A stretch of 64,000 bases of DNA. It comes from Methylobacterium haplocladii. GTDB taxonomy: Bacteria > Pseudomonadota > Alphaproteobacteria > Rhizobiales > Beijerinckiaceae. The translations under genes and the position numbers were made by a program. Shown one piece after another: positions 1 to 64,000 of this stretch. The stretch lies in NCBI RefSeq assembly GCF_007992175.1, contig NZ_BJZT01000008.1:1-64000 (forward strand), given 5' to 3'. The notes under the pieces are model-generated. The model saw only the letters and a program-made list of their open reading frames with translations, was not told the DNA's origin and did not search any database. Position 1 is the stretch's first letter; each line of letters starts with the position of its first letter.

Positions 1-655
1 ATCCAGCTCCTTCGATCCTGGCTGATCCTCTCAATCAGCCCGGTCCAAAGCCAGCCGGTCACGTCAGCCAATGAAACGTTTACCGTAGCGACCGGCACTC
101 GATGGAAGGCGCCTACCCGAGCATCCGCAATTAGTTGCGGAAATCTCTAGGCGAGAAGGCACGCACCGAACGCTTGGATGCACGGCTGGAACCCCTGTCC
201 GCGGCCTGTCCAAACCCCCTCGCGGACAAGATTTCGTACAAAGCGTACAAGCCAATTTTCAGCCAATTTCGGGGGCCTGCAAAAACTTCACATCCAAAAA
301 CACGGATGCGGGATACTGCCTGCTCGCCAAACACTTAGCCCCGATCAAACAGGAGAAGACAGATAGAAAAACAGACAGCACGACAGGGAGCCTCTGCGAT
401 ACGTCCACGAGCCCCCCTTCCGGGATGGCTGCTGCTACGCCAGCGAAGCCAGGCACCGTTTCAACGCAATCGGTTGCGCCTTCCGGAGAGTTCGATGTAG
501 CGGGCAGCGAGCGGTGCACAACCGTTCCTGGACACCGTCGCTACACAGGCGAAAAGGGAAACCGTCTGTCGTGCTCTCGGTGCTTCTCGGCAGTTGCAGC
601 GAGGAAAGAGCAGGAGTCCCTGGCTCCATAAATAATTGTGTTAGCAAGGAAAAAA
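1..655. other. Noncoding stretch left of tRNA-Thr
   Basis: No convincing gene is visible in these 655 bases. The short open frames present overlap one another on both strands, have no good ribosome binding sites and show no recognisable domain. Base composition is a little more AT-rich than the following genes. The stretch adjoins the 3' end of a tRNA gene, the usual position of an integrated element's edge, but no integrase or repeated tRNA tail is visible inside the window. Confidence 0.5.
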
Positions 656-731
656 TGGTGCCGCTTGAGGGATTCGAACCCCCGACCCCCTCATTACGAA
701 TGAGGTGCTCTACCAGCTGAGCTAAAGCGGC
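656..731 (-). tRNA. tRNA-Thr (anticodon CGT)
   Basis: The minus strand folds as a full cloverleaf. The 7-bp acceptor stem starts GCCGCTT and closes with AAGCGGC. The D arm contains AGCTGGTAGA, the anticodon stem is CCTCA/TGAGG around loop TTCGTAA, and the T arm contains GGTTCGAATCC. The anticodon CGT reads ACG, threonine. The terminal ACCA is encoded (positions 656-659), so CCA need not be added after transcription. It appears to be a single-gene transcript. Confidence 0.96.
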
Positions 732-946
732 CGAGCCGGTTCCAGCGCGTGGCCGATCCGTCTCGTGCGGGAAGGCTCATAGAGATCGGGCACGTCCTTG
801 GCAAGGCGAACGCGAGACCGCGCGTCGGCCACGGGCGAAGCAGTTCAGGCGTATGATAAGGCTTTCCGGACTCGTCCCGGCCGGACATCGGAGCCTGAAC
901 CGGCGTCCCGCATCATCCTCGCAACGCTGATCGCAGTCGACATTCG

Positions 947-1495
947 TCAGCCCCTCAGCGTGATCCGTGCGCCGGCAACACTGAAATCCCGCAACCGGGA
1001 CAGGAAAGACATCCCCAATAAATTCGTGCCGAGGAGCCCGCGCGGAATCACCACGGCCTCGACGTCGCGCACGGCAACGGGGCCGATCTGGAGGAGGCGA
1101 ATCCGGATGGGGGCGACACGCACCGGTCCGTTCGCGGTCATGACGACCTTCTTGAAATCGCCCGGGGCGACGGTGAGACCGAGGCTTTCTGCGTCCGCCT
1201 GACCGAAGGCGCAGAGCGTCGCGCCGGTATCGACCATCATCGACACGACGCGACCGTTGACGAGGGCGGTCGTGGTGTAGTGGCCGCTACGGTCGGCGTG
1301 CAGCGAGATCGCACCGGAAGACGTCGCCGCGACCGGCTGTGCCACGGTCGGCGGGGCCGCACCGGTTGCGGATCGCATGACGGCTCGGCCGCCGCCGACG
1401 ATCAGGCACATCGCCGCCACGCAGTAGGCGGCGTCTCGCAAACCCGTCACCGCCGCCCCCGCAAGCGTTTGCCACTCCGGATCGAAGGACCGCAT
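947..1495 (-). CDS. Retropepsin-like aspartic protease (TIGR02281 type)
   Basis: This is a membrane-anchored, single-domain aspartic protease of the retropepsin clan, found widely in alphaproteobacteria with unclear substrates. A hydrophobic segment near residues 20-35 probably anchors it in the inner membrane. The catalytic motif VDTGATLCAFG follows at about residue 84, and the C-terminal half carries the GLLGTNLLGMSFL segment typical of the family. I prefer the ATG at 1495 (182 residues); a TTG at 1594 would extend the frame without adding a domain. It faces away from the thiamine operon across the riboswitch leader. Confidence 0.75.
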   Translation of the reverse strand: MRSFDPEWQTLAGAAVTGLRDAAYCVAAMCLIVGGGRAVMRSATGAAPPTVAQPVAATSSGAISLHADRSGHYTTTALVNGRVVSMMVDTGATLCAFGQADAESLGLTVAPGDFKKVVMTANGPVRVAPIRIRLLQIGPVAVRDVEAVVIPRGLLGTNLLGMSFLSRLRDFSVAGARITLRG

Positions 1496-1647
1496 GGCGG
1501 TGGTGAACGGACCGTCTGCCGCAGCCCAGGATAGATGCCGATCGTGCTGGTTTCGCGGGTCTCGGTATCGGCACCGTTTGCCGGATCGCGACAATTGCGC
1601 GAACCGCGCAGGGGATTGACCGTGCGCGCATCCCGGCCCACATCAGG

Positions 1648-1756
1648 ATTCTTCCAGGGAGATCCCCGACAAGGGGCTGAGACACCGCTATCGCCATCCT
1701 CGGCAGCGCGGAAATCCTTCGAACCTGATCCGGCTCATACCGGCGTAGGGATTGGA
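1648..1756 (+). promoter_or_regulatory. TPP riboswitch (THI box)
   Basis: The conserved thiamine-pyrophosphate aptamer core is readable. AGGGAGATCCCC starts the element, GGGGCTGAGA follows at 1673-1682, and GAACCTGATCCGGCTCATAC continues into CGGCGTAGGG, ending near 1750. These match the pyrimidine- and pyrophosphate-sensing helices of the family. It lies about 80 bases before the preferred thiO start, so it probably represses the thiO-thiS-thiG-thiE operon when TPP is plentiful, through translation or termination control. Which of the two cannot be decided by eye. Confidence 0.95.
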
Positions 1757-1835
1757 CCGCGGGCGTCTCATCGAAGGACGCCCCAGCTTCACCGAAGCGC
1801 GGCACCTGATCCCTACGGGCAACCGTGGAGGCTTC

Positions 1836-3059
1836 GTGTCGGCTGTTCTGACGTCCCCGATCGGTCTTCGACGCGGCCTCGGCCTGCGACCGCGTGCGGC
1901 CGCGCTGCCGCAGCACTCCGACATCGTCGTGGTCGGCGGTGGATTGATCGGGCTGTCGATCGCCTGGCGGCTTGCCGGCGACGGCCGTTCGGTGACGGTG
2001 CTCGAGCGCGAGACCGTCGGCGCCGGGGCGAGCCTCGCCGCCACCGGCATGCTGGCGCCGGCCGCGGAGCACGAGCCGGGCTCCGATCTGCTCCTGCCGC
2101 TGGCTTTGGACAGCCTGTGCCGCTGGCCGGTGTTCCGGGACGCGCTTCAGCAAGCCTCCGGCGTCGACATCGACTACCGCGAGGAGGGCACATTGGTGCT
2201 CGCCATCGGCCGCGACGAAGTTGAACGGCTCCGCTTCCGGCACGACCTCCAGCGCCGCTCCGGCGTCGCCGCCGAATGGCTCGCCGGTGCCGAGGTCCGG
2301 GCACGCGAACCGCTGTTGCGACCGAACGTGACCGCCGGGATCTTCTGTCCGCTCGATGCCCAGGTCGATCCGCGCCTCGTGATGCTGGCGCTGGTGCGCG
2401 CCTGCGAAGCGGCCGGGGTGATGATTGTCGAGGATCTTGCCGCCGATGACGTCACCTATCGGGGCGGGCAGGCGTCCGGCATCGTGACGAACCGCGGTAC
2501 ACTGGCCGCCGAGACCGTGATCCTCGCGACAGGTGCCTGGAGCGGGGAGGGCGGTCTGCTGACGGATGCGCTCGGTCTGCCGGTGCGGCCGATCAAGGGA
2601 CAGTCGCTGGCGCTGAAGACCACGACGCGCACCGGCACCCTCGCGCACATGATCTGGACGGAGCAGATCCACATGGCACCGAAGGGCGACGGCTCGCTCA
2701 TCGTCGGCGCCACGGTGGAGGATTGCGGGTTTCGCGACGGCGTCACCGCGGGCGGGCTCTTCGCCCTGCTGGAGGGCGCACGCCGGGTTCTGCCGGGCGT
2801 CGAGGAGATGGAGGTCGAGGCCGTCTGGAGCGGCTTTCGCCCGACCTCCGACGATGATGCCCCCATTATCGACACGCTGCCGAACGGCCTCGTCGTCGCG
2901 ACAGGCCATCACCGCAACGGTTATCTGCTGGCTCCGTCGACGGCGGATGCGGTGGTCGCGTTGGTGGAGACGGGAACGGTTCCGGAGGTCTGCCGGGGCT
3001 TCGGCCTCGGCCGATTCGCTCAGACGAACAGCGGGCCGATGCGGAGAGCGAGCGCGTGA
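1836..3059 (+). CDS. thiO: Glycine oxidase ThiO
   Basis: FAD-dependent glycine oxidase, which oxidises glycine to the imine used to build the thiazole ring of thiamine. A DAO-type dinucleotide fold opens with GGGLIG at residues 34-39, and the C-terminal flavin-contact motif GHHRNGYLLAP lies at about residue 357. Length is 407 residues, near the family norm of about 370 with an N-terminal extension. The GTG at 1836 is chosen because GGAGG sits five bases before it; a TTG at 1752 would start inside the riboswitch. Its stop overlaps the thiS start, indicating translational coupling. Use of ThiO rather than ThiH implies an aerobic pathway. Confidence 0.93.
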   Translation: MSAVLTSPIGLRRGLGLRPRAAALPQHSDIVVVGGGLIGLSIAWRLAGDGRSVTVLERETVGAGASLAATGMLAPAAEHEPGSDLLLPLALDSLCRWPVFRDALQQASGVDIDYREEGTLVLAIGRDEVERLRFRHDLQRRSGVAAEWLAGAEVRAREPLLRPNVTAGIFCPLDAQVDPRLVMLALVRACEAAGVMIVEDLAADDVTYRGGQASGIVTNRGTLAAETVILATGAWSGEGGLLTDALGLPVRPIKGQSLALKTTTRTGTLAHMIWTEQIHMAPKGDGSLIVGATVEDCGFRDGVTAGGLFALLEGARRVLPGVEEMEVEAVWSGFRPTSDDDAPIIDTLPNGLVVATGHHRNGYLLAPSTADAVVALVETGTVPEVCRGFGLGRFAQTNSGPMRRASA

Positions 3060-3265
3060 GGCTGATCGTCAACGGCGAGCCCTGCGAGCGCGATGCTCGC
3101 GACGTCGCGGCGCTCTTCGCCATCGAGGCCGAGGCGCGCGCGTTGCCGACGGAGGGCATCGCCATCGCTCTGAACGGGCGCGTGGTGCGCAAGCCGAGTT
3201 GGCCGGAGACCCTGCTGAGCGAGGGCGACCGCATCGAGATCGTTCGCGCGATGCAAGGCGGCTGA
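3056..3265 (+). CDS. thiS: Sulfur carrier protein ThiS
   Basis: A 69-residue ubiquitin-fold sulfur carrier. It ends in the required Gly-Gly (sequence ...IVRAMQGG), whose terminal glycine is adenylated and converted to a thiocarboxylate that donates sulfur to ThiG. The GTG start at 3056 overlaps the thiO TGA by four bases. The gene lies 25 bases before thiG, so the two partners are made together. Size and ending fit the family; no oddities seen. Confidence 0.95.
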
Positions 3266-3290
3266 ACAGAGGAAACCAAGGGGCTCCTTC

Positions 3291-4094
3291 ATGACCCGTC
3301 ACGACACGACGCTGACAGCGCAAGGCGATGACGATCTCCTCGAGATCGCAGGCCAGAAGCTGACCTCGCGTCTGTTCATCGGCACGGCCGGCTATCCGAG
3401 TCAGGGGATCATGGCGGACGCGGTGCGCGCCTCCGGCGCCGAGGTCGTCACTGTCTCGATCCGGCGCGTCTCGCTGCAGGGCCACGGCTCCGACACGTTC
3501 CAGAAGCTGAAGGGTGCCCGTTTCCTGCCGAACACCGCCGGCTGCGAGACGGCGCGCGACGCGATCATGACGGCGGAACTCGCCCGCGAAGCCCTCGACA
3601 CCACCTGGATCAAGGTCGAGGTCATCGGTAATCGCGAGACCCTCTATCCCGATGTCGTCGAGCTGATGGTTGCCTGCCGTCATCTCGTCGACGACGGCTT
3701 CACGGTGCTGCCCTACTGCAACGACGATCCGGTAATCTGCGAGCGGCTTGCCGACATGGGCTGCGCCGCCGTGATGCCGATGGGTTCGCTGATCGGCTCC
3801 GGTATGGGGGTGGCCAATCCGGCCAATCTCGAACTGATCTGCCGCCGTTCCCCGGTGCCGGTCGTCGTCGATGCCGGCATCGGCACGGCCTCCGACGCAG
3901 TGATCGCCATGGAACTCGGGGCGGCGGCCTGCCTGATCAACACGGCCGTGGCGAAGGCGGACGATCCGGTGCGGATGGCCGCCGCCATGCGCCACGCGGT
4001 TGCGGCCGGGCGGCTGGCGCATCTCGCCGGACGCATTCCCCGCCGGGGCCGAGCCGAGCCGTCGAGCCCGCAGCTCGGCCTCGTCGGGTCTTGA
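3291..4094 (+). CDS. thiG: Thiazole synthase ThiG
   Basis: TIM-barrel enzyme that joins deoxyxylulose phosphate, dehydroglycine and ThiS thiocarboxylate into the thiazole phosphate of thiamine. The Schiff-base lysine is K108 within [10 protein letters not shown]. The phosphate-binding end shows [10 protein letters not shown] and [13 protein letters not shown]. Length is 267 residues, as usual. The final bases overlap the thiE start by four, so translation is probably coupled. It is the third gene of the riboswitch-controlled operon. Confidence 0.96.
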
Positions 4095-4861
4095 TCCCGT
4101 CATTGCTGCTCGTCGTCACCGACCGGCACGGGTCGGCGCGGCCGCTCGTGGAGACCGTCCGCGCGGTGCTCGACGGCGGTGCTCGCTGGATCTGGTTTCG
4201 CGACAAGGATCTGGAGCCGGCGGCACGACGGAATCTGGCGCTGGAACTGCTCCCCCTCGTGCATGGGGCCGGCGGCTGGCTGACGATCGGCGGCGACGCT
4301 GTGCTAGCTGCCGAGATCGGCGCGGATGGGGTTCATCTCGGCGCCGAGCATTTGGACCTCATGCCAAAACCGGCCGATGAGTACGGCGATCGCGCGCCGA
4401 ACCCTGAGCCGTCATTGCGAGGCGAAGCCGAAGCAATCCAGGGCCAATGCTCCGAAGCCAGCGTGTTGGCCCTGGATTGCTTCTCTGCGCTCGCAATGAC
4501 GGCGGGGGCTCTCGGGACGCGTGCGAGACAGGCGGAGCCACCGCTGATCGGCCTGTCCGCTCACAGCCTCGGCGATGTCCGCCGGGCGGCCCAGGCTGAT
4601 GCGACCTACACGACGCTGAGCCCAGTCTTTTCGACGGCGAGCAAACCTGGCTATGGTCCGGCCCTCGGGCTCGACGCATTGCACGCAGCTGCTGCCATCG
4701 GCCTACCCCTCATCGCCCTCGGCGGCATCGCGCCCGAGCATGCAGCGGCCTGCCGCAAGGCCGGCGCCGCAGGCATCGCGGTGATGGGTGGGATCATGCG
4801 GGCGGCCGACCCGGCCGTCGCAACGCGGCGCTATCTGAAGGCGCTGGGCGCGTCTACTTGA
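4091..4861 (+). CDS. thiE: Thiamine-phosphate synthase ThiE carrying a REP-derived insert
   Basis: Couples hydroxymethylpyrimidine diphosphate and thiazole phosphate to thiamine phosphate. Family motifs are present in order: VTDR near the start, [40 protein letters not shown] and [10 protein letters not shown]. At 256 residues it is about 40 longer than typical ThiE. The extra length sits in the loop between the DGVHLG and IGLSAHS motifs, where residues 107-138 are encoded exactly by a 94-base palindromic repeat. The reading frame is kept and the catalytic motifs are intact, so the enzyme is probably functional. Its last eight bases overlap the convergent GlcG-like gene. Confidence 0.93.
4409..4502. 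repeat. REP-like palindromic repeat inside thiE
   Basis: A 94-base imperfect palindrome bounded by CCGTCATTGCGAG and its inverse CTCGCAATGACGG. The inner arms are GAAGCAATCCAGGGCCAA and TTGGCCCTGGATTGCTTC, with a short central loop. It looks like the intergenic palindromes common in alphaproteobacterial genomes. Here it lies wholly within the thiE reading frame and is translated as 32 residues (codons 107 to part of 138). A diverged second copy is at 7281-7373. Confidence 0.9.
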
Positions 4862-5375
4862 GCGCGTCGATGCCGGCTTGGCAGACCACCACGTCCTGAT
4901 CGCTGGTCCCGCCGGAGCAGCCGACGGCGCCGATCAGCCTGCCGTCGACGATCAGGGGGATGCCGCCGGGCGAGGCGGCAAGGTCCGGATCGAGCGTGCC
5001 ATAGATCGGCGGCCCCTTGCCGTAGGCCTCGAAGAACACCCGCGTCTCTCTCCGCCAGCGCGCGGCCGTCCGTGCCTTCCGCTGCGAGACGCCGACGGAG
5101 GCGAGTTGCGCCCCGTCCATGCGGGCGAAATGAACCAGGTCGCCATGCGTATCGACGACGGCGATGTTCATCGGCCAGCCACGCTTCTCCGCTTCCGCCT
5201 GTGCGGCCGACACGATCTTTCGGGCCTGTTCGAGGCCGAGAGGCGCGCCGTAGGCGACGCCAAACGGGACTTTTTCCGGGAGGTTGGGCGGCGCCGGCGC
5301 CGGCTGCTGGGCACAGACCGGGCTCATGCCGAGCGCGAGCGCGGCGGAAGCGGCGGCGAGACGAATGGGGCGCAT
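4854..5375 (-). CDS. Exported GlcG/HbpS-family protein (DUF336)
   Basis: A 173-residue protein with a clear Sec signal peptide (residues 1-22, ending VCAQ). The mature part is of the GlcG/HbpS (DUF336) type, with QARKIVSAAQAEAEKRGWP followed by INIAVVD-like strand residues and the GGIPLIVDG and IGAVGCSGG turns. Members bind haem or small ligands and their exact role is often unknown; a periplasmic location follows from the signal peptide. It is convergent with thiE and overlaps its end by eight bases. No operon partner is visible. Confidence 0.8.
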   Translation of the reverse strand: MRPIRLAAASAALALGMSPVCAQQPAPAPPNLPEKVPFGVAYGAPLGLEQARKIVSAAQAEAEKRGWPMNIAVVDTHGDLVHFARMDGAQLASVGVSQRKARTAARWRRETRVFFEAYGKGPPIYGTLDPDLAASPGGIPLIVDGRLIGAVGCSGGTSDQDVVVCQAGIDALK

Positions 5376-5558
5376 GGTGTTTCCTCGTGCCGAGGCCTTC
5401 GTGGGCCTCTCGCTGAGAATCTAGGTATGGCCGGGACGCATTCCGGCCAGCCGGAGAAAATCACCCCGCCCTATGGCGCTGGGGCGCGACGCGTATAGAA
5501 CCCCTTCCAATCCCGATCCTTTCCAGCGCGCCGGCATCGGGCCGGACACGGACGCCGT

Positions 5559-6365
5559 ATGATCAACTCTCCCCTCATGACCGTGATGGTCGACGCCGTG
5601 CGCAAGGCCGCCCGGGGCCTCAAGCGCGACTTCGGCGAGGTCGAGAATCTGCAGGTCTCGCGCAAGGGTCCGGGCAACTTCGTCTCGGCCGCCGATCGCA
5701 AGGCCGAAGAGGTAGTTCGCGATGCGCTGATGAAGGCGCGCCCCGGGTACGGTCTGGTGCTGGAAGAGGACGGCATCATCGAGGGGTCCGACAAGAGCCA
5801 CACGTGGCATGTCGATCCGCTCGACGGCACCACGAACTTCCTGCACGGCATTCCGCATTTCGCGATCTCGGTCGGGCTCGAGCGCGACGGCATGATCGTC
5901 GCCGGTGTCATCTACGATCCGATCAAGGACGAGCTGTTCATGGCGGAGCGCGGCAAGGGCGCCTACCTGAACAACCGCCGCCTGCGTGTCTCGGGCCGCT
6001 CGGAACTGGCCGACGCCCTCGTCGCCTATGGCTCGCCCTATCTCGGCCGCGGCGACCCGCATCGCCTGCTGAAGGAAGTCGCGGCCGTGATGGCCGTGAC
6101 GGGCGGTGCGCGGCGGTTCGGCTCGGCGGCCCTCGATCTCGCCTACGTCGCCTGTGGCCGCAGCGATTTCTACTGGGAGCGCGACATCAACTCCTGGGAC
6201 ATCGCGGCCGGGATCATCCTGGTGCGCGAGGCCGGCGGTTTCGCCACCAACGCCGACGGCGGCGCAGAGCCGCTTGCCGCCAAGACGGCTGCGAAGTCGG
6301 TCGCGGCCGGCAACGAAGTGCTGCACCGCGAACTGATCGGTATCCTCAGGAAGGCGAACGCGTAG
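5559..6365 (+). CDS. suhB: Inositol monophosphatase family protein
   Basis: A Mg-dependent sugar/inositol phosphatase of the SuhB family, 268 residues. Metal ligands are visible: EED at residues 69-71, the signature VDPLDGTTNF at 85-94 (D86 and D89), and the second signature INSWDIAAG near residue 210. In bacteria such proteins hydrolyse myo-inositol-1-phosphate and can also bind the transcription antitermination complex. The ATG at 5559 gives the normal N terminus. It stands alone between two oppositely oriented or unrelated genes. Confidence 0.9.
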   Translation: MINSPLMTVMVDAVRKAARGLKRDFGEVENLQVSRKGPGNFVSAADRKAEEVVRDALMKARPGYGLVLEEDGIIEGSDKSHTWHVDPLDGTTNFLHGIPHFAISVGLERDGMIVAGVIYDPIKDELFMAERGKGAYLNNRRLRVSGRSELADALVAYGSPYLGRGDPHRLLKEVAAVMAVTGGARRFGSAALDLAYVACGRSDFYWERDINSWDIAAGIILVREAGGFATNADGGAEPLAAKTAAKSVAAGNEVLHRELIGILRKANA

Positions 6366-6422
6366 GCTGTATCGAATAGAGAGCCGGTTCGTGGTGACGG
6401 ATCGGTCAGCACCGGAGCCACC

Positions 6423-6659
6423 ATGCCGAGCCGTTTCGCGCTAACTGCCTTCCTTGCCCTCGTTGTTGCGCTGCCGCTGGGAGCGGCCGTGCCTGCAGCT
6501 GCGCAAGGCCCGGCGCAATCCTACCTTTTCGGCGAGAAGCGGTTTCGGAACACCTGTAGACCACCGCTGAAATACGCCGCCGGCGCCTGCGTTCGGCGCT
6601 GCCCCGCCGGCTACGACAGCCTCGGCGGCTACTGCCGCTTCCGATCCATGAGGCGTTAG
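6423..6659 (+). CDS. Small secreted cysteine-containing protein
   Basis: A 78-residue protein of unknown function. A strong signal peptide covers residues 1-28 (ending AAAQG). The mature part of about 50 residues is basic and has four cysteines in the pattern C-x(10)-C-x(3)-C-x(9)-C, around CRPPLKYAAGACVRRC. This suggests a disulfide-bonded periplasmic or secreted miniprotein. The segment CPAGYDSLGGYC is reminiscent of other small alphaproteobacterial proteins. Codon use fits the host. Confidence 0.65.
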   Translation: MPSRFALTAFLALVVALPLGAAVPAAAQGPAQSYLFGEKRFRNTCRPPLKYAAGACVRRCPAGYDSLGGYCRFRSMRR

Positions 6660-6700
6660 CGGCGCTCTGGCGCCGGACCTCCCGTTTGCCTTAAACGGCG

Positions 6701-7276
6701 ATGCGAACTCCAGATGAAGAGCCGTGCCGCATGGAAGCCCGCCGTCACATCGCGCTGAAAGACTCGATCCGCTCGATCCCGGATTATCCGAAGCCGGGCA
6801 TCATCTTTCGCGACATCACCACCCTGCTGAGCGATCCGCGCGCGTTCCGGCGTGCCGTGGACTCGCTGGTCCATCCCTATGCGGGCGGCCGGATCGACCA
6901 AGTGGCGGGGATCGAGGCGCGGGGCTTCATCCTCGGCGGTGCGGTGGCGCACCAGCTCTCGTCGGGTTTCGTGCCGATCCGCAAGAAGGGCAAGCTGCCA
7001 CACACCAAGGTCTCGCTCGCCTACGCGCTGGAATACGGCACCGACGAGATCGAGATCCACGTCGACGCGATCAAGCCGGGGGACAAGGTCCTTCTGGTCG
7101 ACGACCTCATCGCCACCGGCGGCACCGCCACGGCAGCCGTGAACCTGCTGCGCCAGCTCGGCGCGGAGGTGGTGGCCGCCTGCTTCGTGATCGACCTGCC
7201 GGAGATCGGCGGTGCGCAGAAATTGCGCGACCTCGGCGTTCCGGTGCGTACGCTGATGGAATTCGACGGGCACTGA
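6701..7276 (+). CDS. apt: Adenine phosphoribosyltransferase
   Basis: Salvages adenine by making AMP from adenine and PRPP. The PRPP-binding loop [17 protein letters not shown] is at about residues 128-144, and the family N-terminal motif [15 protein letters not shown] lies upstream. From 6701 the protein has 191 residues; the ATG at 6731 would give 181, closer to the usual length, so the first ten residues are uncertain. The gene ends four bases before a REP-like palindrome that may act as its transcript end against convergent purQ. Confidence 0.95.
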
Positions 7277-7280
7277 TCCG

Positions 7281-7373
7281 CCGCCATTGCGCGGCGAAGC
7301 CTAAGCGATCCAGGCCGACGCCCTGACGGTGCGAATGCGGTTCTGGATGGCTTCGCTACGCTCGCAAAGACGA
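7281..7373. repeat. REP-like palindrome between apt and purQ
   Basis: A diverged copy of the thiE repeat filling the gap between two convergent genes. The left arm CCATTGCGCGGCGAAGCC and right arm GCTACGCTCGCAAAGACG match the other copy, with inner arms around GATCCAGG and TTCTGGATGG. It is less perfectly paired than the thiE copy. In this position it may form a hairpin that ends or stabilises both messages. Confidence 0.75.
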
Positions 7374-7380
7374 TGACCGG

Positions 7381-8061
7381 TCAGGCCGCGAGGCTCTCGA
7401 ACAGGCCTCGGCCATCCGTCCCGCCGATCAGGTCTTCGACGAAGTTTTCGGGGTGGGGCATCATCCCCAAGACGTTGAGCTTGTCGGAGTAGATACCGGC
7501 GATGGAGTTGAGCGAGCCGTTTCGGTTCGCATCCACCGTCAGCTCGCCCGCGGCGTCGCTGTAGCGGAACGCGACGCGGCCCTCGCCTTCGAGTCGTGTG
7601 ATGGTCTCCGCGTCGGCGAAGTAGTTGCCCTCGCCATGCGCGACGCAGACGTCGATGACCTGATGCCTCGCATAGGATCGCGTGAAGCACGTATCCGTCC
7701 GCTCCACACGCAGCATCTGACGGTGGCAGATGAAGCGGCGGTCGACGTTGCGCATCAGCACGCCGGGCAGCAATCCGGATTCGCACAGGATCTGGAATCC
7801 GTTGCAGATCCCGAGCACGAGACCGCCGCGAGCGGCATGCGCCCGCACCGCATTCATCGCCGCCGCTCGGCCGGCGATGGCGCCGCAGCGCAGATAGTCC
7901 CCATATGAGAAGCCGCCCGGCAGCACCGCGAGATCCGTGCCTGCCGGCAGTTCGCCGTCCGCGTGCCAGACTGTCACCACTTCGGCACCGGCGAGCCTCA
8001 GTGCGCGCGTGACATCGGCATCGCGATTGGAGCCGGGGAAGACGACGACGGCCGCGCGCAT
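7381..8061 (-). CDS. purQ: Phosphoribosylformylglycinamidine synthase subunit PurQ
   Basis: Glutaminase subunit of the small-type FGAM synthase of purine synthesis; it passes ammonia to PurL with PurS as bridge. The nucleophile is C86 in LGICNGFQ, and the partner residues lie in GMMPHPE near residue 196. It has 226 residues, as expected. Its start overlaps the purS stop by one base, so the pair is translationally coupled. purL is not in the window. Confidence 0.96.
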   Translation of the reverse strand: MRAAVVVFPGSNRDADVTRALRLAGAEVVTVWHADGELPAGTDLAVLPGGFSYGDYLRCGAIAGRAAAMNAVRAHAARGGLVLGICNGFQILCESGLLPGVLMRNVDRRFICHRQMLRVERTDTCFTRSYARHQVIDVCVAHGEGNYFADAETITRLEGEGRVAFRYSDAAGELTVDANRNGSLNSIAGIYSDKLNVLGMMPHPENFVEDLIGGTDGRGLFESLAA

Positions 8062-8303
8062 CAGGCGATCTCGATCGAGTAGTCTTCGACCACCGTGTTC
8101 GCCAGAAGCTTCTCGCAGGCAGTCTTCAGCGTGTTCTCGGCCTGGGCCGGGTCGTCGCCCTTGATCTCGACGTCGAACACTTTGCCCTGGCGAACGCTTC
8201 CGACGTCCTGAATACCAAAAGATTTCAGAGCGGCCTCGATGGCCTTACCCTGGGGGTCCAGGACACCGGTTTTCAGGGTGACGACGATACGGGCCTTGAT
8301 CAT
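8061..8303 (-). CDS. purS: Phosphoribosylformylglycinamidine synthase subunit PurS
   Basis: An 80-residue structural subunit joining PurQ and PurL in the FGAM synthase complex. Typical features are the N-terminal strand IKARIVVTLKTGVLDPQG and the motif ALKSFGIQDVGSVRQGK. Length and pairing with purQ are standard. It is the first gene of the two-gene transcript; the 135-base gap to guaA holds no other gene. Confidence 0.96.
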   Translation of the reverse strand: MIKARIVVTLKTGVLDPQGKAIEAALKSFGIQDVGSVRQGKVFDVEIKGDDPAQAENTLKTACEKLLANTVVEDYSIEIA

Positions 8304-8438
8304 GGGAGCTCTTGGCGTTCCGGGACGATCGTGCCCCCTCCTTAAGCGTTCGACCGCGAGCCGGAAAGGGAGGATTCGCGCAGCATACAGGAGCGGACGG
8401 CTTGGAGGTCAGGTCGATCCAGCGACGCTGGCGATGAC

Positions 8439-10010
<1,572 letters not shown>

Positions 10011-10114
10011 GCAGCCTCGGGCGTGTCGGCGACCGGGTTAGACGACGGCTCGGAGCGGCGCAACGCGCTCGCCTGCACGGACCGCATGCGGATCCGTCCG
10101 GCTGGGGATGGTTT

Positions 10115-11407
10115 TCAGACGATGACCGGCAATGCCGCCAGTTCACCCACGCCGAACACCCGCTTGTAGCGCTCCACCTCCGCTGCCGGCCCCTGTGCCT
10201 TCACGGGGTTGTCCGAGACCTTCACGGTGGGCCGGCCGTCCGCCTCGATCACCTTGCAGACAATCGAGACCGGGTCGAGCCGGCCATTCCGTACGAACCC
10301 ACGGAAATCGTTGGTGAGCAGCGTGCCCCAGCCGTAGCCGATCCGCATGCGCCCATGAAAATGCGCGTGGATGCGTTCGACCGAATCGACATCGAGCCCA
10401 TCCGAAAAAATCGCGAGTTTTTCGCGCGGATCGGCGCCGCGGGACTGCCAGAACCGGATCGCCTCCTCGCCGCCGGCGATAGGCTCCTTCGAATCGATGC
10501 GAATGCCGGTCCAGGCCGAGAGCCAATCCGGCGCATCTGCCAGGAAACCCGTCGTGCCGTAGGTGTCGGGCAGCGCGACGAGCAGGTTGCCCTCGTAGTC
10601 CTGCTGCCAGTCCGCCAGCACGTCGTACGGGGCCTGCGCGAGTGCCGCGTCGTCATCCGTGAGCGCGGCATAGACCATCGGCAATTCGTGCGCGTTCGTG
10701 CCGACGGCTTCGACCTCGCGGCGGAGAGCGATCAGGCAGTTCGAGGTGCCGAGGAACCGGTCGCCCAAGCCCTCAGCCATCGCCTGCACGCACCAACCCT
10801 GCCAGAGGAAGCCGTGGCGGCGGCGGGTACCGAAATCGGCGATCGACAGGTCGGCCAAGCGACCCAGGCGCTCAATCTTCTCCCAGACCCGCGTCATCGC
10901 GCGGGCATAGAGTACCTGCAGGTCGAGCTTGCCGAGATCGCGCAGGACTGCGCGTGAGCGCAGCTCGTTGAGGATCGCCAGAGCGGGCACCTCCCACATC
11001 GTGGTCTCGATCCAGGGACCGTGGAACGTGAGCTCGTATTGCCCGTCGCGCGCCGCGAGCTCGTATTCGGGTAAACGGAAGGTCTCGAGCCAGTCCAGGA
11101 ACGCGGCCGAGAACATTCGGCGCTTGCCATAAAACGCATTGCCGCGAAGCCAGGTCGACTCGCCACGCGACAGCCGGAGCGTGCGCGCATGATCGAGCTG
11201 CTCCCGCAGTTCGCCCTCGGCGATCTCGTCGGCGATACGGATACGCGCGGTGCGGTTATTGATGCCGAACGTGACGGCGACGTCGCGATGGCGACGAAAG
11301 ATCGTCTGCGCCATCAGCACCTTGTAGAAATCGGTGTCGAGCAGCGACCGGATGATCGGATCGATGCGGAAGTTGTGGTCGTGGGCGCGGGTGGCGAGGT
11401 CGAGCAT
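10115..11407 (-). CDS. pncB: Nicotinate phosphoribosyltransferase
   Basis: Makes nicotinate mononucleotide from nicotinate and PRPP in NAD salvage; 430 residues. Family motifs seen are [14 protein letters not shown] near residue 21, [13 protein letters not shown], and the active-site region FLGTSN with ANELPM-like [10 protein letters not shown]. The C terminus carries [19 protein letters not shown]. It is followed after about 100 bases by guaA on the same strand, though co-transcription is uncertain. Confidence 0.96.
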
Positions 11408-11550
11408 CGGCTACGGTCGGCCGTCCAGTCCAGCGCCGGAAATGGCAACCGCCGTCTCAGGCATTCCGTCGATCGACGTCGAAGTCAACGGGATCGGGGC
11501 GACGCTTCCTGCGAAACGCCGCCCTCGATCTGCATGCCGCTAAAGTGTGC

Positions 11551-12054
11551 TCAGGCCAAGTCCACCTTCTTCGTCTCCGTCTTCGGGCTCTCGCCGGTCA
11601 ACGTGGCTTTCACGAAGCCGTAGAGGTGCACCATCTTGCTGTTGGGGCTGTCCCAGTACTCACCCTGCTCGGGATGGACACGGATCAGAGCCACCTCCGG
11701 ATCGTCCTTGCCGTTCGGGAACCAGGTCTTCAGGCTCGCCGACCACTTCGCGTCGATGACCGACTGATCCGTGACGATCTCGGCCTTGCCGGCTACGGAG
11801 ACGTAGTTCTGCTTCGACGGGTCGGAGAAGCTGAGGTTGATCTGGTTGTCTCGGCTGATTTCGGCCGTCTTCGGGCTGTGCAGCTTGGTGAAGAACCATA
11901 GATCGCCGTTCTCGTCGGCGTCGTTGTTCCACATCGGCCGGCTGTTAAGCGTACCGTCCGGGTCTGCCGTCGTCATCATCGCAATCTTGACGTCCTTAAT
12001 GAGTTCGAAGAGCTTCTTCGCGCCTTCGTGGTCGCGGTGATTGCCCTGATGCAT
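11551..12054 (-). CDS. Pyridoxamine 5'-phosphate oxidase family stress protein
   Basis: A 167-residue split-barrel flavin-binding-fold protein of the general-stress (GS26-like) group. The fold is indicated by KIAMMTTADPDGTLNSRPM, LWFFTKLHSPKTAEI and INLSFSDPSKQNYVSVAG. Members bind FMN or F420-like cofactors, and their reaction is usually not known. The ATG at 12054 is preferred over longer starts because the conserved fold begins shortly after it and a GGAG lies just upstream. It is divergent from mrp. Confidence 0.85.
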   Translation of the reverse strand: MHQGNHRDHEGAKKLFELIKDVKIAMMTTADPDGTLNSRPMWNNDADENGDLWFFTKLHSPKTAEISRDNQINLSFSDPSKQNYVSVAGKAEIVTDQSVIDAKWSASLKTWFPNGKDDPEVALIRVHPEQGEYWDSPNSKMVHLYGFVKATLTGESPKTETKKVDLA

Positions 12055-12320
12055 GAGGTCGATTCTCCAACTCGATATTCGAACGCAACTTGTCGGCAGG
12101 CGTCGCGGGCGACCCGGCGAAGCCGATCCGAAATGCGTCTCGACAACGGGCGCGCACCGGGTTGGTTCAGGAGGAAACGGAAGAGCCTCGCGATCCCGCC
12201 CTTGCAGTACCGATGACGCAAGCCCGGCTTCGGGCTGGCGTTTCGAGTGCACGGGGTTACATGGGCGGTGTATCCAGTAAGACCGACGAGAGCGGGCTAG
12301 TCGCCTGCGAGGAGCAAGCC

Positions 12321-13454
12321 TTGGCGATCACCCGTGACGACGTGATCAATGCGCTGTCGACCGTGAAAGTCGATCGCGGCGGCACGAGCCTTCCCGGCTC
12401 CGGCCGTCTCTCGCAGGTCGTCGTCGATCCCACCAACCGCGTGATGTTCTCGATCCTGATCGACCCGAGCGAGGCCGAGCGGTTCGAAACCGTGCGCCGG
12501 GAGGCCGAGGGCCGGGTGCTCGCCATGCCCGGTGTCTCCGGCGTCTTCGCCAGCCTCACCTCCGAGCGCGGCCCGAACGCGCCGCCGCCCCAAGCACCGC
12601 AGCAATCCGGCCCCGGTCCGGGAACCCCGCTTCCGCCGCCGCGTACCGGTGCGGCCCTGCCCGGCGTGAAGCACATCGTCGCCGTCGCTTCCGGCAAGGG
12701 CGGCGTCGGCAAGTCGACGACGGCCTGCAACCTCGCGCTGGCGCTGCACGCGCAGGGCTTGGCGGTCGGCATGCTCGATGCGGACATCTACGGCCCGTCG
12801 ATGCCGAAACTCCTCGGCATCTCCGGCAAGCCGCGGGTGATCGAGGGCAAGGTACTCGAGCCGATGCAGGGCTACGGCCTCAAGGTCATGTCGATCGGCT
12901 TCCTGATCGAAGCCGAATCCGCGATGATCTGGCGTGGTCCGATGGTGCAGTCCGCCATCACGCAGATGCTGCGCGACGTGGCCTGGGGCGATCTCGACAT
13001 CCTCATCGTGGACATGCCGCCCGGCACCGGCGACGCGCAGCTTACCATGGCGCAGGCGACGCCGCTGTCCGGCGCCGTCATCGTCTCGACGCCTCAGGAT
13101 CTCGCGCTGATCGATGCCCGCCGCGGCGTGACCATGTTCAAGAAGGTCTCGGTGCCGATCCTCGGCGTCGTCGAGAACATGGCGACGTTCATCTGTCCGA
13201 ATTGCGGTCACGCTTCCGACATTTTCGGCCATGGTGGTGCGCGAGCGGAGGCGGCGCGGCTCGAAGTGCCGTTCCTCGGCGAGGTGCCGCTGACCATGGC
13301 GATCCGCGAGACCTCGGATGCCGGGCGGCCCGTGGTGGCTACCGATCCCGAGGGTCCGCAGGCCAGGATCTATCGCGACATCGCACAAAAGCTCTGGGCG
13401 AACCTGAGCGGTGCGCCGGCCGGTCGCGCGGCGCCGCGGATCGTCATCGAGTAG
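12321..13454 (+). CDS. mrp: Mrp/NBP35-family iron-sulfur cluster carrier ATPase
   Basis: ApbC/Mrp-type P-loop ATPase that carries Fe-S clusters to target proteins. An N-terminal DUF59 (MIP18) domain spans residues 1-80 and is followed by a proline-rich linker. The deviant Walker A GKGGVGKST is at about 125-133, and the cluster-binding pair is in FICPNCGHAS. I prefer the TTG at 12321, because GAGGA lies seven bases before it and ITRDDVINALS is the family N terminus. The open frame extends upstream to 12090 without conserved content. The next gene, mobA, starts 11 bases after its stop. Confidence 0.93.
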   Translation: MAITRDDVINALSTVKVDRGGTSLPGSGRLSQVVVDPTNRVMFSILIDPSEAERFETVRREAEGRVLAMPGVSGVFASLTSERGPNAPPPQAPQQSGPGPGTPLPPPRTGAALPGVKHIVAVASGKGGVGKSTTACNLALALHAQGLAVGMLDADIYGPSMPKLLGISGKPRVIEGKVLEPMQGYGLKVMSIGFLIEAESAMIWRGPMVQSAITQMLRDVAWGDLDILIVDMPPGTGDAQLTMAQATPLSGAVIVSTPQDLALIDARRGVTMFKKVSVPILGVVENMATFICPNCGHASDIFGHGGARAEAARLEVPFLGEVPLTMAIRETSDAGRPVVATDPEGPQARIYRDIAQKLWANLSGAPAGRAAPRIVIE

Positions 13455-13465
13455 CGCACCGACCC

Positions 13466-14101
13466 ATGACGCCGCCGACCCTTGGGCTGATCCTGGCCGG
13501 CGGCTCAGCCCGCCGGATGGGGGGCGGGGACAAGCCGCTCCTGCGGCTCGGCGGCCGCACCCTGCTCGATCACGTCGTGGAGCGGCTGACGCCGCAATGC
13601 ATGGCCGGGCTGGCGCTGAGCGCAAATGGCGATCCGGTCCGCTTCGCCGGTTTTCCGGGTCCGGTCCTGCCCGACAACGTCGCAGGCAATCCCGGTCCAC
13701 TCGCCGGCATCCTCGCGGGGCTCGATTTCGCGGCCGAGCGGTGTCCGCACGTCGCGCATGTGATCAGTGTGGCGGGCGACACGCCCTTCCTGCCGCGCGA
13801 CCTCGTCTCGCGCCTGTGGACCATGGCGGAGCGCAGCGGCACGCCGATCGCCATCGCCGCCTCCGGCGAGCGAGAGCATTATACGGTCGCGCTTTGGCCG
13901 GTCGCTCTGAGACGTGACGTGCACGCGGCCTTGGTCGAGCGGGACGAGCGTCGGCTCGGCGCGTTCATCGCGCGCTACGGCGCGGCGGTCGCGACGTGGC
14001 CGACCGAACCGGCCGATCCGTTTCTGAACATCAACGCGCCGGCCGATCTCGCGACGGCCGAAGCGGTGATCGCGGATCCCGAACGGGCCTCTCGTGTCTG
14101 A
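13466..14101 (+). CDS. mobA: Molybdenum cofactor guanylyltransferase MobA
   Basis: Adds GMP to molybdopterin to make the bis-MGD cofactor needed by formate dehydrogenases and related enzymes. The nucleotide-binding signature LILAGGSARRMGGGDKPLL is at residues 8-26; GDTPFLP and the metal-binding LNINAPADL near the C terminus complete the pattern. It has 211 residues. It follows mrp by only 11 bases and may share its transcript. It is convergent with the spermidine-synthase-like gene 13 bases beyond its stop. Confidence 0.95.
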   Translation: MTPPTLGLILAGGSARRMGGGDKPLLRLGGRTLLDHVVERLTPQCMAGLALSANGDPVRFAGFPGPVLPDNVAGNPGPLAGILAGLDFAAERCPHVAHVISVAGDTPFLPRDLVSRLWTMAERSGTPIAIAASGEREHYTVALWPVALRRDVHAALVERDERRLGAFIARYGAAVATWPTEPADPFLNINAPADLATAEAVIADPERASRV

Positions 14102-14114
14102 AGCAGCGCGGCGA

Positions 14115-14891
14115 TCAGCCGTGCGAAGGCCGTCCATTCCGTGGGCGTGAGGCCCTGGGGGGACCGCGACGTGCATCCTGCGCGGCTTCGCTCGTGCGGG
14201 TCGCGATCCACAGCACGTGGCGACGGCCGGCGCCGCCGTTGGCGCGGACGCGCACCTCCTCGACCGCGAAGCCCGAGCGCTGCAGACGAGACTTGAACAT
14301 CCGGTCCGGCCCCTGCGACCAGACGCCGAGAATGCCGCCGGGGCGGAGCGCGGCGCGGGCCTGCCCCAGGCCGTCCGGGCCGTAGAGGTGGTCGTTCTCG
14401 CGGCGCATCAGGCCTTCGGGACCGTTATCGACGTCGAGCAGGATCGCGTCGTATTGCGCCGGCTTCAACCGGATCTGGCGGCCGACATCGTCCTCGCGCA
14501 GGTCGACGCGGGGATCGTCGAGGATGCCGGCGAAGATGTGGGCGAGCGGGCCGCGTGCCCAGGCAGCGACGGCGGGGACAAGTTCGGCGACGACGACCGT
14601 TGCGTCGGGACCGAGGTCGTCGAGGGCGGCACGCAACGTGAAGCCCATGCCGAGGCCGCCGATGAGCATGCCGACGCGGGGCCGCCCGCGAAGGCGTTCG
14701 CAGACCAGGTTCGCCAGCGCCTTCTCGGAGGCGCTGAGCCGGTTGTTCATGAGTTCGATGGTGCCGACGACGATGGAAAACTCGTCGCCCCGCCGCATCA
14801 GACGCAGCGTACTGTTCTCACCGGGCACGGTGCCGGTGTCGAGATGGACCCAGGGGATCATGAAGCGGCTCGCTACAGTGCGTGAAACCAT
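14115..14891 (-). CDS. Spermidine-synthase-like methyltransferase-fold protein
   Basis: A Rossmann-fold protein related to spermidine synthases. Signature parts are GMLIGGLGMGFTLRAALDD (AdoMet/dcAdoMet loop), VVVAELVPAVAAWA, and YDAILLDVDNGPEGL in the substrate area. The N-terminal tetramerisation part is short, and the protein (258 residues from ATG 14891) lacks the usual aminopropyltransferase tail, so polyamine synthesis is not assured. A later ATG at 14861 is possible. It lies downstream of the cyclophilin genes on the same strand. Confidence 0.75.
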   Translation of the reverse strand: MVSRTVASRFMIPWVHLDTGTVPGENSTLRLMRRGDEFSIVVGTIELMNNRLSASEKALANLVCERLRGRPRVGMLIGGLGMGFTLRAALDDLGPDATVVVAELVPAVAAWARGPLAHIFAGILDDPRVDLREDDVGRQIRLKPAQYDAILLDVDNGPEGLMRRENDHLYGPDGLGQARAALRPGGILGVWSQGPDRMFKSRLQRSGFAVEEVRVRANGGAGRRHVLWIATRTSEAAQDARRGPPRASRPRNGRPSHG

Positions 14892-14994
14892 GACGGGCGG
14901 CGCCACGGTGCCGATCGCGCATGATCGAGAACGCTGCGTTCAGCCATATTGGGGGCGGCGATCGAGCTTCGCCGCCCCGTCAGCCCCGAAAGAA

Positions 14995-15456
14995 TCAGGC
15001 GGAGGCGACGGTCACCTTGACCATCTTGTCGGGGGAACGCGGCGGCTCGCCCTTGTTGAGGCTGTCGACCACGTCCATGCCTTCGACCACCTTGCCCCAA
15101 ACGGTATACTGCTTGTCGAGGAAGCGGGCGTTGTCGAAGCAGATGAAAAACTGCGAGTTCGCCGAATGCGGGAAGTTGGTCCGTGCCATCGAACAGGTGC
15201 CGCGCACGTGCGGCTCGGCGTTGAACTCGGCGTTCAGGTCGGGAAGCTCGGAGCCGCCCGAGCCGGTGCCGGTCGGGTCGCCGGTCTGGGCCATGAAGCC
15301 GTCGATGACGCGGTGGAACGGCACGCCGTCATAGAAGCCCTGGCCGGCCAGCGTCTTGATGCGCTCGACGTGGTTCGGCGCGAGGTCGGAGCGCAGAGCG
15401 ATCACGACGCGGCCCTTCGTGGTTTCCAGGACGATGGTCTCGTTGGCGTCTGCCAT
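14995..15456 (-). CDS. ppiB: Peptidyl-prolyl isomerase (cytoplasmic cyclophilin)
   Basis: A 153-residue cyclophilin without signal peptide that catalyses cis-trans isomerisation of proline bonds in the cytoplasm. Active-site residues are in VPFHRVIDGFMAQTGDPTG and SANSQFFICFDNA. The ATG at 15456 is preferred to a TTG two codons earlier, because GAGGAG lies nine bases before it. It is paralogous to the exported cyclophilin at 16370-16912. The two flank a TonB-C-like gene and its broken copy, suggesting local duplication. Confidence 0.95.
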   Translation of the reverse strand: MADANETIVLETTKGRVVIALRSDLAPNHVERIKTLAGQGFYDGVPFHRVIDGFMAQTGDPTGTGSGGSELPDLNAEFNAEPHVRGTCSMARTNFPHSANSQFFICFDNARFLDKQYTVWGKVVEGMDVVDSLNKGEPPRSPDKMVKVTVASA

Positions 15457-15469
15457 ACCCAAGAACTCC

Positions 15470-15799
15470 TCAGCGTTTTGATCGGTTGTAGACGAGGCGG
15501 AGCGCGATGTCGTTCACGACCATCGTGCTCTCACGAGCGGGGGTTTGCGTCACCGGCGTGCAGCACCTGATCGATTCGATCGTGCCGCGCACCAGGCTCG
15601 CCCGGGCTTTCATTGCAAGAGCGCCCGGCGCGTACGTATGACGGGGCGTGCCTGCGATCAAACCGTTTTCGTCGAAGGGAACCTTTCTGGTCTGTCCGGG
15701 AGTGCGACCTTCCCGGGTCTGGCAAGTGCTCTCAGCTGGTTGTGAGCACCTTGCGCCCGGCGTTTCGGGCTAATGAGTCGGAGCCGTCGTCCAACTCAT
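15470..15799 (-). pseudogene. Broken paralogue of the adjacent secreted protein (15877-16362)
   Basis: An open frame from 15769 to 15470 aligns with the C-terminal half of the neighbouring secreted protein. FDENGLIAGTPRHTY matches SLRRDGSVIGTPRITF, ESIRCCTP matches SAIRRCTP, and ALRLVYNRSK matches ALRFVYEGPK. The frame has no ATG of its own before the homologous part. The in-frame ATG at 15799 is followed by an amber stop (TAG) at codon 10 (15770-15772), and no signal peptide remains. A TTG at 15661 could express a 63-residue stub. I read it as a decayed duplicate; being a very short active gene is the alternative. Confidence 0.6.
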
Positions 15800-15876
15800 G
15801 GAAATGTGACCCTAAGTTGCTCCGCTCCGCGCGCTAGGACAGTCGAGGGATACGAGCGATCGCGCAGGAGGCGGTT

Positions 15877-16362
15877 TCACACACCTCGGCCCTTCGGCCC
15901 CTCGTAAACGAAGCGCAGCGCCAATGGCCGTCCGGCGATGGCACCGCCGAGTGCGGGCGTGATCCGGGCCGGCGTGCAGCGGCGGATCGCCGAGAGGCTT
16001 GCTTCGGTGAGTAGTGCCTTGCCGCGCGCGTCGGCCGGCGTCTGCGAGAAGGTGATGCGCGGGGTGCCGATCACCGAGCCGTCCCGGCGCAGGCTGAACC
16101 TCACCGTGATCTCGGTGTGCTCGAACTTGGCGAGCCCCTCCGGCGCCTGCCAGCAGGCGGCGAGTGCCGGAAACAGATCGCGCAGGGTATCGACCGGCTG
16201 GCCGTCACTGCGTCTTTCGCCGCCGGCCATGCCCTGCACCGGAACCTGAACGGTGCCGCGCAGGGTCTCGGGCAGGCTGAGCGGCGGCTGGATCGGGCCG
16301 AAGGCGAGTGACGGCGCTGGCAGGGCCGCGACCATGACGATGATGGCAGCGAGCCGGCGCAT
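15877..16362 (-). CDS. Secreted TonB-C/TolA-like hypothetical protein
   Basis: A 161-residue exported protein of unknown role. Residues 1-20 form a signal peptide (ending SLAFG). The mature part has a fold like TonB/TolA C-terminal domains: ITVRFSLRRDGSVIGTPRI, then a helix with LLTEASLSAIRRCTPARI, then the last strand PLALRFVYEG. Two cysteines (CWQ and RCTP) could bond. It follows the exported cyclophilin by seven bases and is probably co-transcribed. A decayed copy lies just downstream. Confidence 0.75.
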   Translation of the reverse strand: MRRLAAIIVMVAALPAPSLAFGPIQPPLSLPETLRGTVQVPVQGMAGGERRSDGQPVDTLRDLFPALAACWQAPEGLAKFEHTEITVRFSLRRDGSVIGTPRITFSQTPADARGKALLTEASLSAIRRCTPARITPALGGAIAGRPLALRFVYEGPKGRGV

Positions 16363-16369
16363 CGTCCGC

Positions 16370-16912
16370 TCAGTTTGCGAGCTTCAGCGTGACGATCTTA
16401 TCGGGATTCGTCACCGCGCCGCCCTGAGCGCCGGGCTCGGCCTTCTTGATCTTGTCGACGACATCCATGCCGCTCGTGACCACGCCGATCACCGTGTACT
16501 GGCCGTTGAGGAACGGTGCATCGCCAAGGCAGATGAAGAACTGCGAGTTCGCCGAGTTCGGATCGCCCGAGCGGGCCATGCCGAGGGTGCCGCGCTTGAA
16601 CGGGGCGGACGAAAACTCGGCCGGGATGTTCGGCAGGTTCGATCCGCCTGTGCCGTTGCCCTTCGGGTCTCCGGTTTGCGCCATGAAACCGTCCATGACC
16701 CGGTGGAACTTCAAGCCGTCGTAAAACCCCTTGCCGATCAGTGTCTTGAGCTGCTTGACGTGCTTCGGGGCAATCTCGGGCCGCAGCTCGATGGTGACGC
16801 GGCCGTCCTTGGTGTCGAGGTAGACGGTATTGGGATCCGCTGCCCGAGCGGGGGCGGACAACCCGAGCGCGGCGGTGAGCGCGAGCGTGAGGACGGCAAG
16901 CCGGCGGTTCAT
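16370..16912 (-). CDS. ppiA: Peptidyl-prolyl isomerase (periplasmic cyclophilin)
   Basis: An exported cyclophilin of 180 residues. The signal peptide (residues 1-24) ends in ARAAD. Catalytic elements are in LKFHRVMDGFMAQTGDP and ANSQFFICLGDAPFLNGQYT. It speeds folding of proline-containing periplasmic proteins. It lies 83 bases downstream of coaD on the same strand, an order common in alphaproteobacteria. Compared with its cytoplasmic neighbour it has an insertion near the C terminus (EPGAQGGAVTNPDK). Confidence 0.95.
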   Translation of the reverse strand: MNRRLAVLTLALTAALGLSAPARAADPNTVYLDTKDGRVTIELRPEIAPKHVKQLKTLIGKGFYDGLKFHRVMDGFMAQTGDPKGNGTGGSNLPNIPAEFSSAPFKRGTLGMARSGDPNSANSQFFICLGDAPFLNGQYTVIGVVTSGMDVVDKIKKAEPGAQGGAVTNPDKIVTLKLAN

Positions 16913-16995
16913 GTGATGTAAGCTTTCTGATCGTCTGATTTGTCGTTGAGCATAGGATCTTCCGAAAGCCAGATACCGCCTCCCGATCCGATGCT

Positions 16996-17496
16996 CTAGG
17001 ATTTCGTGAAACGGGCTGCGAGGCGTTCAGCCACGAGCGGCGGCACGAAGGGCGAGACATCGCCGCCCATGGATGCGATCTGGCGCACCAACGTCGCCGT
17101 GATCGGCCGTACGCCGATGGAGGCCGGCAGGAACACGGTCTGCACCCCGGGTGCCATCGCGGCGTTCATGCCGGCGAGCTGCATCTCGTAATCGAGGTCC
17201 GTGCCGTCGCGCAGTCCGCGAATGAACACGCTGGCGTTGTGCCGCCGGGCCACCGAGACCGCGAGGTCATCGAAGGTCACGATCTCGACTTCCGCCCCCT
17301 CGGCCGCGGCCAGCGGCGTGCAGGTTTTCTGGAGAAGTTCTGCGCGCTCCTCGGCCGAAAACATCGGGGCCTTGCCCGGATGCACGCCGATAGCGAGCAC
17401 GAGCCGCTGAGTCAGGCGGCTCGCCTGTCGCACCACGTCGAGATGGCCATTCGTCACCGGATCGAACGAGCCGGCATAGAGCGCTGTGCGGGTCAT
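16996..17496 (-). CDS. coaD: Phosphopantetheine adenylyltransferase
   Basis: Fourth step of coenzyme A synthesis: ATP plus phosphopantetheine gives dephospho-CoA. The nucleotidyltransferase motif [10 protein letters not shown] is at residues 9-18, and the second motif [20 protein letters not shown] stands near the C terminus, where many homologues read ISSTLVR. It has 166 residues, the normal length. It is first in the coaD-ppiA-secreted protein run. Confidence 0.97.
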
Positions 17497-17733
17497 ACCG
17501 GCAGCGCCCTAGAGCATTTCGTGGACGAACGGAACCGGGAGACGGTGTGCTTACCGCGCGAGGCAGCGGAGCGGTATCGGTGCGAAGCCATCGGGACGTC
17601 GCGGCCCCCCGTCACGATCAGCTTACCGAAACAACCCATCCCCACATGCCGAACTCTGCGTGTGCTACCCCGAGCTGCTTCGCTGTTCCCGCAATGATGC
17701 ATGAAGTTCCAAATGGATAAAACTGAAGTTTAA

Positions 17734-18843
17734 TCAGATATCATCTGACCTAACCAAGCTCAGGCCGGAGCCGAGGCGGACGAGGTCGAGTTGTCCTTTC
17801 ATGCCGGTCTTGGCGTAAATCGACTTGAGCTGGCTACGCACCGTGCCCTCGCTGATGCCCTGCCGGATCGCCAACGTCTCGACGGTCTCGCCGGCAACGA
17901 TGGCGCGGGCGACCCGTGCCTCGGCGGCGGTCAGGTCGAACAGGCCCTGGAGCAGGTCGGCGTCCGGCCCCTGCACGTGCCGCTCCACCGGCGTCAGCAC
18001 CAGGATGAAGGCGCTGCCGGTGAACAGATCCCGGGCGATGCCGCGCACCGGGACAAGATGGGCCACCATGGCGGGATCAGGATCACGTGCCGGGATCGGG
18101 ATCGAGCGCGGCACCTGCCGGTGGGTGGCATTCAGCGCAAAGGCGAGCAGATTGTCGGCATCGGCGTCGGCGAAGGCCACCCGGGCGCTGCCGTCGCGCA
18201 CCACCCTGGGCATCAGCCCGTCGAGGAGCGCGTTGGCAGCCTGCAGCCGGAAATCACGCGAGACGATGCCGGCCGGCAAGCCGAGCAGGGCCAAAGTCTC
18301 GACGGCCGCGCGGGCGCGCTCGAGGCGCAGCCGGCCCGAGATCAAGGCCGCCCGGCCGAGATGCGGGCGCACGCTGTCGAGGATTTCCACCGACGCGTCC
18401 GGCACCGGGCCGTGGCGATAGGCGCGCTCCACGCTGAACACCAGGGTATCGCCGGTGGTCATCGGGAAGGCGGTGGCGGTGGCCCAACCGAGACCCTGCG
18501 GGCGCAAAAACTGGTTGATCAGCGGATCGCTCGCGATCTGCTCGGGCGAGTAGACGTCCTTTTCGACGATGAAGCCGGCATGGCGCGCCTTGAGCACGGC
18601 CGGGGTGCGGGTGTTCCGCTCCGGCCAGCCCTGCGCGACGAAGCTCTCCACGAACCCGGAGAGCCCATCGGTGCTGATGAAGCGGAAATCGGTCGTGTCG
18701 GCGGCGAGTAGAATCGTGCCGACACCACCGGCGATGTCGGTCATCGCATCGAGGACAGAGGTCCACGATTCCGGCACGACCGAAGCCTCGTAGATCTTGT
18801 CGGTGATCGCTTCGATATCGAAGCGACGCGTTGCGCTTTCCAT
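17734..18843 (-). CDS. LuxR-family transcriptional regulator
   Basis: A 369-residue regulator. The C-terminal HTH begins at LFDLTAAEARVARAIVAGE and recognises DNA through IRQGISEGTVRSQLKSIYAKTGMKGQ-type helices, so GerE-family binding is clear. The N-terminal 290 residues are a large sensor of the type seen in other rhizobial LuxR solos, without a recognisable autoinducer-binding motif. No receiver or LuxI partner is in the window. It stands alone before icd, and its targets cannot be inferred. Confidence 0.8.
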   Translation of the reverse strand: MESATRRFDIEAITDKIYEASVVPESWTSVLDAMTDIAGGVGTILLAADTTDFRFISTDGLSGFVESFVAQGWPERNTRTPAVLKARHAGFIVEKDVYSPEQIASDPLINQFLRPQGLGWATATAFPMTTGDTLVFSVERAYRHGPVPDASVEILDSVRPHLGRAALISGRLRLERARAAVETLALLGLPAGIVSRDFRLQAANALLDGLMPRVVRDGSARVAFADADADNLLAFALNATHRQVPRSIPIPARDPDPAMVAHLVPVRGIARDLFTGSAFILVLTPVERHVQGPDADLLQGLFDLTAAEARVARAIVAGETVETLAIRQGISEGTVRSQLKSIYAKTGMKGQLDLVRLGSGLSLVRSDDI

Positions 18844-19092
18844 GCGCCGAAACCCGGGTTGCTCCCACGCCGAACACGGCAGGCTTCTGGGAGGCTACCC
18901 GTTGTCGGCCCCCGGAGCCACCGGCTCCGGCAGGATTGGCACAAAAATAGGCGGACCCCGCCAAGATACGCCGAAGCTCACTCGAACCGGTGCCAAGGAA
19001 TGTCGCGGTCGAGCTCGGCCGACCCTGCGTTCACTGGCAGCGCTAGGGGCGGACGTCATCGATTGAATACACCATGACGCGCGCTGGAGACT

Positions 19093-20307
19093 TCACACAC
19101 CCATGGCGGTCTTGAGGTTGGCGTCGACCTTGTCGAGGAAGCCGGTGGTGGAGAGCCACTTCTGATCGGGACCGACGAGGAGGGCGAGATCCTTCGTCAT
19201 GAAGCCGCTCTCGACCGTGTCGACGCAGACCGTTTCGAGCGTCGTGGCGAAGTTGCCGAGATCCGTATTGCCGTCGAGCTTGGCCCGGTGCGCAAGGCCG
19301 CGGGTCCAGGCGAAGATCGAGGCGATGGAGTTGGTCGAGGTCTCCTTGCCCTTCTGATGCTCGCGGTAGTGGCGGGTCACCGTGCCGTGCGCGGCCTCGG
19401 CCTCGACGGTCTGGCCGTCGGGCGTCAGCAGCACCGAGGTCATCAGGCCGAGCGAGCCGAAGCCCTGCGCCACCGTGTCGGACTGGACGTCGCCGTCGTA
19501 GTTCTTGCAGGCCCAGACATAGCCGCCGGACCACTTCAGTGCCGAGGCCACCATGTCGTCGATCAGGCGGTGCTCGTAGGTGATGCCGAGTGAGACGAAG
19601 CGCGACTTGAACTCCTCTTGGTAGACCTGCTCGAACAGGTCCTTGAAGCGGCCGTCATAGGCCTTGAGGATGGTATTCTTGGTCGACAGGTAGACCGGAT
19701 ACTTGCGGGCGAGGCCGTAGTTCAGCGAGGCGCGGGCGAAGTCGCGGATCGAATCGTCGAGGTTGTACATCGCCAGGGCGACGCCGGGCGCCGGGAACTT
19801 GAACACCTCCTGCTCGATCACGGTGCCGTCGTCGCCCTCGAACTTGATGGTCAGGCGGCCCTTGCCCGGCACCTTGAAGTTCGTGCAGCGGTACTGGTCG
19901 CCGTAGGCATGACGGCCGATCACGATCGGCTGGGTCCAGCCCGGCACGAGGCGCGGAACGTTCTTGCAGATGATTGGCTCGCGGAAGATCACGCCGCCCA
20001 AAATGTTGCGGACGGTGCCGTTCGGCGACTTCCACATCTCCTTGAGCTTGAACTCTTCGACGCGCTGCTCGTCGGGGGTGATGGTAGCGCATTTCACGCC
20101 GACGCCGTGGCGCTTGATCGCCTCGGCCGCATCGACCGTGACCTGATCGTCAGTGGCGTCGCGGTGCTCGATGCCGAGATCGTAATAGTCGAGGTCGAGA
20201 TCGAGGTAGGGGTGGATGAGCTTGTTCTTGATCTCCGCCCAGATGATCCGGGTCATCTCGTCGCCGTCGAGCTCGACGACCGGATTCGCCACCTTGATCT
20301 TCGCCAT
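19093..20307 (-). CDS. icd: NADP-dependent isocitrate dehydrogenase
   Basis: Homodimeric NADP-IDH of the eukaryote-like type II, 404 residues, converting isocitrate to 2-oxoglutarate in the TCA cycle. Diagnostic stretches are [13 protein letters not shown] at the N terminus, [19 protein letters not shown] for substrate binding, the DDMVA metal-binding Asp and [12 protein letters not shown] for NADP. It is a single gene with about 100 bases of leader on each side. Confidence 0.97.
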
Positions 20308-20425
20308 GTCGTGTCCCCGCTGGCGACCCGCGGAAAAGGTTTCCGAGGGTCAGGTCGGCGCCCGCTATAACGCGGTGCAGCATGACGACAAAGGGAGGAA
20401 TGGCCGATCGCTGCGGTTCTGCGCC

Positions 20426-21496
20426 TCAGGAATCCAGAAGCTCTTCGTCGCAGATCACCTGCGCGGTCCGCTGGCTCTCGCGTCCAATGTCGAAGCTCGT
20501 CGGCCCGGCCTCATGCCGTTCGGCGTCGCGCGGCTCGGCATGGGACAGGAAGCAGCGCATCACGTGATCCACGCCCTCCGGCGTGATCGAGCGGAGGTTG
20601 TCGGAGAAGTAGCGGCCGATCGTGAGCGGCGAGGTCACGATCTCGTAGGACGGGAAATAGAATACGTCGGGCCGCGCGGCGCAGACCTCGTCGGCGACGA
20701 CGCGGAGCGCCGCCTTGCTGGAGGCGTTGGCAACGAGGACGTGGCGGTCACGGTAGGTCATCGCCAGCGGCACCGGCGACACCGTGAGGATGATCCGCGC
20801 GATTGGGTTCACGCTGCGCAGGCCGTCGACGAAAGCGAGCAGGTCGCCGACCATCTCGGACACGCCGGCATTCACGAAGCCGACATCGGCCGGGTTCCAG
20901 GTCCCGCCGGCAACGCCCGGCGGCAGCGGCAGGGCGGCCCCGTCGCGCGTGTCGCGCCAGCCCTCGGTGAGGCCCAGCGTCAAGACCAGGGTTTCGAGGG
21001 TCTCGAACAGGCCGCGCACCGCCGCGAGGTGCCGGTCGCGCTCCGCCACGCAATCCGCGACCGTGGTGAACCCCTCCGGCTCCATGCGCGGACGGAACGG
21101 ATCGACGAAGCGGCCGTCCGCGCGCTCCCATGCGACCAGTTGCGGGTCGAACCGGCCGAAGGCGCGCTCGAACAGCTGGATGAGCTGGCGCGTGGTGTAG
21201 ATGTTGCCGTAGCGCGCCGAAAACCCGTCGTCGGTTCCCTCCCGCAGCGGCTCTGCGGTCAGGACGCTGTATCCGTTCTCCTTTAGGAACCGGGCAACAT
21301 GCTGCGCGAAGCAGCTGCCGGCGGTGGCGATCCGCTCGGTGCGGCTCAAGCGAAACGCGTTCGGGCGGCTCGGGTCGAGGGCGAAGGGCGGGGTGCCTGC
21401 GACGGCGCGGCGCCAGGAGCGCTCGGCGGGTAGGCCGTCATACGGGTTCGACCGCGCGGGCGTCTCGGCAGGCGATTGCCCGGGTTTCTCGATCAT
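20426..21496 (-). CDS. GSCFA-domain protein
   Basis: A 356-residue protein with the GSCFA signature (ATAGSCFAQHVARFLKENG, residues 58-76), the region that names the family and holds its presumed nucleophilic serine and cysteine. Downstream conserved blocks include LGLTEGWRDTRDG and VSPVPLAMTYRDRHV, as in SGNH/GDSL-like esterases. Family members are linked to capsule or exopolysaccharide modification. It is divergent from a WcbI-like gene only 14 bases away, which supports a shared surface-polysaccharide job. The exact reaction is unknown. Confidence 0.85.
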   Translation of the reverse strand: MIEKPGQSPAETPARSNPYDGLPAERSWRRAVAGTPPFALDPSRPNAFRLSRTERIATAGSCFAQHVARFLKENGYSVLTAEPLREGTDDGFSARYGNIYTTRQLIQLFERAFGRFDPQLVAWERADGRFVDPFRPRMEPEGFTTVADCVAERDRHLAAVRGLFETLETLVLTLGLTEGWRDTRDGAALPLPPGVAGGTWNPADVGFVNAGVSEMVGDLLAFVDGLRSVNPIARIILTVSPVPLAMTYRDRHVLVANASSKAALRVVADEVCAARPDVFYFPSYEIVTSPLTIGRYFSDNLRSITPEGVDHVMRCFLSHAEPRDAERHEAGPTSFDIGRESQRTAQVICDEELLDS

Positions 21497-21510
21497 GCCA
21501 AACCGCGTCC

Positions 21511-22521
21511 ATGCTGATCAAAGACGTTCTGTCGGATGTCCGGCGGGGTGTCCAATTCCGCCGCGCCGAGCGCCGCGCGAAGCGCGCCCGCAGCGGGCGC
21601 TCGCCAAAAGTCCTGGTCGTCGGCATCTGCCAGGGCGCGGCCGTCGCCCAGGCGATGACGCTGCTGCTGCCGGAGGCCGATGTCACCTTCGTCTCCGCCT
21701 TCGACGCGGCCACGCGGTATTCGCGCATGACGGATCTCATCGCCGAGAGCCGCCGGCACGACGTCACCTTCTCGAACACCTACCTTCCGGTCTTCAAGGA
21801 CGGTGGCACCCTGGCGACACTGCGAGCCGAGACGCACCTCTTCGTGATACCCACGATCGTGTTCGCGGCGTTCCATCCGGACCAGGTCCGCGTCGGGCTG
21901 CTCGACCGGCCGGAATCCGGCGGCCTGCTCGGTCCGCTGGGGCACGCGCATTCCGCGCTGGCCTTGTTCGGCTATCGCGAAGGCTTAGGCATCGACGCTA
22001 CGCTGCGCCTGTTCGACGGTGCGGTCTATCGTGCGCTCGGCTATCTCGGAATGTGGGACGCCTCCGTCACGGCCCTGCGGGCGCTCGGACGTGAAGCCGA
22101 CTACGATCTCGACCGTGACCTCGTGCGCTGGGCGCGGCGCGGCTGCTTCATGCATTCCGACAACCACCCGAAGATGCACGTTGCCGCCGACCTCGCCCGC
22201 GGCCTGCTGGAGAAAGCCGGGATTGCATACGGAGACTGCGATCTCGACGCCTATCTCGCCGACACGATGATGAGCGGCGGGACTTGGCCGGTCTATCCGG
22301 AGATCGCGCGCCATTACGGCGTTCCCGGCAACAGCCACTTCCTCAAGGTCGAGACGCCGCGGACCGGCCCTGCCCGGACGATGACGCTGGGCCAGTTCGT
22401 TGCGGCCAGCTTCTCCCGGTATGGGATGGTCCCGCAGGCGCAGCTTGTCTGCGAACGCGTCGCGGCTTGGCGCGCCGATCCGGCGATTCACGGAATGCTC
22501 CGCGCCTCTGCCGCAGGCTGA
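21511..22521 (+). CDS. WcbI-like polysaccharide biosynthesis acetyltransferase
   Basis: A 336-residue protein with the WcbI-type N-terminal core. KVLVVGICQG, at about residue 33, matches the GNCQG motif of that family except for an Ile. WcbI of Burkholderia belongs to a capsule locus and is a proposed acetyltransferase. The middle has the conserved FMHSDNHPKMHV block. It is divergently paired with the GSCFA gene. A second-chain role such as O-acetylation of a glycan is an inference from the pair. Confidence 0.75.
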   Translation: MLIKDVLSDVRRGVQFRRAERRAKRARSGRSPKVLVVGICQGAAVAQAMTLLLPEADVTFVSAFDAATRYSRMTDLIAESRRHDVTFSNTYLPVFKDGGTLATLRAETHLFVIPTIVFAAFHPDQVRVGLLDRPESGGLLGPLGHAHSALALFGYREGLGIDATLRLFDGAVYRALGYLGMWDASVTALRALGREADYDLDRDLVRWARRGCFMHSDNHPKMHVAADLARGLLEKAGIAYGDCDLDAYLADTMMSGGTWPVYPEIARHYGVPGNSHFLKVETPRTGPARTMTLGQFVAASFSRYGMVPQAQLVCERVAAWRADPAIHGMLRASAAG

Positions 22522-22524
22522 ACG

Positions 22525-23040
22525 TCAGCCGTGTCGCGGCTCCGGTGGCCGCGTGCGCAGCCGTAAGGCCAGCCAGATCAGGATCGCCAGCGCCACGAGG
22601 TTCAGCGCGAACGTCGTCTCCTCGCGCGGCGCCAACGACAGCGCATAGCCGCCCTTGCGGGCGACATCGAGCTGCCAGCCGACGGTCGTGCCGGCTTCCG
22701 GCGTGCTGCGCAGGAACAGATCGGCCAGGAGCCAGCCGCTCGCGCTGATCCGGAAGGTGAGCGATGCGCCGACGAACCACGCTACCTGGACGAGCTGCAC
22801 CGGCACGGAAAGCGCGTAGCCGAGCCGCCTGTCCTGCCAGAGCGCCACACCGGCGACCACGCTCGCCACCAGCACGAGGCCGATCACGGCGACGCCCGGA
22901 ACCAAGACGAGCGGCATCTTGAAGGCGGTGGCGGAGAGGTCCTGCAGGAACCCCCACAGGCCGACGAGCCCGCCCTGGATCTCGATCAGCGCCACCGTGT
23001 AGCGCAGGCCGTCGGTCTCGTGTCGCGGGGCTGTCGTCAT
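22525..23040 (-). CDS. Integral membrane protein of unknown function
   Basis: A 171-residue protein with four likely membrane spans, at about residues 22-38, 43-66, 76-98 and 143-162. The last is followed by a basic tail. No known domain is evident. It is convergent with the WcbI-like gene, three bases beyond its stop, and it faces away from the Fae-like gene. A role with the neighbouring polysaccharide genes is possible but unsupported. Confidence 0.65.
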   Translation of the reverse strand: MTTAPRHETDGLRYTVALIEIQGGLVGLWGFLQDLSATAFKMPLVLVPGVAVIGLVLVASVVAGVALWQDRRLGYALSVPVQLVQVAWFVGASLTFRISASGWLLADLFLRSTPEAGTTVGWQLDVARKGGYALSLAPREETTFALNLVALAILIWLALRLRTRPPEPRHG

Positions 23041-23153
23041 GGGCGCGAGGACTTATCGAAGCTGCCCCGCCCGCGCTACCCGCATGGCCCAGCCCCTGGA
23101 TTTTGTGTACTCGCGCAACAGGTTCAGGCCATTCCCATTTTCAAGGAGACATC

Positions 23154-23702
23154 ATGAGCGACCGTATCATCCTGCGCGCCGGCGAAGCCCTCGTCGCGGG
23201 CGGCGCGCCGAACACGGCGGCCGAACCCGAGGTCATCATCGGTGAGCTCGACGGCCCGGTCGGCACTGCCCTCGCCACTCTCACCGGCGATCAGGTCGTC
23301 GGCCATTCCCGCGTGTTCGCGCTCCTGAACACCGACATCATGGTCCGCCCGGTGACGCTCTGCGTCTCCAAGGTCAGCGTGACGGAGAGCAAGTACACCT
23401 CGATCCTGATGGGCACGGTGCAGTTCGCCATTGCCAACGGCGTCCTCGACGCGGTCCGCGCCGGCTACATCCCCAAGCACAAGGCCAACGACCTCGGCAT
23501 CATCTGCTCGGTCTGGCTCAGCCCCGGCGTCATCGAGGCCGAGACCGTCGACCACAAGTCGCTGTTCGAGATCCAGCGCAAGGGCATGTGCGAGGCGATC
23601 CGCAAGGCCATGACCAACGAGCCTTCGATCGACTGGCTGCTCGAGAACCAGGACAAGATCACCCACAAGTATTACCAGATGGGCCTCGACGGTAAGATCT
23701 GA
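23154..23702 (+). CDS. Formaldehyde-activating enzyme (Fae) homologue
   Basis: A 182-residue Fae-family protein. True Fae condenses formaldehyde with tetrahydromethanopterin in methylotrophs. Family markers are RAGEALVAG, VIIGELDGPVGTA and the long helix region YIPKHKANDLGIICSVW. In canonical Fae a histidine in the sequence AHIDLIIG is catalytic; the aligned position here is E24 in AAEPEVIIG, so normal catalysis is doubtful. It probably belongs with the Fae2/Fae3 paralogues of unclear function, perhaps in formaldehyde sensing or binding. The ATG at 23154 has AAGGAG before it. It is a single gene. Confidence 0.85.
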   Translation: MSDRIILRAGEALVAGGAPNTAAEPEVIIGELDGPVGTALATLTGDQVVGHSRVFALLNTDIMVRPVTLCVSKVSVTESKYTSILMGTVQFAIANGVLDAVRAGYIPKHKANDLGIICSVWLSPGVIEAETVDHKSLFEIQRKGMCEAIRKAMTNEPSIDWLLENQDKITHKYYQMGLDGKI

Positions 23703-23856
23703 TTTTTTGGGAGTGGCGCCGCCGGCTTGGCTGGCGACGCTTCCTTCGGTGATCGACGTTCGCCGCGGTGAGCAGCCGACTTCGCTTGCCGCGGCTGGAT
23801 AATCGACCGCAATGTCGGACTTGGCGCAGTCCGCCGGTCCGTGCGAGAGGCCCGGC

Positions 23857-24597
23857 ATGAGCGCCGCCGCCCCCGTCATCATCCTGGTCGAGCCGCAATT
23901 GGCCGAGAACATCGGCATGACCGCCCGCGCCATGGCGAATTTCGGGCTGGCCGAATTACGCCTCGTCGCGCCCAAGGGTGGTTGGCCGAAGAAGGGTGTG
24001 CGCGAGGCGGCCTCCGGCGCCGTCCACATCCTCGACGCAGCGACGATCCACGCGACGCTGCCGGAGGCGATCTCCGACCTGCAATACGTGCTGGCGACCA
24101 CGGCCCGCGAGCGCGGCCAGATGAAGCGCGCCTACGCCCCCGACGACGCCATGGCGGACGTGGCCTCGCGGCAGGAATCCGGGCAGCGGGTTGGCATCCT
24201 GTTCGGCCGCGAGCGCACGGGGCTCTCGAACGACGAGGTCTCGCTGGCGGATGCCATCGTCACCTTCCCGGTCTCGCCCGAGTTCTCCTCGCTGAACCTG
24301 GCCCAGGCGGTGTTGCTCGTCTCATACGAATGGCGGCGCGCCGCCGGCCTCGCCCGCCAGCCCTTCGATGGCGCGATGACGGCTCCGCCCGCGAGCCGCG
24401 AGGCCGTGCTTTCGCTGTTCGAGAGCTTGGAGACGGCGCTCGGCCAAGCCGGGTTCTATCCGCCCGAAAAGCGCCTCGGAATCATCCGCAACATGCGCGA
24501 CCGCCTGCACCGCATGGCCCTGACCGAGCAGGACGTGCGGACATTCCGCGGTGCCTTGCGAGCGTTGACGCGGCGGGTTCCGCACGATCCGTCATAG
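23857..24597 (+). CDS. trmJ: TrmJ-like tRNA/rRNA 2'-O-methyltransferase
   Basis: SPOUT-fold methylase of the TrmJ group, which methylates the ribose at tRNA position 32. Motifs are VEPQLAENIGMTARAM near the start, VGILFGRERTGLSNDEV in the middle, and FSSLNLAQAVLLVSYEW forming the AdoMet knot. The C-terminal helical extension is typical. The ATG at 23857 is preferred (246 residues), as GAGAGG lies six bases before it; an ATG at 23812 adds 15 residues. The specific tRNA site is inferred from family. Confidence 0.88.
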   Translation: MSAAAPVIILVEPQLAENIGMTARAMANFGLAELRLVAPKGGWPKKGVREAASGAVHILDAATIHATLPEAISDLQYVLATTARERGQMKRAYAPDDAMADVASRQESGQRVGILFGRERTGLSNDEVSLADAIVTFPVSPEFSSLNLAQAVLLVSYEWRRAAGLARQPFDGAMTAPPASREAVLSLFESLETALGQAGFYPPEKRLGIIRNMRDRLHRMALTEQDVRTFRGALRALTRRVPHDPS

Positions 24598-25072
24598 TCG
24601 GTCGCCGAAACCCTCTCGAGGCGTCGGCCCGGAAAGCGACCGCTGACTAGCTGGAAAAACCGTTTCAAGACAAAAGCTTAGGTCTTCATCCTGGATGAGG
24701 ATCCTGGACGATGCTCCAGACGACGAGGGTCTCGGCGCATCGAAGATAAGCGCACACACGCTCGAACCCAATCCAGCAACCAACGAATGGCATCAACATT
24801 TTGACGCGCAGTCTATCGCTCTGCAAACATCACCGGGCAGCGCCTGTCGAGCTTCAAGTTTCTCTGGCTGGAATGAGCCTGCAGGCGATCGACAGCACGC
24901 TTCGGCCCGGAGGCCGCGACGTCCATCGAGGCCGGCGATCCAGCGGAGCATGAGCCGATTCTTCCGCCGGTTTCGTTGCGTATCGGGCACGGGATAGGCG
25001 ATACCGCCGCTGGGATCGAAGCCGGGAGGAGAACGCCATGTCCGCGACGCGCCGCCACCCGTCGGCCGCCTG
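24598..25072. other. Intergenic region between trmJ and dut
   Basis: 475 bases without a convincing gene other than the mini-ORF at 25038-25073. A 100-codon frame at 24695-24997 has no ribosome binding site and mixed composition, and long minus frames here are shadows of dut. The part from 24640 to 24800 is more AT-rich than the surroundings and may hold the dut promoter. No large repeat is seen. Confidence 0.5.
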
Positions 25073-25073
25073 A
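25038..25073 (+). CDS. 11-residue leader ORF coupled to dut
   Basis: A mini-ORF reading MSATRRHPSAA. It has the strongest ribosome binding site in the area (GGAGGAG at 25025-25031, six bases before the ATG). Its TGA overlaps the ATG of dut as TGATG, so ribosomes ending here could restart at dut. It resembles a translational-coupling leader; no attenuator hairpin is evident. It could also be chance. Confidence 0.45.
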   Translation: MSATRRHPSAA

Positions 25074-25570
25074 TGCGGATCGCTGTCCGGCTGCTCGATC
25101 CGCGCCTCACGGCATGGGGCTTTCCCCGCCGCGGCTCGGCCGATTCGGCTGGCCTCGACCTGTTCGCCTGCATCGACTCGCGGCTCGTGCTGGAGCCGCA
25201 GGCGCCGGCCACTCTCATCCCGACCGGTCTGGTCGTGATGATCCGCGACCCCGAATGGTGCGGCCTCGTCCTTCCGCGCTCCGGCCTCGGCCATCGCGAG
25301 GGGCTGGTGCTCGGCAACGGCACCGGTGTGATCGACGCCGATTACGAGGGGCCGCTCTTCGTGTCCGCCTGGAACCGCAACCCGGCGCCTGCCGATGGCG
25401 AAACGGTCGCGCGCATCGTGCTGGAGCCCGGAGACCGTATTGCTCAACTCGTCGTGGTGCGGGTGGCGCAGGCCGAATTCGAGATCCTGGACGATGCCGC
25501 ACCGGGTGATCCGCCGGTTGGCGACGGTGCACGCGGCGGCGGTGGTTTCGGGTCCAGCGGGCGTCGTTGA
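25073..25570 (+). CDS. dut: dUTP diphosphatase
   Basis: Trimeric dUTPase of 165 residues, hydrolysing dUTP to dUMP and so preventing uracil entry into DNA. Its motifs are in order: SAGLDL (25-30), LPRSGLG (67-73), GVIDADYEG (85-93), GDRIAQLVVVRV (about 121-132) and the glycine-rich C-terminal arm GGFGSSG (156-162). The ATG at 25073 has no good site of its own and overlaps the leader ORF stop, which suggests translation by re-initiation. Confidence 0.95.
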   Translation: MRIAVRLLDPRLTAWGFPRRGSADSAGLDLFACIDSRLVLEPQAPATLIPTGLVVMIRDPEWCGLVLPRSGLGHREGLVLGNGTGVIDADYEGPLFVSAWNRNPAPADGETVARIVLEPGDRIAQLVVVRVAQAEFEILDDAAPGDPPVGDGARGGGGFGSSGRR

Positions 25571-25802
25571 TCGGCGTCGCTGGCGAAACTCCCCCTGCGC
25601 TGTCGGAGCCAACAGGCGGAAATCTGGTCACCCGGCGTTCGGTGAGGTGCACAAAATTTCGGATCGGTCGTCGGTGCCGTTTCACGAGAAAGCGGCGGCC
25701 GGCACAAAATTTCAACCTCGATTAACGGCTCTTCGATAGCCTCGAGTCGGTCGTTGCAGTGCTGGGGGGGCATCGCCTCGGCGAAGATGGGCCGACGGGA
25801 CC

Positions 25803-26876
<1,074 letters not shown>

Positions 26877-26990
26877 CGGTCTCGTTCATGGGCAACTCGA
26901 TCGCGTATCAGGCTGACGCGCGACTTGAATCGGCAGAATGACCGCGTATTGAGCAAGCGCTCAACCGTGGCCGTTTCGAAAGCTCGCTTC

Positions 26991-28280
26991 ATGCGCCGTC
27001 TCGCCCTGTGCGGCTCGACCTGTTTCGGGCTGATGATGCTCGCTCAGCCCGCGCTTGCCGCACCCGTCATCGATACCGGCCACACCGCCTGGATTCTGAC
27101 CGCCTCGGCGCTCGTGCTGTTCATGACGCTGCCAGGGTTGGCCCTGTTCTACGCCGGCCTCGTGCATGCGCGGAACGTGCTCTCGGTGCTGATGCAGTGC
27201 TTCGCGATCTGCTGCGTGGCGTCGGTGCTGTGGGCGATCTGCGGTTACAGCCTCGTCTTCGACGGGAACGGCGCCTTGATCGGAGGCCTCGGCAAAGTGT
27301 TCCTGTCGGGCCTCGACGCAGTCCGCACCCCGACTTTGCTGCCGGAAAGCGCCTTTGCGCTCTACCAGATGACATTCGCCGTCATCACGCCGGCGCTGAT
27401 CATCGGTGCGTTCCCCGAGCGGGTGACGTTTCCGTTCGTGGTGCTGTTCTCGGCCCTCTGGCTGATGCTGGTCTACGTGCCGGTGGCGCACTGGATCTGG
27501 GGCGGTGGCTGGATGTTCGGCCTCGGCGTACTCGATTTCGCCGGCGGCATCGTGGTGCACACCACGGCCGGCATCGCGGCGCTGGTGCTTGCAGTGATGA
27601 TCGGCAAGCGCCGCGGCTTTCCGGCCCAGATGACGCCACCGCACAGCCCCGGCATGACCATGGCCGGCGCCGGCATGCTCTGGGTCGGCTGGTTCGGCTT
27701 CAATGGCGGCAGCGCGCTCGCGTCGGACGGCAGCGCGGCGAACGCCATCCTGGCGACCCACCTCTCGGCGGCAGCCGGCGCCATCGCCTGGACCGCGGCG
27801 GAGTGGATCAAGATCCGCAAGCCCACCTCGATCGGCATCGTGACGGGTGCCGTGGCAGGCCTCGCCACCATCACGCCGGCCGCAGGCATGGTCGCGCCGG
27901 GCGCCGGGCTCCTGATCGGGTTCGCCGGCGGTATCGTCTGCTTCTACGCGACGCTGCACGTGAAGCAGCGCCTACAGATCGACGACTCGCTGGACGTCTT
28001 CGCCGTTCACGGCGTCGGCGGCATGCTCGGCTCGCTGCTGCTCGCGTTCTTCGCGTTACCGGAACTCGGTGGCGTCGGGCTCGGCGAGAGCGGCAACGTC
28101 TGGACACAGCTGGGCGTACAGACGCTCGCAATCGTCGTGACCATCCTCTGGTCGGGCGCCGTCACCTACGGCCTGACCCGCGCGATCGGCCTGCTCACAC
28201 CCATCCGCGTCGACGCGGAGGCCGAGTACGAGGGCCTCGACATCGCTTCGCATGGCGAGCGTGCGTACGAGTACAACTGA
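26991..28280 (+). CDS. amt: Ammonium transporter
   Basis: Amt/MEP/Rh family channel for ammonium uptake, 429 residues from the ATG at 26991. A signal-like N terminus is followed by about eleven membrane spans. The family signature DFAGGIVVHTTAGIAALV is at about residue 180, and the twin-His pore is represented by the His of VVHTTAG and that of FAVHGVGG near residue 350. It is usually paired with glnK, but no PII gene lies beside it. An upstream TTG at 26925 is possible. Confidence 0.95.
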   Translation: MRRLALCGSTCFGLMMLAQPALAAPVIDTGHTAWILTASALVLFMTLPGLALFYAGLVHARNVLSVLMQCFAICCVASVLWAICGYSLVFDGNGALIGGLGKVFLSGLDAVRTPTLLPESAFALYQMTFAVITPALIIGAFPERVTFPFVVLFSALWLMLVYVPVAHWIWGGGWMFGLGVLDFAGGIVVHTTAGIAALVLAVMIGKRRGFPAQMTPPHSPGMTMAGAGMLWVGWFGFNGGSALASDGSAANAILATHLSAAAGAIAWTAAEWIKIRKPTSIGIVTGAVAGLATITPAAGMVAPGAGLLIGFAGGIVCFYATLHVKQRLQIDDSLDVFAVHGVGGMLGSLLLAFFALPELGGVGLGESGNVWTQLGVQTLAIVVTILWSGAVTYGLTRAIGLLTPIRVDAEAEYEGLDIASHGERAYEYN

Positions 28281-28439
28281 AACCCGCACAGATCCGCACC
28301 GCCGCACGACCGATCCGCACGCCCGGTCCGGGCACGGCTGAAAGCGGCCGATCTTGCTCGTCGCCGCCACGCGCGCTCTGCAGCATCAAGGACGCATCGA
28401 AACGCGATCCTCCGGCCGGTCCGGAGATGGGAGGCGACG

Positions 28440-28697
28440 ATGCTGCCGCATGCAATCGAACCGAGGATTCGCCCGAACATGGGCACCCGCCCGATGGCGC
28501 TCCTTGCGCTGGCGTTCGGTGTGGCCATCGGCGGATCGCTCGCCGGAGCGCCTTCACCGGCCATCGAACGACCCGCTCTCGTTTCGGCCGTTCAGCGGCC
28601 GGCTGCTGTTAGCGGTGTCGACGTCGACGTCAGGAAGCCAGTGCGCGTGATCCCGCTTCCGGTCCGCGATGTCAGATACGGACGGACGGAACGATAA
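28440..28697 (+). CDS. Small hypothetical protein with signal anchor
   Basis: An 85-residue protein with no known relative recognised. GGGAGG lies six bases before the ATG, a strong ribosome binding site. Residues 18-36 (ALLALAFGVAIGGSLAGA) form a hydrophobic export or anchor segment, followed by a Val/Pro-rich and basic tail. It lies between amt and fabI. Coding status is likely from the binding site and composition but not certain. Confidence 0.5.
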   Translation: MLPHAIEPRIRPNMGTRPMALLALAFGVAIGGSLAGAPSPAIERPALVSAVQRPAAVSGVDVDVRKPVRVIPLPVRDVRYGRTER

Positions 28698-28860
28698 GGC
28701 CAGACGGTTATCAAAGGGCGCTGCGAGTGCGCCGGGAATCCAGGGCCGCCGACAGGGCCAAGATAAGCGCGAAATGGTTCTGTACTCGACGTTCCGCCAC
28801 GCGGCGCCGTGACGACGGATGGGATGACAAACCTATCGGCGTCGGTCCGGCAGAGCGGTC

Positions 28861-29691
28861 CTAATGGTCGCCCATCACGCCCGCTTCGTCCTGCGCCTGC
28901 AGCACGTCGGGACGCGGCATCGAGATGATATTGTAGCCGGAATCGACGAAGTGCACTTCACCGGTCACGCCGCTGGACAGGTCGGAGAGCAGGTAGAGCG
29001 CCGAGCCGCCGATATCGTCGAGCGTCACCGTGCGCCGCAGGGGCGCATGGGCCTTCTGGTGATTGAACATCAGGCGGGCGTCAGCGATGCCGGCGCCGGC
29101 GAGCGTCCGCATCGGGCCGGCCGAGAGGGCGTTCACGCGGATGCGGTCAGGGCCGAGGTCCATGGCCAGGTAGCGTACGGAGGCCTCGAGGGCCGCCTTG
29201 GCGACACCCATCACATTGTAGTTCGGCATCACGCGGGTCGAGCCGCCATAGGTCAGGGTCAGGAGCGAGCCGCCGTTCTTCATGCGCTTGGCCGCGCGCT
29301 GCGCGATCTCGGTGAACGAGAAACACGAGATCGTCATCGTCCGCGCAAAGTTCTCGCGGGTCGTGACGTCGACGTAGCGGCCCTTGAGCTGGGTCTTGTC
29401 CGAGAAGCCGATGGCGTGGACCACGAAGTCCAGCTCGCCGCCGAAACGTTCGTCGAGGGCGGCAAATGTCGCATCGACCGAGGCGATATCCTCGACATCG
29501 CAGGGCAGCACGATGTCGGAACCGATCGAGGCGGCGAGGGGGGCGACGCGCTTGCCGAGGGCATCTCCCTGGTATGTGAACGCGAGTTCGGCACCCTGGG
29601 CATGGAGGGCTTGGGAAATGCCCCAAGCAATGGAATGGTTGTTCGCGACCCCCATGACGAGGCCGCGCTTGCCCTTCATCAGACCTGTCAT
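28861..29691 (-). CDS. fabI: Enoyl-[acyl-carrier-protein] reductase FabI
   Basis: NADH-dependent enoyl-ACP reductase of type II fatty acid synthesis and a known triclosan target. A short-chain-dehydrogenase fold starts with GLVMGVANNHSIAWGISQAL. The catalytic Tyr-Lys pair lies in NYNVMGVAKAALEASVRYLA. The protein has 276 residues from the ATG at 29691, since the fold begins immediately after it. It is in the same direction as fabB and fabA upstream, with about 490 bases and one small gene between. Confidence 0.95.
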   Translation of the reverse strand: MTGLMKGKRGLVMGVANNHSIAWGISQALHAQGAELAFTYQGDALGKRVAPLAASIGSDIVLPCDVEDIASVDATFAALDERFGGELDFVVHAIGFSDKTQLKGRYVDVTTRENFARTMTISCFSFTEIAQRAAKRMKNGGSLLTLTYGGSTRVMPNYNVMGVAKAALEASVRYLAMDLGPDRIRVNALSAGPMRTLAGAGIADARLMFNHQKAHAPLRRTVTLDDIGGSALYLLSDLSSGVTGEVHFVDSGYNIISMPRPDVLQAQDEAGVMGDH

Positions 29692-29804
29692 GAAACGCTG
29701 CCTTAACCGACCTGCACGCTCGTCGGGCACGAATAGCCCGATCCTGAAGGGGCACGCTTAGCGTGCGAGCGACGGCACTGTCCACGTGCCAAGGTCTCGG
29801 ACAA

Positions 29805-29843
29805 AGAAAAGCCCCGCCTCGACCGCAGTCGAAAAACGGGGCT
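29805..29843 (-). terminator. Rho-independent terminator of small membrane gene
   Basis: On the minus strand AGCCCCG pairs with CGGGGCT, with a second inner pairing TCGACTGCGGTCGA, followed by TTTTCTTTGT. It lies 32 bases after the stop of the 38-residue ORF and before fabI, so it ends that transcript. Confidence 0.75.
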
Positions 29844-29875
29844 GGGCTCTCGCGCGAGGTGTGAACGCGCCGCTC

Positions 29876-29992
29876 TCAGAAATAGCCCTTGGTCGCTGCC
29901 TGGGCATCGTCGATCAGGCTCTGCTTGGCAAAAATGACCACTCCGGCTGTAGCAGCCACGCTTCCGAAGGCAACGAAGGCGATCCAGACCAT
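29876..29992 (-). CDS. 38-residue single-span membrane protein
   Basis: A small protein starting MVWIAFVAFG. One membrane span covers residues 3-22 and a polar tail ends TKGYF. It is too short for usual gene calls. Support comes from codon use like the host, membrane topology and a dedicated terminator just beyond it. It lies between fabB and fabI but ends before fabI with that terminator, so it is a separate unit. The role is unknown. Confidence 0.55.
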   Translation of the reverse strand: MVWIAFVAFGSVAATAGVVIFAKQSLIDDAQAATKGYF

Positions 29993-30181
29993 GGGAGCCG
30001 ATGTCCTGCTGTTCGCAAGACAAACGCGTCCTGACTTCTGGGGTTCCACCACCGCGCTATCGGCGCGTCTTCCACTTCGGCTATGCCGCCGATCTCGCAA
30101 CTGCGAAAATCGCTGACGCAGTTGCGAGAAAGCTTATGAGCCATTTCGCTCCTCGCGAACGCAAGGGCGAAGATCGACCGC

Positions 30182-31408
30182 TCAGGCGTCGACGTTCTTG
30201 AGGATCAGCGTCGCGTTGGTGCCACCGAAACCGAAGGAGTTCGACATGACGTGGCCGAGCTTCACGCCGTCGCGGCGTTCCCGCAGGATCGGCATATCGG
30301 CGAAGGCCGGGTCGAGTTCGTCGATATGGGCGCTCTCGCAGATGAAGCCGTCGTTCATCATCAGGAGCGAGTAGATCGCCTCCTGCACGCCGGTGGCACC
30401 GAGCGAGTGCCCCGTGAGCGACTTCGTGGCCGAGATCGGGGGGCAGTCCTCGCTGCGGCCGAAGACTTCGCGGATCGCCTCGATCTCCTTGTCGTCGCCG
30501 ACGGGCGTCGCTGTCGCATGCGGGTTGATATAGTCGATCTTCGCGCCCTTCACGGTCTCCAGCGCCTGCCGCATGCAGCGCACGGCGCCTTCGCCGGACG
30601 GCGCGACCATGTCGTGGCCGTCCGAGGTGGCGCCGTAGCCGGCGATTTCCCCGTAGATCCGTGCGCCGCGGGCCTTGGCGTGCTCGAGCTCCTCGAGCAC
30701 CAGCACGCCGGCACCGCCGGCAATGACGAAGCCGTCGCGGTTCTTGTCGTAGGCGCGCGAGGCGCGGGCGGGAGTGTCGTTATACTTCGAGGACATCGCG
30801 CCCATCGCGTCGAACAGGACGGAGAGCGTCCAATCGAGATCCTCACAGCCGCCGGCGAAGATCACGTCCTGGCGGCCGGCCGCAATGATCTCCGAGGCGT
30901 TGCCGATGCAATGGTTGGAGGTCGCGCAGGCGGACGAGATCGAATAGTTCACGCCGCGGATCTTGAACCAGGTCGCGAGCGTCGCGGAGGCGGTCGACGA
31001 CATTGCCTTCGGCACGGCGAACGGACCGACGCGCTTCGGGCCCTTTTCACGGGCAATCGCCGCGGATTCGACGATCACGCGGGTCGAAGGGCCGCCGGAG
31101 CCCATGACGATTCCGGTGCGGTCGTTAGAGACGTCGTTCGCGTCCAGCCCGGCGTCGCGGATCGCCTGATCCATGGCGACGTGATTCCAGGCCGTGCCGC
31201 CGCCATGGAAGCGCATCGCGCGCCGGTCGACCAGCGACTCGACGTCGAGGTTCGGTGCACCGGAAACCTGGCTGCGAAATCCGTGTTCCGCGTAGGAGGC
31301 GTCGCGGGCGATGCCAGAGCGCGCCTCGCGCAGGGAGGCGAGGACCTCCTGAGTGTTGTTGCCGATGGATGAGACGATGCCCATCCCGGTGATCACGACG
31401 CGCCGCAT
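30182..31408 (-). CDS. fabB: 3-oxoacyl-ACP synthase FabB
   Basis: Beta-ketoacyl-ACP synthase I needed with FabA for unsaturated fatty acids; 408 residues. The catalytic Cys is in [14 protein letters not shown] (about residue 165), the two His in [11 protein letters not shown] and [10 protein letters not shown], and the C terminus [15 protein letters not shown] is typical. It is preceded after 120 bases by fabA, the standard pairing, in the same direction. Confidence 0.97.
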
Positions 31409-31528
31409 GATGGCCTGGCTTCTCCACCGCGACGCTTCGAACCGCGCCGCGAGACGTCACCTAGGATGATGCGCGCCCAATCTCAACAGCGGCAACCGCA
31501 GACGGCGATGTCCGGGGGACGTGGCCGC

Positions 31529-32131
31529 TCAGGACTGGAACAGGGCGACGCGCAGATCCTTCGCCTCATAGATACGCCGTCCGTCGGCTTCGAGCCAGCC
31601 GTCGGCGATGCCGAGCACGAGCTTGCCGGTGCGCATGCGCCGGATGTCAATGCCGTAGACCACCTTCTTCACGGTCGGCAGCACCTGCTCGGAGAACTTC
31701 ACCTCACCGACACCGAGCGCTCGGCCGCGGCCGGGGGCGCCAGACCAGCCGAGAAAGAATCCGACGAGTTGCCAGAGCGCATCGAGCCCGAGGCAGCCCG
31801 GCATCACCGGATCGCCCTTGAAGTGGCAGGGGAAGAACCAGAGATCCGGGCGGATGTCGAACTCGGCCAGCACGTGGCCCTTCTCGTAGGCGCCACCCTC
31901 TGTGCCGATCGACGTGATGCGGTCGAACATCAGCATCGGCGGCAGCGGCAGCTGCGCGTTGCCGGCCCCGAACAACTCGCCACGTCCGCAGGCCAGCAAC
32001 TCTTCGTAGGAGTAGCTTGAAGCGCGCGCCGGCGTGGCCGCGCCCTCGGTGGAGGCGCTATCGGTGTCCGAGGAAGTCACAGCAGGCGGCATCGGCTGAG
32101 GGTCGTGTCCTGGTTTCGGGGGTCGTCCCAT
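31529..32131 (-). CDS. fabA: 3-hydroxydecanoyl-ACP dehydratase/isomerase FabA
   Basis: Introduces the cis double bond in anaerobic-type unsaturated fatty acid synthesis. The hotdog-fold active site has the His in [14 protein letters not shown] and the Asp in [12 protein letters not shown]. The family block [15 protein letters not shown] lies at about residue 42. The first ~30 residues are a low-complexity extension; the ATG at 32092 would give 187 residues, nearer the usual 170. It is first of the fabA-fabB group. Confidence 0.96.
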
Positions 32132-32272
32132 CCCGTCCGGACTTGCCGGAGGCAGCCCGGTCGCGATGACGGCCGGATAGGGAGCTCAGCGTCTCGTTAG
32201 CACAGCGCAGGGGCGCCTCAAAGCTGCGTGCGGCGCCGACGCACGAGGACCGCAGCGGCGGCCTGCGATGCC

Positions 32273-32416
32273 CTATCGCCACTTCACGAAGAGGGCGACG
32301 GCCAGGATCACGAGCAGCGCGACGAACCAAGCGGTCCCAGTGCTGAGCGCGTAGAGGAGCGCGGCGGTGAAGCCGACCATGATGCTCGCCATCGTGGCAA
32401 GGGCGACAGGATTCAT
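32273..32416 (-). CDS. 47-residue two-span membrane protein
   Basis: A small hydrophobic protein, MNPVALATMASIMVGFTAAL followed by a Thr/Gly turn and a second span ending FVKWR. The two helices (residues 5-24 and 29-45) almost fill it. The upstream part of the same open frame is polar and arginine-rich, so I start at the ATG at 32416. Its ribosome binding site is weak. The function is unknown. Confidence 0.5.
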   Translation of the reverse strand: MNPVALATMASIMVGFTAALLYALSTGTAWFVALLVILAVALFVKWR

Positions 32417-32705
32417 CGTCGTAGGCTTACGCGTGCTGCAACTCGGCCGTCGTGCAATGGCAGGCGGATCGGAGTGGTTCCGGGCCATGTCCGGAGGCGT
32501 GCCGACGTTCCTGCGCCATGATCGGCCTGGGGACATCGGTGATTTTGCGGCTCGGTCGGACCGCTTCGTGCGAAGGTCCGACGCGACAGATTCTCGGAAT
32601 CGCAGGGATCCTCGGAGGTCGGCAGGGAACGACTCCCAGGCCCCACGGCCCGAGCGGCGTCCGGCACTGGACGCTTCGAACGTGACATCTGCGCCCGTCG
32701 ATCCG

Positions 32706-33521
32706 TCATGGCCCATCGGGCTCCTGCGCCGCATCCTCCCAGGCCGATCCGTTCCAGAGCCGTACGGTCACCGTCGCGGCGCCGTCTTCGACGACGATGC
32801 GATTATAGGCGTTGGGCTCCATGCCGCGCAGACGCGTCGAGGTTGCAGATCCGGCCTGCACGGCCAGAAGGCGATGCCCGGACGCCGCCGCGCCGGCATC
32901 GGTTCGCACGGCGTCCCCCTCGACGAAGCGCGAATAGTGCCGGTGGAGATGGCCGGCGAGTGTCAGGCCGACCCGATGCCGACGGAAGGCTGCGAGCGCC
33001 GCATCGGCCCGTCCGACAAGCCGGGCCTTCGCGTTCCAGGGCGGTGCGATGAAGGGATGGTGGCCGACGACGATGCGGAAGACGTCCGCCGGAAGGGCTG
33101 CGAGGCGCGCCTCCGCCTGCGCGATCTGCTCTCGGCTGATCCGTCCCTGAGACCAGTCCGCCTCCCAGGCCCAGGTCCGCACGGTGTTGAGGCAGACGAC
33201 CCCGATCTCGTCGTCGAGGAAGCTCGGCTCGGTCCGCTCGTCGATGAAGCGCCTGTAGCGCCGGAACGGCCGCAGGAAGCGGGTCGGCAAAGCGAAGTAA
33301 GCGATGTCGTGGTTGCCGGGCACGCCGATCCAGGGCGAGGCGAGCCGGTCGAGGAACGCCCGGGCCTGCACGTACTCGGCTCGCCGCGAGCGCATGGTGA
33401 AGTCGCCCGAGGCGATGATCAGGTCGGGACGATCGGCGTTCAACTCGTTCACCAGGCCCTCGACGACCTCCGCATTCGTGCAGCCGAAATGCAGGTCGGA
33501 GATGTGTGCGATGCGCCTCAT
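32706..33521 (-). CDS. Metallophosphoesterase
   Basis: Calcineurin-like phosphoesterase of 271 residues. The dimetal motifs are visible in order: ISDLHFG at the N terminus, ASGDFTMRSR, GVPGNHDIAYF, VVGHHPF and AGHLHRHYS. The class hydrolyses phosphodiesters or monoesters of many kinds; cAMP phosphodiesterase-like and lipid-related members look similar, so the substrate is open. The ATG at 33521 is chosen because MRRIAHISDLHFG is the usual start. It has no clear operon partner. Confidence 0.9.
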   Translation of the reverse strand: MRRIAHISDLHFGCTNAEVVEGLVNELNADRPDLIIASGDFTMRSRRAEYVQARAFLDRLASPWIGVPGNHDIAYFALPTRFLRPFRRYRRFIDERTEPSFLDDEIGVVCLNTVRTWAWEADWSQGRISREQIAQAEARLAALPADVFRIVVGHHPFIAPPWNAKARLVGRADAALAAFRRHRVGLTLAGHLHRHYSRFVEGDAVRTDAGAAASGHRLLAVQAGSATSTRLRGMEPNAYNRIVVEDGAATVTVRLWNGSAWEDAAQEPDGP

Positions 33522-33660
33522 CGCCGTGGCCAGCGGGTCCGGCGTCTCGATGGACGTCCGCCGCTTGCGAGGCGGCGCACAGCCGCGCTCGCCGGTGGTC
33601 GCATGCCGGCTGGGTCCAGGGGTAGGGCCGTTGAGAGCAAGCTTTGGTCCGGAATGTGGT

Positions 33661-34161
33661 TTACTCGCGCGGCGGCTGGCGCTGGGCAATGCGGGTCTGG
33701 AGCCAGTCCCGTATCAGTTCCCGCTCGTGAGCGAAGCTGGCGCCGCCGAGAGAGCGGGCGTAGCGCGAGAGAAAATCGATGTCCGTCACCGTTTCGTCCG
33801 CCGCAAGCACGGTGCGGTCGCGCTCTTTCAGAGTATAGCGCAGCCGAAGGCGCGGCGGCCCGACATCGGACACGATGCGCAGGCTGTCGGGTCCGACTGC
33901 GCCGGGACGCTCGTAGCCGGCCAGATCGATATCGAGCGCGGTGATGGAGAGGCTCTCACCCGGTCGGAGCGCGCGGTCGCCGAGTTCGGTGAACAGCCGC
34001 CGAATTTCCGCCAGCGTCACCCGAAGGGTGTAGCCCGATCCGAAGTGGCTCTCGGCATCGGTGTAGCGCTCTGGTTCGACGAAGGTTACGCTCACTTGCG
34101 CCGCTGCCGGAACCGGTGAGAGCAGGGCAGTCACAAGGATGATCGCGCGGAGCGCCTTCAC
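33661..34161 (-). CDS. Exported DUF3016-like protein
   Basis: A 166-residue protein with GTG start, a signal peptide (residues 1-22, ending AAAQV) and a mature part matching the DUF3016 pattern: VTFVEPERYTDA, then a helix, ITALDIDLAGYE, and a basic C terminus DWLQTRIAQRQ. DUF3016 proteins are periplasmic and of unknown function. It lies downstream of a 71-residue hypothetical gene on the same strand. Confidence 0.75.
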   Translation of the reverse strand: MKALRAIILVTALLSPVPAAAQVSVTFVEPERYTDAESHFGSGYTLRVTLAEIRRLFTELGDRALRPGESLSITALDIDLAGYERPGAVGPDSLRIVSDVGPPRLRLRYTLKERDRTVLAADETVTDIDFLSRYARSLGGASFAHERELIRDWLQTRIAQRQPPRE

Positions 34162-34174
34162 GCGCGCTCTCGGA

Positions 34175-34390
34175 TCATTGCTGCGCGCGGTTGATGATCG
34201 CCTGAAGGGCGCGGGCGACCGGCTCGGTGACGGTGCGGCGGTACTTGCGATGGACGAGTTGTCCGTTGTGGTAGACGTCGTGCTCCACGTACAGACGATC
34301 GCCGTCCCATCGGACGATATTGTCCGATTCGCTCGTCTCCTCGACGCCCAGGTCCGAACGCAGGGTCGGCGCGCCGGCTGTGGTCTGCAT
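34175..34390 (-). CDS. 71-residue hypothetical protein
   Basis: An unrecognised small protein with a beta-rich middle (IVRWDGDRLYVEHDVYHNGQ) and a basic C-terminal helix (PVARALQAIINRAQQ). It has no signal peptide or membrane span. It precedes the DUF3016 gene by 13 bases on the same strand, which implies a shared message. Codon choice is host-like. Confidence 0.6.
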   Translation of the reverse strand: MQTTAGAPTLRSDLGVEETSESDNIVRWDGDRLYVEHDVYHNGQLVHRKYRRTVTEPVARALQAIINRAQQ

Positions 34391-34576
34391 GGGGTGCCTC
34401 AGCTCTCGTTACTCTGCCAAGTCCTTCTTACGAAGTCGGGAGGCCGGGCACCAGAGCGTCAGGCGGATCGAATGGGTCGAAGCACCCTCCGACGATGTGG
34501 ATAGCGGTTCGTTGGACGAAGGTGAGTCGCGACCGTAGCCCCGGGCCGTCCGCCCGATGCAATGAGTTCGGCGTCT

Positions 34577-35239
34577 CTAGCGGACCGTGATCTGGTCCTT
34601 GATACGTTGGTAGATCGCGCGGCTGAGAACCCGCTTGGAAAGCAGCTGATCCGTTGAGGCGTAGGGCCGGCGCTGGATGATCGCGCGCCCGATCGCGCCG
34701 CCGCCCTTGAGCGCGTTGAGTTCCGACAGCGAGCCGGTGTTGAGATCCACGAGATCGACCGCGCGCGGGTCGGCGGCCCCGGCCGCGGGGACGTCCTCTT
34801 CACGCGGGTCGGGCGGGGCTGCAGCCGGCGGGGTCGGTGTCGGGGGCTCGACCGGCGATCTGCCCATCGGCGGCTCGGCAGCGGCAGGCTGCGGACTTGG
34901 CATCAGCGCGGCGTTGCCCGTGTCGGGCTCCGCCACGGGGCTCGGTCCGGGCGCCGGCTGTGTTGCCGGAGGCGGCTGCGGGGCAGACTGTACGGGTGAG
35001 CGTGCCGGCGCCGGATCGGCTCGGCGCGCGGCCGCGCTCGGCGTCGCCGGCCGCGTGACCGATACCGACGTGTCCGGCGGGCTGTTGTCGAAAATCCAGT
35101 AATGCTGGACGAGCCCGGTCAGGACCGCCGCGGCGATTACCACGAGGAATACGCGCAGGAGCGCCGGTCCGTTCAGCATGCGAGGGTGTTCCCGCCCAGG
35201 TCCCGGAGCACCCCCGTCTCCAGCTGCACCGTCTTCCAT
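34577..35239 (-). CDS. ComEA-like helix-hairpin-helix protein with Pro/Ala-rich stalk
   Basis: A membrane-anchored protein with one span at LLRVFLVVIAAAVLTGLV and then a 100-residue proline/alanine-rich linker. A C-terminal helix-hairpin-helix of the ComEA type follows (VDLNTGSLSELNALKGGGAIGRAIIQRRP). ComEA domains bind DNA, for example during uptake, but short HhH modules are also structural. Start is uncertain: ATG 35239 or 35179. It is divergent from a patatin lipoprotein gene. Confidence 0.7.
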   Translation of the reverse strand: MEDGAAGDGGAPGPGREHPRMLNGPALLRVFLVVIAAAVLTGLVQHYWIFDNSPPDTSVSVTRPATPSAAARRADPAPARSPVQSAPQPPPATQPAPGPSPVAEPDTGNAALMPSPQPAAAEPPMGRSPVEPPTPTPPAAAPPDPREEDVPAAGAADPRAVDLVDLNTGSLSELNALKGGGAIGRAIIQRRPYASTDQLLSKRVLSRAIYQRIKDQITVR

Positions 35240-35459
35240 CGCCCTCACATGGAAGAATGGCAAACATATGTTGGTTTGAAGGACTTAAGCGTCGTTTGGG
35301 ATTTCGCGCCTTCCACCGGCGACAATCCTGGGTGAGGCCGTGATGCAACAGACGCCCGCTGCGACGCCCGAGGCCTCGAAATGGTCAAGCTTCTGTGGGA
35401 ACGAGGTAAGGCCATGCTCGTTTCGTGGAAGCTGAGCCATTGGTCCGGACATTTTTGCC

Positions 35460-36644
35460 ATGTCGTTCCTGTCCCGTCTGCGGGTCCTTCGCGCTGCCGC
35501 TGGGCTCGCGCTCGTCTTCGGGGTCGCGGCCTGCTCGTCATTGCCGCGGACGCCCTACACGGCGCAGCAGGCCTCGCTCGCCACCGTGCCCGGCATGGGT
35601 TCGGTCCGGGCCTATGCCGACGCCACCGCGGCCGAAATCGCGGCCGTGGCGGAGCGACCGGAGGGCCGCCGTAACGGCTTCAGCTATCTCGCGCTCTCGG
35701 GCGGCGGCGGTGACGGGGCCTATGGCGCGGGTGTTCTCAACGGCTGGACCGCGTCCGGCACCCGGCCCGACTTCGCAATCGTGTCCGGAGTCTCGACGGG
35801 CGCGCTGATCGCGCCCTTCGCCTTCCTCGGCTCGGCCTACGACGCCTACCTCACCGACTTCTACACGAGCGGCATCGCCGAATCGCTGGTTCAGGCGCCG
35901 AGCATCGCCAACGTGCTGTTCGGCTCCGGCCTGTTCGGGGACGGCAAGCTGCGGGAGATCATCGGCCGTTACGTCACGCCGGACCTGCTCGTCGCCATCG
36001 CCGCCGAGCATGCCAAGGGCCGGCGCCTCTACGTCGTGACGACCAATCTCGACCAGCAGCGTGCCGTGATCTGGAACATGGGCGCCATCGCCGCCAGCGG
36101 GGCGCCGACTGCCGCCGATCTGTTCCGTGACGTGCTGACCGCATCGGCGAGCGTCCCGGCCGTGTTCCCGCCGCAGCTGGTGGACGTCCAGGCCGAGGGT
36201 CGCACCTTCCAGGAGATGCATGTCGACGGCTCGGTGGTGATCCCGGTCTTCACCCTGCCGCAGGGATTCCTGCCGCGCACGCGCGCCGGCCGGGGGCAGG
36301 CCGACATCTACGTGGTGATCAACGGACGGCTCGAGCCGGAGTTCGACGTCACCCAGAACAACACGCTCGCCATCACCGGGCGCTCGTTCACGACGGCGAG
36401 CCGAGCCCGCACCCGCGCGACGCTGTCCGCCACCGAGACGGTCAGCCGTCGGTCCGGGATCGGCTTCAACCTGACCTATATCGACGAGACCGGGCCCACC
36501 GCTGCCGCTGCGCGCGGCTTCGATACCGCCTACATGCGCAGCCTCTACAATGCCGGCTACGAGAAGGGCAAAACGGGTCGCTTCTGGCAGCACAGCGTAC
36601 CGGGCGCGCCGTCCACGGTTCTCGAAGCCTCGGTGGCTCGTTGA
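35460..36644 (+). CDS. Patatin-like phospholipase lipoprotein
   Basis: A 394-residue lipoprotein. The lipobox FGVAAC puts the lipid-carrying Cys at residue 25. The patatin fold has its oxyanion loop GGGGDGAYGAG (81-91), nucleophile S112 in GVSTG and the partner D256 in VDGSV, so the Ser-Asp dyad is intact. Such enzymes deacylate lipids at the outer membrane. It ends 14 bases before a hairpin that also faces the opposite small gene. No operon partner. Confidence 0.9.
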   Translation: MSFLSRLRVLRAAAGLALVFGVAACSSLPRTPYTAQQASLATVPGMGSVRAYADATAAEIAAVAERPEGRRNGFSYLALSGGGGDGAYGAGVLNGWTASGTRPDFAIVSGVSTGALIAPFAFLGSAYDAYLTDFYTSGIAESLVQAPSIANVLFGSGLFGDGKLREIIGRYVTPDLLVAIAAEHAKGRRLYVVTTNLDQQRAVIWNMGAIAASGAPTAADLFRDVLTASASVPAVFPPQLVDVQAEGRTFQEMHVDGSVVIPVFTLPQGFLPRTRAGRGQADIYVVINGRLEPEFDVTQNNTLAITGRSFTTASRARTRATLSATETVSRRSGIGFNLTYIDETGPTAAAARGFDTAYMRSLYNAGYEKGKTGRFWQHSVPGAPSTVLEASVAR

Positions 36645-36657
36645 GCGCACGAGGAAA

Positions 36658-36682
36658 GCCGCTTCCGCGTAACGGAAGCGGC
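36658..36682 (-). terminator. Hairpin terminator between patatin and 42-residue gene
   Basis: A 10-bp perfect stem (GCCGCTTCCG / CGGAAGCGGC) with a 5-base loop, followed on the minus strand by TTTCC. It may also help end the convergent patatin message. A second hairpin, GTCGCCGG/CCGGCGAC at about 36696-36716, lies between it and the small gene stop. Confidence 0.7.
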
Positions 36683-36729
36683 GGGTCGTTCCGCTGTCGC
36701 CGGACAGACCGGCGACGGGGAGAGAAAAC

Positions 36730-36858
36730 CTACTTGCGCAGGATCTTGGTGACGAGGCGCCCGAGCGGCGTGCTCGATCCGGAATTCCGATCGTCGCGCA
36801 CGACCTGACGGTCCTCGTTGCCCAGGATCTTGGTGACGATGCGTCCGATGAGGCTCAT
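36730..36858 (-). CDS. 42-residue protein with internal repeat
   Basis: A short ORF starting MSLIGRIVTKIL and ending GRLVTKILRK. The N- and C-terminal ends are two copies of GR(I/L)VTKIL, encoded by near-identical ~29-base segments, separated by a charged linker (NEDRQVVRDDRNSGSS). GGAG lies eight bases before the ATG, and two hairpins follow the stop, all signs of a real gene. Both ends could form amphipathic helices. The function is unknown; a membrane-active or structural role is a guess. Confidence 0.6.
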   Translation of the reverse strand: MSLIGRIVTKILGNEDRQVVRDDRNSGSSTPLGRLVTKILRK

Positions 36859-36912
36859 GGCCGTGCTCCGTAAACAACCCGTGATGCCGCGAACGGCGCA
36901 GCTTTCATCCGG

Positions 36913-38127
36913 TTAACGGAGAAGTCGCTCGACCCGTTCCGGCGGTGCAGCCCGATCCGCCGCTGCCCGGCGGCGCAGGGTAGTGGTCGTGACGATAATC
37001 GCATAGGCGGCGAACATGGCGGCCAGCGTCCAGGCAAAACCCTGCGGCACGATGAGATCCATTCCGGCCCCGATCATCGGCGGGCCGATCATGAGGCCGG
37101 CGCTGTAGAGCGCGACGAAGGCCGCATTCGCGCCGGCCAGGTCCGGTCCGCGCACGCTCGCACCGAGATGGGCGAGGCCAACCGTGTAGAGTGTGCCGGC
37201 AACGCCACCCCAAAGGAACAGCAAAGCGACCAGCACCGGCAGCGAGACGCTCGCCGCCGGGATCAGCGCTGCACCGACTGCGCCGGCTAGGCTCGCCGCG
37301 AGCAGCACGAGGCCACGGTCGATCCGATCAGCAAGCCAGCCCACGGGGATCGCGAACAGCACGTTGCCGAGTGCCACGGCGCTGACGAGGCCGGCGGCCG
37401 TCTGCGCATCGAAGCCGACCTTCAATCCGTAAAGCGGCAAGATCGCGAAGCCACCGGTTTCGACAGCGCCGTAGATGAAAGCGGCAAGCGTCGCCGCCGG
37501 AGCGAGCCGGAGATAGGCGAGGAAGCGCACGCTACCGCCTTCGCGCGAGATGGTCGGCGAGACGCTCCGCGCGAGCACGATCGGCACGGCCGCCACGACG
37601 AATAGGGCGGCGCCGGCAAGATACGGCGCAAACCCCTCCGTCCCGAGCAGCACCAGCAGCCCCGGCCCAATGGCGAAGCCGAGTGCCAGCACGGTGGCGT
37701 AGATGCCCATCACCAGCCCGCGACGCTCGGGTGGAGCGGCCTGGGTGATCCAAAACTCGGACAAGACGAACAGGGCGCCGAGTGTCGCCGAAAAAAAGAA
37801 GCGAAGCGGAAACCACCAGGCGAAGTCGTAGAAGACCTTGAAGCCGACGAGCAGCGCCGCCCCGAATACGATCGAAAGCAGCAACAGCTGCAACACACCG
37901 ACCCGCGCCGCCAGCCGCGGCACGAATGGCACCGTGAGGATGCTGGCAAAGCCGCCGACAGCGGTATTCAGCCCGATCATCGAACCGGAGGCTCCCATCC
38001 GCTCCATCTCCAGTGAGAGCAGCGGGATCGACAGGCTGAGGCCGATGCCGACCACGGCAACGCAGGTGATCGCGGCGGTGATCGCGGTGAAACGGTCACG
38101 GTCGGAAGGCGGGGAGGGGGCGAGCAT
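36913..38127 (-). CDS. MFS transporter
   Basis: A 12-span major facilitator of 404 residues from the ATG at 38127 (a GTG at 38187 would add 20). Spans run from ITAAITCVAVVGIGLSLSIP to the C-terminal FAWTLAAMFAAYAIIV. The loop-2 region reads AARVGVLQ, and the sequence resembles the YfkF/YcaD-type efflux branch. The substrate cannot be told. The cytoplasmic C terminus is short and basic. Confidence 0.85.
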   Translation of the reverse strand: MLAPSPPSDRDRFTAITAAITCVAVVGIGLSLSIPLLSLEMERMGASGSMIGLNTAVGGFASILTVPFVPRLAARVGVLQLLLLSIVFGAALLVGFKVFYDFAWWFPLRFFFSATLGALFVLSEFWITQAAPPERRGLVMGIYATVLALGFAIGPGLLVLLGTEGFAPYLAGAALFVVAAVPIVLARSVSPTISREGGSVRFLAYLRLAPAATLAAFIYGAVETGGFAILPLYGLKVGFDAQTAAGLVSAVALGNVLFAIPVGWLADRIDRGLVLLAASLAGAVGAALIPAASVSLPVLVALLFLWGGVAGTLYTVGLAHLGASVRGPDLAGANAAFVALYSAGLMIGPPMIGAGMDLIVPQGFAWTLAAMFAAYAIIVTTTTLRRRAAADRAAPPERVERLLR

Positions 38128-38275
38128 CGACACTTCGGGGATTGCAGGGCGCGGCGCAGGCAGGCGGCCGGCGGGTAGACCCGTCACATCGGCGTGGACA
38201 CCCCGCGTGTCGAGCCCCGGCGGCGGCCGCGCATACCCGACCTGCCGGAACAGGAGACGCCAAGACGGTGCCGCC

Positions 38276-39274
38276 TCAGGCCGCGTGCCGGTCGGCCTCC
38301 GCGCCGAAATGGCCGATGTAGCGGGCGGCGATGGCCTCGACCGGCAGCACGACGAACACGTCGGTGGTGCCGAACTGGCGGTCGATCACGGCACCGTCGC
38401 CGAAGGTCGCGCCGATGCGCAGATAGCCCTTCATCAGAGGCGGCAGGCTCTGCAACGCCGCTTTCGGGTTCACCGCCTCCGGCGCCAGCCGGTCCATGGC
38501 GACGAAGCGCTCCGAGACTGCCCGCGCCCGCCACGCCTCCGGGGCACGGGCATGGTGGTGGAGGAAGCTGAGCTGCAGCGCCAGCCGGTCCGGATCGGTA
38601 CCCTCGAGGCTCGCGCAGCCGAGCATGGCGTCGATGCGATGGTGCAGCACATAGGTCCAAATGCCGTGCCAGAGCAGCTCCACCGTGCGCTTGGTGCGGT
38701 AGGGCTTGAGCACGCAGGAGCGGCCGAGTTCGAGGAAGCGCTTTCCCGGGTGGCGATCGAGAAGCGGACCGATGTCGAATTCACCTGCGCTGTAGAACCC
38801 GGCGCCGCCCTCCGCCCGGTCTCCGCGCAACAGCCGGTAGGTACCGACGACCTTCGGGCGCGGCTTGCGAAACGGCTTCGCCTTGACCGCGGCATGGTCG
38901 ATGACGAGGAGGTGGTCGCAGATCGGATCGTAGGCGTCGATGTCGCGGCGCTTGAGCATCGCGAGCCCCGAGGGGACCGCAGACATCTCCTCATAAAAGA
39001 CCTTGTAGCGCAGGCGCTGTGCCCGGCGGACCTCGGATTTCTTCGTCGCGAGCCGCACTTCGAGGCTGCCGATGCGGCCGAGGCTGGGACCGAATTCCGG
39101 CGCCGGCTTCGGAAGCCGCGCTTTCAGCAGGATCGGCGCGCCGCCCGGCAACACCAAGCCCGGAATGCCGCCCTCAAACGTCTGCTTGAAGCGGGCGAAG
39201 GGCGCCTGGACGTGGGTTTCCCAGCCGGTCTTCCACGCCGCGGACGCGTCACGCCCGGAAAAGTTCGGCACCAT
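38276..39274 (-). CDS. olsB: OlsB-like N-acyltransferase
   Basis: A GNAT-fold acyltransferase of 332 residues, resembling OlsB, which transfers a 3-hydroxyacyl group from ACP to ornithine in the first step of ornithine-lipid synthesis. Matching stretches are RRAQRLRYKVFYEEM at about 78, AYDPICDHLLVID, VGTYRLLRGD, FYSAGEFDI and LELGRSCVLKPYRT. The OlsA partner is not in the window, so the product is inferred from family. Some relatives make other N-acyl lipids. Confidence 0.75.
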   Translation of the reverse strand: MVPNFSGRDASAAWKTGWETHVQAPFARFKQTFEGGIPGLVLPGGAPILLKARLPKPAPEFGPSLGRIGSLEVRLATKKSEVRRAQRLRYKVFYEEMSAVPSGLAMLKRRDIDAYDPICDHLLVIDHAAVKAKPFRKPRPKVVGTYRLLRGDRAEGGAGFYSAGEFDIGPLLDRHPGKRFLELGRSCVLKPYRTKRTVELLWHGIWTYVLHHRIDAMLGCASLEGTDPDRLALQLSFLHHHARAPEAWRARAVSERFVAMDRLAPEAVNPKAALQSLPPLMKGYLRIGATFGDGAVIDRQFGTTDVFVVLPVEAIAARYIGHFGAEADRHAA

Positions 39275-39494
39275 TTTGAGCCTGCCCCGCGAGGCCGATC
39301 CGGCCTTGACCGGCGCACATCATCACGAAGGGCGCACGCTTTTATGACACTGGAAGGCGTGTCGGGACAGATCGTTAGGAGGAAAACACCACTTCGTGCA
39401 CCGACCGCCGGCCGCACCACCACACGCGTAGCCGTCGAACGAAACCGCCTGAGGATGTCAGGGGTTTGATCCGATGCGCGCTGGCGCCAGCCCC

Positions 39495-39655
39495 AACCCT
39501 CTCTGCAGGGGAGGGCAGCCCTCTTTGGGCATGACGCGCCCCTCTTCCCGATCTGCTTCGCGGGCCAGCCTCGCCCTCCCAGGTCGGGCTTGCCCGACTC
39601 GGGCTCTCAAAGCGCAGATCTTGGGCAAGCCCAAAATCTGGCGGGGGAGAGGGTT
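39495..39655. repeat. Composite palindromic intergenic repeat
   Basis: A 161-base intergenic element bounded by 9-base inverted ends AACCCTCTC and GAGAGGGTT. Inside are two tight hairpins: GTCGGGC-TT-GCCCGAC at 39583-39598, and CAGAT..TTGGGC-AA-GCCCAA..ATCTG at 39615-39640. The element fills the gap between two minus-strand genes just downstream of the 39668 gene, and may act as its terminator or be a mobile repeat. Confidence 0.6.
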
Positions 39656-39667
39656 ATCGCAGATCTC

Positions 39668-40051
39668 TCACACGAACTGGCTGACACCCGGGATCGCACC
39701 GATGATGCGGCCCATGGTGTCCTCGCCGGCCTGCTCACGGCCGTAGGCGAACAGCTCCTGGCCGAGAGGCTGCATCTGGCTCATCGAGACGCCGGACGAC
39801 ATCAGCTTCTGGCCGAGCGCCATGACGCCGCCACCCATGCCGCCGAGCATGCCCAGCAGGCCGCCGCCGCCCTCTTCGGCGTTCGACTCGGCGATGGCCG
39901 CGTCGGCACCCGGCAGCTTGGCGAGCAGTTGCGCCACGTCCTCGGGCGGACCCTCCTTCTGCAGGAAGGCGAGGATGTGCCCGATCGCCGCTTTCGCAGT
40001 CTCGGCGTCGACGCCCGTGCGGGCCGTGATGCGGGCAATCAGTTCGTCCAT
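39668..40051 (-). CDS. DUF2267-like hypothetical protein
   Basis: A 127-residue protein. The N-terminal part (ELIARITARTGVDAETAKAA, HILAFLQKEGPPEDVAQLL) resembles DUF2267/DUF2780 helical proteins. A glycine-rich middle with a stretch of Gly, Leu and Met follows, then a C-terminal segment. It has no signal peptide or catalytic motif. The domain call is tentative. It is divergent from the HerA-like gene. Confidence 0.6.
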   Translation of the reverse strand: MDELIARITARTGVDAETAKAAIGHILAFLQKEGPPEDVAQLLAKLPGADAAIAESNAEEGGGGLLGMLGGMGGGVMALGQKLMSSGVSMSQMQPLGQELFAYGREQAGEDTMGRIIGAIPGVSQFV

Positions 40052-40196
40052 GGGGGGCCTCTCCTCGTTTCGGCCCGTCCTTCCGACGGGCGAACGCTGA
40101 AATCAAGGCCACGCGGATCCGGCCTTGCCGCCAAGCCTGGAAAACGGCCGCGCTCCCGGAGTAGGGTGGAGCACGTTCTGAGAGGGAATGCACGGC

Positions 40197-41735
40197 ATGG
40201 CGGGCGACGGCACGATCCTGGTCGGCAAAAGCACGGGCAAGAGCTCGAAGCCGGAGGTGCTGGCGCTCAAGCTCGCCAATCGTCACGGCCTCATCGCGGG
40301 GGCGACCGGCACCGGCAAGACCGTGACGCTTCAGGTGCTCGCCGAAGGCTTCTCTAACGCCGGCGTCCCGGTCTTCGCCGCCGACATCAAGGGCGACCTC
40401 TCCGGGCTCGCCGCGGCGGGCGAGGCGAAGCCCGCCTTCGTCAAGCGCGCCGAGGAACTCGGGATCACCTACGAGCCCGACCGTTTCCCCGTGACCTTCT
40501 GGGACCTGTTCGGCGACCAGGGCCATCCGATCCGCTGCACCGTCACCGAGATGGGGCCGCTGCTGCTCGGGCGCCTCCTCGAACTCAACGACACCCAGGA
40601 GGGCGTGCTCAACATCGCCTTCCGGGTCGCCGACGAAAACCAGTGGCCGGTGATCGACCTGAAGGATCTGCGCTCGCTGCTGACGTTCCTGTCCGAGAAT
40701 TCGAAGGACCTCGGCGCCAAATACGGAAACGTGTCCGCCGCTTCGATCGGCGCGATCCAACGGGCGCTGCTGGTGCTGGAGAACCAGGGCGCGGACAAGT
40801 TTCTGGGCGAGCCGGCGCTCGACCTGCACGACTTCATGCGCACCGATCGCGACGGGCGGGGCGTGATCAACATCCTCGCCGCCGACAAGCTGATGCAGCG
40901 GCCGCGCCTCTATGCCTCTTTCCTGCTCTGGATGCTCTCCGAGCTCTTCGAGCAGCTCCCTGAGGTCGGAGACCTCGACAAGCCGAAGCTCGTGTTCTTC
41001 TTCGATGAGGCGCACCTGCTTTTCAGCGATGCACCGAAGCCGCTGCTCGATGCCGTCGAGCAGGTGGTGCGCCTGATCCGTTCGAAGGGCGTCGGCGTCT
41101 ATTTCGTGACGCAGAACCCCCTCGACGTGCCGGAGACTGTGCTCGGCCAACTCGGCAACCGGGTGCAGCATGCGCTCCGCGCCTTCACCCCGCGTGACCA
41201 GCGCGCCGTGCGTGCCGCCGCCGAGACCTTCCGGCAGAACCCGGATTTCGACGTGTCGAAGGCGATCACCGAGCTCGCCGTCGGCGAGGCGCTGGTTTCG
41301 TTCCTCGAAGCCAAGGGTACGCCTTCGATGGTGGAGCGGGCGCTGATCGCGCCGCCGCAAGCCCGCGTCGGGCCGCTCACCCCGACGGAGCGGGCCGAGC
41401 TGATCGGCAAGAGCACCATGAAGGGGAAGTACGACGAGGCCGTCGACGCCGAGAGCGCCTACGAAATCCTTGCGAAGCGCAAGAACCTCGACGGCGAGAC
41501 GGCGGAGGCTGCCCAAGGGTCGGAGGGCGGCCTCGGGGGGCTGCTCTCCAGCCTCGGCGGACTGTTCGGAGGCGGCGCGTCGGCGAAGGACGCGGGTAAG
41601 GGGAGAGGTCGCGCAAAGCCCAGCCTCACCGAGCAGGTCATCTCCAACGCCGCTCGCTCGATGGCCCGCACCGTCGGCACCCAGGTCGGGAACGCGATTC
41701 TCCGCAATGTGCTGGGCGGCCTGACGAAACGGTAG
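40197..41735 (+). CDS. HerA-like ATPase (DUF853)
   Basis: A 512-residue P-loop ATPase of the DUF853 group. Walker A GATGTGKT is at residues 35-42 and Walker B with LVFFFDEAHLLF is near 265. The C-terminal part has a Gly-rich tract (GGLGGLLSSLGGLFGGGAS) and a basic end. Relatives are distantly HerA/FtsK-like and of uncertain duty, possibly DNA pumping or repair. The ATG at 40197 is preferred to 40188, since AGAGGGA is then spaced correctly. Confidence 0.85.
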   Translation: MAGDGTILVGKSTGKSSKPEVLALKLANRHGLIAGATGTGKTVTLQVLAEGFSNAGVPVFAADIKGDLSGLAAAGEAKPAFVKRAEELGITYEPDRFPVTFWDLFGDQGHPIRCTVTEMGPLLLGRLLELNDTQEGVLNIAFRVADENQWPVIDLKDLRSLLTFLSENSKDLGAKYGNVSAASIGAIQRALLVLENQGADKFLGEPALDLHDFMRTDRDGRGVINILAADKLMQRPRLYASFLLWMLSELFEQLPEVGDLDKPKLVFFFDEAHLLFSDAPKPLLDAVEQVVRLIRSKGVGVYFVTQNPLDVPETVLGQLGNRVQHALRAFTPRDQRAVRAAAETFRQNPDFDVSKAITELAVGEALVSFLEAKGTPSMVERALIAPPQARVGPLTPTERAELIGKSTMKGKYDEAVDAESAYEILAKRKNLDGETAEAAQGSEGGLGGLLSSLGGLFGGGASAKDAGKGRGRAKPSLTEQVISNAARSMARTVGTQVGNAILRNVLGGLTKR

Positions 41736-42035
41736 CGTCCGCGGAGTCGCGCGCCGGCGCGGTCGGTTTGACGCTCGATCGGCGCGAGCGCCGAGCCGAT
41801 GACGATCATCCTGATTGGTACGGCCAATCTACGAAAGGTCCCGCCATGATGTCTGGCCCGGACGCAAGAGGCGATGGGATGTCGGCCGTACATTTCGCAG
41901 AGTGGCTTAAAGATTTGTTGTCCGTGCCCTGACGAAGCCGGCGGCCGGGGTGCTGTGCGGCATTCGGCGAAGCTATTCTTTACCTGGAGTGGGTACTGAG
42001 CGGAGTGGATGAGACCGCGCTCAGGATCATGTCCG
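41736..42035. other. Intergenic region before pseudopilin genes
   Basis: Three hundred bases without a gene. The stretch around 41900-41990 is comparatively AT-rich and may contain the pseudopilin promoter. No hairpin, repeat or RNA gene stands out. Confidence 0.5.
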
Positions 42036-43253
42036 ATGTTTAAAAGGAATCAGTCGGGCAGCGTCGCGCTGCTGTTCGCACTGCTGCTGCCAGCCCTCAT
42101 GGTCGGCGTCGGCGGCGGTATCGAGGTATCCCGCGCTATCGACTACAAGCAGCGACTGACCTCCGCCGCCGACCTCACCTGCCGGCAGGCCGAGGTCTAT
42201 GTCGAGAGTCTGACCGGCACCGTCATGCCGGCGGACTACGCCGCCCAGGTGCAAACATACGCAACCAAGAACCGCGACGAACGCGCCTTGACCGCAACGG
42301 CACAACTCACGGCGACACCGACGGTGTCGAAGACGGTCCTGACGACGCCGCTGCTCAATTTGCGTCCGGGAAACATCCATGTCGTCGCCACCGGCGCGGT
42401 CGATCTCGTTTTCAAGAACTTCCTGAGCAAGAACAGCATGACCTTCACGGTCACGCGTGACTGTACTGTGACCGTCAACGCCTCCTCCGGACCGCCGACG
42501 CTGGTGATGTCCGAGTCATTCGAGAATTATAGCCTCAACGGCGGTTGGGGTGTGTTCGGAACGATGGCGCAGGCGACCTGCGCCAGTTCGATCTGCCAGG
42601 GCAAGAGCTGGGGCACCACGAACGCCGGCGTCGAAGTCGACCAATTGTCGGCGATCGAAACCGGGGACGGTGTGCAGTATGGCCAGAACTTCGCAGAGCT
42701 CGACAGTGACTGTAGCAACCGAATCGGATCGACGATCGCCAGTCAGACAGCGGCCTGTAGCAAGAGTGGACAAACGACGAACTCGTCGATCACCATGCCC
42801 TTGACCCTGCCGGCGGGCGTCTACGAAGTTCGCTACGTCTACAATGCGCGCAAGAACGTCGGGAGCTATCAATACCCGAACGATACTGTGCTCTGCTCGA
42901 ATCCGGCCGATACGGACGGCGTCACCCGGGACACCGATGTCTCCAAGAATGGCGCTGGAGTCAGCACTATCTCCCTCGACGGGCAAACCCGGCGCATCGA
43001 ATTGTGGGTCGAACCGAAGTCTAGCGGCTACAAATCCGACGATCAGAGTCTTACGGTGTCGACAAATGCAAATTATATGAAGTCTTACATGGCCGACGTT
43101 TGTATCTGGTCGAAGACCTGGACCGAACGCAGCTACAAGTTTACCGTGTCGACGCAGCAGGAATATCGGATTTCCTGGCGGGCGGCCGGTCTCGATGACA
43201 GTTTCGGCGGCCTGATCGACTACCTCCGCATATGCCAAAATTCTTGCCCGTGA
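42036..43253 (+). CDS. TadG-like pseudopilin with large C-terminal domain
   Basis: A 405-residue surface protein. The N-terminal TadE/G-like segment (GSVALLFALLLPALMVGVGG) is the membrane helix at residues 7-27, followed by SRAIDYKQRLTSAADL. From about residue 150 a Cys- and Ser/Thr-rich domain begins with LVMSESFENYSLNGGWGVFG. It includes TTNAGVEVDQLSAIETGDG and an ELDS motif, recalling carbohydrate-binding or jelly-roll modules. No standard TadG VWA domain is present. It is likely a minor pilin or adhesin tip, an inference from architecture. The ATG at 42036 is preferred to an earlier frame start. Confidence 0.7.
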   Translation: MFKRNQSGSVALLFALLLPALMVGVGGGIEVSRAIDYKQRLTSAADLTCRQAEVYVESLTGTVMPADYAAQVQTYATKNRDERALTATAQLTATPTVSKTVLTTPLLNLRPGNIHVVATGAVDLVFKNFLSKNSMTFTVTRDCTVTVNASSGPPTLVMSESFENYSLNGGWGVFGTMAQATCASSICQGKSWGTTNAGVEVDQLSAIETGDGVQYGQNFAELDSDCSNRIGSTIASQTAACSKSGQTTNSSITMPLTLPAGVYEVRYVYNARKNVGSYQYPNDTVLCSNPADTDGVTRDTDVSKNGAGVSTISLDGQTRRIELWVEPKSSGYKSDDQSLTVSTNANYMKSYMADVCIWSKTWTERSYKFTVSTQQEYRISWRAAGLDDSFGGLIDYLRICQNSCP

Positions 43254-43281
43254 TGTCGTAGACTCTTACTGCGCGGGAGGA

Positions 43282-43842
43282 TTGGCGATGCGAGCATATC
43301 TCAAGCGGTCTCTACCGACATGGCTGCTGATCCGGCCTGCCGCCGCGCGCAAACAGGATGCAGCAACGGCACGTCGGTATTCAGCTTGCTTCTCGCGGGC
43401 TCGAAGGGGCTTGGCCGACGAGACGGGCGCGTCCGCCGTCGAGTTCGCGCTGGTCGTGTTTCCGTTCCTGGCCTTGTGCCTCGGCATCCTGCAGTTCGTT
43501 TTTCTGCACTATACGCAGCAGACGCTCAGCGATGCACTGTACAGTAGCGCCTCGAACCCGGAGAGCGAGCTGACCCTCGGAAACAAGGCCGGCTACATTG
43601 CTAAGGTCTGCGCCAAGGTCGTCTTTCAGACGGATTGCCTGAGTTCGACGAACGGTATCAAGATCGAGTTGATGCGGCTCGACGATCTGCCGACGACGAC
43701 GACGGCTATAACTGGATCGACCTTCAGCTCTGGAGCCAGCGGCGACGTGCTGGTTCTGCGAGCTACGATGCCGACGCCGCAGATCGTTGCCTTCATACCG
43801 CAGCTGACGGCGAAGGACTCGGTAATCTTTCGCCGCCCATAG
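43282..43842 (+). CDS. TadE-family pseudopilin
   Basis: A 186-residue TadE-like protein with a long positive N terminus (about 45 residues) before the helix ASAVEFALVVFPFLALCLGI. The Glu of AVEFALV sits at the helix start as in TadE prepilins. The outer region has paired cysteines (VCAKVVFQTDCLSS). It follows the 42036 gene by 28 bases on the same strand. TadE proteins help build Flp pili for surface attachment. Confidence 0.75.
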   Translation: MAMRAYLKRSLPTWLLIRPAAARKQDAATARRYSACFSRARRGLADETGASAVEFALVVFPFLALCLGILQFVFLHYTQQTLSDALYSSASNPESELTLGNKAGYIAKVCAKVVFQTDCLSSTNGIKIELMRLDDLPTTTTAITGSTFSSGASGDVLVLRATMPTPQIVAFIPQLTAKDSVIFRRP

Positions 43843-43936
43843 ACATGTCGATATCGCCTTAAGACAAGTTTTCTAAGCTTCGGACCGACCGGACCCAGGC
43901 CGGGAGCGGCATCGAGACCTGCCAGGACTTCAGTTC

Positions 43937-44461
43937 ATGCGTCGACCTTTCCAGCGTTTTCGCAGTGCGCAGTCGGGCTTCGCATCCATCGAATTTGCGT
44001 TGATCAGCACCGTGCTGCTGCTGATGTTCGCTGGCGGCTTCGACCTAGTTTACATGGTGAGTGCCAAGCGCGACGCCGATCGTGCATCGACGCTGATCGC
44101 CCACGCGATGGCAACATGCGCAAGTTCGAGCTGCATGTCCGCACTGATCAACAGCTACTCGCCCCGCCAGGCGAATGCGCTTGTCCGTTACCCGAATGCA
44201 GCGATCAAGCTCTATATGATTCAGAACCAGAGCGGTACGATCAAACCCTGTTCGGGGACCGAGACGACATTGACGGATAGCAAGATCATAACTTCGGCCA
44301 AAAGCATATTGCGCGACGACGACGTCGGCTCGGCGGTTATGCTGACGACGACCTACACTTCGATTCTACCGAAGGCGCTCCTGGGCTACATCAGCGCAAC
44401 GGGGGCTAGCTATACTGGCCGCACCGTCGACGTGATGAGCAATATCGGCGCCGTTTGCTGA
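43937..44461 (+). CDS. TadE-family pseudopilin
   Basis: A 174-residue protein with the helix ASIEFALISTVLLLMFAGGF at residues 18-37, preceded by the typical basic start and the phrase QSGFA. The remainder is a small polar domain with a Cys pair (CASSSC) and Thr-rich patches. It is third in the pseudopilin run (95 bases after the previous gene). The main Tad secretion genes (tadA-C, cpaA) are not in the window. Confidence 0.72.
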   Translation: MRRPFQRFRSAQSGFASIEFALISTVLLLMFAGGFDLVYMVSAKRDADRASTLIAHAMATCASSSCMSALINSYSPRQANALVRYPNAAIKLYMIQNQSGTIKPCSGTETTLTDSKIITSAKSILRDDDVGSAVMLTTTYTSILPKALLGYISATGASYTGRTVDVMSNIGAVC

Positions 44462-44703
44462 GCAGGGCCTGTTTGGCCCCGCCCAGGCATAGGAGAGAAG
44501 TTGCAACCGCCTTCACCCGCATCGCCGCCGCTTCATTGACATCCGGCAGCCGAGCCACTATCCGGCCTCCAAGACGCGCGGCTTCCTCGACGAAGTCCGC
44601 GCGTTTCGCGTTCGCGCCCATCGGGCTGCGGATGACCTCAACAAGAAGACGGCCCATGCGCTTCGCAGCGCGGGAGGCCGGCTAGAGAACACGAGAGCCA
44701 ACG

Positions 44704-45105
44704 ATGTTCGCAGTCATCAAGACGGGCGGCAAGCAGTATCGCGTTGCCGCCAACGACGTCATCACCGTCGCCACGATCGAGGGCGAGGCCGGATCGGCCA
44801 TCAGCTTCGGCGAAGTCCTGCTGTTCACGGACGGCGATGCCGTCCAGGTCGGCGCTCCGCTGCTCGAAGGCGTGACGGTCTCCGGCGAGATCGTCGACCA
44901 CGGACGCGCCAAGAAGGTCATCGCCTTCAAGAAGCGCCGCCGCCAGAACTCGCGCCGCAAGCGGGGCCACCGCCAGCACTTCACCACCGTGCGGATCACC
45001 GAGATCGGTTTCGGCGGCAAGTCGACGAAGGCCGAGCCCCGCAAGGCCAAGGCGCAGCCTGCCGAGGGCGACGCCCCCGCGGTCGTTTCGCCCGCCGGCG
45101 CCTGA
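44704..45105 (+). CDS. rplU: Ribosomal protein L21
   Basis: Large-subunit protein bL21, 133 residues. MFAVIKTGGKQYRV is the family start, and the C-terminal RNA-binding patch KKRRRQNSRRKRGHRQ is present. A 30-residue Ala/Pro/Lys-rich extension beyond it is common in alphaproteobacteria. It is followed by rpmA after 46 bases. The 240 bases upstream contain no gene and probably hold the promoter. Confidence 0.98.
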   Translation: MFAVIKTGGKQYRVAANDVITVATIEGEAGSAISFGEVLLFTDGDAVQVGAPLLEGVTVSGEIVDHGRAKKVIAFKKRRRQNSRRKRGHRQHFTTVRITEIGFGGKSTKAEPRKAKAQPAEGDAPAVVSPAGA

Positions 45106-45151
45106 CCGCCCGTTCGCAGACGTCATCACTTACTGATCTTGGAGTAGCCCT

Positions 45152-45418
45152 ATGGCTCACAAAAAAGCAGGCGGCTCGTCCCGCAACGGTCGCGACTCGG
45201 CCGGTCAGCGCCTCGGCGTCAAGAAGTTCGGTTCTGAAGCCGTGATTCCGGGCAACATCATCGTGCGTCAGCGCGGCACCAAGTGGCATCCCGGCAACAA
45301 TGTCGGCATGGGCAAGGACCACACGCTGTTCGCTTTGACGGAAGGCCGTGTCGAGTTCCAGACGAAGCGTGGCCGCGCCTTCGTTGCAGTGGTACCGGTA
45401 CAAGTAGCAGCGGAGTAA
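45152..45418 (+). CDS. rpmA: Ribosomal protein L27
   Basis: bL27, 88 residues. It starts [16 protein letters not shown], whose tail reaches the peptidyl-transferase centre, and continues with GVKKFG and [16 protein letters not shown]. It has the canonical length. It is co-directional with rplU, with a hairpin 90 bases downstream. Confidence 0.98.
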
Positions 45419-45509
45419 CGGCGGACGACTCGTAGCGCGTCCCGCCGGTGTCCCACACCGAACCGGCGGACCGGCGCAGGACGCAGCAGGCGACAGCGCA
45501 GATCGGAAC

Positions 45510-45540
45510 GAAGGGGAGGATGGGATCCATCCTCCCCTTC
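45510..45540 (+). terminator. Hairpin after rpmA
   Basis: A perfect 14-base-pair stem GAAGGGGAGGATGG / CCATCCTCCCCTTC with a 3-base loop, about 90 bases after the rpmA stop. No U-run follows, so it could end or stabilise the ribosomal-protein transcript rather than be an intrinsic terminator of the classical kind. Confidence 0.65.
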
Positions 45541-45590
45541 GTCATTCCAGGGTGCGGCCTCCGCGCGAGGGCGCCCGAGGAGCGGACGCG

Positions 45591-46172
45591 ATGTTCCCTG
45601 ATCTCGCCCGAGACGACGTCTTTCGCATCGAGACCCGCAGGCTCTGGCTGCGCTGGCCGCAGGCCCGCGATGCTGCGGCAATCATACGGCTGGCCGGCGA
45701 GCGTACCGTGGCGGACATGACCGCGCGCATCCCGCACCCGATCGATCCGCTCGCTATCGACAGCTTCGTGATCGAGGCCCGGCGCTGCAATACGGAGGGG
45801 GAGGGGCTCGCCATGGCTCTCACGCTGCGCGCGGCACCGACCGCCCTGATCGGGATCGTCTCGATCGGCCCCCATCCGGCAGGCCCAGGCGCGCACCTCG
45901 GCTATTGGCTCGGCACGCCTCATTGGGGCGAAGGCTTGATGAGCGAGGCGGCGGCCACGATGGTGGGCGCCTATTTCGCTTATGCGGGCGGCGACGTGCT
46001 GAGCTCGGCATCGATGACCGCCAATATCCGGTCGCGTCGGGTGCTCGAGAAGTGCGGTTTCGTGCGGCAGGGCTCGGACCGGCAAGCGTTTCCCGCGCGG
46101 GGAGAGGAGCGCGAGGTCGATCTGTTTCGGCTCACGCGCGCCGAATGGTCGGCCGCACGGAGTGACGGGTGA
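45591..46172 (+). CDS. GNAT acetyltransferase (RimJ/RimL type)
   Basis: A 193-residue acetyltransferase with the RimJ/L layout: RLWLRWPQARDAAAI near the start, HLGYWLGTPHWGEGLMSEAA (acetyl-CoA region) and ANIRSRRVLEKCGFVRQG at the end. It lies in the rplU-rpmA-GNAT-obgE order usual for alphaproteobacteria. The target may be a ribosomal or other protein N terminus, but this is not shown. Confidence 0.88.
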   Translation: MFPDLARDDVFRIETRRLWLRWPQARDAAAIIRLAGERTVADMTARIPHPIDPLAIDSFVIEARRCNTEGEGLAMALTLRAAPTALIGIVSIGPHPAGPGAHLGYWLGTPHWGEGLMSEAAATMVGAYFAYAGGDVLSSASMTANIRSRRVLEKCGFVRQGSDRQAFPARGEEREVDLFRLTRAEWSAARSDG

Positions 46173-46176
46173 TCGG

Positions 46177-47731
<1,555 letters not shown>

Positions 47732-47742
47732 CGGCTCTCTCT

Positions 47743-47857
47743 TACCAGTGGCCGCTAAGGCTTACGCCCCTAAGGCAGTACGCCATGTGGGCGGCGGCGC
47801 GCCTTCGCAGTTGCAGCAGCCGGTCGCGCGAAGAGCCAGTGGTTGCGGCCACTGGTA
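47743..47857. repeat. Inverted-repeat-bounded intergenic element
   Basis: 115 bases bounded by a perfect 13-base inverted repeat, TACCAGTGGCCGC at 47743-47755 and GCGGCCACTGGTA at 47845-47857. Its right end also folds as CCAGTGG-TTGCGG-CCACTGG. It fills the gap between convergent obgE and the DUF1488 gene. It may be a repeat family member or a two-way terminator. Confidence 0.6.
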
Positions 47858-48169
47858 TCAAACCTTGTCCTTCGTCTGCAGATAGGTCCGGCTGGCTTCC
47901 GTCTTGAAACTCGCGTCCGCCAGGAAGATGTGGTCGCCCGCATTGTTGGTCGCGTCGTAAACTTGGCTCGCCGTTGCCTCGATCACGTCGCGCAGCGTCT
48001 CGAAATCCGCGAGCGGGTCCAGCCGGCTGCTGCCGAACTCCGCATGCATGACGGAGAGTGGAAGATTGACCGTGACCGGCCGGCCGTCGCTCGCCATGGT
48101 GAAGCGGATCGTCGTGATGTCGTCGGGCGGGATGTGCGAATTGCCGTCGAGATGTCTTTTCAGCGGCAT
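47858..48169 (-). CDS. DUF1488-like protein
   Basis: A 103-residue protein from the ATG at 48169 (the frame extends to 48247). The sequence has TTIRFTMASDGRPVTVNLPL, then a helix FETLRDVIEATASQVYDA and a final strand DHIFLADASF, the DUF1488 arrangement. DUF1488 proteins are small and of unknown role in rhizobia. The stop sits beside the inverted repeat. Confidence 0.6.
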   Translation of the reverse strand: MPLKRHLDGNSHIPPDDITTIRFTMASDGRPVTVNLPLSVMHAEFGSSRLDPLADFETLRDVIEATASQVYDATNNAGDHIFLADASFKTEASRTYLQTKDKV

Positions 48170-48387
48170 GTTCACATCCTCATAAAGCCGGCGTCCAAGC
48201 AGCTTGCCGGCATTTATCCGAAATAGTCGCGGCGACTTCGACAGCAATCGGGCGCGACACTGCAGCCGGCAGCCGCCGCGTCATTTCGATGCCATGACCA
48301 TGCGCCGCAACCATGGAACGCCTGCTCTGGCAAAGACTTCAATCGCCGCATCGGCTGCCGTCGCAGCCGACCTCGGAGCGATTTCGA

Positions 48388-48747
48388 ATGCGAATTTCCT
48401 ACCTTCTGCCGACCGTGCTCATGCTCGGCGCGACGACGGCGCCAGCCCTGGCCATTTCCTGCAAAGACGACATCACGACCATCGAACGGCGCCTCGACAG
48501 CAGCGGAGCCGCGAAGGTCACTGGGAAGGAGCCGGCTAACGGCGCGACATCTTCCAACTCATCCATGGCCCTCGACAAGGCTCCCGAGGGCAAGCCCTCC
48601 GATCCCGGCGCCAAGCCCACAGCTGGCGGCATAACCGAAGCGCGCAAGCTCCTCGACACGGCCAAGACGCAGGACAAGGCCGGTGATGAAAAAGCCTGCC
48701 AGGATACGATCACTCAGGTGAAGGAAAAAGCCGGGGCGCTGCCGTAG
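48388..48747 (+). CDS. Secreted hypothetical protein
   Basis: A 119-residue protein with signal peptide (residues 1-22, ALAISC). The mature part has two cysteines (SCKDD, EKACQD), a Ser/Pro/Lys-rich low-complexity middle (about residues 45-80) and a helix at the C terminus (TQVKEKAGALP). GGAG lies nine bases before the ATG at 48388. I recognise no family. Confidence 0.65.
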   Translation: MRISYLLPTVLMLGATTAPALAISCKDDITTIERRLDSSGAAKVTGKEPANGATSSNSSMALDKAPEGKPSDPGAKPTAGGITEARKLLDTAKTQDKAGDEKACQDTITQVKEKAGALP

Positions 48748-49172
48748 GGGCTGCTTTCGACGCATCCAGCCAAAGCGGTCGCGCGGCGCTCATTGTTCGT
48801 TGTCAGTCGGGGGACGGGCGGTGCCCACCACGACCGCGACCGTGTCGGTTGGTCGGATCCGGCAACGTGGCTGCTCTCCTCCTTCTCGTTGGGAGGAGTC
48901 GAGGGTGGGGTCGGTTCGGGATTGGGCCTGTTGGTCCCGCAGAGACTATCCCCACCGTCTGACTCGCTTTCGCAAGGCTAAGAGTGCAGCGAAGCCGGTA
49001 GCTCGTCATTAGATCGGCTAGGTGTAAATGGGTAAGCCCTTGCCCGGTTGTTCAGGACAGCACGTGGCGATGCTGTCGGCACCGCCGCCGCCTTGAGTTG
49101 TCAAGGACCAGCGGGCGTTCGGTTCAAATCCGACGCCGAAGTTCGACCCATCCAAGCCTCCAGAACCAAGCT
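48748..49172. other. Intergenic region with hairpins
   Basis: 425 bases without a gene. The part 48873-48955 has two nested palindromes, CTCCTCC/GGGAGGAG and GGTGGGG/CCCCACC, and resembles a genomic repeat. Near 49110 a GGTTCAAATCC stretch looks like a tRNA T-arm but has no surrounding cloverleaf. No coding frame is supported. Confidence 0.5.
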
Positions 49173-49424
49173 TCAAGCTAGCCTTCGTGGGACGGCGGCC
49201 GACTCGGCAATGCTGAAGTCGATCCGGTATAACACGAGGCTGGTGGCGTCCGTCACCTCGAGCCGCCACTCGTTGCCCAGGCTCGTTCGACGGCCTTCGT
49301 CCTTCATGAGCTCCCCGGCAACCGTCAGCGCCATAGCGCGCGCGGCCTCATGATCGGCTAATTCGGTCCCGTCGTGATCACGTGCCGTAATCCCGTCATA
49401 TACGTGGAAATGGAAACGAGGCAT
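49173..49424 (-). CDS. DUF6894-like small protein
   Basis: An 83-residue protein from the ATG at 49424. The start MPRFHFHVYDGITARDHDG and the sequence ELADHEAARAMALTVAGELM fit the small rhizobial DUF6894 family, which folds as a beta-alpha-beta unit of unknown role. It ends with a short basic tail. Frame positions before 49424 are not conserved in style. Confidence 0.65.
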   Translation of the reverse strand: MPRFHFHVYDGITARDHDGTELADHEAARAMALTVAGELMKDEGRRTSLGNEWRLEVTDATSLVLYRIDFSIAESAAVPRRLA

Positions 49425-49640
49425 TCGCCGCTCGGATTTCGATGGGCGAGAGCCAAAGGCCTCAGCCGCCGACGCCCCCAACTTACCGGCCGGCGATGTG
49501 CATCAATCAGGTCGCGGAGCGGCGGTTCCTGTGTGCTTCTCGACAAAGCGTCGCGCGCATCCGTCGTCGCCTCTTTAGGCCGTTCGAGACGACACGGGAG
49601 ACGCGACTCACGAGCGCTGGTCCGGCTCATGCTGACCGGC

Positions 49641-49673
49641 AAAAACAAAAAAACCCCGGCATCGCTGCCGGGG
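49641..49673 (-). terminator. Rho-independent terminator of the Bax-inhibitor gene
   Basis: On the minus strand CCCCGGC pairs with GCCGGGG around a six-base loop, followed by TTTTTTTGTTTTT. It lies 31 bases past the stop of the 49704 gene. This is the clearest intrinsic terminator in the window. Confidence 0.93.
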
Positions 49674-49703
49674 CTGTGGTTCGTTCCGGATCGCTTCGCC
49701 GGA

Positions 49704-50471
49704 TCAGCGACGGTCGCCGAGGAGCGAGAGCAGGAACTGGAACATGTTGATGAAGTCCAGGTACAGCGTCAGGGCGCCGTTGACGGACATCTTCGCCGCG
49801 CCTTCGGAATCCGCGCCGCTGTAGAGGTACATCTCCTTCAGCTTCTGCGTGTCGTAGGCTGTGAGGCCTGCGAAGATCAGAACGCCGAGCACCGAGATGG
49901 CGAACTGCAGGGCCGAGGAGGCCAGGAACAGGTTCACCACCGAGGCGATGATGATGCCGATCAGGCCCATCATCAGGAACGAGCCCATGCCCGACAGGCT
50001 GCGCTTCGTGGTGTAGCCGTAGAGGCTGATGCCCGCGAAGGTGGCCGAGGTGATGAAGAACACCCTCACGACGCTGGCGCCCGTGAACACGAGCATCAAG
50101 GTCGACATCGAGGCGCCCATCACCGCCGCGAACGCCCAGAACATCGTTCGCGCAGAGGAGGCCGACATCTTGTCCATCCGGAAGGAGAAGACGAAGATGA
50201 ACGCCAGCGGCGCGAACATCAGCACCCACTTGAAGGGGCTGGTGTAGAGGAACTGGCCGAACGGGGTCAGCAGCGGCTTCGAGCCCTGATAGCTCGCAAC
50301 GGCGGCCATGTTGATGGCGAGGGCCACGAGACCGGAGATCCCGAGGCCAACGACCATGTTGTTGTAGACCCCGAGCATGAAGCTCCGCAGGCCCTGGTCG
50401 ACTTCGACTTGGGGCGCCGCGTAGCCCTGGGGCTGGGCGCCCTGGCGGAACGGACTATTTTCGAATGCCAT
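49704..50471 (-). CDS. Bax inhibitor-1 / YccA family membrane protein
   Basis: A 255-residue integral membrane protein with about seven spans. The BI-1 family pattern is visible in VYNNMVVGLGISGLVALAIN, VFFITSATFAGISLYGYTTK and ALTLYLDFINMFQFLLSLLG. Bacterial members are linked to membrane-protease regulation and stress. It has its own terminator and stands alone. Confidence 0.9.
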   Translation of the reverse strand: MAFENSPFRQGAQPQGYAAPQVEVDQGLRSFMLGVYNNMVVGLGISGLVALAINMAAVASYQGSKPLLTPFGQFLYTSPFKWVLMFAPLAFIFVFSFRMDKMSASSARTMFWAFAAVMGASMSTLMLVFTGASVVRVFFITSATFAGISLYGYTTKRSLSGMGSFLMMGLIGIIIASVVNLFLASSALQFAISVLGVLIFAGLTAYDTQKLKEMYLYSGADSEGAAKMSVNGALTLYLDFINMFQFLLSLLGDRR

Positions 50472-50731
50472 GAAAGTTTCCTTTGGAAGCCTTCTCAGCG
50501 TGGGTTGAACGGCCGCACGCGATACCTGTGGCCCCTTAGAGGAGGCCTCAAGCCGAAATATGTTCCGTCACCGCGTCATAAACAAGAGCCCCGTCGAGCT
50601 TGCCCGCGCGAAATCGAGCTACGTTTCAGACCGAGATTTCATCCGAAGCGATGACGTTAAAACTTCCTTTTTCGGCTAGGCGAACAAGCTTTCGTCCCGC
50701 CTTCCCTGACTTTGGCGAGGCGCCGTCCGCG

Positions 50732-53308
50732 TCAGAACTGGCGTAGGTACAGTGCCGGCTTCTGACCGAGGATGCGCCACGTGCCGGCAAGTCCGATCGC
50801 GACAGACAGCAGAACGGCGCTCCCGGCGGCGATCGATGCGCCCCCGAGGTCGAGGCCGAATTCCAGCCGCATGACCTTGGTGACGATGGTCCAGCCGGCG
50901 AGCGTACCGGCAAGCAGACCGAACAGAGCCGCAGCGAGGCCGAGCGCGCCGTACTCGATCCCATAGGCGATCATCAGCCGGCGGCGGCTGGCGCCGAGCA
51001 CCTTCAGCACCACGGCATCGTAGAGCCGCGCCCGATGCCCGGCTGCGATGGCGCCGGCCAGCACGAACAGGCTCGCCAGCACCGCCACCACGCTGGCGCC
51101 GCGGATTGCCAGGGTGAGCTTGCGGACGAGCCGGTCGATCGTCTCCAGCGCGTCTTTCACCCGCACGCTGGTCACCGAGGGGAACGCCTTGGCGACGTCG
51201 CGTAAGACCGTCGCTTCGAGCGCCGGATCGGGGCCGCTCGGCAGGGTCAGCGTAGCGAGGTCCGAATGCGGCGCTCCGCGGAAGGTGCCGGGCGAAAACA
51301 CCATCACGAAGTTGATGCCGAGCGAGCGCCATTCGACCTTGCGGAAGTTCGCGATGGTCGTGGTGAGCGTCCGGCCGAGCACGTTGACGGTGACCGTGCT
51401 GCCGATCTTCAGGCCGAGCGCCTTGCCGAGATCCGCCTCGAAGGAGAGCTTTGGTGTTCGGCCCTCTTCCTCGGTCCACCATTGGCCGTCGGTCAGCTTG
51501 GAGCCATCGGGGAGCGCGTCGGCGGTGGTAATGCCACGGTCGCCGTCGAGCACCCAGGCTGCGTCCTCCGGCGGCTTGATCTGCTCGACCGGCACGCCGT
51601 CGAGCGCGGTGATCCGCCCGCGCAGCATCGGCACCCGCTCGACCTTGGCCTCCGGCGCCTTGCTCTGAAGAAAGCCGGTGAAGGCATCGGCATCGCGCGA
51701 GGGCACGTCGAGGAAGAACAGGTTCGGCGCCTTGCCCGGTAGGGTGTTGGTGAGCGCGCGCGTGATGTTGGCGTCGATGACGCTGAGCGTCACCAGTAGC
51801 GTCACCCCGAGCCCCAACGACAGGATGATCGCCGGCGTCAGGGCGCCTGGCCGGTGGAGGTTGGCCAGCGCCATGCGCGGGCCGGCCGCGCGCGGATGCG
51901 GCAAGCGCCGCGCCAGGGCCATCAGCCCGATCGCGACGAGCCGCAACAATCCGAAGGCCAGCGCCGCCGCCGCCATGAAAATCAGCGCCACACGCCGGTC
52001 GAAAGCCGTGGCCAGCGCAAGACCGGCCAGCGCCAGCAGCGTCGCTGCCAGGATCGCCTTGTAGCGCAGCCGCGTCCGCTGTGCCGACGGATCGACGGTG
52101 TCGCGAAACAGGCCCGAGACCGGGATGTCGTGGGCACGGCCCAGCGGCAGGATGGCGAAGGCGAGCGCCGTCAGGAAGCCATACGCGGCGGACATGGCGA
52201 GTTCGCCCGGGGCGAGCGTCGGCTCCAGCGGCAGCGGCAGCTGGTCGCGGAACAGCCCATCGACGAGAAACGGCATTGCCGCGCCGACGGTCAGCCCGAT
52301 CGCGATGCTGAAGGCGGCGATGAGCATCACCTGCGTCAGGTAGAGCACGACGACCTGCGAGCCCGGCGCGCCGACGCTCTTCAGCGTCGCGATCGAGCCG
52401 CGCTTGCGCTCGACGAAGGCGCTGACCGCGTTGGCCACGCCGACGCCGCCGACGATCAGGGCGGTCAGGCCGACGAGTGTCAGGAACTGCGTGAAGCGCT
52501 CGACGCTCTTGGCGAAGCGCGGATCGGCGTTGAGCCGCGAGCGCACCTCCCAACCGGCATCCGGCAACGCCTTGCCGATGGCATGGCTCGCGGCTTCCAA
52601 CTCGGCATCGGTCGCTGCCGGAAGCTGTAGCCGGTAGCTCCAGCGATTGAGGCTGCCCGGCTCGCCGAGGCCGGTGGCCCGCAACGCGTCCATCGAGACG
52701 ATCAGGCGCGGGCCGAAGCCGATCCCGGCGGAAATCGTATCGGGTTCGGTGACCAGCGCGGCACAAATCTCCAGCGGCTTGCCGGCCACGGTGATGCGAT
52801 CGCCGACCTTAAGGCCGAGCCGGGTAAGCAGGACGGGATCGGCGACGGCGCCGAACGCGCCGTCCCGCGTCGCGAGCAGATCGGCCACGGGCGCCGTCGG
52901 ATCGGTGGCGAGGCTGCCGACGGCCGGATAGCTGGCATCGACCGCTTTCAGCTCGACGAGGGCCGCAGTGCCATCGGTCGCCACAGCCATCGCCCGCATC
53001 GTCGCGACGACGGAGACGCGGCCTTGTGCGTCGAGGATCGCGGTCTCGGCGAGCGTCGCCTCGCGATTGATCAGGCTGTAGGTGAGATCGCCGCCGAGGA
53101 TGCGCCGGCCTTCGCGTCCGAGTCCGTCGCTGAGCGATCGCGAGATCGAGGTCACGCCGGCGATCGCCGCGACGCCGATGGCGATGCAGGCGATGAACAC
53201 GGTGAAGCCCGACAGGCCGCCGCGGAGTTCGCGTCGGGCAAGGCGCAGGGTGAGGGGCAGGCCGAATGGCCGGCGGCCGGAACGCGCTGAGGGGAGGGTG
53301 CCGTGCAT
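50732..53308 (-). CDS. ABC transporter permease (YbbP/FtsX-like)
   Basis: An 858-residue permease with a single N-terminal span, a large periplasmic region, and paired FtsX-like segments near residues 260-390 and 700-850. These include VGGVGVANAVSAFVERKR and IGLTVGAAMPFL. It resembles YbbP of the YbbA-YbbP system, thought to move or extract lipid-linked molecules with a thioesterase. Its ATPase is the 53422-54105 gene. Confidence 0.88.
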   Translation of the reverse strand: MHGTLPSARSGRRPFGLPLTLRLARRELRGGLSGFTVFIACIAIGVAAIAGVTSISRSLSDGLGREGRRILGGDLTYSLINREATLAETAILDAQGRVSVVATMRAMAVATDGTAALVELKAVDASYPAVGSLATDPTAPVADLLATRDGAFGAVADPVLLTRLGLKVGDRITVAGKPLEICAALVTEPDTISAGIGFGPRLIVSMDALRATGLGEPGSLNRWSYRLQLPAATDAELEAASHAIGKALPDAGWEVRSRLNADPRFAKSVERFTQFLTLVGLTALIVGGVGVANAVSAFVERKRGSIATLKSVGAPGSQVVVLYLTQVMLIAAFSIAIGLTVGAAMPFLVDGLFRDQLPLPLEPTLAPGELAMSAAYGFLTALAFAILPLGRAHDIPVSGLFRDTVDPSAQRTRLRYKAILAATLLALAGLALATAFDRRVALIFMAAAALAFGLLRLVAIGLMALARRLPHPRAAGPRMALANLHRPGALTPAIILSLGLGVTLLVTLSVIDANITRALTNTLPGKAPNLFFLDVPSRDADAFTGFLQSKAPEAKVERVPMLRGRITALDGVPVEQIKPPEDAAWVLDGDRGITTADALPDGSKLTDGQWWTEEEGRTPKLSFEADLGKALGLKIGSTVTVNVLGRTLTTTIANFRKVEWRSLGINFVMVFSPGTFRGAPHSDLATLTLPSGPDPALEATVLRDVAKAFPSVTSVRVKDALETIDRLVRKLTLAIRGASVVAVLASLFVLAGAIAAGHRARLYDAVVLKVLGASRRRLMIAYGIEYGALGLAAALFGLLAGTLAGWTIVTKVMRLEFGLDLGGASIAAGSAVLLSVAIGLAGTWRILGQKPALYLRQF

Positions 53309-53421
53309 GGGCGGTTACTGCAGCCCCATCCTGAGCGATCGAGGCGCTCCGATCCCACCGACGCGCTCATCCCGAAGTGCCGCGCCAGAATGCGGGCGCT
53401 GGCTGGGAAGGACGTCCGCTC

Positions 53422-54105
53422 TCACGCTGCCACCGGATCCTCGACCCGGCCTGCGCGCAGCCGCACGGTGCGGTCGCAGAGGCGCGCGAGGCCGGGATCG
53501 TGTGTCACCAGGACCAGCGTCGCGCCGCGCTCGCGCTTCAGCGTGAACAGCAGGTCGACGATACCGCGGCCGGTCGCCTCGTCGAGATTGCCGGTGGGCT
53601 CGTCGGCCACCAGGATCGCCGGGTTCGGCGCGAGCGCACGGGCGACGGCGACGCGCTGCTGCTCACCGCCGGAAAGCTGAGCGGGGTAGTGATGCAGCCG
53701 GTGGCCGAGACCGACCGCGTCGAGTTCGGCCGCGGCGCGCGCCAGGGCGTCTGGCACGTCGGCGAGTTCGAGGGGCAGCGCCACGTTTTCGAGCGCCGTC
53801 ATGGTCGGCACGAGGTGGAACGCCTGAAAGACGATGCCGATGCTGCGGCCGCGGAAGCGCGCCAGCGCATCCTCGTCGAGGCCGCCGAGATCGGTGCCGG
53901 CGACCGCGATACGCCCGGAATCCGGACGCTCCAGCCCGGCCATGACCATCAGCAGGGTCGACTTGCCGGACCCCGAAGGCCCGACCAGTCCCACCGCCTC
54001 TCCCTTCGCCACGTCCAGAGAGATGCCGCGGAGCACGTGGACGCGCGAGGGGCCGCGTCCGAGGCTGAGATCGATGTCGGAAAGGGCGACGGCCTTGTCG
54101 CTCAC
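53422..54105 (-). CDS. ABC transporter ATP-binding protein (YbbA-like)
   Basis: A 227-residue ATPase with Walker A GPSGSGKST at about residues 42-50, ABC signature LSGGEQQRVAVARAL, Walker B ILVADEPTGNLD and switch His VTHDPG. It belongs to the MacB/LolD group. It lies upstream of its permease in the same direction with a 113-base gap. tesA is divergent next door, the common arrangement in proteobacteria. Confidence 0.95.
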   Translation of the reverse strand: MSDKAVALSDIDLSLGRGPSRVHVLRGISLDVAKGEAVGLVGPSGSGKSTLLMVMAGLERPDSGRIAVAGTDLGGLDEDALARFRGRSIGIVFQAFHLVPTMTALENVALPLELADVPDALARAAAELDAVGLGHRLHHYPAQLSGGEQQRVAVARALAPNPAILVADEPTGNLDEATGRGIVDLLFTLKRERGATLVLVTHDPGLARLCDRTVRLRAGRVEDPVAA

Positions 54106-54276
54106 GGGCTGCCGACCGATCTGTGCGCGGATGGGAAAGTCGTCATCGCGGAAAGGTGTGGTCCCGTGCGGGTTGAAGCGAAGATCGTCAGGCGCCTTGT
54201 GTCACGCATCCGGAACGCGGGCGAGACTTCGATCCCGCAATGTCGCGACCATGTGGGGTGGCGCCCCGGGCGCCGC

Positions 54277-54915
54277 ATGGCCACGCTGATGCTCCTCTTT
54301 GCCGCAGCCGCAATCGCGGTTCCTCTCGGTACCGCCCGGGCCGGCCGCCCGCTCAAGCTCGTCGCCCTGGGGGACAGCCTCACCGCCGGCTACATGCTGC
54401 CGGCCGAGTCCGCGTTTCCGGCGGTGCTGGAGAAAGCGCTGAAGGCCAAGGGCTACGACGTCACCGTCGGCAACGCCGGCGTCTCGGGCGACACCACCAC
54501 CGGCGGGCTCGATCGCCTCGACTGGTCGGTGCCGGATGGCACCGACGGCGTCATCCTCGAACTCGGCGCGAACGACATGCTGCGCGGCACCGATCCGACC
54601 GTCCCCCGCACGGCCCTCGACACGATCGTCGCCCGGCTCAAGGCGCGCGGCATTCCCGTGCTGCTCACCGGCATGCGTGCCTCCACCAATCTCGGGCCGG
54701 ACTACGTCGCCAAGTTCGATGGCATCTATCCCGATCTCGCCGCCCGCTACGGGCTGGTTCTGTACCCGTTCTTCCTAAGCGGCGTCGCAGGCGATCCCGC
54801 TCTCGCTCTGCCGGACAGGCTGCATCCGAATGCGAAGGGCGTCGCGCGGATCGTCGAGGGCATCCTGCGATCGGTCGAGACCTTCCTGGCGCGTCTCCAG
54901 CCGAGCGGGCGCTGA
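54277..54915 (+). CDS. tesA: Arylesterase/thioesterase TesA (SGNH family)
   Basis: An exported SGNH hydrolase of 212 residues. A signal-like N terminus (residues 1-23) is followed by GDSLTAGY with nucleophile S34, GNAGVSGDTT, LELGANDML and the catalytic Asp-His in DRLHPNAKG (D180, H183). It hydrolyses acyl esters or thioesters. A GTG at 54253 could also start it. It is adjacent to the YbbAP pair and directly followed by thpR. Confidence 0.92.
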   Translation: MATLMLLFAAAAIAVPLGTARAGRPLKLVALGDSLTAGYMLPAESAFPAVLEKALKAKGYDVTVGNAGVSGDTTTGGLDRLDWSVPDGTDGVILELGANDMLRGTDPTVPRTALDTIVARLKARGIPVLLTGMRASTNLGPDYVAKFDGIYPDLAARYGLVLYPFFLSGVAGDPALALPDRLHPNAKGVARIVEGILRSVETFLARLQPSGR

Positions 54916-55467
54916 ATGCCGCGCCTGTTTACGGGATTGGAGATCCCCGAAGCCGTAACGCAGCAGCTCGCGCTCTTTCGCGGCGGCTTGCCCGGAGCGC
55001 GCTGGGTCGACCCCACGGACCTCCATATCACCCTGCGCTTCCTCGGCGATATCGACACGGACACGGCGAACGAGGTTCATGCGCTGCTCGAAGAGGCGCG
55101 GCCACGCGCCCCCCTGGCGATCGACCTCGACGGCCTGGCGATCTTCGGCGGCACCAAGCCGCGTGCCGTCTATGCCGCCGTCGCCGCCAACGCCGAACTC
55201 GCCGACCTTCAGGCCGAGCACGAGCGCATCGCCCGTCATGCGGGGCTCGAACCCGAACCGCGAAAATTCACGCCGCACGTGACTCTGGCGCGCCTCAATC
55301 GCAGCACGGGCGCCGAGGCGGTCGCCCATTACCTGTCCCAGACCGGGGGTTTTTCGCGCATTGGATTTATCGCGAGCCGCGTCGCGCTTTTCTCGGCACG
55401 GGCCTCTCGCGGCGGTGGACCCTACGTGGTCGAGACGGCCTATCCGTTCGTTCTCGGCGCAGGATGA
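54916..55467 (+). CDS. thpR: RNA 2',3'-cyclic phosphodiesterase ThpR
   Basis: A 2H phosphoesterase of 183 residues. The two HxT motifs are HIT at residues 37-39 (DLHITLRF) and HVT at 121-123 (PHVTLARL), forming the catalytic pair. It hydrolyses 2',3'-cyclic phosphates, as in the LigT/ThpR family. The ATG at 54916 directly abuts the tesA stop, so the two are coupled. Confidence 0.93.
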   Translation: MPRLFTGLEIPEAVTQQLALFRGGLPGARWVDPTDLHITLRFLGDIDTDTANEVHALLEEARPRAPLAIDLDGLAIFGGTKPRAVYAAVAANAELADLQAEHERIARHAGLEPEPRKFTPHVTLARLNRSTGAEAVAHYLSQTGGFSRIGFIASRVALFSARASRGGGPYVVETAYPFVLGAG

Positions 55468-55525
55468 GCCGACGCAAAACGGGCCGGAGCCAAGCACGTC
55501 TGTATCCGTCGATGGCTGCGACAGC

Positions 55526-55897
55526 TCAAGGGCAGTAGCGCAGCGGCCGTCCGAACGGGTCGTCGCGGCCCAGGCCGGGACGGAAGCCGTAATAGCTCGG
55601 TTTCCCAAGGCCGTATTCCGAGCCGACATAGCTGGGATCGTCCGGTGCGTCTGTCGGGACCGGGACACGCCAGGGCGCACAGCCGGCAAGCCGTCGTCGG
55701 GCCGGACGCGGCGCAAGCCCCGAGGCGTCGACCTCGCCCTCGCCGCGCGGAAAGTAGCGGGGCGCCGGTGCGACCAGAGCCTCGTCGACCAGTTCCGGAA
55801 AATCGGCGGCCCGTACCGTCGCGGTGAAGCCGAGCGCTATGCCGAGCGTCGAGAGCAGCAGGGAGCGGCCGGCTACCCTCCATCGTACTGCGTGCAT
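55526..55897 (-). CDS. Small exported hypothetical protein
   Basis: A 123-residue protein with signal peptide (residues 1-30, ATVRAAD) and a Pro/Arg/Gly-rich mature part, ending GRPLRYCP. Repeated Tyr-Gly stretches (SYVGSEYGLGKPSYYGFRPG) suggest a flexible or cell-wall-binding protein. I recognise no family. It is convergent with thpR. Confidence 0.6.
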   Translation of the reverse strand: MHAVRWRVAGRSLLLSTLGIALGFTATVRAADFPELVDEALVAPAPRYFPRGEGEVDASGLAPRPARRRLAGCAPWRVPVPTDAPDDPSYVGSEYGLGKPSYYGFRPGLGRDDPFGRPLRYCP

Positions 55898-56384
55898 CGT
55901 CGACCTCGCGCCTGAGGATGTACCCTGTCACCGCATGGTGAACGAGACGTTAGCGGCCTTGTCGCCGCTCAACGGGCGCGTTGCCGAAGCGCAACACCAT
56001 CCTGCGGTCCTATGAGGCTGCGGATGAAGACGCTTCGTGCCGCGTTCATCCCAATAGAGACGACAGACCGATACGTCACCGGCGAAGGAATCATCCGTGT
56101 CCAACCAATAAAATCAAGGTAATCTGTGATTTCACTGGTCTATGTGATAGATATATCCATTCAAATTGAAAATACTTCCGAAAATATCGTTCTATGAAAT
56201 TAGATTTCATATGTAGAGCTATAAAAGAAATATCATTTTTATCCGATAAGATTTGAAATATAAGATTGAAAAACGGATTCGATTGCCAAATAATAGTAAG
56301 CTCCATGCATAAATATCGTTCTTTTCCGGTTACTCAAGAAGAACGGAAGCAACACGATGGCGTTCTGGCTGAAGGTACGTGGTG
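55898..56384. other. Intergenic region with AT-rich island
   Basis: About 490 bases between a hypothetical gene and the porin gene. The part 56095-56345 is far more AT-rich than the rest of the window. It contains a palindrome ATGAAAT-TAG-ATTTCAT (56194-56210) and a 12-base direct repeat AAATATCGTTCT at 56182 and 56311. It also contains the alien-looking ORF described separately. It is probably a recent import or a silenced regulatory patch. Confidence 0.7.
56091..56306 (-). CDS. AT-rich 71-codon ORF of unknown origin
   Basis: An uninterrupted 71-codon frame in AT-rich DNA, rich in Ile, Phe, Leu and Ser (starting MELTIIWQSNPF). It uses AT-ending codons unlike neighbouring genes, and such a long open frame is not expected by chance in this composition. 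A weak GGAAAAG lies upstream of the ATG. No domain is recognised. It may be a fragment of a foreign gene or an accidental frame. Confidence 0.35.
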   Translation of the reverse strand: MELTIIWQSNPFFNLIFQILSDKNDISFIALHMKSNFIERYFRKYFQFEWIYLSHRPVKSQITLILLVGHG

Positions 56385-57977
56385 ATGACTCTAGACAACG
56401 ATACCGGCAGGACCGAACGGGGCCGCCGAGCGGCGCCTCATCTTGGGGCCGGCCATGATCATATGGCCGCTATCACCGCGCAGGCAGGAGCCTGTGCTTG
56501 GAGCAGAGCCGCCACGCGTCTCACCGTGTGCGCCGCCCTTTTCGGGGCGGTCATCCCGGCCGTCGCCTTCGCTCAGGCCGCATCCGGTCAGGGCGCTCCC
56601 GCGAAACCCGCGTCCACCCAGGTGGCGCCCGGCCAGCAGTTGAAGCAGACCCCGTACTTCGCGCTCTACGAGGCACTCGGCAAACCCGATGGCTGGAAGA
56701 TCTCCGGTACGATCCGGCCACGATACGACGGGCTCGGCGGCCAGTTCCGGCCTTCGCCCTCGCCTGCGACCAACGACCTGTTTTCGATGCAGATGACGCT
56801 GTTCGCTGAGTACGACACCGGTCCGGTCAGGATCGGCGGCGAGATCTTCGACAGCCGCGCCTACTTCCAGCGCCGGAACTCGAACTCCATCGCCACCACC
56901 GAGGTGAATGCGCTCGAACTCGGACAGGCCTATCTCGGCTTCGACCTCGAAGACGCGGTCGGCGCCGGCACCGTGAGCACGCTGACGGTCGGGCGCTTCA
57001 CGCAGAACATCGGCTCGCGGCGTCTCATCGCCCGCAACCAGTTCCGCAACACGATCAATGCCTTCACCGGCATTGCCTACGACTTTCAGAATGCGGAGAA
57101 GGATAAGCTGCGCCTGTTCTACACCCTGCCGCATTACCGCCTGCCCGACGACCGCGCCGGCATCCTGAGCAACAGCGTCGAATGGGACCACGAAGGCTTC
57201 GACGCGCAGCTCTTCGGCGGCATCTTCACCAAGGCGAACGTGCTCGGCGGGATCCTAGAGGCCTACGGCTACGGCTTCCTCGAACGTGACGACGGCACGC
57301 AGCTCGAAGGCATCCAGACCCGCGATCGGCGCCTGTTCACCCCGGGTTTCCGGCTCTTTCGGGCGCCGAAGGCCGGCCAGTTCGACCATGAGCTCGAGGC
57401 GATCTATCAGACCGGCATCGCCCGCAACACGACTGCGGTCACGGACGTTACGGACGTGCCGGTCTCGGCCTATTTCGTCCATGCCGAGGCCGGCTACACC
57501 TTCGACGTGCCGTGGGTGCCGCGCCTCTCGCTGCACTACGACCATGCCAGCGGCGACGGCCGCAGCGACGGGAGCTACAACCGGTTCGATACGCTCTTCG
57601 GCGCACGGCGCTTCGACTACGGCCCGACGAGCCTCTACGGCGCCGTGCAGCGCGCCAACCTGATCTCGCCGAGCGTCCGCCTGGAGATCTCGCCGAATGC
57701 GGACTGGGATTTCTACGTCGACTATCGCGGCCTCTGGCTGGAGGACCCGACAGACAGCTTCGCCTCCACCGGCGTCCGCGACCGCACCGGCCAATCCGGC
57801 CGCTTCGCCGGCCAGCAGATCGAGACCCGCGCCCGTCACTGGCTCGTGCCGCGCTCGGTGCTGGTCGATGCCGGCGTCGCCTACCTGATCAAGGGCAGCT
57901 TCTTGGAGAACGCGCCGAACGCCCCAAGGACCGGCGATACGATCTACGGGTACCTGACCACGACGTTCTTTTTCTGA
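56385..57977 (+). CDS. Outer-membrane beta-barrel porin, alginate-export type
   Basis: A 530-residue outer-membrane protein. A signal-like segment (AALFGAVIPAVAFAQ) ends near residue 62; it is preceded by an unusually long N terminus. The mature part alternates aromatic and polar strands (FSMQMTLFAEYDTGPVRIGGE, VELGQAYLGF-like LELGQAYLGFDL) and ends GYLTTTFFF with a C-terminal Phe, a barrel insertion signal. It resembles alginate-export (AlgE-like) porins. The ATG at 56385 has GAAGG upstream. It lies behind the AT-rich island. Confidence 0.75.
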   Translation: MTLDNDTGRTERGRRAAPHLGAGHDHMAAITAQAGACAWSRAATRLTVCAALFGAVIPAVAFAQAASGQGAPAKPASTQVAPGQQLKQTPYFALYEALGKPDGWKISGTIRPRYDGLGGQFRPSPSPATNDLFSMQMTLFAEYDTGPVRIGGEIFDSRAYFQRRNSNSIATTEVNALELGQAYLGFDLEDAVGAGTVSTLTVGRFTQNIGSRRLIARNQFRNTINAFTGIAYDFQNAEKDKLRLFYTLPHYRLPDDRAGILSNSVEWDHEGFDAQLFGGIFTKANVLGGILEAYGYGFLERDDGTQLEGIQTRDRRLFTPGFRLFRAPKAGQFDHELEAIYQTGIARNTTAVTDVTDVPVSAYFVHAEAGYTFDVPWVPRLSLHYDHASGDGRSDGSYNRFDTLFGARRFDYGPTSLYGAVQRANLISPSVRLEISPNADWDFYVDYRGLWLEDPTDSFASTGVRDRTGQSGRFAGQQIETRARHWLVPRSVLVDAGVAYLIKGSFLENAPNAPRTGDTIYGYLTTTFFF

Positions 57978-58091
57978 TCGGCGGCGTCGAACCGTGTCCG
58001 TACGATCGGTTCGGATGGTGTGCATGCCCAATCCCCGCACGCTGGGAGAGGGGGGAACGCGCACCGCCGTGGCGGTCGATCATAGGCCGCC

Positions 58092-59600
58092 TCAGCCGTA
58101 ATGGCGGGCCAGGATCTCGCGGACCCGTTCGACCATCTCGGCGACCGGGACCGAGACCTGAGCCGGACGGGCGGCCTTCCACTCGGCGTTGCTGCCGATG
58201 TTCTGTGCGGCCTTGGCGCCCTCGATGAGATCCTTGATCTGGATCTCGCCGGCCTCACGCTCGTTCGAGCCTTGGATCAGCGCGATTGGTGAACGGCGGC
58301 GGTCGGCATACTTCATCTGCGCCTTCATCCCGGACGAGCCGAGATAGAGCTCGGCCCGGATGCCGGCGTTGCGCAGAGCAGCGACGTGGGCCTGGTACTC
58401 GGCGATGTTTTCGCGGTCGAGCACGAGCACCACGACCGGGCCGGGCTTCGCGGTGCCTTCGAGCAGCGGGCTTTTCACGAGCTGCAGCGCCGAAAACAAC
58501 CGCGAGACGCCGATGGAAAAGCCGGTGGCCGGTACTGGCTCGGAGCGGAAGCGTCCGACGAGGCCGTCATACCGTCCGCCTCCTGCGACGGAGCCGAAGC
58601 GCACGGTCTGCCCGTCCTCGTTCTGCACGGGGAAGGTGAGCTCGGCCTCGTAGACGGGGCCGGTGTAATACTCGAGGCCGCGCACCACCGAGGCGTCGGC
58701 GCGGACGCGGTCGTGGCCGTAGCCGGCGGCATTGCAGAGCCGCATGATCGCATGTAGCTCGGCGATGCCCTCGCGTCCGGTCTCGGACTCGCCAACGACG
58801 TCCTGCCAGGTCCCGAACAACTTCTCCCAGAACGCCATGCGGTCGCCGCCCTCGTTCGGCGACGCCTCGAACGAGACGTAGGCCAGGATGCGCTCGATGG
58901 CGTCGGCTTCGAGCGCCGCGCCTTTCGTGAAGTCGCCGCTCTCGTCCTTGCGGCCCGCTCCGAGTAGTTGCCGCACGCCATCGGCACCGAGCCGGTCCAG
59001 CTTGTCGATGGCGCGTAGCACCGTGAGGCGCTGGCCCGCCTTGCCGGAACCGGCGAGCCCACAGGCTTCCATGACGCCGTCGAGCACCTTCCGGTTGTTG
59101 ACCTTCACCACGTATTGGCCGGCCAGCCCGAGCTTATCGAGCGTGTCGGCCATCAGCATACAGACCTCGGCATCCGCCGCGACGCTCGCCGCACCGACGA
59201 TGTCGGCGTCGAACTGCATGAACTGGCGGAAGCGGCCCGGACCCGGCTTCTCGTTGCGAAAGACGTAACCGGCCCGATAGCTGCGGTATGGCTTCGGGAT
59301 CGCGTCGAAATGCTCGGCGACGTGGCGGGCTAGGGGTGCGGTGAGGTCGTAGCGCAGGCTCAGCCACTGCTCGTCGTCGTCCTGGAACGAAAACACACCC
59401 TCGTTCGGCCGGTCGAGATCGGGCAGGAATTTACCCAGCGCCTCGGTGTACTCGATGAACGGCGTCTCCAGCGCCTCGAAGCCGTAGAGCTCGAACGCCT
59501 GCTTGATCGTCTCCAGCATCCGGTGCTGGGCCACGATCTCGGATTCGCTTCGGTCGAGAAAGCCGCGGGGCAGCCGCGCCTTGGGGGTGTCGCCCGTCAT
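58092..59600 (-). CDS. hisS: Histidyl-tRNA synthetase
   Basis: Class II aminoacyl-tRNA synthetase, 502 residues, charging tRNA-His. Motif 2 has [34 protein letters not shown] is also present, and a His-binding loop includes [14 protein letters not shown]. The anticodon-binding C-terminal domain ([15 protein letters not shown] onward) is present. It is a single gene between the porin and a 50-residue protein. Confidence 0.97.
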
Positions 59601-59701
59601 GAGGGTGTCGATCGTTCTGGAGGCAGGACTTGAGCCCCCGGCTCTATCGCAGGGGCCCGTCCGGCGGCAAGCGAACGCGGGTCAGCCCTTCGAAGGCCCC
59701 A

Positions 59702-59854
59702 TCATCGCCGCATCGCGATGATCATCAGTCCGGAATAGGCGAGGGCGGCTGCCATGAGCGACAGGGGCGCGAGGCCGAGGAGCATGATGTCCATGCCGGC
59801 CATGAACGACATCGGCGCCGGTGGGGTCGAGCCGACGCGCGGTCGCTGCGTCAT
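59702..59854 (-). CDS. 50-residue single-span membrane protein
   Basis: A short ORF starting MTQRPRVGSTPPAPMSFMAG, with a membrane span from MDIMLLGLAPLSLMAAALAY to the end at MIIAMRR. It has a basic N terminus, which predicts N-in topology. It lies 20 bases from a CtrA-type box on the opposite side. Its ribosome binding site is weak. The function is unknown. Confidence 0.45.
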   Translation of the reverse strand: MTQRPRVGSTPPAPMSFMAGMDIMLLGLAPLSLMAAALAYSGLMIIAMRR

Positions 59855-59873
59855 CGCTGCCGACGGCGCAGGG

Positions 59874-59890
59874 TTAATCGGCGCTTAACC
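59874..59890. promoter_or_regulatory. CtrA-type box (TTAA-N7-TTAACC)
   Basis: TTAA at 59874-59877 and TTAACC at 59885-59890 are separated by exactly seven bases, the consensus of the alphaproteobacterial cell-cycle regulator CtrA. It is followed by ATGGCCTCC, as is the second box at 61069. It lies 48 bases before the 59939 start, where a -35 region would be expected. Confidence 0.75.
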
Positions 59891-59938
59891 ATGGCCTCCG
59901 ATCCTCTCACTCTTCGGACACGACAGCGGGGGCTTTGC

Positions 59939-60253
59939 GTGAGGAAGCTCGTACTTGCCGTCCTCGCCGGTTCATGCCTGATCGCAGGGCCGGCCCGTGC
60001 CGACGACGAACCGCTTTTTCTACGCATCCGGCCAAACGACGACGTGGCCGTCGCCGCACGGGCGCGGGCCTTGCGGGAGGAGGTCTGGGCGCGTAGCGAC
60101 CGTCGCGCACGCATCGCCATCGCCTCCGTCTGCACCGGATGCCTGAAGCCGCTCGCGGCCCCGAGCCCGGCCGGCGGTGCCGAGCCCGATATCGCCACGA
60201 CCGGTTCGATCTCGAACCCGCCTTCCGCCCCCGCCACAGCAGGTGACCCATGA
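59939..60253 (+). CDS. Exported hypothetical protein
   Basis: A 104-residue protein with GTG start and signal peptide (residues 1-20, GPARADD). The mature part has a helix rich in Arg/Ala and one CTGC pair (SVCTGCLKP), then a Pro/Ala tail. GGGGG lies six bases before the GTG. An ATG at 59891 would start inside the region just behind the CtrA box. Its stop overlaps the next gene (ATGA). Confidence 0.65.
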   Translation: MRKLVLAVLAGSCLIAGPARADDEPLFLRIRPNDDVAVAARARALREEVWARSDRRARIAIASVCTGCLKPLAAPSPAGGAEPDIATTGSISNPPSAPATAGDP

Positions 60254-60669
60254 CGCAGTCCCATCCGACCACCGGCGCGGAACCTGACGTCGATTGCCCC
60301 GTCTCCCTGGAGCTGCTCGGACAGGTCTACCGGGCCGACGATTACGACCTGCCCTACATACTGGAAGAGATCCCGCCCCTGCTGCGCGCCCGGCTCGCAG
60401 GCTACCTCTACAGCAAGAGCCACATGCACCAGCTCGGCCTGAAGGTCGCCCGCGCCTGCGAGCGCGACGACCTGATCCGTGCGATGGGCGAGATCGGGTC
60501 GGTCATCCACGGCCAGGCCTCGCTCAAGCCCGCCCCCGTGACCGTCGATCCGAAGGCGCCGCCGCCGGCGAAGAAGGTCAGCCTCGGCGGCGCGCAGGCG
60601 AAGCCCCCGGCCAAGAAGATCAGCCTCGGCGGTTCGGCCGCAAAAGGACGCAACTTCGACTTCGATTGA
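60250..60669 (+). CDS. Hypothetical protein with tandem PPAKKxSLGG repeats
   Basis: A 139-residue cytoplasmic protein. Residues 18-90 form an alpha-helical domain (LGQVYRADDYDLPYILEEIP, RLAGYLYSKSHMHQLGLKVA). The tail contains PPAKKVSLGG and PPAKKISLGG, a near-identical tandem repeat, then NFDFD. It starts within the stop of the preceding gene, so they are coupled. I recognise no family. Confidence 0.65.
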   Translation: MTQSHPTTGAEPDVDCPVSLELLGQVYRADDYDLPYILEEIPPLLRARLAGYLYSKSHMHQLGLKVARACERDDLIRAMGEIGSVIHGQASLKPAPVTVDPKAPPPAKKVSLGGAQAKPPAKKISLGGSAAKGRNFDFD

Positions 60670-60734
60670 GGTCCACCAGGGAACGCTTGGGGCCAAGCGG
60701 CACTTTAACGTGCCTCATCCCTGGAGCCCTTCGT

Positions 60735-60998
60735 ATGTTCGGACCGTGGTGGAAGCTCAGCATGGATACCGCGATGCTCGCCTTCGAATCGCAGGCTGTG
60801 ATCGGCTTGCGGATGGCGAAGCTCGCGGCAGGGGGTGCAGGCGCGCAGGCCGAGATGCAGCGCATGGTCAGCGAGAAGATGTTCGCGGCCGGCGAGACCG
60901 CGATGCTGGTCGCCTCCGGCGGCTCGACCCAGAGCGTCGTCTCCGGCTATCGCCGCAAGGTTCGCGCGAACCAGCTTCGGCTGACGGGGACTCGCTGA
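60735..60998 (+). CDS. Small conserved alphaproteobacterial protein
   Basis: An 87-residue protein (MFGPWWKLSMDTAMLAFESQ) with helical, Met/Ala-rich segments and a basic end (YRRKVRANQLRLTGTR). This type is common in rhizobia, where it resembles phasin-like or cell-surface-associated small proteins; the function is unsettled. It is in the same direction as the 60250 gene, 65 bases later. Confidence 0.6.
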   Translation: MFGPWWKLSMDTAMLAFESQAVIGLRMAKLAAGGAGAQAEMQRMVSEKMFAAGETAMLVASGGSTQSVVSGYRRKVRANQLRLTGTR

Positions 60999-61068
60999 GC
61001 AAGGTGCGTGTCGTGGATGTAACGCGCAACGGTTGTACCGTCCGCACACATGGTGCGGCGCACGCATG

Positions 61069-61085
61069 TTAACCCCCTCTTAACC
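61069..61085. promoter_or_regulatory. CtrA-type box (TTAA-N7-TTAACC)
   Basis: TTAA at 61069-61072 and TTAACC at 61080-61085 are exactly seven bases apart, matching the CtrA consensus. It is followed by ATGGCCTCC, a 15-base identity with the other box. It lies 44 bases before the preferred start of the DUF2934 gene. Confidence 0.75.
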
Positions 61086-61129
61086 ATGGCCTCCCATCGT
61101 CCGACATGGACGGACCACAGGAGAGCTTC

Positions 61130-61456
61130 ATGGACATGATCGAGCACCGGGTGCGTGAGCGCGCCTACTACATCTGGGAAGGCGAAGGCCGCGTCACCGG
61201 CCGGGCCGACGCCCATTGGCTACAGGCCGAGGCCGAGTTCGCCGCTGCCGGCACCGAGATCACGCCCGCTGCTGCAGCGAGTGTGTCCGAGGCCGCGACC
61301 AAGGTGCCGGGTCGCTCCAAGGCTGCTGCGCCCAAGGTTGCTGCGAAGACGTCCGCCAAGACTGCTGTGGTCAAGGCACCCAAGGCTGTCGCCGCCAAGG
61401 CACCGGCCAAGCCCCAGAAGACTGCTCGCGCCGAGGTCGGTGTCGCCCTCCACTGA
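61130..61456 (+). CDS. DUF2934 domain protein
   Basis: A 108-residue protein. The N-terminal 45 residues form a DUF2934 module (HRVRERAYYIWEGEGRVTG, HWLQAEAEF). The rest is an Ala/Lys/Pro-rich tail with repeats of the AAKAPAK kind, as in DNA-associated histone-like proteins. AGGAGAG lies four to five bases before the ATG at 61130, so this is preferred to 61106. It follows a CtrA box and ends before a terminator. Confidence 0.75.
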   Translation: MDMIEHRVRERAYYIWEGEGRVTGRADAHWLQAEAEFAAAGTEITPAAAASVSEAATKVPGRSKAAAPKVAAKTSAKTAVVKAPKAVAAKAPAKPQKTARAEVGVALH

Positions 61457-61474
61457 CGCGGACGAAACATTCCC

Positions 61475-61517
61475 GAGGCCCGTCGCCCGAAACCCGGGCG
61501 GCGGGCCTCGCGCGTTT
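61475..61517 (+). terminator. Terminator after the DUF2934 gene
   Basis: A long stem (GAGGCCCG...CGCCCG / CGGGCG...CGGGCCTC) with an AAAC loop, followed by GCGCGTTTTCTC. It is about 19 bases after the stop. It is a standard rho-independent shape. Confidence 0.8.
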
Positions 61518-61649
61518 TCTCCCTCTTTTCGATGGCACGATGTTTCCGGGAATCCGCCTTCCGCTTGTCCACACGATGCTCCCAGGGAACACGACGTGAG
61601 CTTGGCCGTTGATCGGCTAGTGACGGCCTGTGCGGCGAGGACGAACGCG

Positions 61650-61934
61650 ATGCGACCCCTAATCTTGCTGCTGAGCGCCTTGGTCGTGCTGCCGGTGCCG
61701 GCCTCTGCCGCACCGTATGGGCGTGATCGGCAGGCGGCCCCGCTCCTCATCGGTCAACCGGTTGGATCCCCCGGTGGGCGGGCACCATGGAGTCGACCCT
61801 GGGAGTACGATTCCGGTAGTGGCAACGACCGCAGGCCGGAACTGCCCTACTATCAGCAGGGGCGCGGCCAGCAGACCGGTGGCCCGGCACGCAATCTTCT
61901 GCCCGACGACGGCCTGCAGCTATTCCCCCAATAG
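61650..61934 (+). CDS. Small exported hypothetical protein
   Basis: A 94-residue protein with signal peptide (residues 1-20, VPASAAP) and a Pro/Gly/Gln-rich mature part (ELPYYQQGRGQQTGGP). It ends LLPDDGLQLFPQ. No family is recognised. It is compatible with a periplasmic or secreted protein. Coding is supported by the signal peptide and length. Confidence 0.6.
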   Translation: MRPLILLLSALVVLPVPASAAPYGRDRQAAPLLIGQPVGSPGGRAPWSRPWEYDSGSGNDRRPELPYYQQGRGQQTGGPARNLLPDDGLQLFPQ

Positions 61935-62109
61935 AGCCACCTTCAGTTCCGTAGCGGCGCCGAAGGTGCACTTCCCTGGATGCATGGCGGTGTTGCGCTG
62001 GCGTATCGCCCAGCTGTGGGCAGCCTGGGGATAGTCGGCAAAGCTATGGCGTGACGCGACAGAAAGCCGTACAGGGCCGCGTCGAGATACGCCCCAGCGG
62101 GACCTGATC

Positions 62110-62310
62110 ATGCAGACGACGGCCGAGTCGAGCTCCATGCTGACGACCAACCCATTGCAGCAGCAGGTCGCCGAGGCCATGGGCAATCACTCCCTACCGA
62201 TCAGCAAGCTCCTGCGGCTGATGTGGGCGATCGAGGCGGACAAGAGTCCGACCAACGAGAACCTGCGTGCGCAGCTGCGTGCCCGCATCGGTGCGCCCTT
62301 GGCGAGCTGA
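62110..62310 (+). CDS. 66-residue hypothetical protein
   Basis: A small helical protein (MQTTAESSSMLTTNPLQQQV, ending RARIGAPLAS) with no signal peptide. Repeated Gln, Leu and Ala suggest a short cytoplasmic helix bundle. A GCGGGAC lies near the start. It is between two secreted proteins. Its coding status is fairly likely from codon use. Confidence 0.5.
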   Translation: MQTTAESSSMLTTNPLQQQVAEAMGNHSLPISKLLRLMWAIEADKSPTNENLRAQLRARIGAPLAS

Positions 62311-62336
62311 CCGGCTATCCCGGCTCGGAGCGCGAT

Positions 62337-62621
62337 CTAGCGCCGGCGCTGCCGTCGCTTCATGCTATGATGCGCCGGGCGGGTGGAGCGCTTCATGCAG
62401 CCGAAATAGAGCTGCTTACCGATTTCGCGCAGACCGAGGTTCAGCGGATCGGGAATCGAAAACACCCGGGCCTTGGCCTCGGCGCGACAGGCGGCGTCTT
62501 GCAGGCTGGTGATCGGAGCCTCTTCTGCCAACGCAGAACCCGCGAACGCCAGGCTCGCGAGAAACAGCATCGCACCGAGCGAACCGGATGTCCCGCTCGT
62601 GCGGGCGGCGAGGCGCGGCAT
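62337..62621 (-). CDS. Exported hypothetical protein
   Basis: A 94-residue protein from the ATG at 62621. Signal peptide GAMLFLASLAFAGSALAEE is followed by two conserved-looking Cys (DAACRAEAK, YFGCMKR) around a helix with Leu-Gly motifs, and a His/Arg-rich end. The long upstream open frame is not conserved in style. Role unknown. Confidence 0.55.
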   Translation of the reverse strand: MPRLAARTSGTSGSLGAMLFLASLAFAGSALAEEAPITSLQDAACRAEAKARVFSIPDPLNLGLREIGKQLYFGCMKRSTRPAHHSMKRRQRRR

Positions 62622-62788
62622 CGGGATGGCTCCATCGAGATTTCGTTCCGCGAGCACGCCGCCCACGGTGCGGAACCCTGCTACGCAAGCGGCTCCGTCA
62701 TCCGTCTGAACGATAGCGGGCGGCTTCGGCAAGAGGGGCGAAAGACTGAACGCCGCGTGATCAACACGGTACCGCGACCCTTCGACCC

Positions 62789-63070
62789 TCACGGGCGCAC
62801 CCAGAGGCATGGGCCGTCCTTGAGGGTTCTGCACTCGTAGGGCGCGTCGCCGATCATGGCACGCTTCTCGACGTCGCCGATCCCATCCGGCGGGATCGCG
62901 CGACAACCGCCGAACTCGGCTGGGATCGTGTCGCCCTCCGGATCCTGGGCCATCAGGCGGCGCAGGGTCACGAGGTTGTCGCAGGCCACGATCGTCCGTG
63001 GGCCGGGCGGCGACTCGGCGGATGCGCCAGTGCAAGTGAGAACGAGGCAGGTGATCAGGAATAGCCGCAA
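62789..63070 (-). CDS. Secreted four-cysteine protein, paralogue A
   Basis: A 93-residue protein with signal peptide (residues 1-19, ending GASAES). The mature part has four cysteines: VACDNLVTLRRLM, GGCRAIPP, YECRTL and GPCLWV. This spacing matches the neighbouring protein at 63197-63631, so the two are tandem paralogues. It is probably a disulfide-bonded periplasmic protein of unknown role. Confidence 0.7.
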   Translation of the reverse strand: MRLFLITCLVLTCTGASAESPPGPRTIVACDNLVTLRRLMAQDPEGDTIPAEFGGCRAIPPDGIGDVEKRAMIGDAPYECRTLKDGPCLWVRP

Positions 63071-63196
63071 GGCGCAACCTCCGATGGGGATACGCCTGAG
63101 CTAGGTCGACTGCCGCGTTTGCCCATGGGCGGCGCTCGAACATCCTCGCCTCCACGGCTGCACTGATCGCGATGACGGATGTGGGAGACCGCCGTG

Positions 63197-63631
63197 TCAG
63201 CGTTTGCTCTTGCCCTGGGACGAAGGGGACGGAGCCGGGCGGGTCGGCGCTGCAGCCGTCGTCGGAGGGGTCGCAGAGCCTGCCACGGTCCAGTGGCAGA
63301 CATTGGTGCCCTGCAAGCTCAGGCATTCGTAGGCACGGCCATTCAGCGCCACGTGATCGGCGGTGCCGGTGACGGCCCTGCGATCGAGCAGGCTGCAGCC
63401 GAGGTCGGATTTCGGGTCGGTGATCACCGGGATCGCTGCGACGGCATCATCTTTCGCGTCGCGCAGGACCGTGCGCAGGTTCGCCAGCGACGCGCAGGAT
63501 ATGACCGGAGGAGGGGCCGCCGCGCTCGTGGAAGGCGGTGTCGTGTCGGTCGATCTCGGCTGCACTTGCGCCGAAGCCGTGAGCGGCGACGCAGCGAAGA
63601 ACAGAATTGCGATCGGGAGACCGGCGTGCAT
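63197..63631 (-). CDS. Secreted four-cysteine protein, paralogue B
   Basis: A 144-residue protein from the ATG at 63631, with signal peptide (ending TASAQ) and a Pro/Thr/Ser-rich linker. The four-Cys domain follows: ISCASLANLRTVL, LGCSLLD, YECLSL and NVCHWTV. A second Pro/Ser-rich tail closes it. Domain spacing parallels the 62789 protein. Longer starts at 63661 or 63703 are possible but add no domain. It follows the deformylase-like gene. Confidence 0.68.
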   Translation of the reverse strand: MHAGLPIAILFFAASPLTASAQVQPRSTDTTPPSTSAAAPPPVISCASLANLRTVLRDAKDDAVAAIPVITDPKSDLGCSLLDRRAVTGTADHVALNGRAYECLSLQGTNVCHWTVAGSATPPTTAAAPTRPAPSPSSQGKSKR

Positions 63632-63699
63632 CGACCCATCCGTAAGAGATCGATTGTGCATTAGCACGGCGTCGCCCGACGGATCGATATCACCCGCGG

Positions 63700-64000
63700 T
63701 CACGGCGTCACGCGCTTCAGCTTCGCGAAGCGCTTCAGGGCCCGCTCCCGCCGCAGCCGCGTCAGGCGCTCGATCCAGAAGATGCCGTCGAGCTGATCGA
63801 TTTCATGCTGAAGGCATGCGGCGGCGAATCCCTCCGCCGCCTCTTCGTGCTCGATCCCGTCGAGATCGCGATAGCGCACACGGATCCGCTCGGCTCGCTC
63901 GATGGACTCGGTGATCCCGGGCATCGAGACGCTTCCCTCCATCTGCGGAGCCCGCTCGTCCGAGGCCTCGACGATCACGGGATTGACGTAGACGATGTGC
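63700..64000 (-). CDS. Peptide-deformylase-like protein missing metal ligands (partial)
   Basis: The gene enters from beyond the right edge, so only its C-terminal ~100 residues are visible. It matches peptide deformylase: a strand HIVYVNPVI, then MEGSVSMPG, RVRYRDLDG and QHEIDQLDG. In true enzymes the second segment is EGCxS and the third is HEIDHL; here the metal-binding Cys is Ser and the second His of the zinc site is Gln. At least two of three metal ligands are lost, so ordinary deformylation is unlikely. It could be a regulatory or binding paralogue; alphaproteobacteria often have several copies near fmt, but that neighbour is off the window. Confidence 0.85.
   Translation of the reverse strand, partial: HIVYVNPVIVEASDERAPQMEGSVSMPGITESIERAERIRVRYRDLDGIEHEEAAEGFAAACLQHEIDQLDGIFWIERLTRLRRERALKRFAKLKRVTP

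Follow-up and report, generated by a model that had tools for sequence, protein, structure and literature searches.

The last gene of a thiamin (thi) operon in Methylobacterium haplocladii holds a long palindrome inside its reading frame, which raises the question of how such a sequence came to lie there and whether it is read as protein. We analysed this locus in a window of 64,000 nucleotides (the whole stretch under study, contig NZ_BJZT01000008.1, positions 1 to 64,000), together with the genome to which it belongs and with other genomes of Methylobacterium, the genus in which kinship and named relatives place it.

The palindrome occupies positions 4408..4503 of the forward strand, and the inverted-repeat, fold and genome-copy evidence identifies it as a CGTC-REP dimer composed of two inverted REP units of different types. 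Both its outer arms (4408–4421 and 4490–4503, 14 nt) and its inner arms (4430–4447 and 4466–4483, 18 nt) are 100% complementary, and an intact frame of 256 amino acids runs through it, bearing out an earlier note on this DNA, which had described a near-perfect inverted repeat lying in frame in a thi gene. As RNA, positions 4405–4506 are predicted to fold at −70.5 kcal/mol (z −10.9), a value reached by none of 200 shuffled sequences. A CGTC tag stands at 4410–4413, with its complement at the right end of the dimer, and a tail fitting CCA is present in the left unit (GCAATCCAG) and mirrored in the right unit; the unit ends, read by eye, pair as ATTGC/GCAAT with interior mismatches, and in the RNA fold the tag is able to pair inside the dimer. 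Passages of Di Nocera, De Gregorio and Rocco (2013, PMC3733652) describe the CGTC REP unit as having an unpaired CGTC tag at one end, a short CCA-fitting tail, a stem of 8–9 bp and a loop of 4–5 bp.

No second copy was found in the window at up to three mismatches to a 30-nt core (one occurrence, none expected by chance), and a 12-mer gave 13 loose matches versus 11 expected, two of the 13 being the ends of this same element. Genome-wide, copies were found in at least 47 places, at least 40 with a first query (80 strand-wise matches corresponding to 40 places; 40 of 106 candidates were scored) and seven further ones with a second, so that the proposal of a dispersed REP-type repeat was upheld. 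A pattern for one unit gave 51 hits, its reversed control none. All 40 fetched copies are inverted dimers of two unit types, the query itself being a dimer; 32 carry the CGTC tag at both ends, seven at one end and one at neither, and the AATCCA tail occurs in one or both units of 38. As outlined in the same paper, CGTC REPs are mostly alphaproteobacterial and mostly dimers, predominantly inverted (HH), lack a known transposase or associated transposase genes, and are in some cases intragenic. The element of the window resembles this super-family in its outer-end CGTC tag, CCA tail, inverted-dimer form, alphaproteobacterial host and dispersal, and in the in-frame intragenic position that some members also share (PMC3733652, as far as its passages on these repeats go).

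Whether the repeat was inserted into the gene can be judged from related genomes. Using the protein of an insert-less congener as query, and sorting the resulting rows by reading, we obtained matches in 109 of 111 genus genomes, of which 103 cover the loop in one stretch and four are split by an insert. The insert is present in four of the 111 genomes and lacking in 104; the remaining three allow no call, as one matches only after the loop (G029) and two show no match (G097 and G110). In a further genome, G036, the match falls into two overlapping pieces (G036:C1:7416652-7417241) with no insert between them, and its thiE-like gene is probably frameshifted. The carriers are M. haplocladii and its nearest named relatives by host protein, M. 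brachythecii, Methylobacterium sp. C25 and M. gnaphalii, which together form one clade with support of 99/95 in a 50-row tree of thiG nucleotide sequences. The segment between the conserved GVHL and SAH motifs is 27–34 residues long in 41 of the 45 loci measured, including G036, which looks frameshifted, and G064, which is cut by a contig end, and 72–79 residues in the other four. The notion of an insertion between two conserved motifs is thus borne out, the repeat being absent from 104 of the 108 congeneric genomes that could be judged, and neither of the two outcomes that the earlier note named as refuting it was seen in the genome search and the loop measurements. No clean empty-site junction for the thi-gene insert was obtained from the nearest insert-less species, owing to their divergence. 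Elsewhere in the genus, one congener (L058, genome G013) has a REP-like sequence close to the 3′ end of its thiE-like gene, which lacks the insert.

The segment measures 79 residues in the window protein, 72–76 in the three relatives and about 31 in insert-less congeners, giving a gain of about 48 residues in M. haplocladii. The earlier note had put the addition at 32 residues; positions 4409–4502 do encode 32 (residues 107–138), and the total gain exceeds that figure. A left extension of the element (4371..4411, forward strand) is similar to the left flanks of the genome copies L167, L004 and L020, with z scores of 6.0, 4.9 and 4.6; these are the three best of 39 comparisons, and all three belong to a ten-copy set chosen by eye beforehand. 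Against L004, 31 of 42 aligned columns are identical, counting in the tag-adjacent CCG. The similarity suggests that some 40 bp to the left of the palindrome also belong to the element. On the right side, an extension reached only z 1.1–2.2 in the left-flank comparison, which is not significant, and z 4.1 against L006 in another comparison. Within the genome, a subset of copies (L002, L003, L004, L010, L020 and L167) represents a larger form of the repeat, its left flank extended over about 40 bp of TTCGGTCGATGCGTTCGGGCCATC-like sequence, and the right flanks of L002, L004 and L020 are also alike.

The structural context of the insert was examined in an AlphaFold model, in which the barrel blocks have pLDDT values of 81–98, most of them 90–98 and one at 81. 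Residues 91–150, between strand 4 (80–83) and strand 5 (152–157), fall to 43–72. ThiE (2tps) is the closest solved fold to the host protein.

The host gene (4091..4861, forward strand) is an intact open reading frame for a TMP-TENI protein, whose PF02581 match of 126 bits (gathering cut-off 27 bits) is divided into two stretches flanking the insert. Its TTG start overlaps the stop of thiG (3291..4094; PF05690, 343 bits), and it is the last gene of an operon on the forward strand that is headed by a TPP riboswitch (1647..1769; RF00059, 60 bits, gathering 54.3) and continues with a gene for a thiO-like FAD-dependent oxidoreductase (1752..3059; DAO, PF01266), an ORF with a Gly-Gly end that we take to be thiS-like from this motif (3056..3265), and thiG. 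The true start of the thiO-like gene is probably downstream of 1752, since that position falls within the riboswitch match. Upstream, the window also contains a tRNA gene on the reverse strand (659–731).

The earlier note had named the host gene thiE and an essential-pathway enzyme, an assignment that our analysis renders doubtful. The window protein scores 106.3 bits against the ThiE model TIGR00693 (cut-off 145.1; an insert-less congener reaches 116.9) and 70 bits against the TenI model NF005819 (cut-off 251). The ND and GQxD motifs of ThiE have a catalytic role; seen in B. subtilis ThiE, which was aligned with an insert-less congener, they are replaced in the window protein by GG and GAE. 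The best TMP-TENI gene of the genome lies elsewhere (L155, 163 bits), has both motifs as read by eye and is followed by what appears by eye to be the start of thiD; a third match (C27) scores 65 bits. With the motifs replaced, the scores below both cut-offs and both motifs present in L155, the host gene is, on sequence grounds, a ThiE/TenI-like paralogue and not canonical ThiE, its product perhaps being a thiazole tautomerase. Since a canonical ThiE gene exists elsewhere in the genome, calling the host gene essential is unsafe.

That second gene also brings up the idea that the host gene is a decaying pseudogene whose loss might be tolerated, in which case the insertion would be uninformative about what the protein can accommodate. 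We consider this very improbable given the open frame, the conserved motifs and the presence of the gene in 109 of 111 genus genomes. Moreover, outside the insert the window gene differs from its three relatives by a dN of 0.23–0.26 versus a dS of 0.88–1.15, which indicates purifying selection on the host gene; the dN/dS of the rest of the gene is low, at 0.22–0.27 for the window genome against the three relatives and 0.22–0.29 among these relatives.

An open frame through the repeat is in itself not improbable, as 141 of 240 frames through the 40 copies are free of stops. The substitution tests were made on the inserts of the three relatives, the window insert having no close relative for such a test. 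These inserts, all 87 bp long, give a gap-free in-frame alignment, whereas gaps interrupt the core in each of the four intergenic orthologous pairs examined. Of a minimum of 26 changes in the insert, 15 fall at third codon positions (P 0.009 versus one third). Restricting the count to the 28-nt arm stretches that correspond to the family model leaves six of 12 changes at third positions (4/5 in the left arm, 2/7 in the right), with P 0.016 against a family expectation of 0.19 that was derived from the variability of 68 family arms, and P 0.12 without a single hypervariable column, where the expectation is 0.30. An earlier version of this arm test (9/14 third-position changes, P 0.0003) was dropped because it compared unlike stretches, and the matched test was used instead. 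Within the insert, synonymous and non-synonymous changes are few (3 and 9, 8.5 and 8.5, 11 and 10 for the pairs), with no synonymous excess in the pair of M. brachythecii and C25, one of the three, and the dN of the insert is similar to that found outside it in the gene. Translation of the repeat, which the earlier note had asserted, is thus likely from the open frame, kept at equal length, and is suggested by the third-position lean in the three relatives, a signal that is weak in the stricter arm test.

The strength of the fold invites another explanation, namely that the palindrome persists for the sake of its RNA, as a hairpin influencing stability or attenuation where the thi operon ends, its translation being incidental. 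All four inserts fold far better than shuffled sequences (none of 200 equal in each case; z −10.7 in M. haplocladii, −9.4 in M. brachythecii, −4.7 in both C25 and M. gnaphalii), so the hairpin may be under constraint, and many REPs have been argued to be transcribed and maybe to act as RNA (Di Nocera et al., PMC3733652, in its passages on this point). The hairpin may, however, be mere inheritance, and it is clearly weaker in C25 (−43 kcal/mol) and M. gnaphalii (−48 kcal/mol) compared with M. brachythecii (−62.5 kcal/mol), while frame and length have stayed. On balance, we regard a function as RNA as unlikely.

The reading that we prefer, and consider quite probable, is that a REP dimer together with about 40 bp was inserted, kept in frame and translated, lengthening the loop by about 48 residues, with no need for a new function. 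A CGTC-type REP dimer plus about 40 bp of the extended repeat form would have landed in the loop after β-strand 4 of a ThiE/TenI-like TIM-barrel protein. We propose that it was retained because its total length was a multiple of three, its frame was open and the loop tolerated a flexible excursion. The insert would be transcribed and translated along with the gene that closes the TPP-regulated thi operon, yielding a protein longer by about 48 residues of which no new function would be required. Translation, a retained enzyme function, the neutrality of the insert and any route by which the repeat moved are the inferred parts of this account.

How many insertions took place is a separate matter. 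Alignment of the sister species showed that all three carry a REP in the same loop as M. haplocladii and in another frame, in which it reads VIASEAKQS. Their inserts have a common position, frame and much of the spacer, which is most simply explained by one old insertion; the window copy differs from them in spacer, left-arm type and left flank as well as in frame. To weigh this, we compared each insert with its nearest copies (L192, in which no core was found, was dropped, duplicates were merged to 56, and the C25 insert was cut with some flank, as its right arm has decayed). The window copy is closest to a copy in its own genome (L002, identity 0.932), the M. gnaphalii insert to that of M. 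brachythecii (0.841), the C25 insert also to that of M. brachythecii, tied with one window-genome copy (0.811), and the M. brachythecii insert to a copy in its own genome (L177, 0.89).

These affinities, the different reading frame and a left extension of a type found in other copies of the window genome would fit a repeat family that entered the same permissive loop twice independently, once in the lineage of M. haplocladii and once in the common ancestor of its three relatives. Such a history needs two hits within a few codons, yet only one of 40 examined copies has domains on both sides, and the nearest-neighbour evidence is weakened by the M. brachythecii insert, whose closest match is another copy in the M. 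brachythecii genome. We hold two insertions to be possible, at slightly less than an even chance.

Repeat cores outside genes give a measure of what a differing sequence can mean. Four intergenic copies with similar-flank counterparts in relatives have core identities of 0.80–0.86, and random pairs of copies within the window genome have a mean of 0.845, this identity being computed slightly differently from that of the orthologous pairs. A pair of intergenic copies from two species with matching flanks (L017, G000:C4:94650-94746, and L189, G095:C23:105386-105479) appears to have its long-type and short-type arms swapped, as if the core had been inverted or replaced. Repeat cores thus seem to turn over in place, so that the differing sequence of the window copy is by itself no proof of a second insertion. 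It could have arisen from a single insertion before the four species diverged, if gene conversion or a further insertion into the resident repeat later overwrote it in the window lineage, shifting the frame and adding the left extension. Consistent with this single event are the restriction of the insert to one clade and to the same loop in all four species, intergenic orthologous repeats whose identity is no higher than that of random pairs, the one apparently arm-swapped pair and the gap-rich immediate flanks; against it stand the unlike spacer, left-arm type, frame and left flank, and no sequence exclusive to all four inserts was seen. We give this history an even chance, and it is compatible with our preferred explanation.

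Copies of the repeat with domains on both sides are rare in the M. haplocladii genome, one of the 40 examined. Among 30 spanning ORFs from these 40 copies (each 170 aa or longer, with no fewer than 25 aa between the element and either end), only the thi gene has Pfam domains flanking the repeat on both sides. Three other copies lie in open frames with a domain only downstream, just after the element: in L014 this is a solute-binding protein domain, in L006 a GNAT acetyltransferase domain and in L008 a further substrate-binding domain; these are possible leader-region or N-terminal coding copies. Another dimer is flanked by two conserved genes (L029, G000:C13:65109-65205), and the corresponding stretch is shorter in five of six congeners (C25, M. 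brachythecii, M. gnaphalii, G046 and G049) and longer in G016, probably a presence/absence difference among congeners. A clean empty site and a target-site duplication, sought at this intergenic locus, were not found, the spacers aligning too poorly for a junction, and the empty site sought for L002 matched in place on one side only.

Palindromic repeats lying in frame in conserved genes are known from the RPEs of Rickettsia (Ogata 2000 and 2002, as cited in passages of PMC2229807 and PMC10969869), the parallel drawn by the earlier note. The likeness holds, and in its passages on RPEs PMC3733652 already extends it to free-living bacteria, equating RPE-4 with a CGTC-4 REP and RPE-6 with a CGTC-1 REP and reporting GTAG and CGTC REPs inside genes of many bacteria. 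RPEs differ in that their hosts are Rickettsia, with many genes hit, whereas here the host is Methylobacterium and one of 40 examined copies has domains on both sides. MITEs with in-frame fusions (ERIC, Correia/NEMIS and RPE, as treated in part of PMC2229807) are likewise small palindromic repeats whose frames are fused to host genes, a likeness limited to palindrome and gene fusion, as neither a target-site duplication nor a related transposase was established here. In-frame intragenic repeats as such are therefore known, and the present locus is a well-supported new example. Methylobacterium does not occur in the main text of PMC3733652, and a literature search of open-licence papers found no prior report of a REP in this thiamin gene; compared with the CGTC REP paper, as far as its passages on intragenic copies extend, new features are the thiamin gene as host and the orthologous loops of sister species with the repeat in two frames.

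A bolder reading, which we offer tentatively as one chance in perhaps three, is that the loop after β-strand 4 serves as a standing site where REPs land or are exchanged; in one clade the peptide would have been swapped for a REP in another frame, with selection keeping the length a multiple of three and treating the settled peptide as ordinary protein. The locus provides, in a genus with named and cultured species, an intragenic REP that can be traced over four species and two frames, with about 100 insert-less congeners as controls. Two open questions can thereby be put to the test: by what route CGTC REPs, which have no known transposase, are moved, and whether repeat-derived peptides come under selection as part of a protein. 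If the loop is indeed an exchange site, repeat DNA would act there as a coding cassette that can be replaced again and again.
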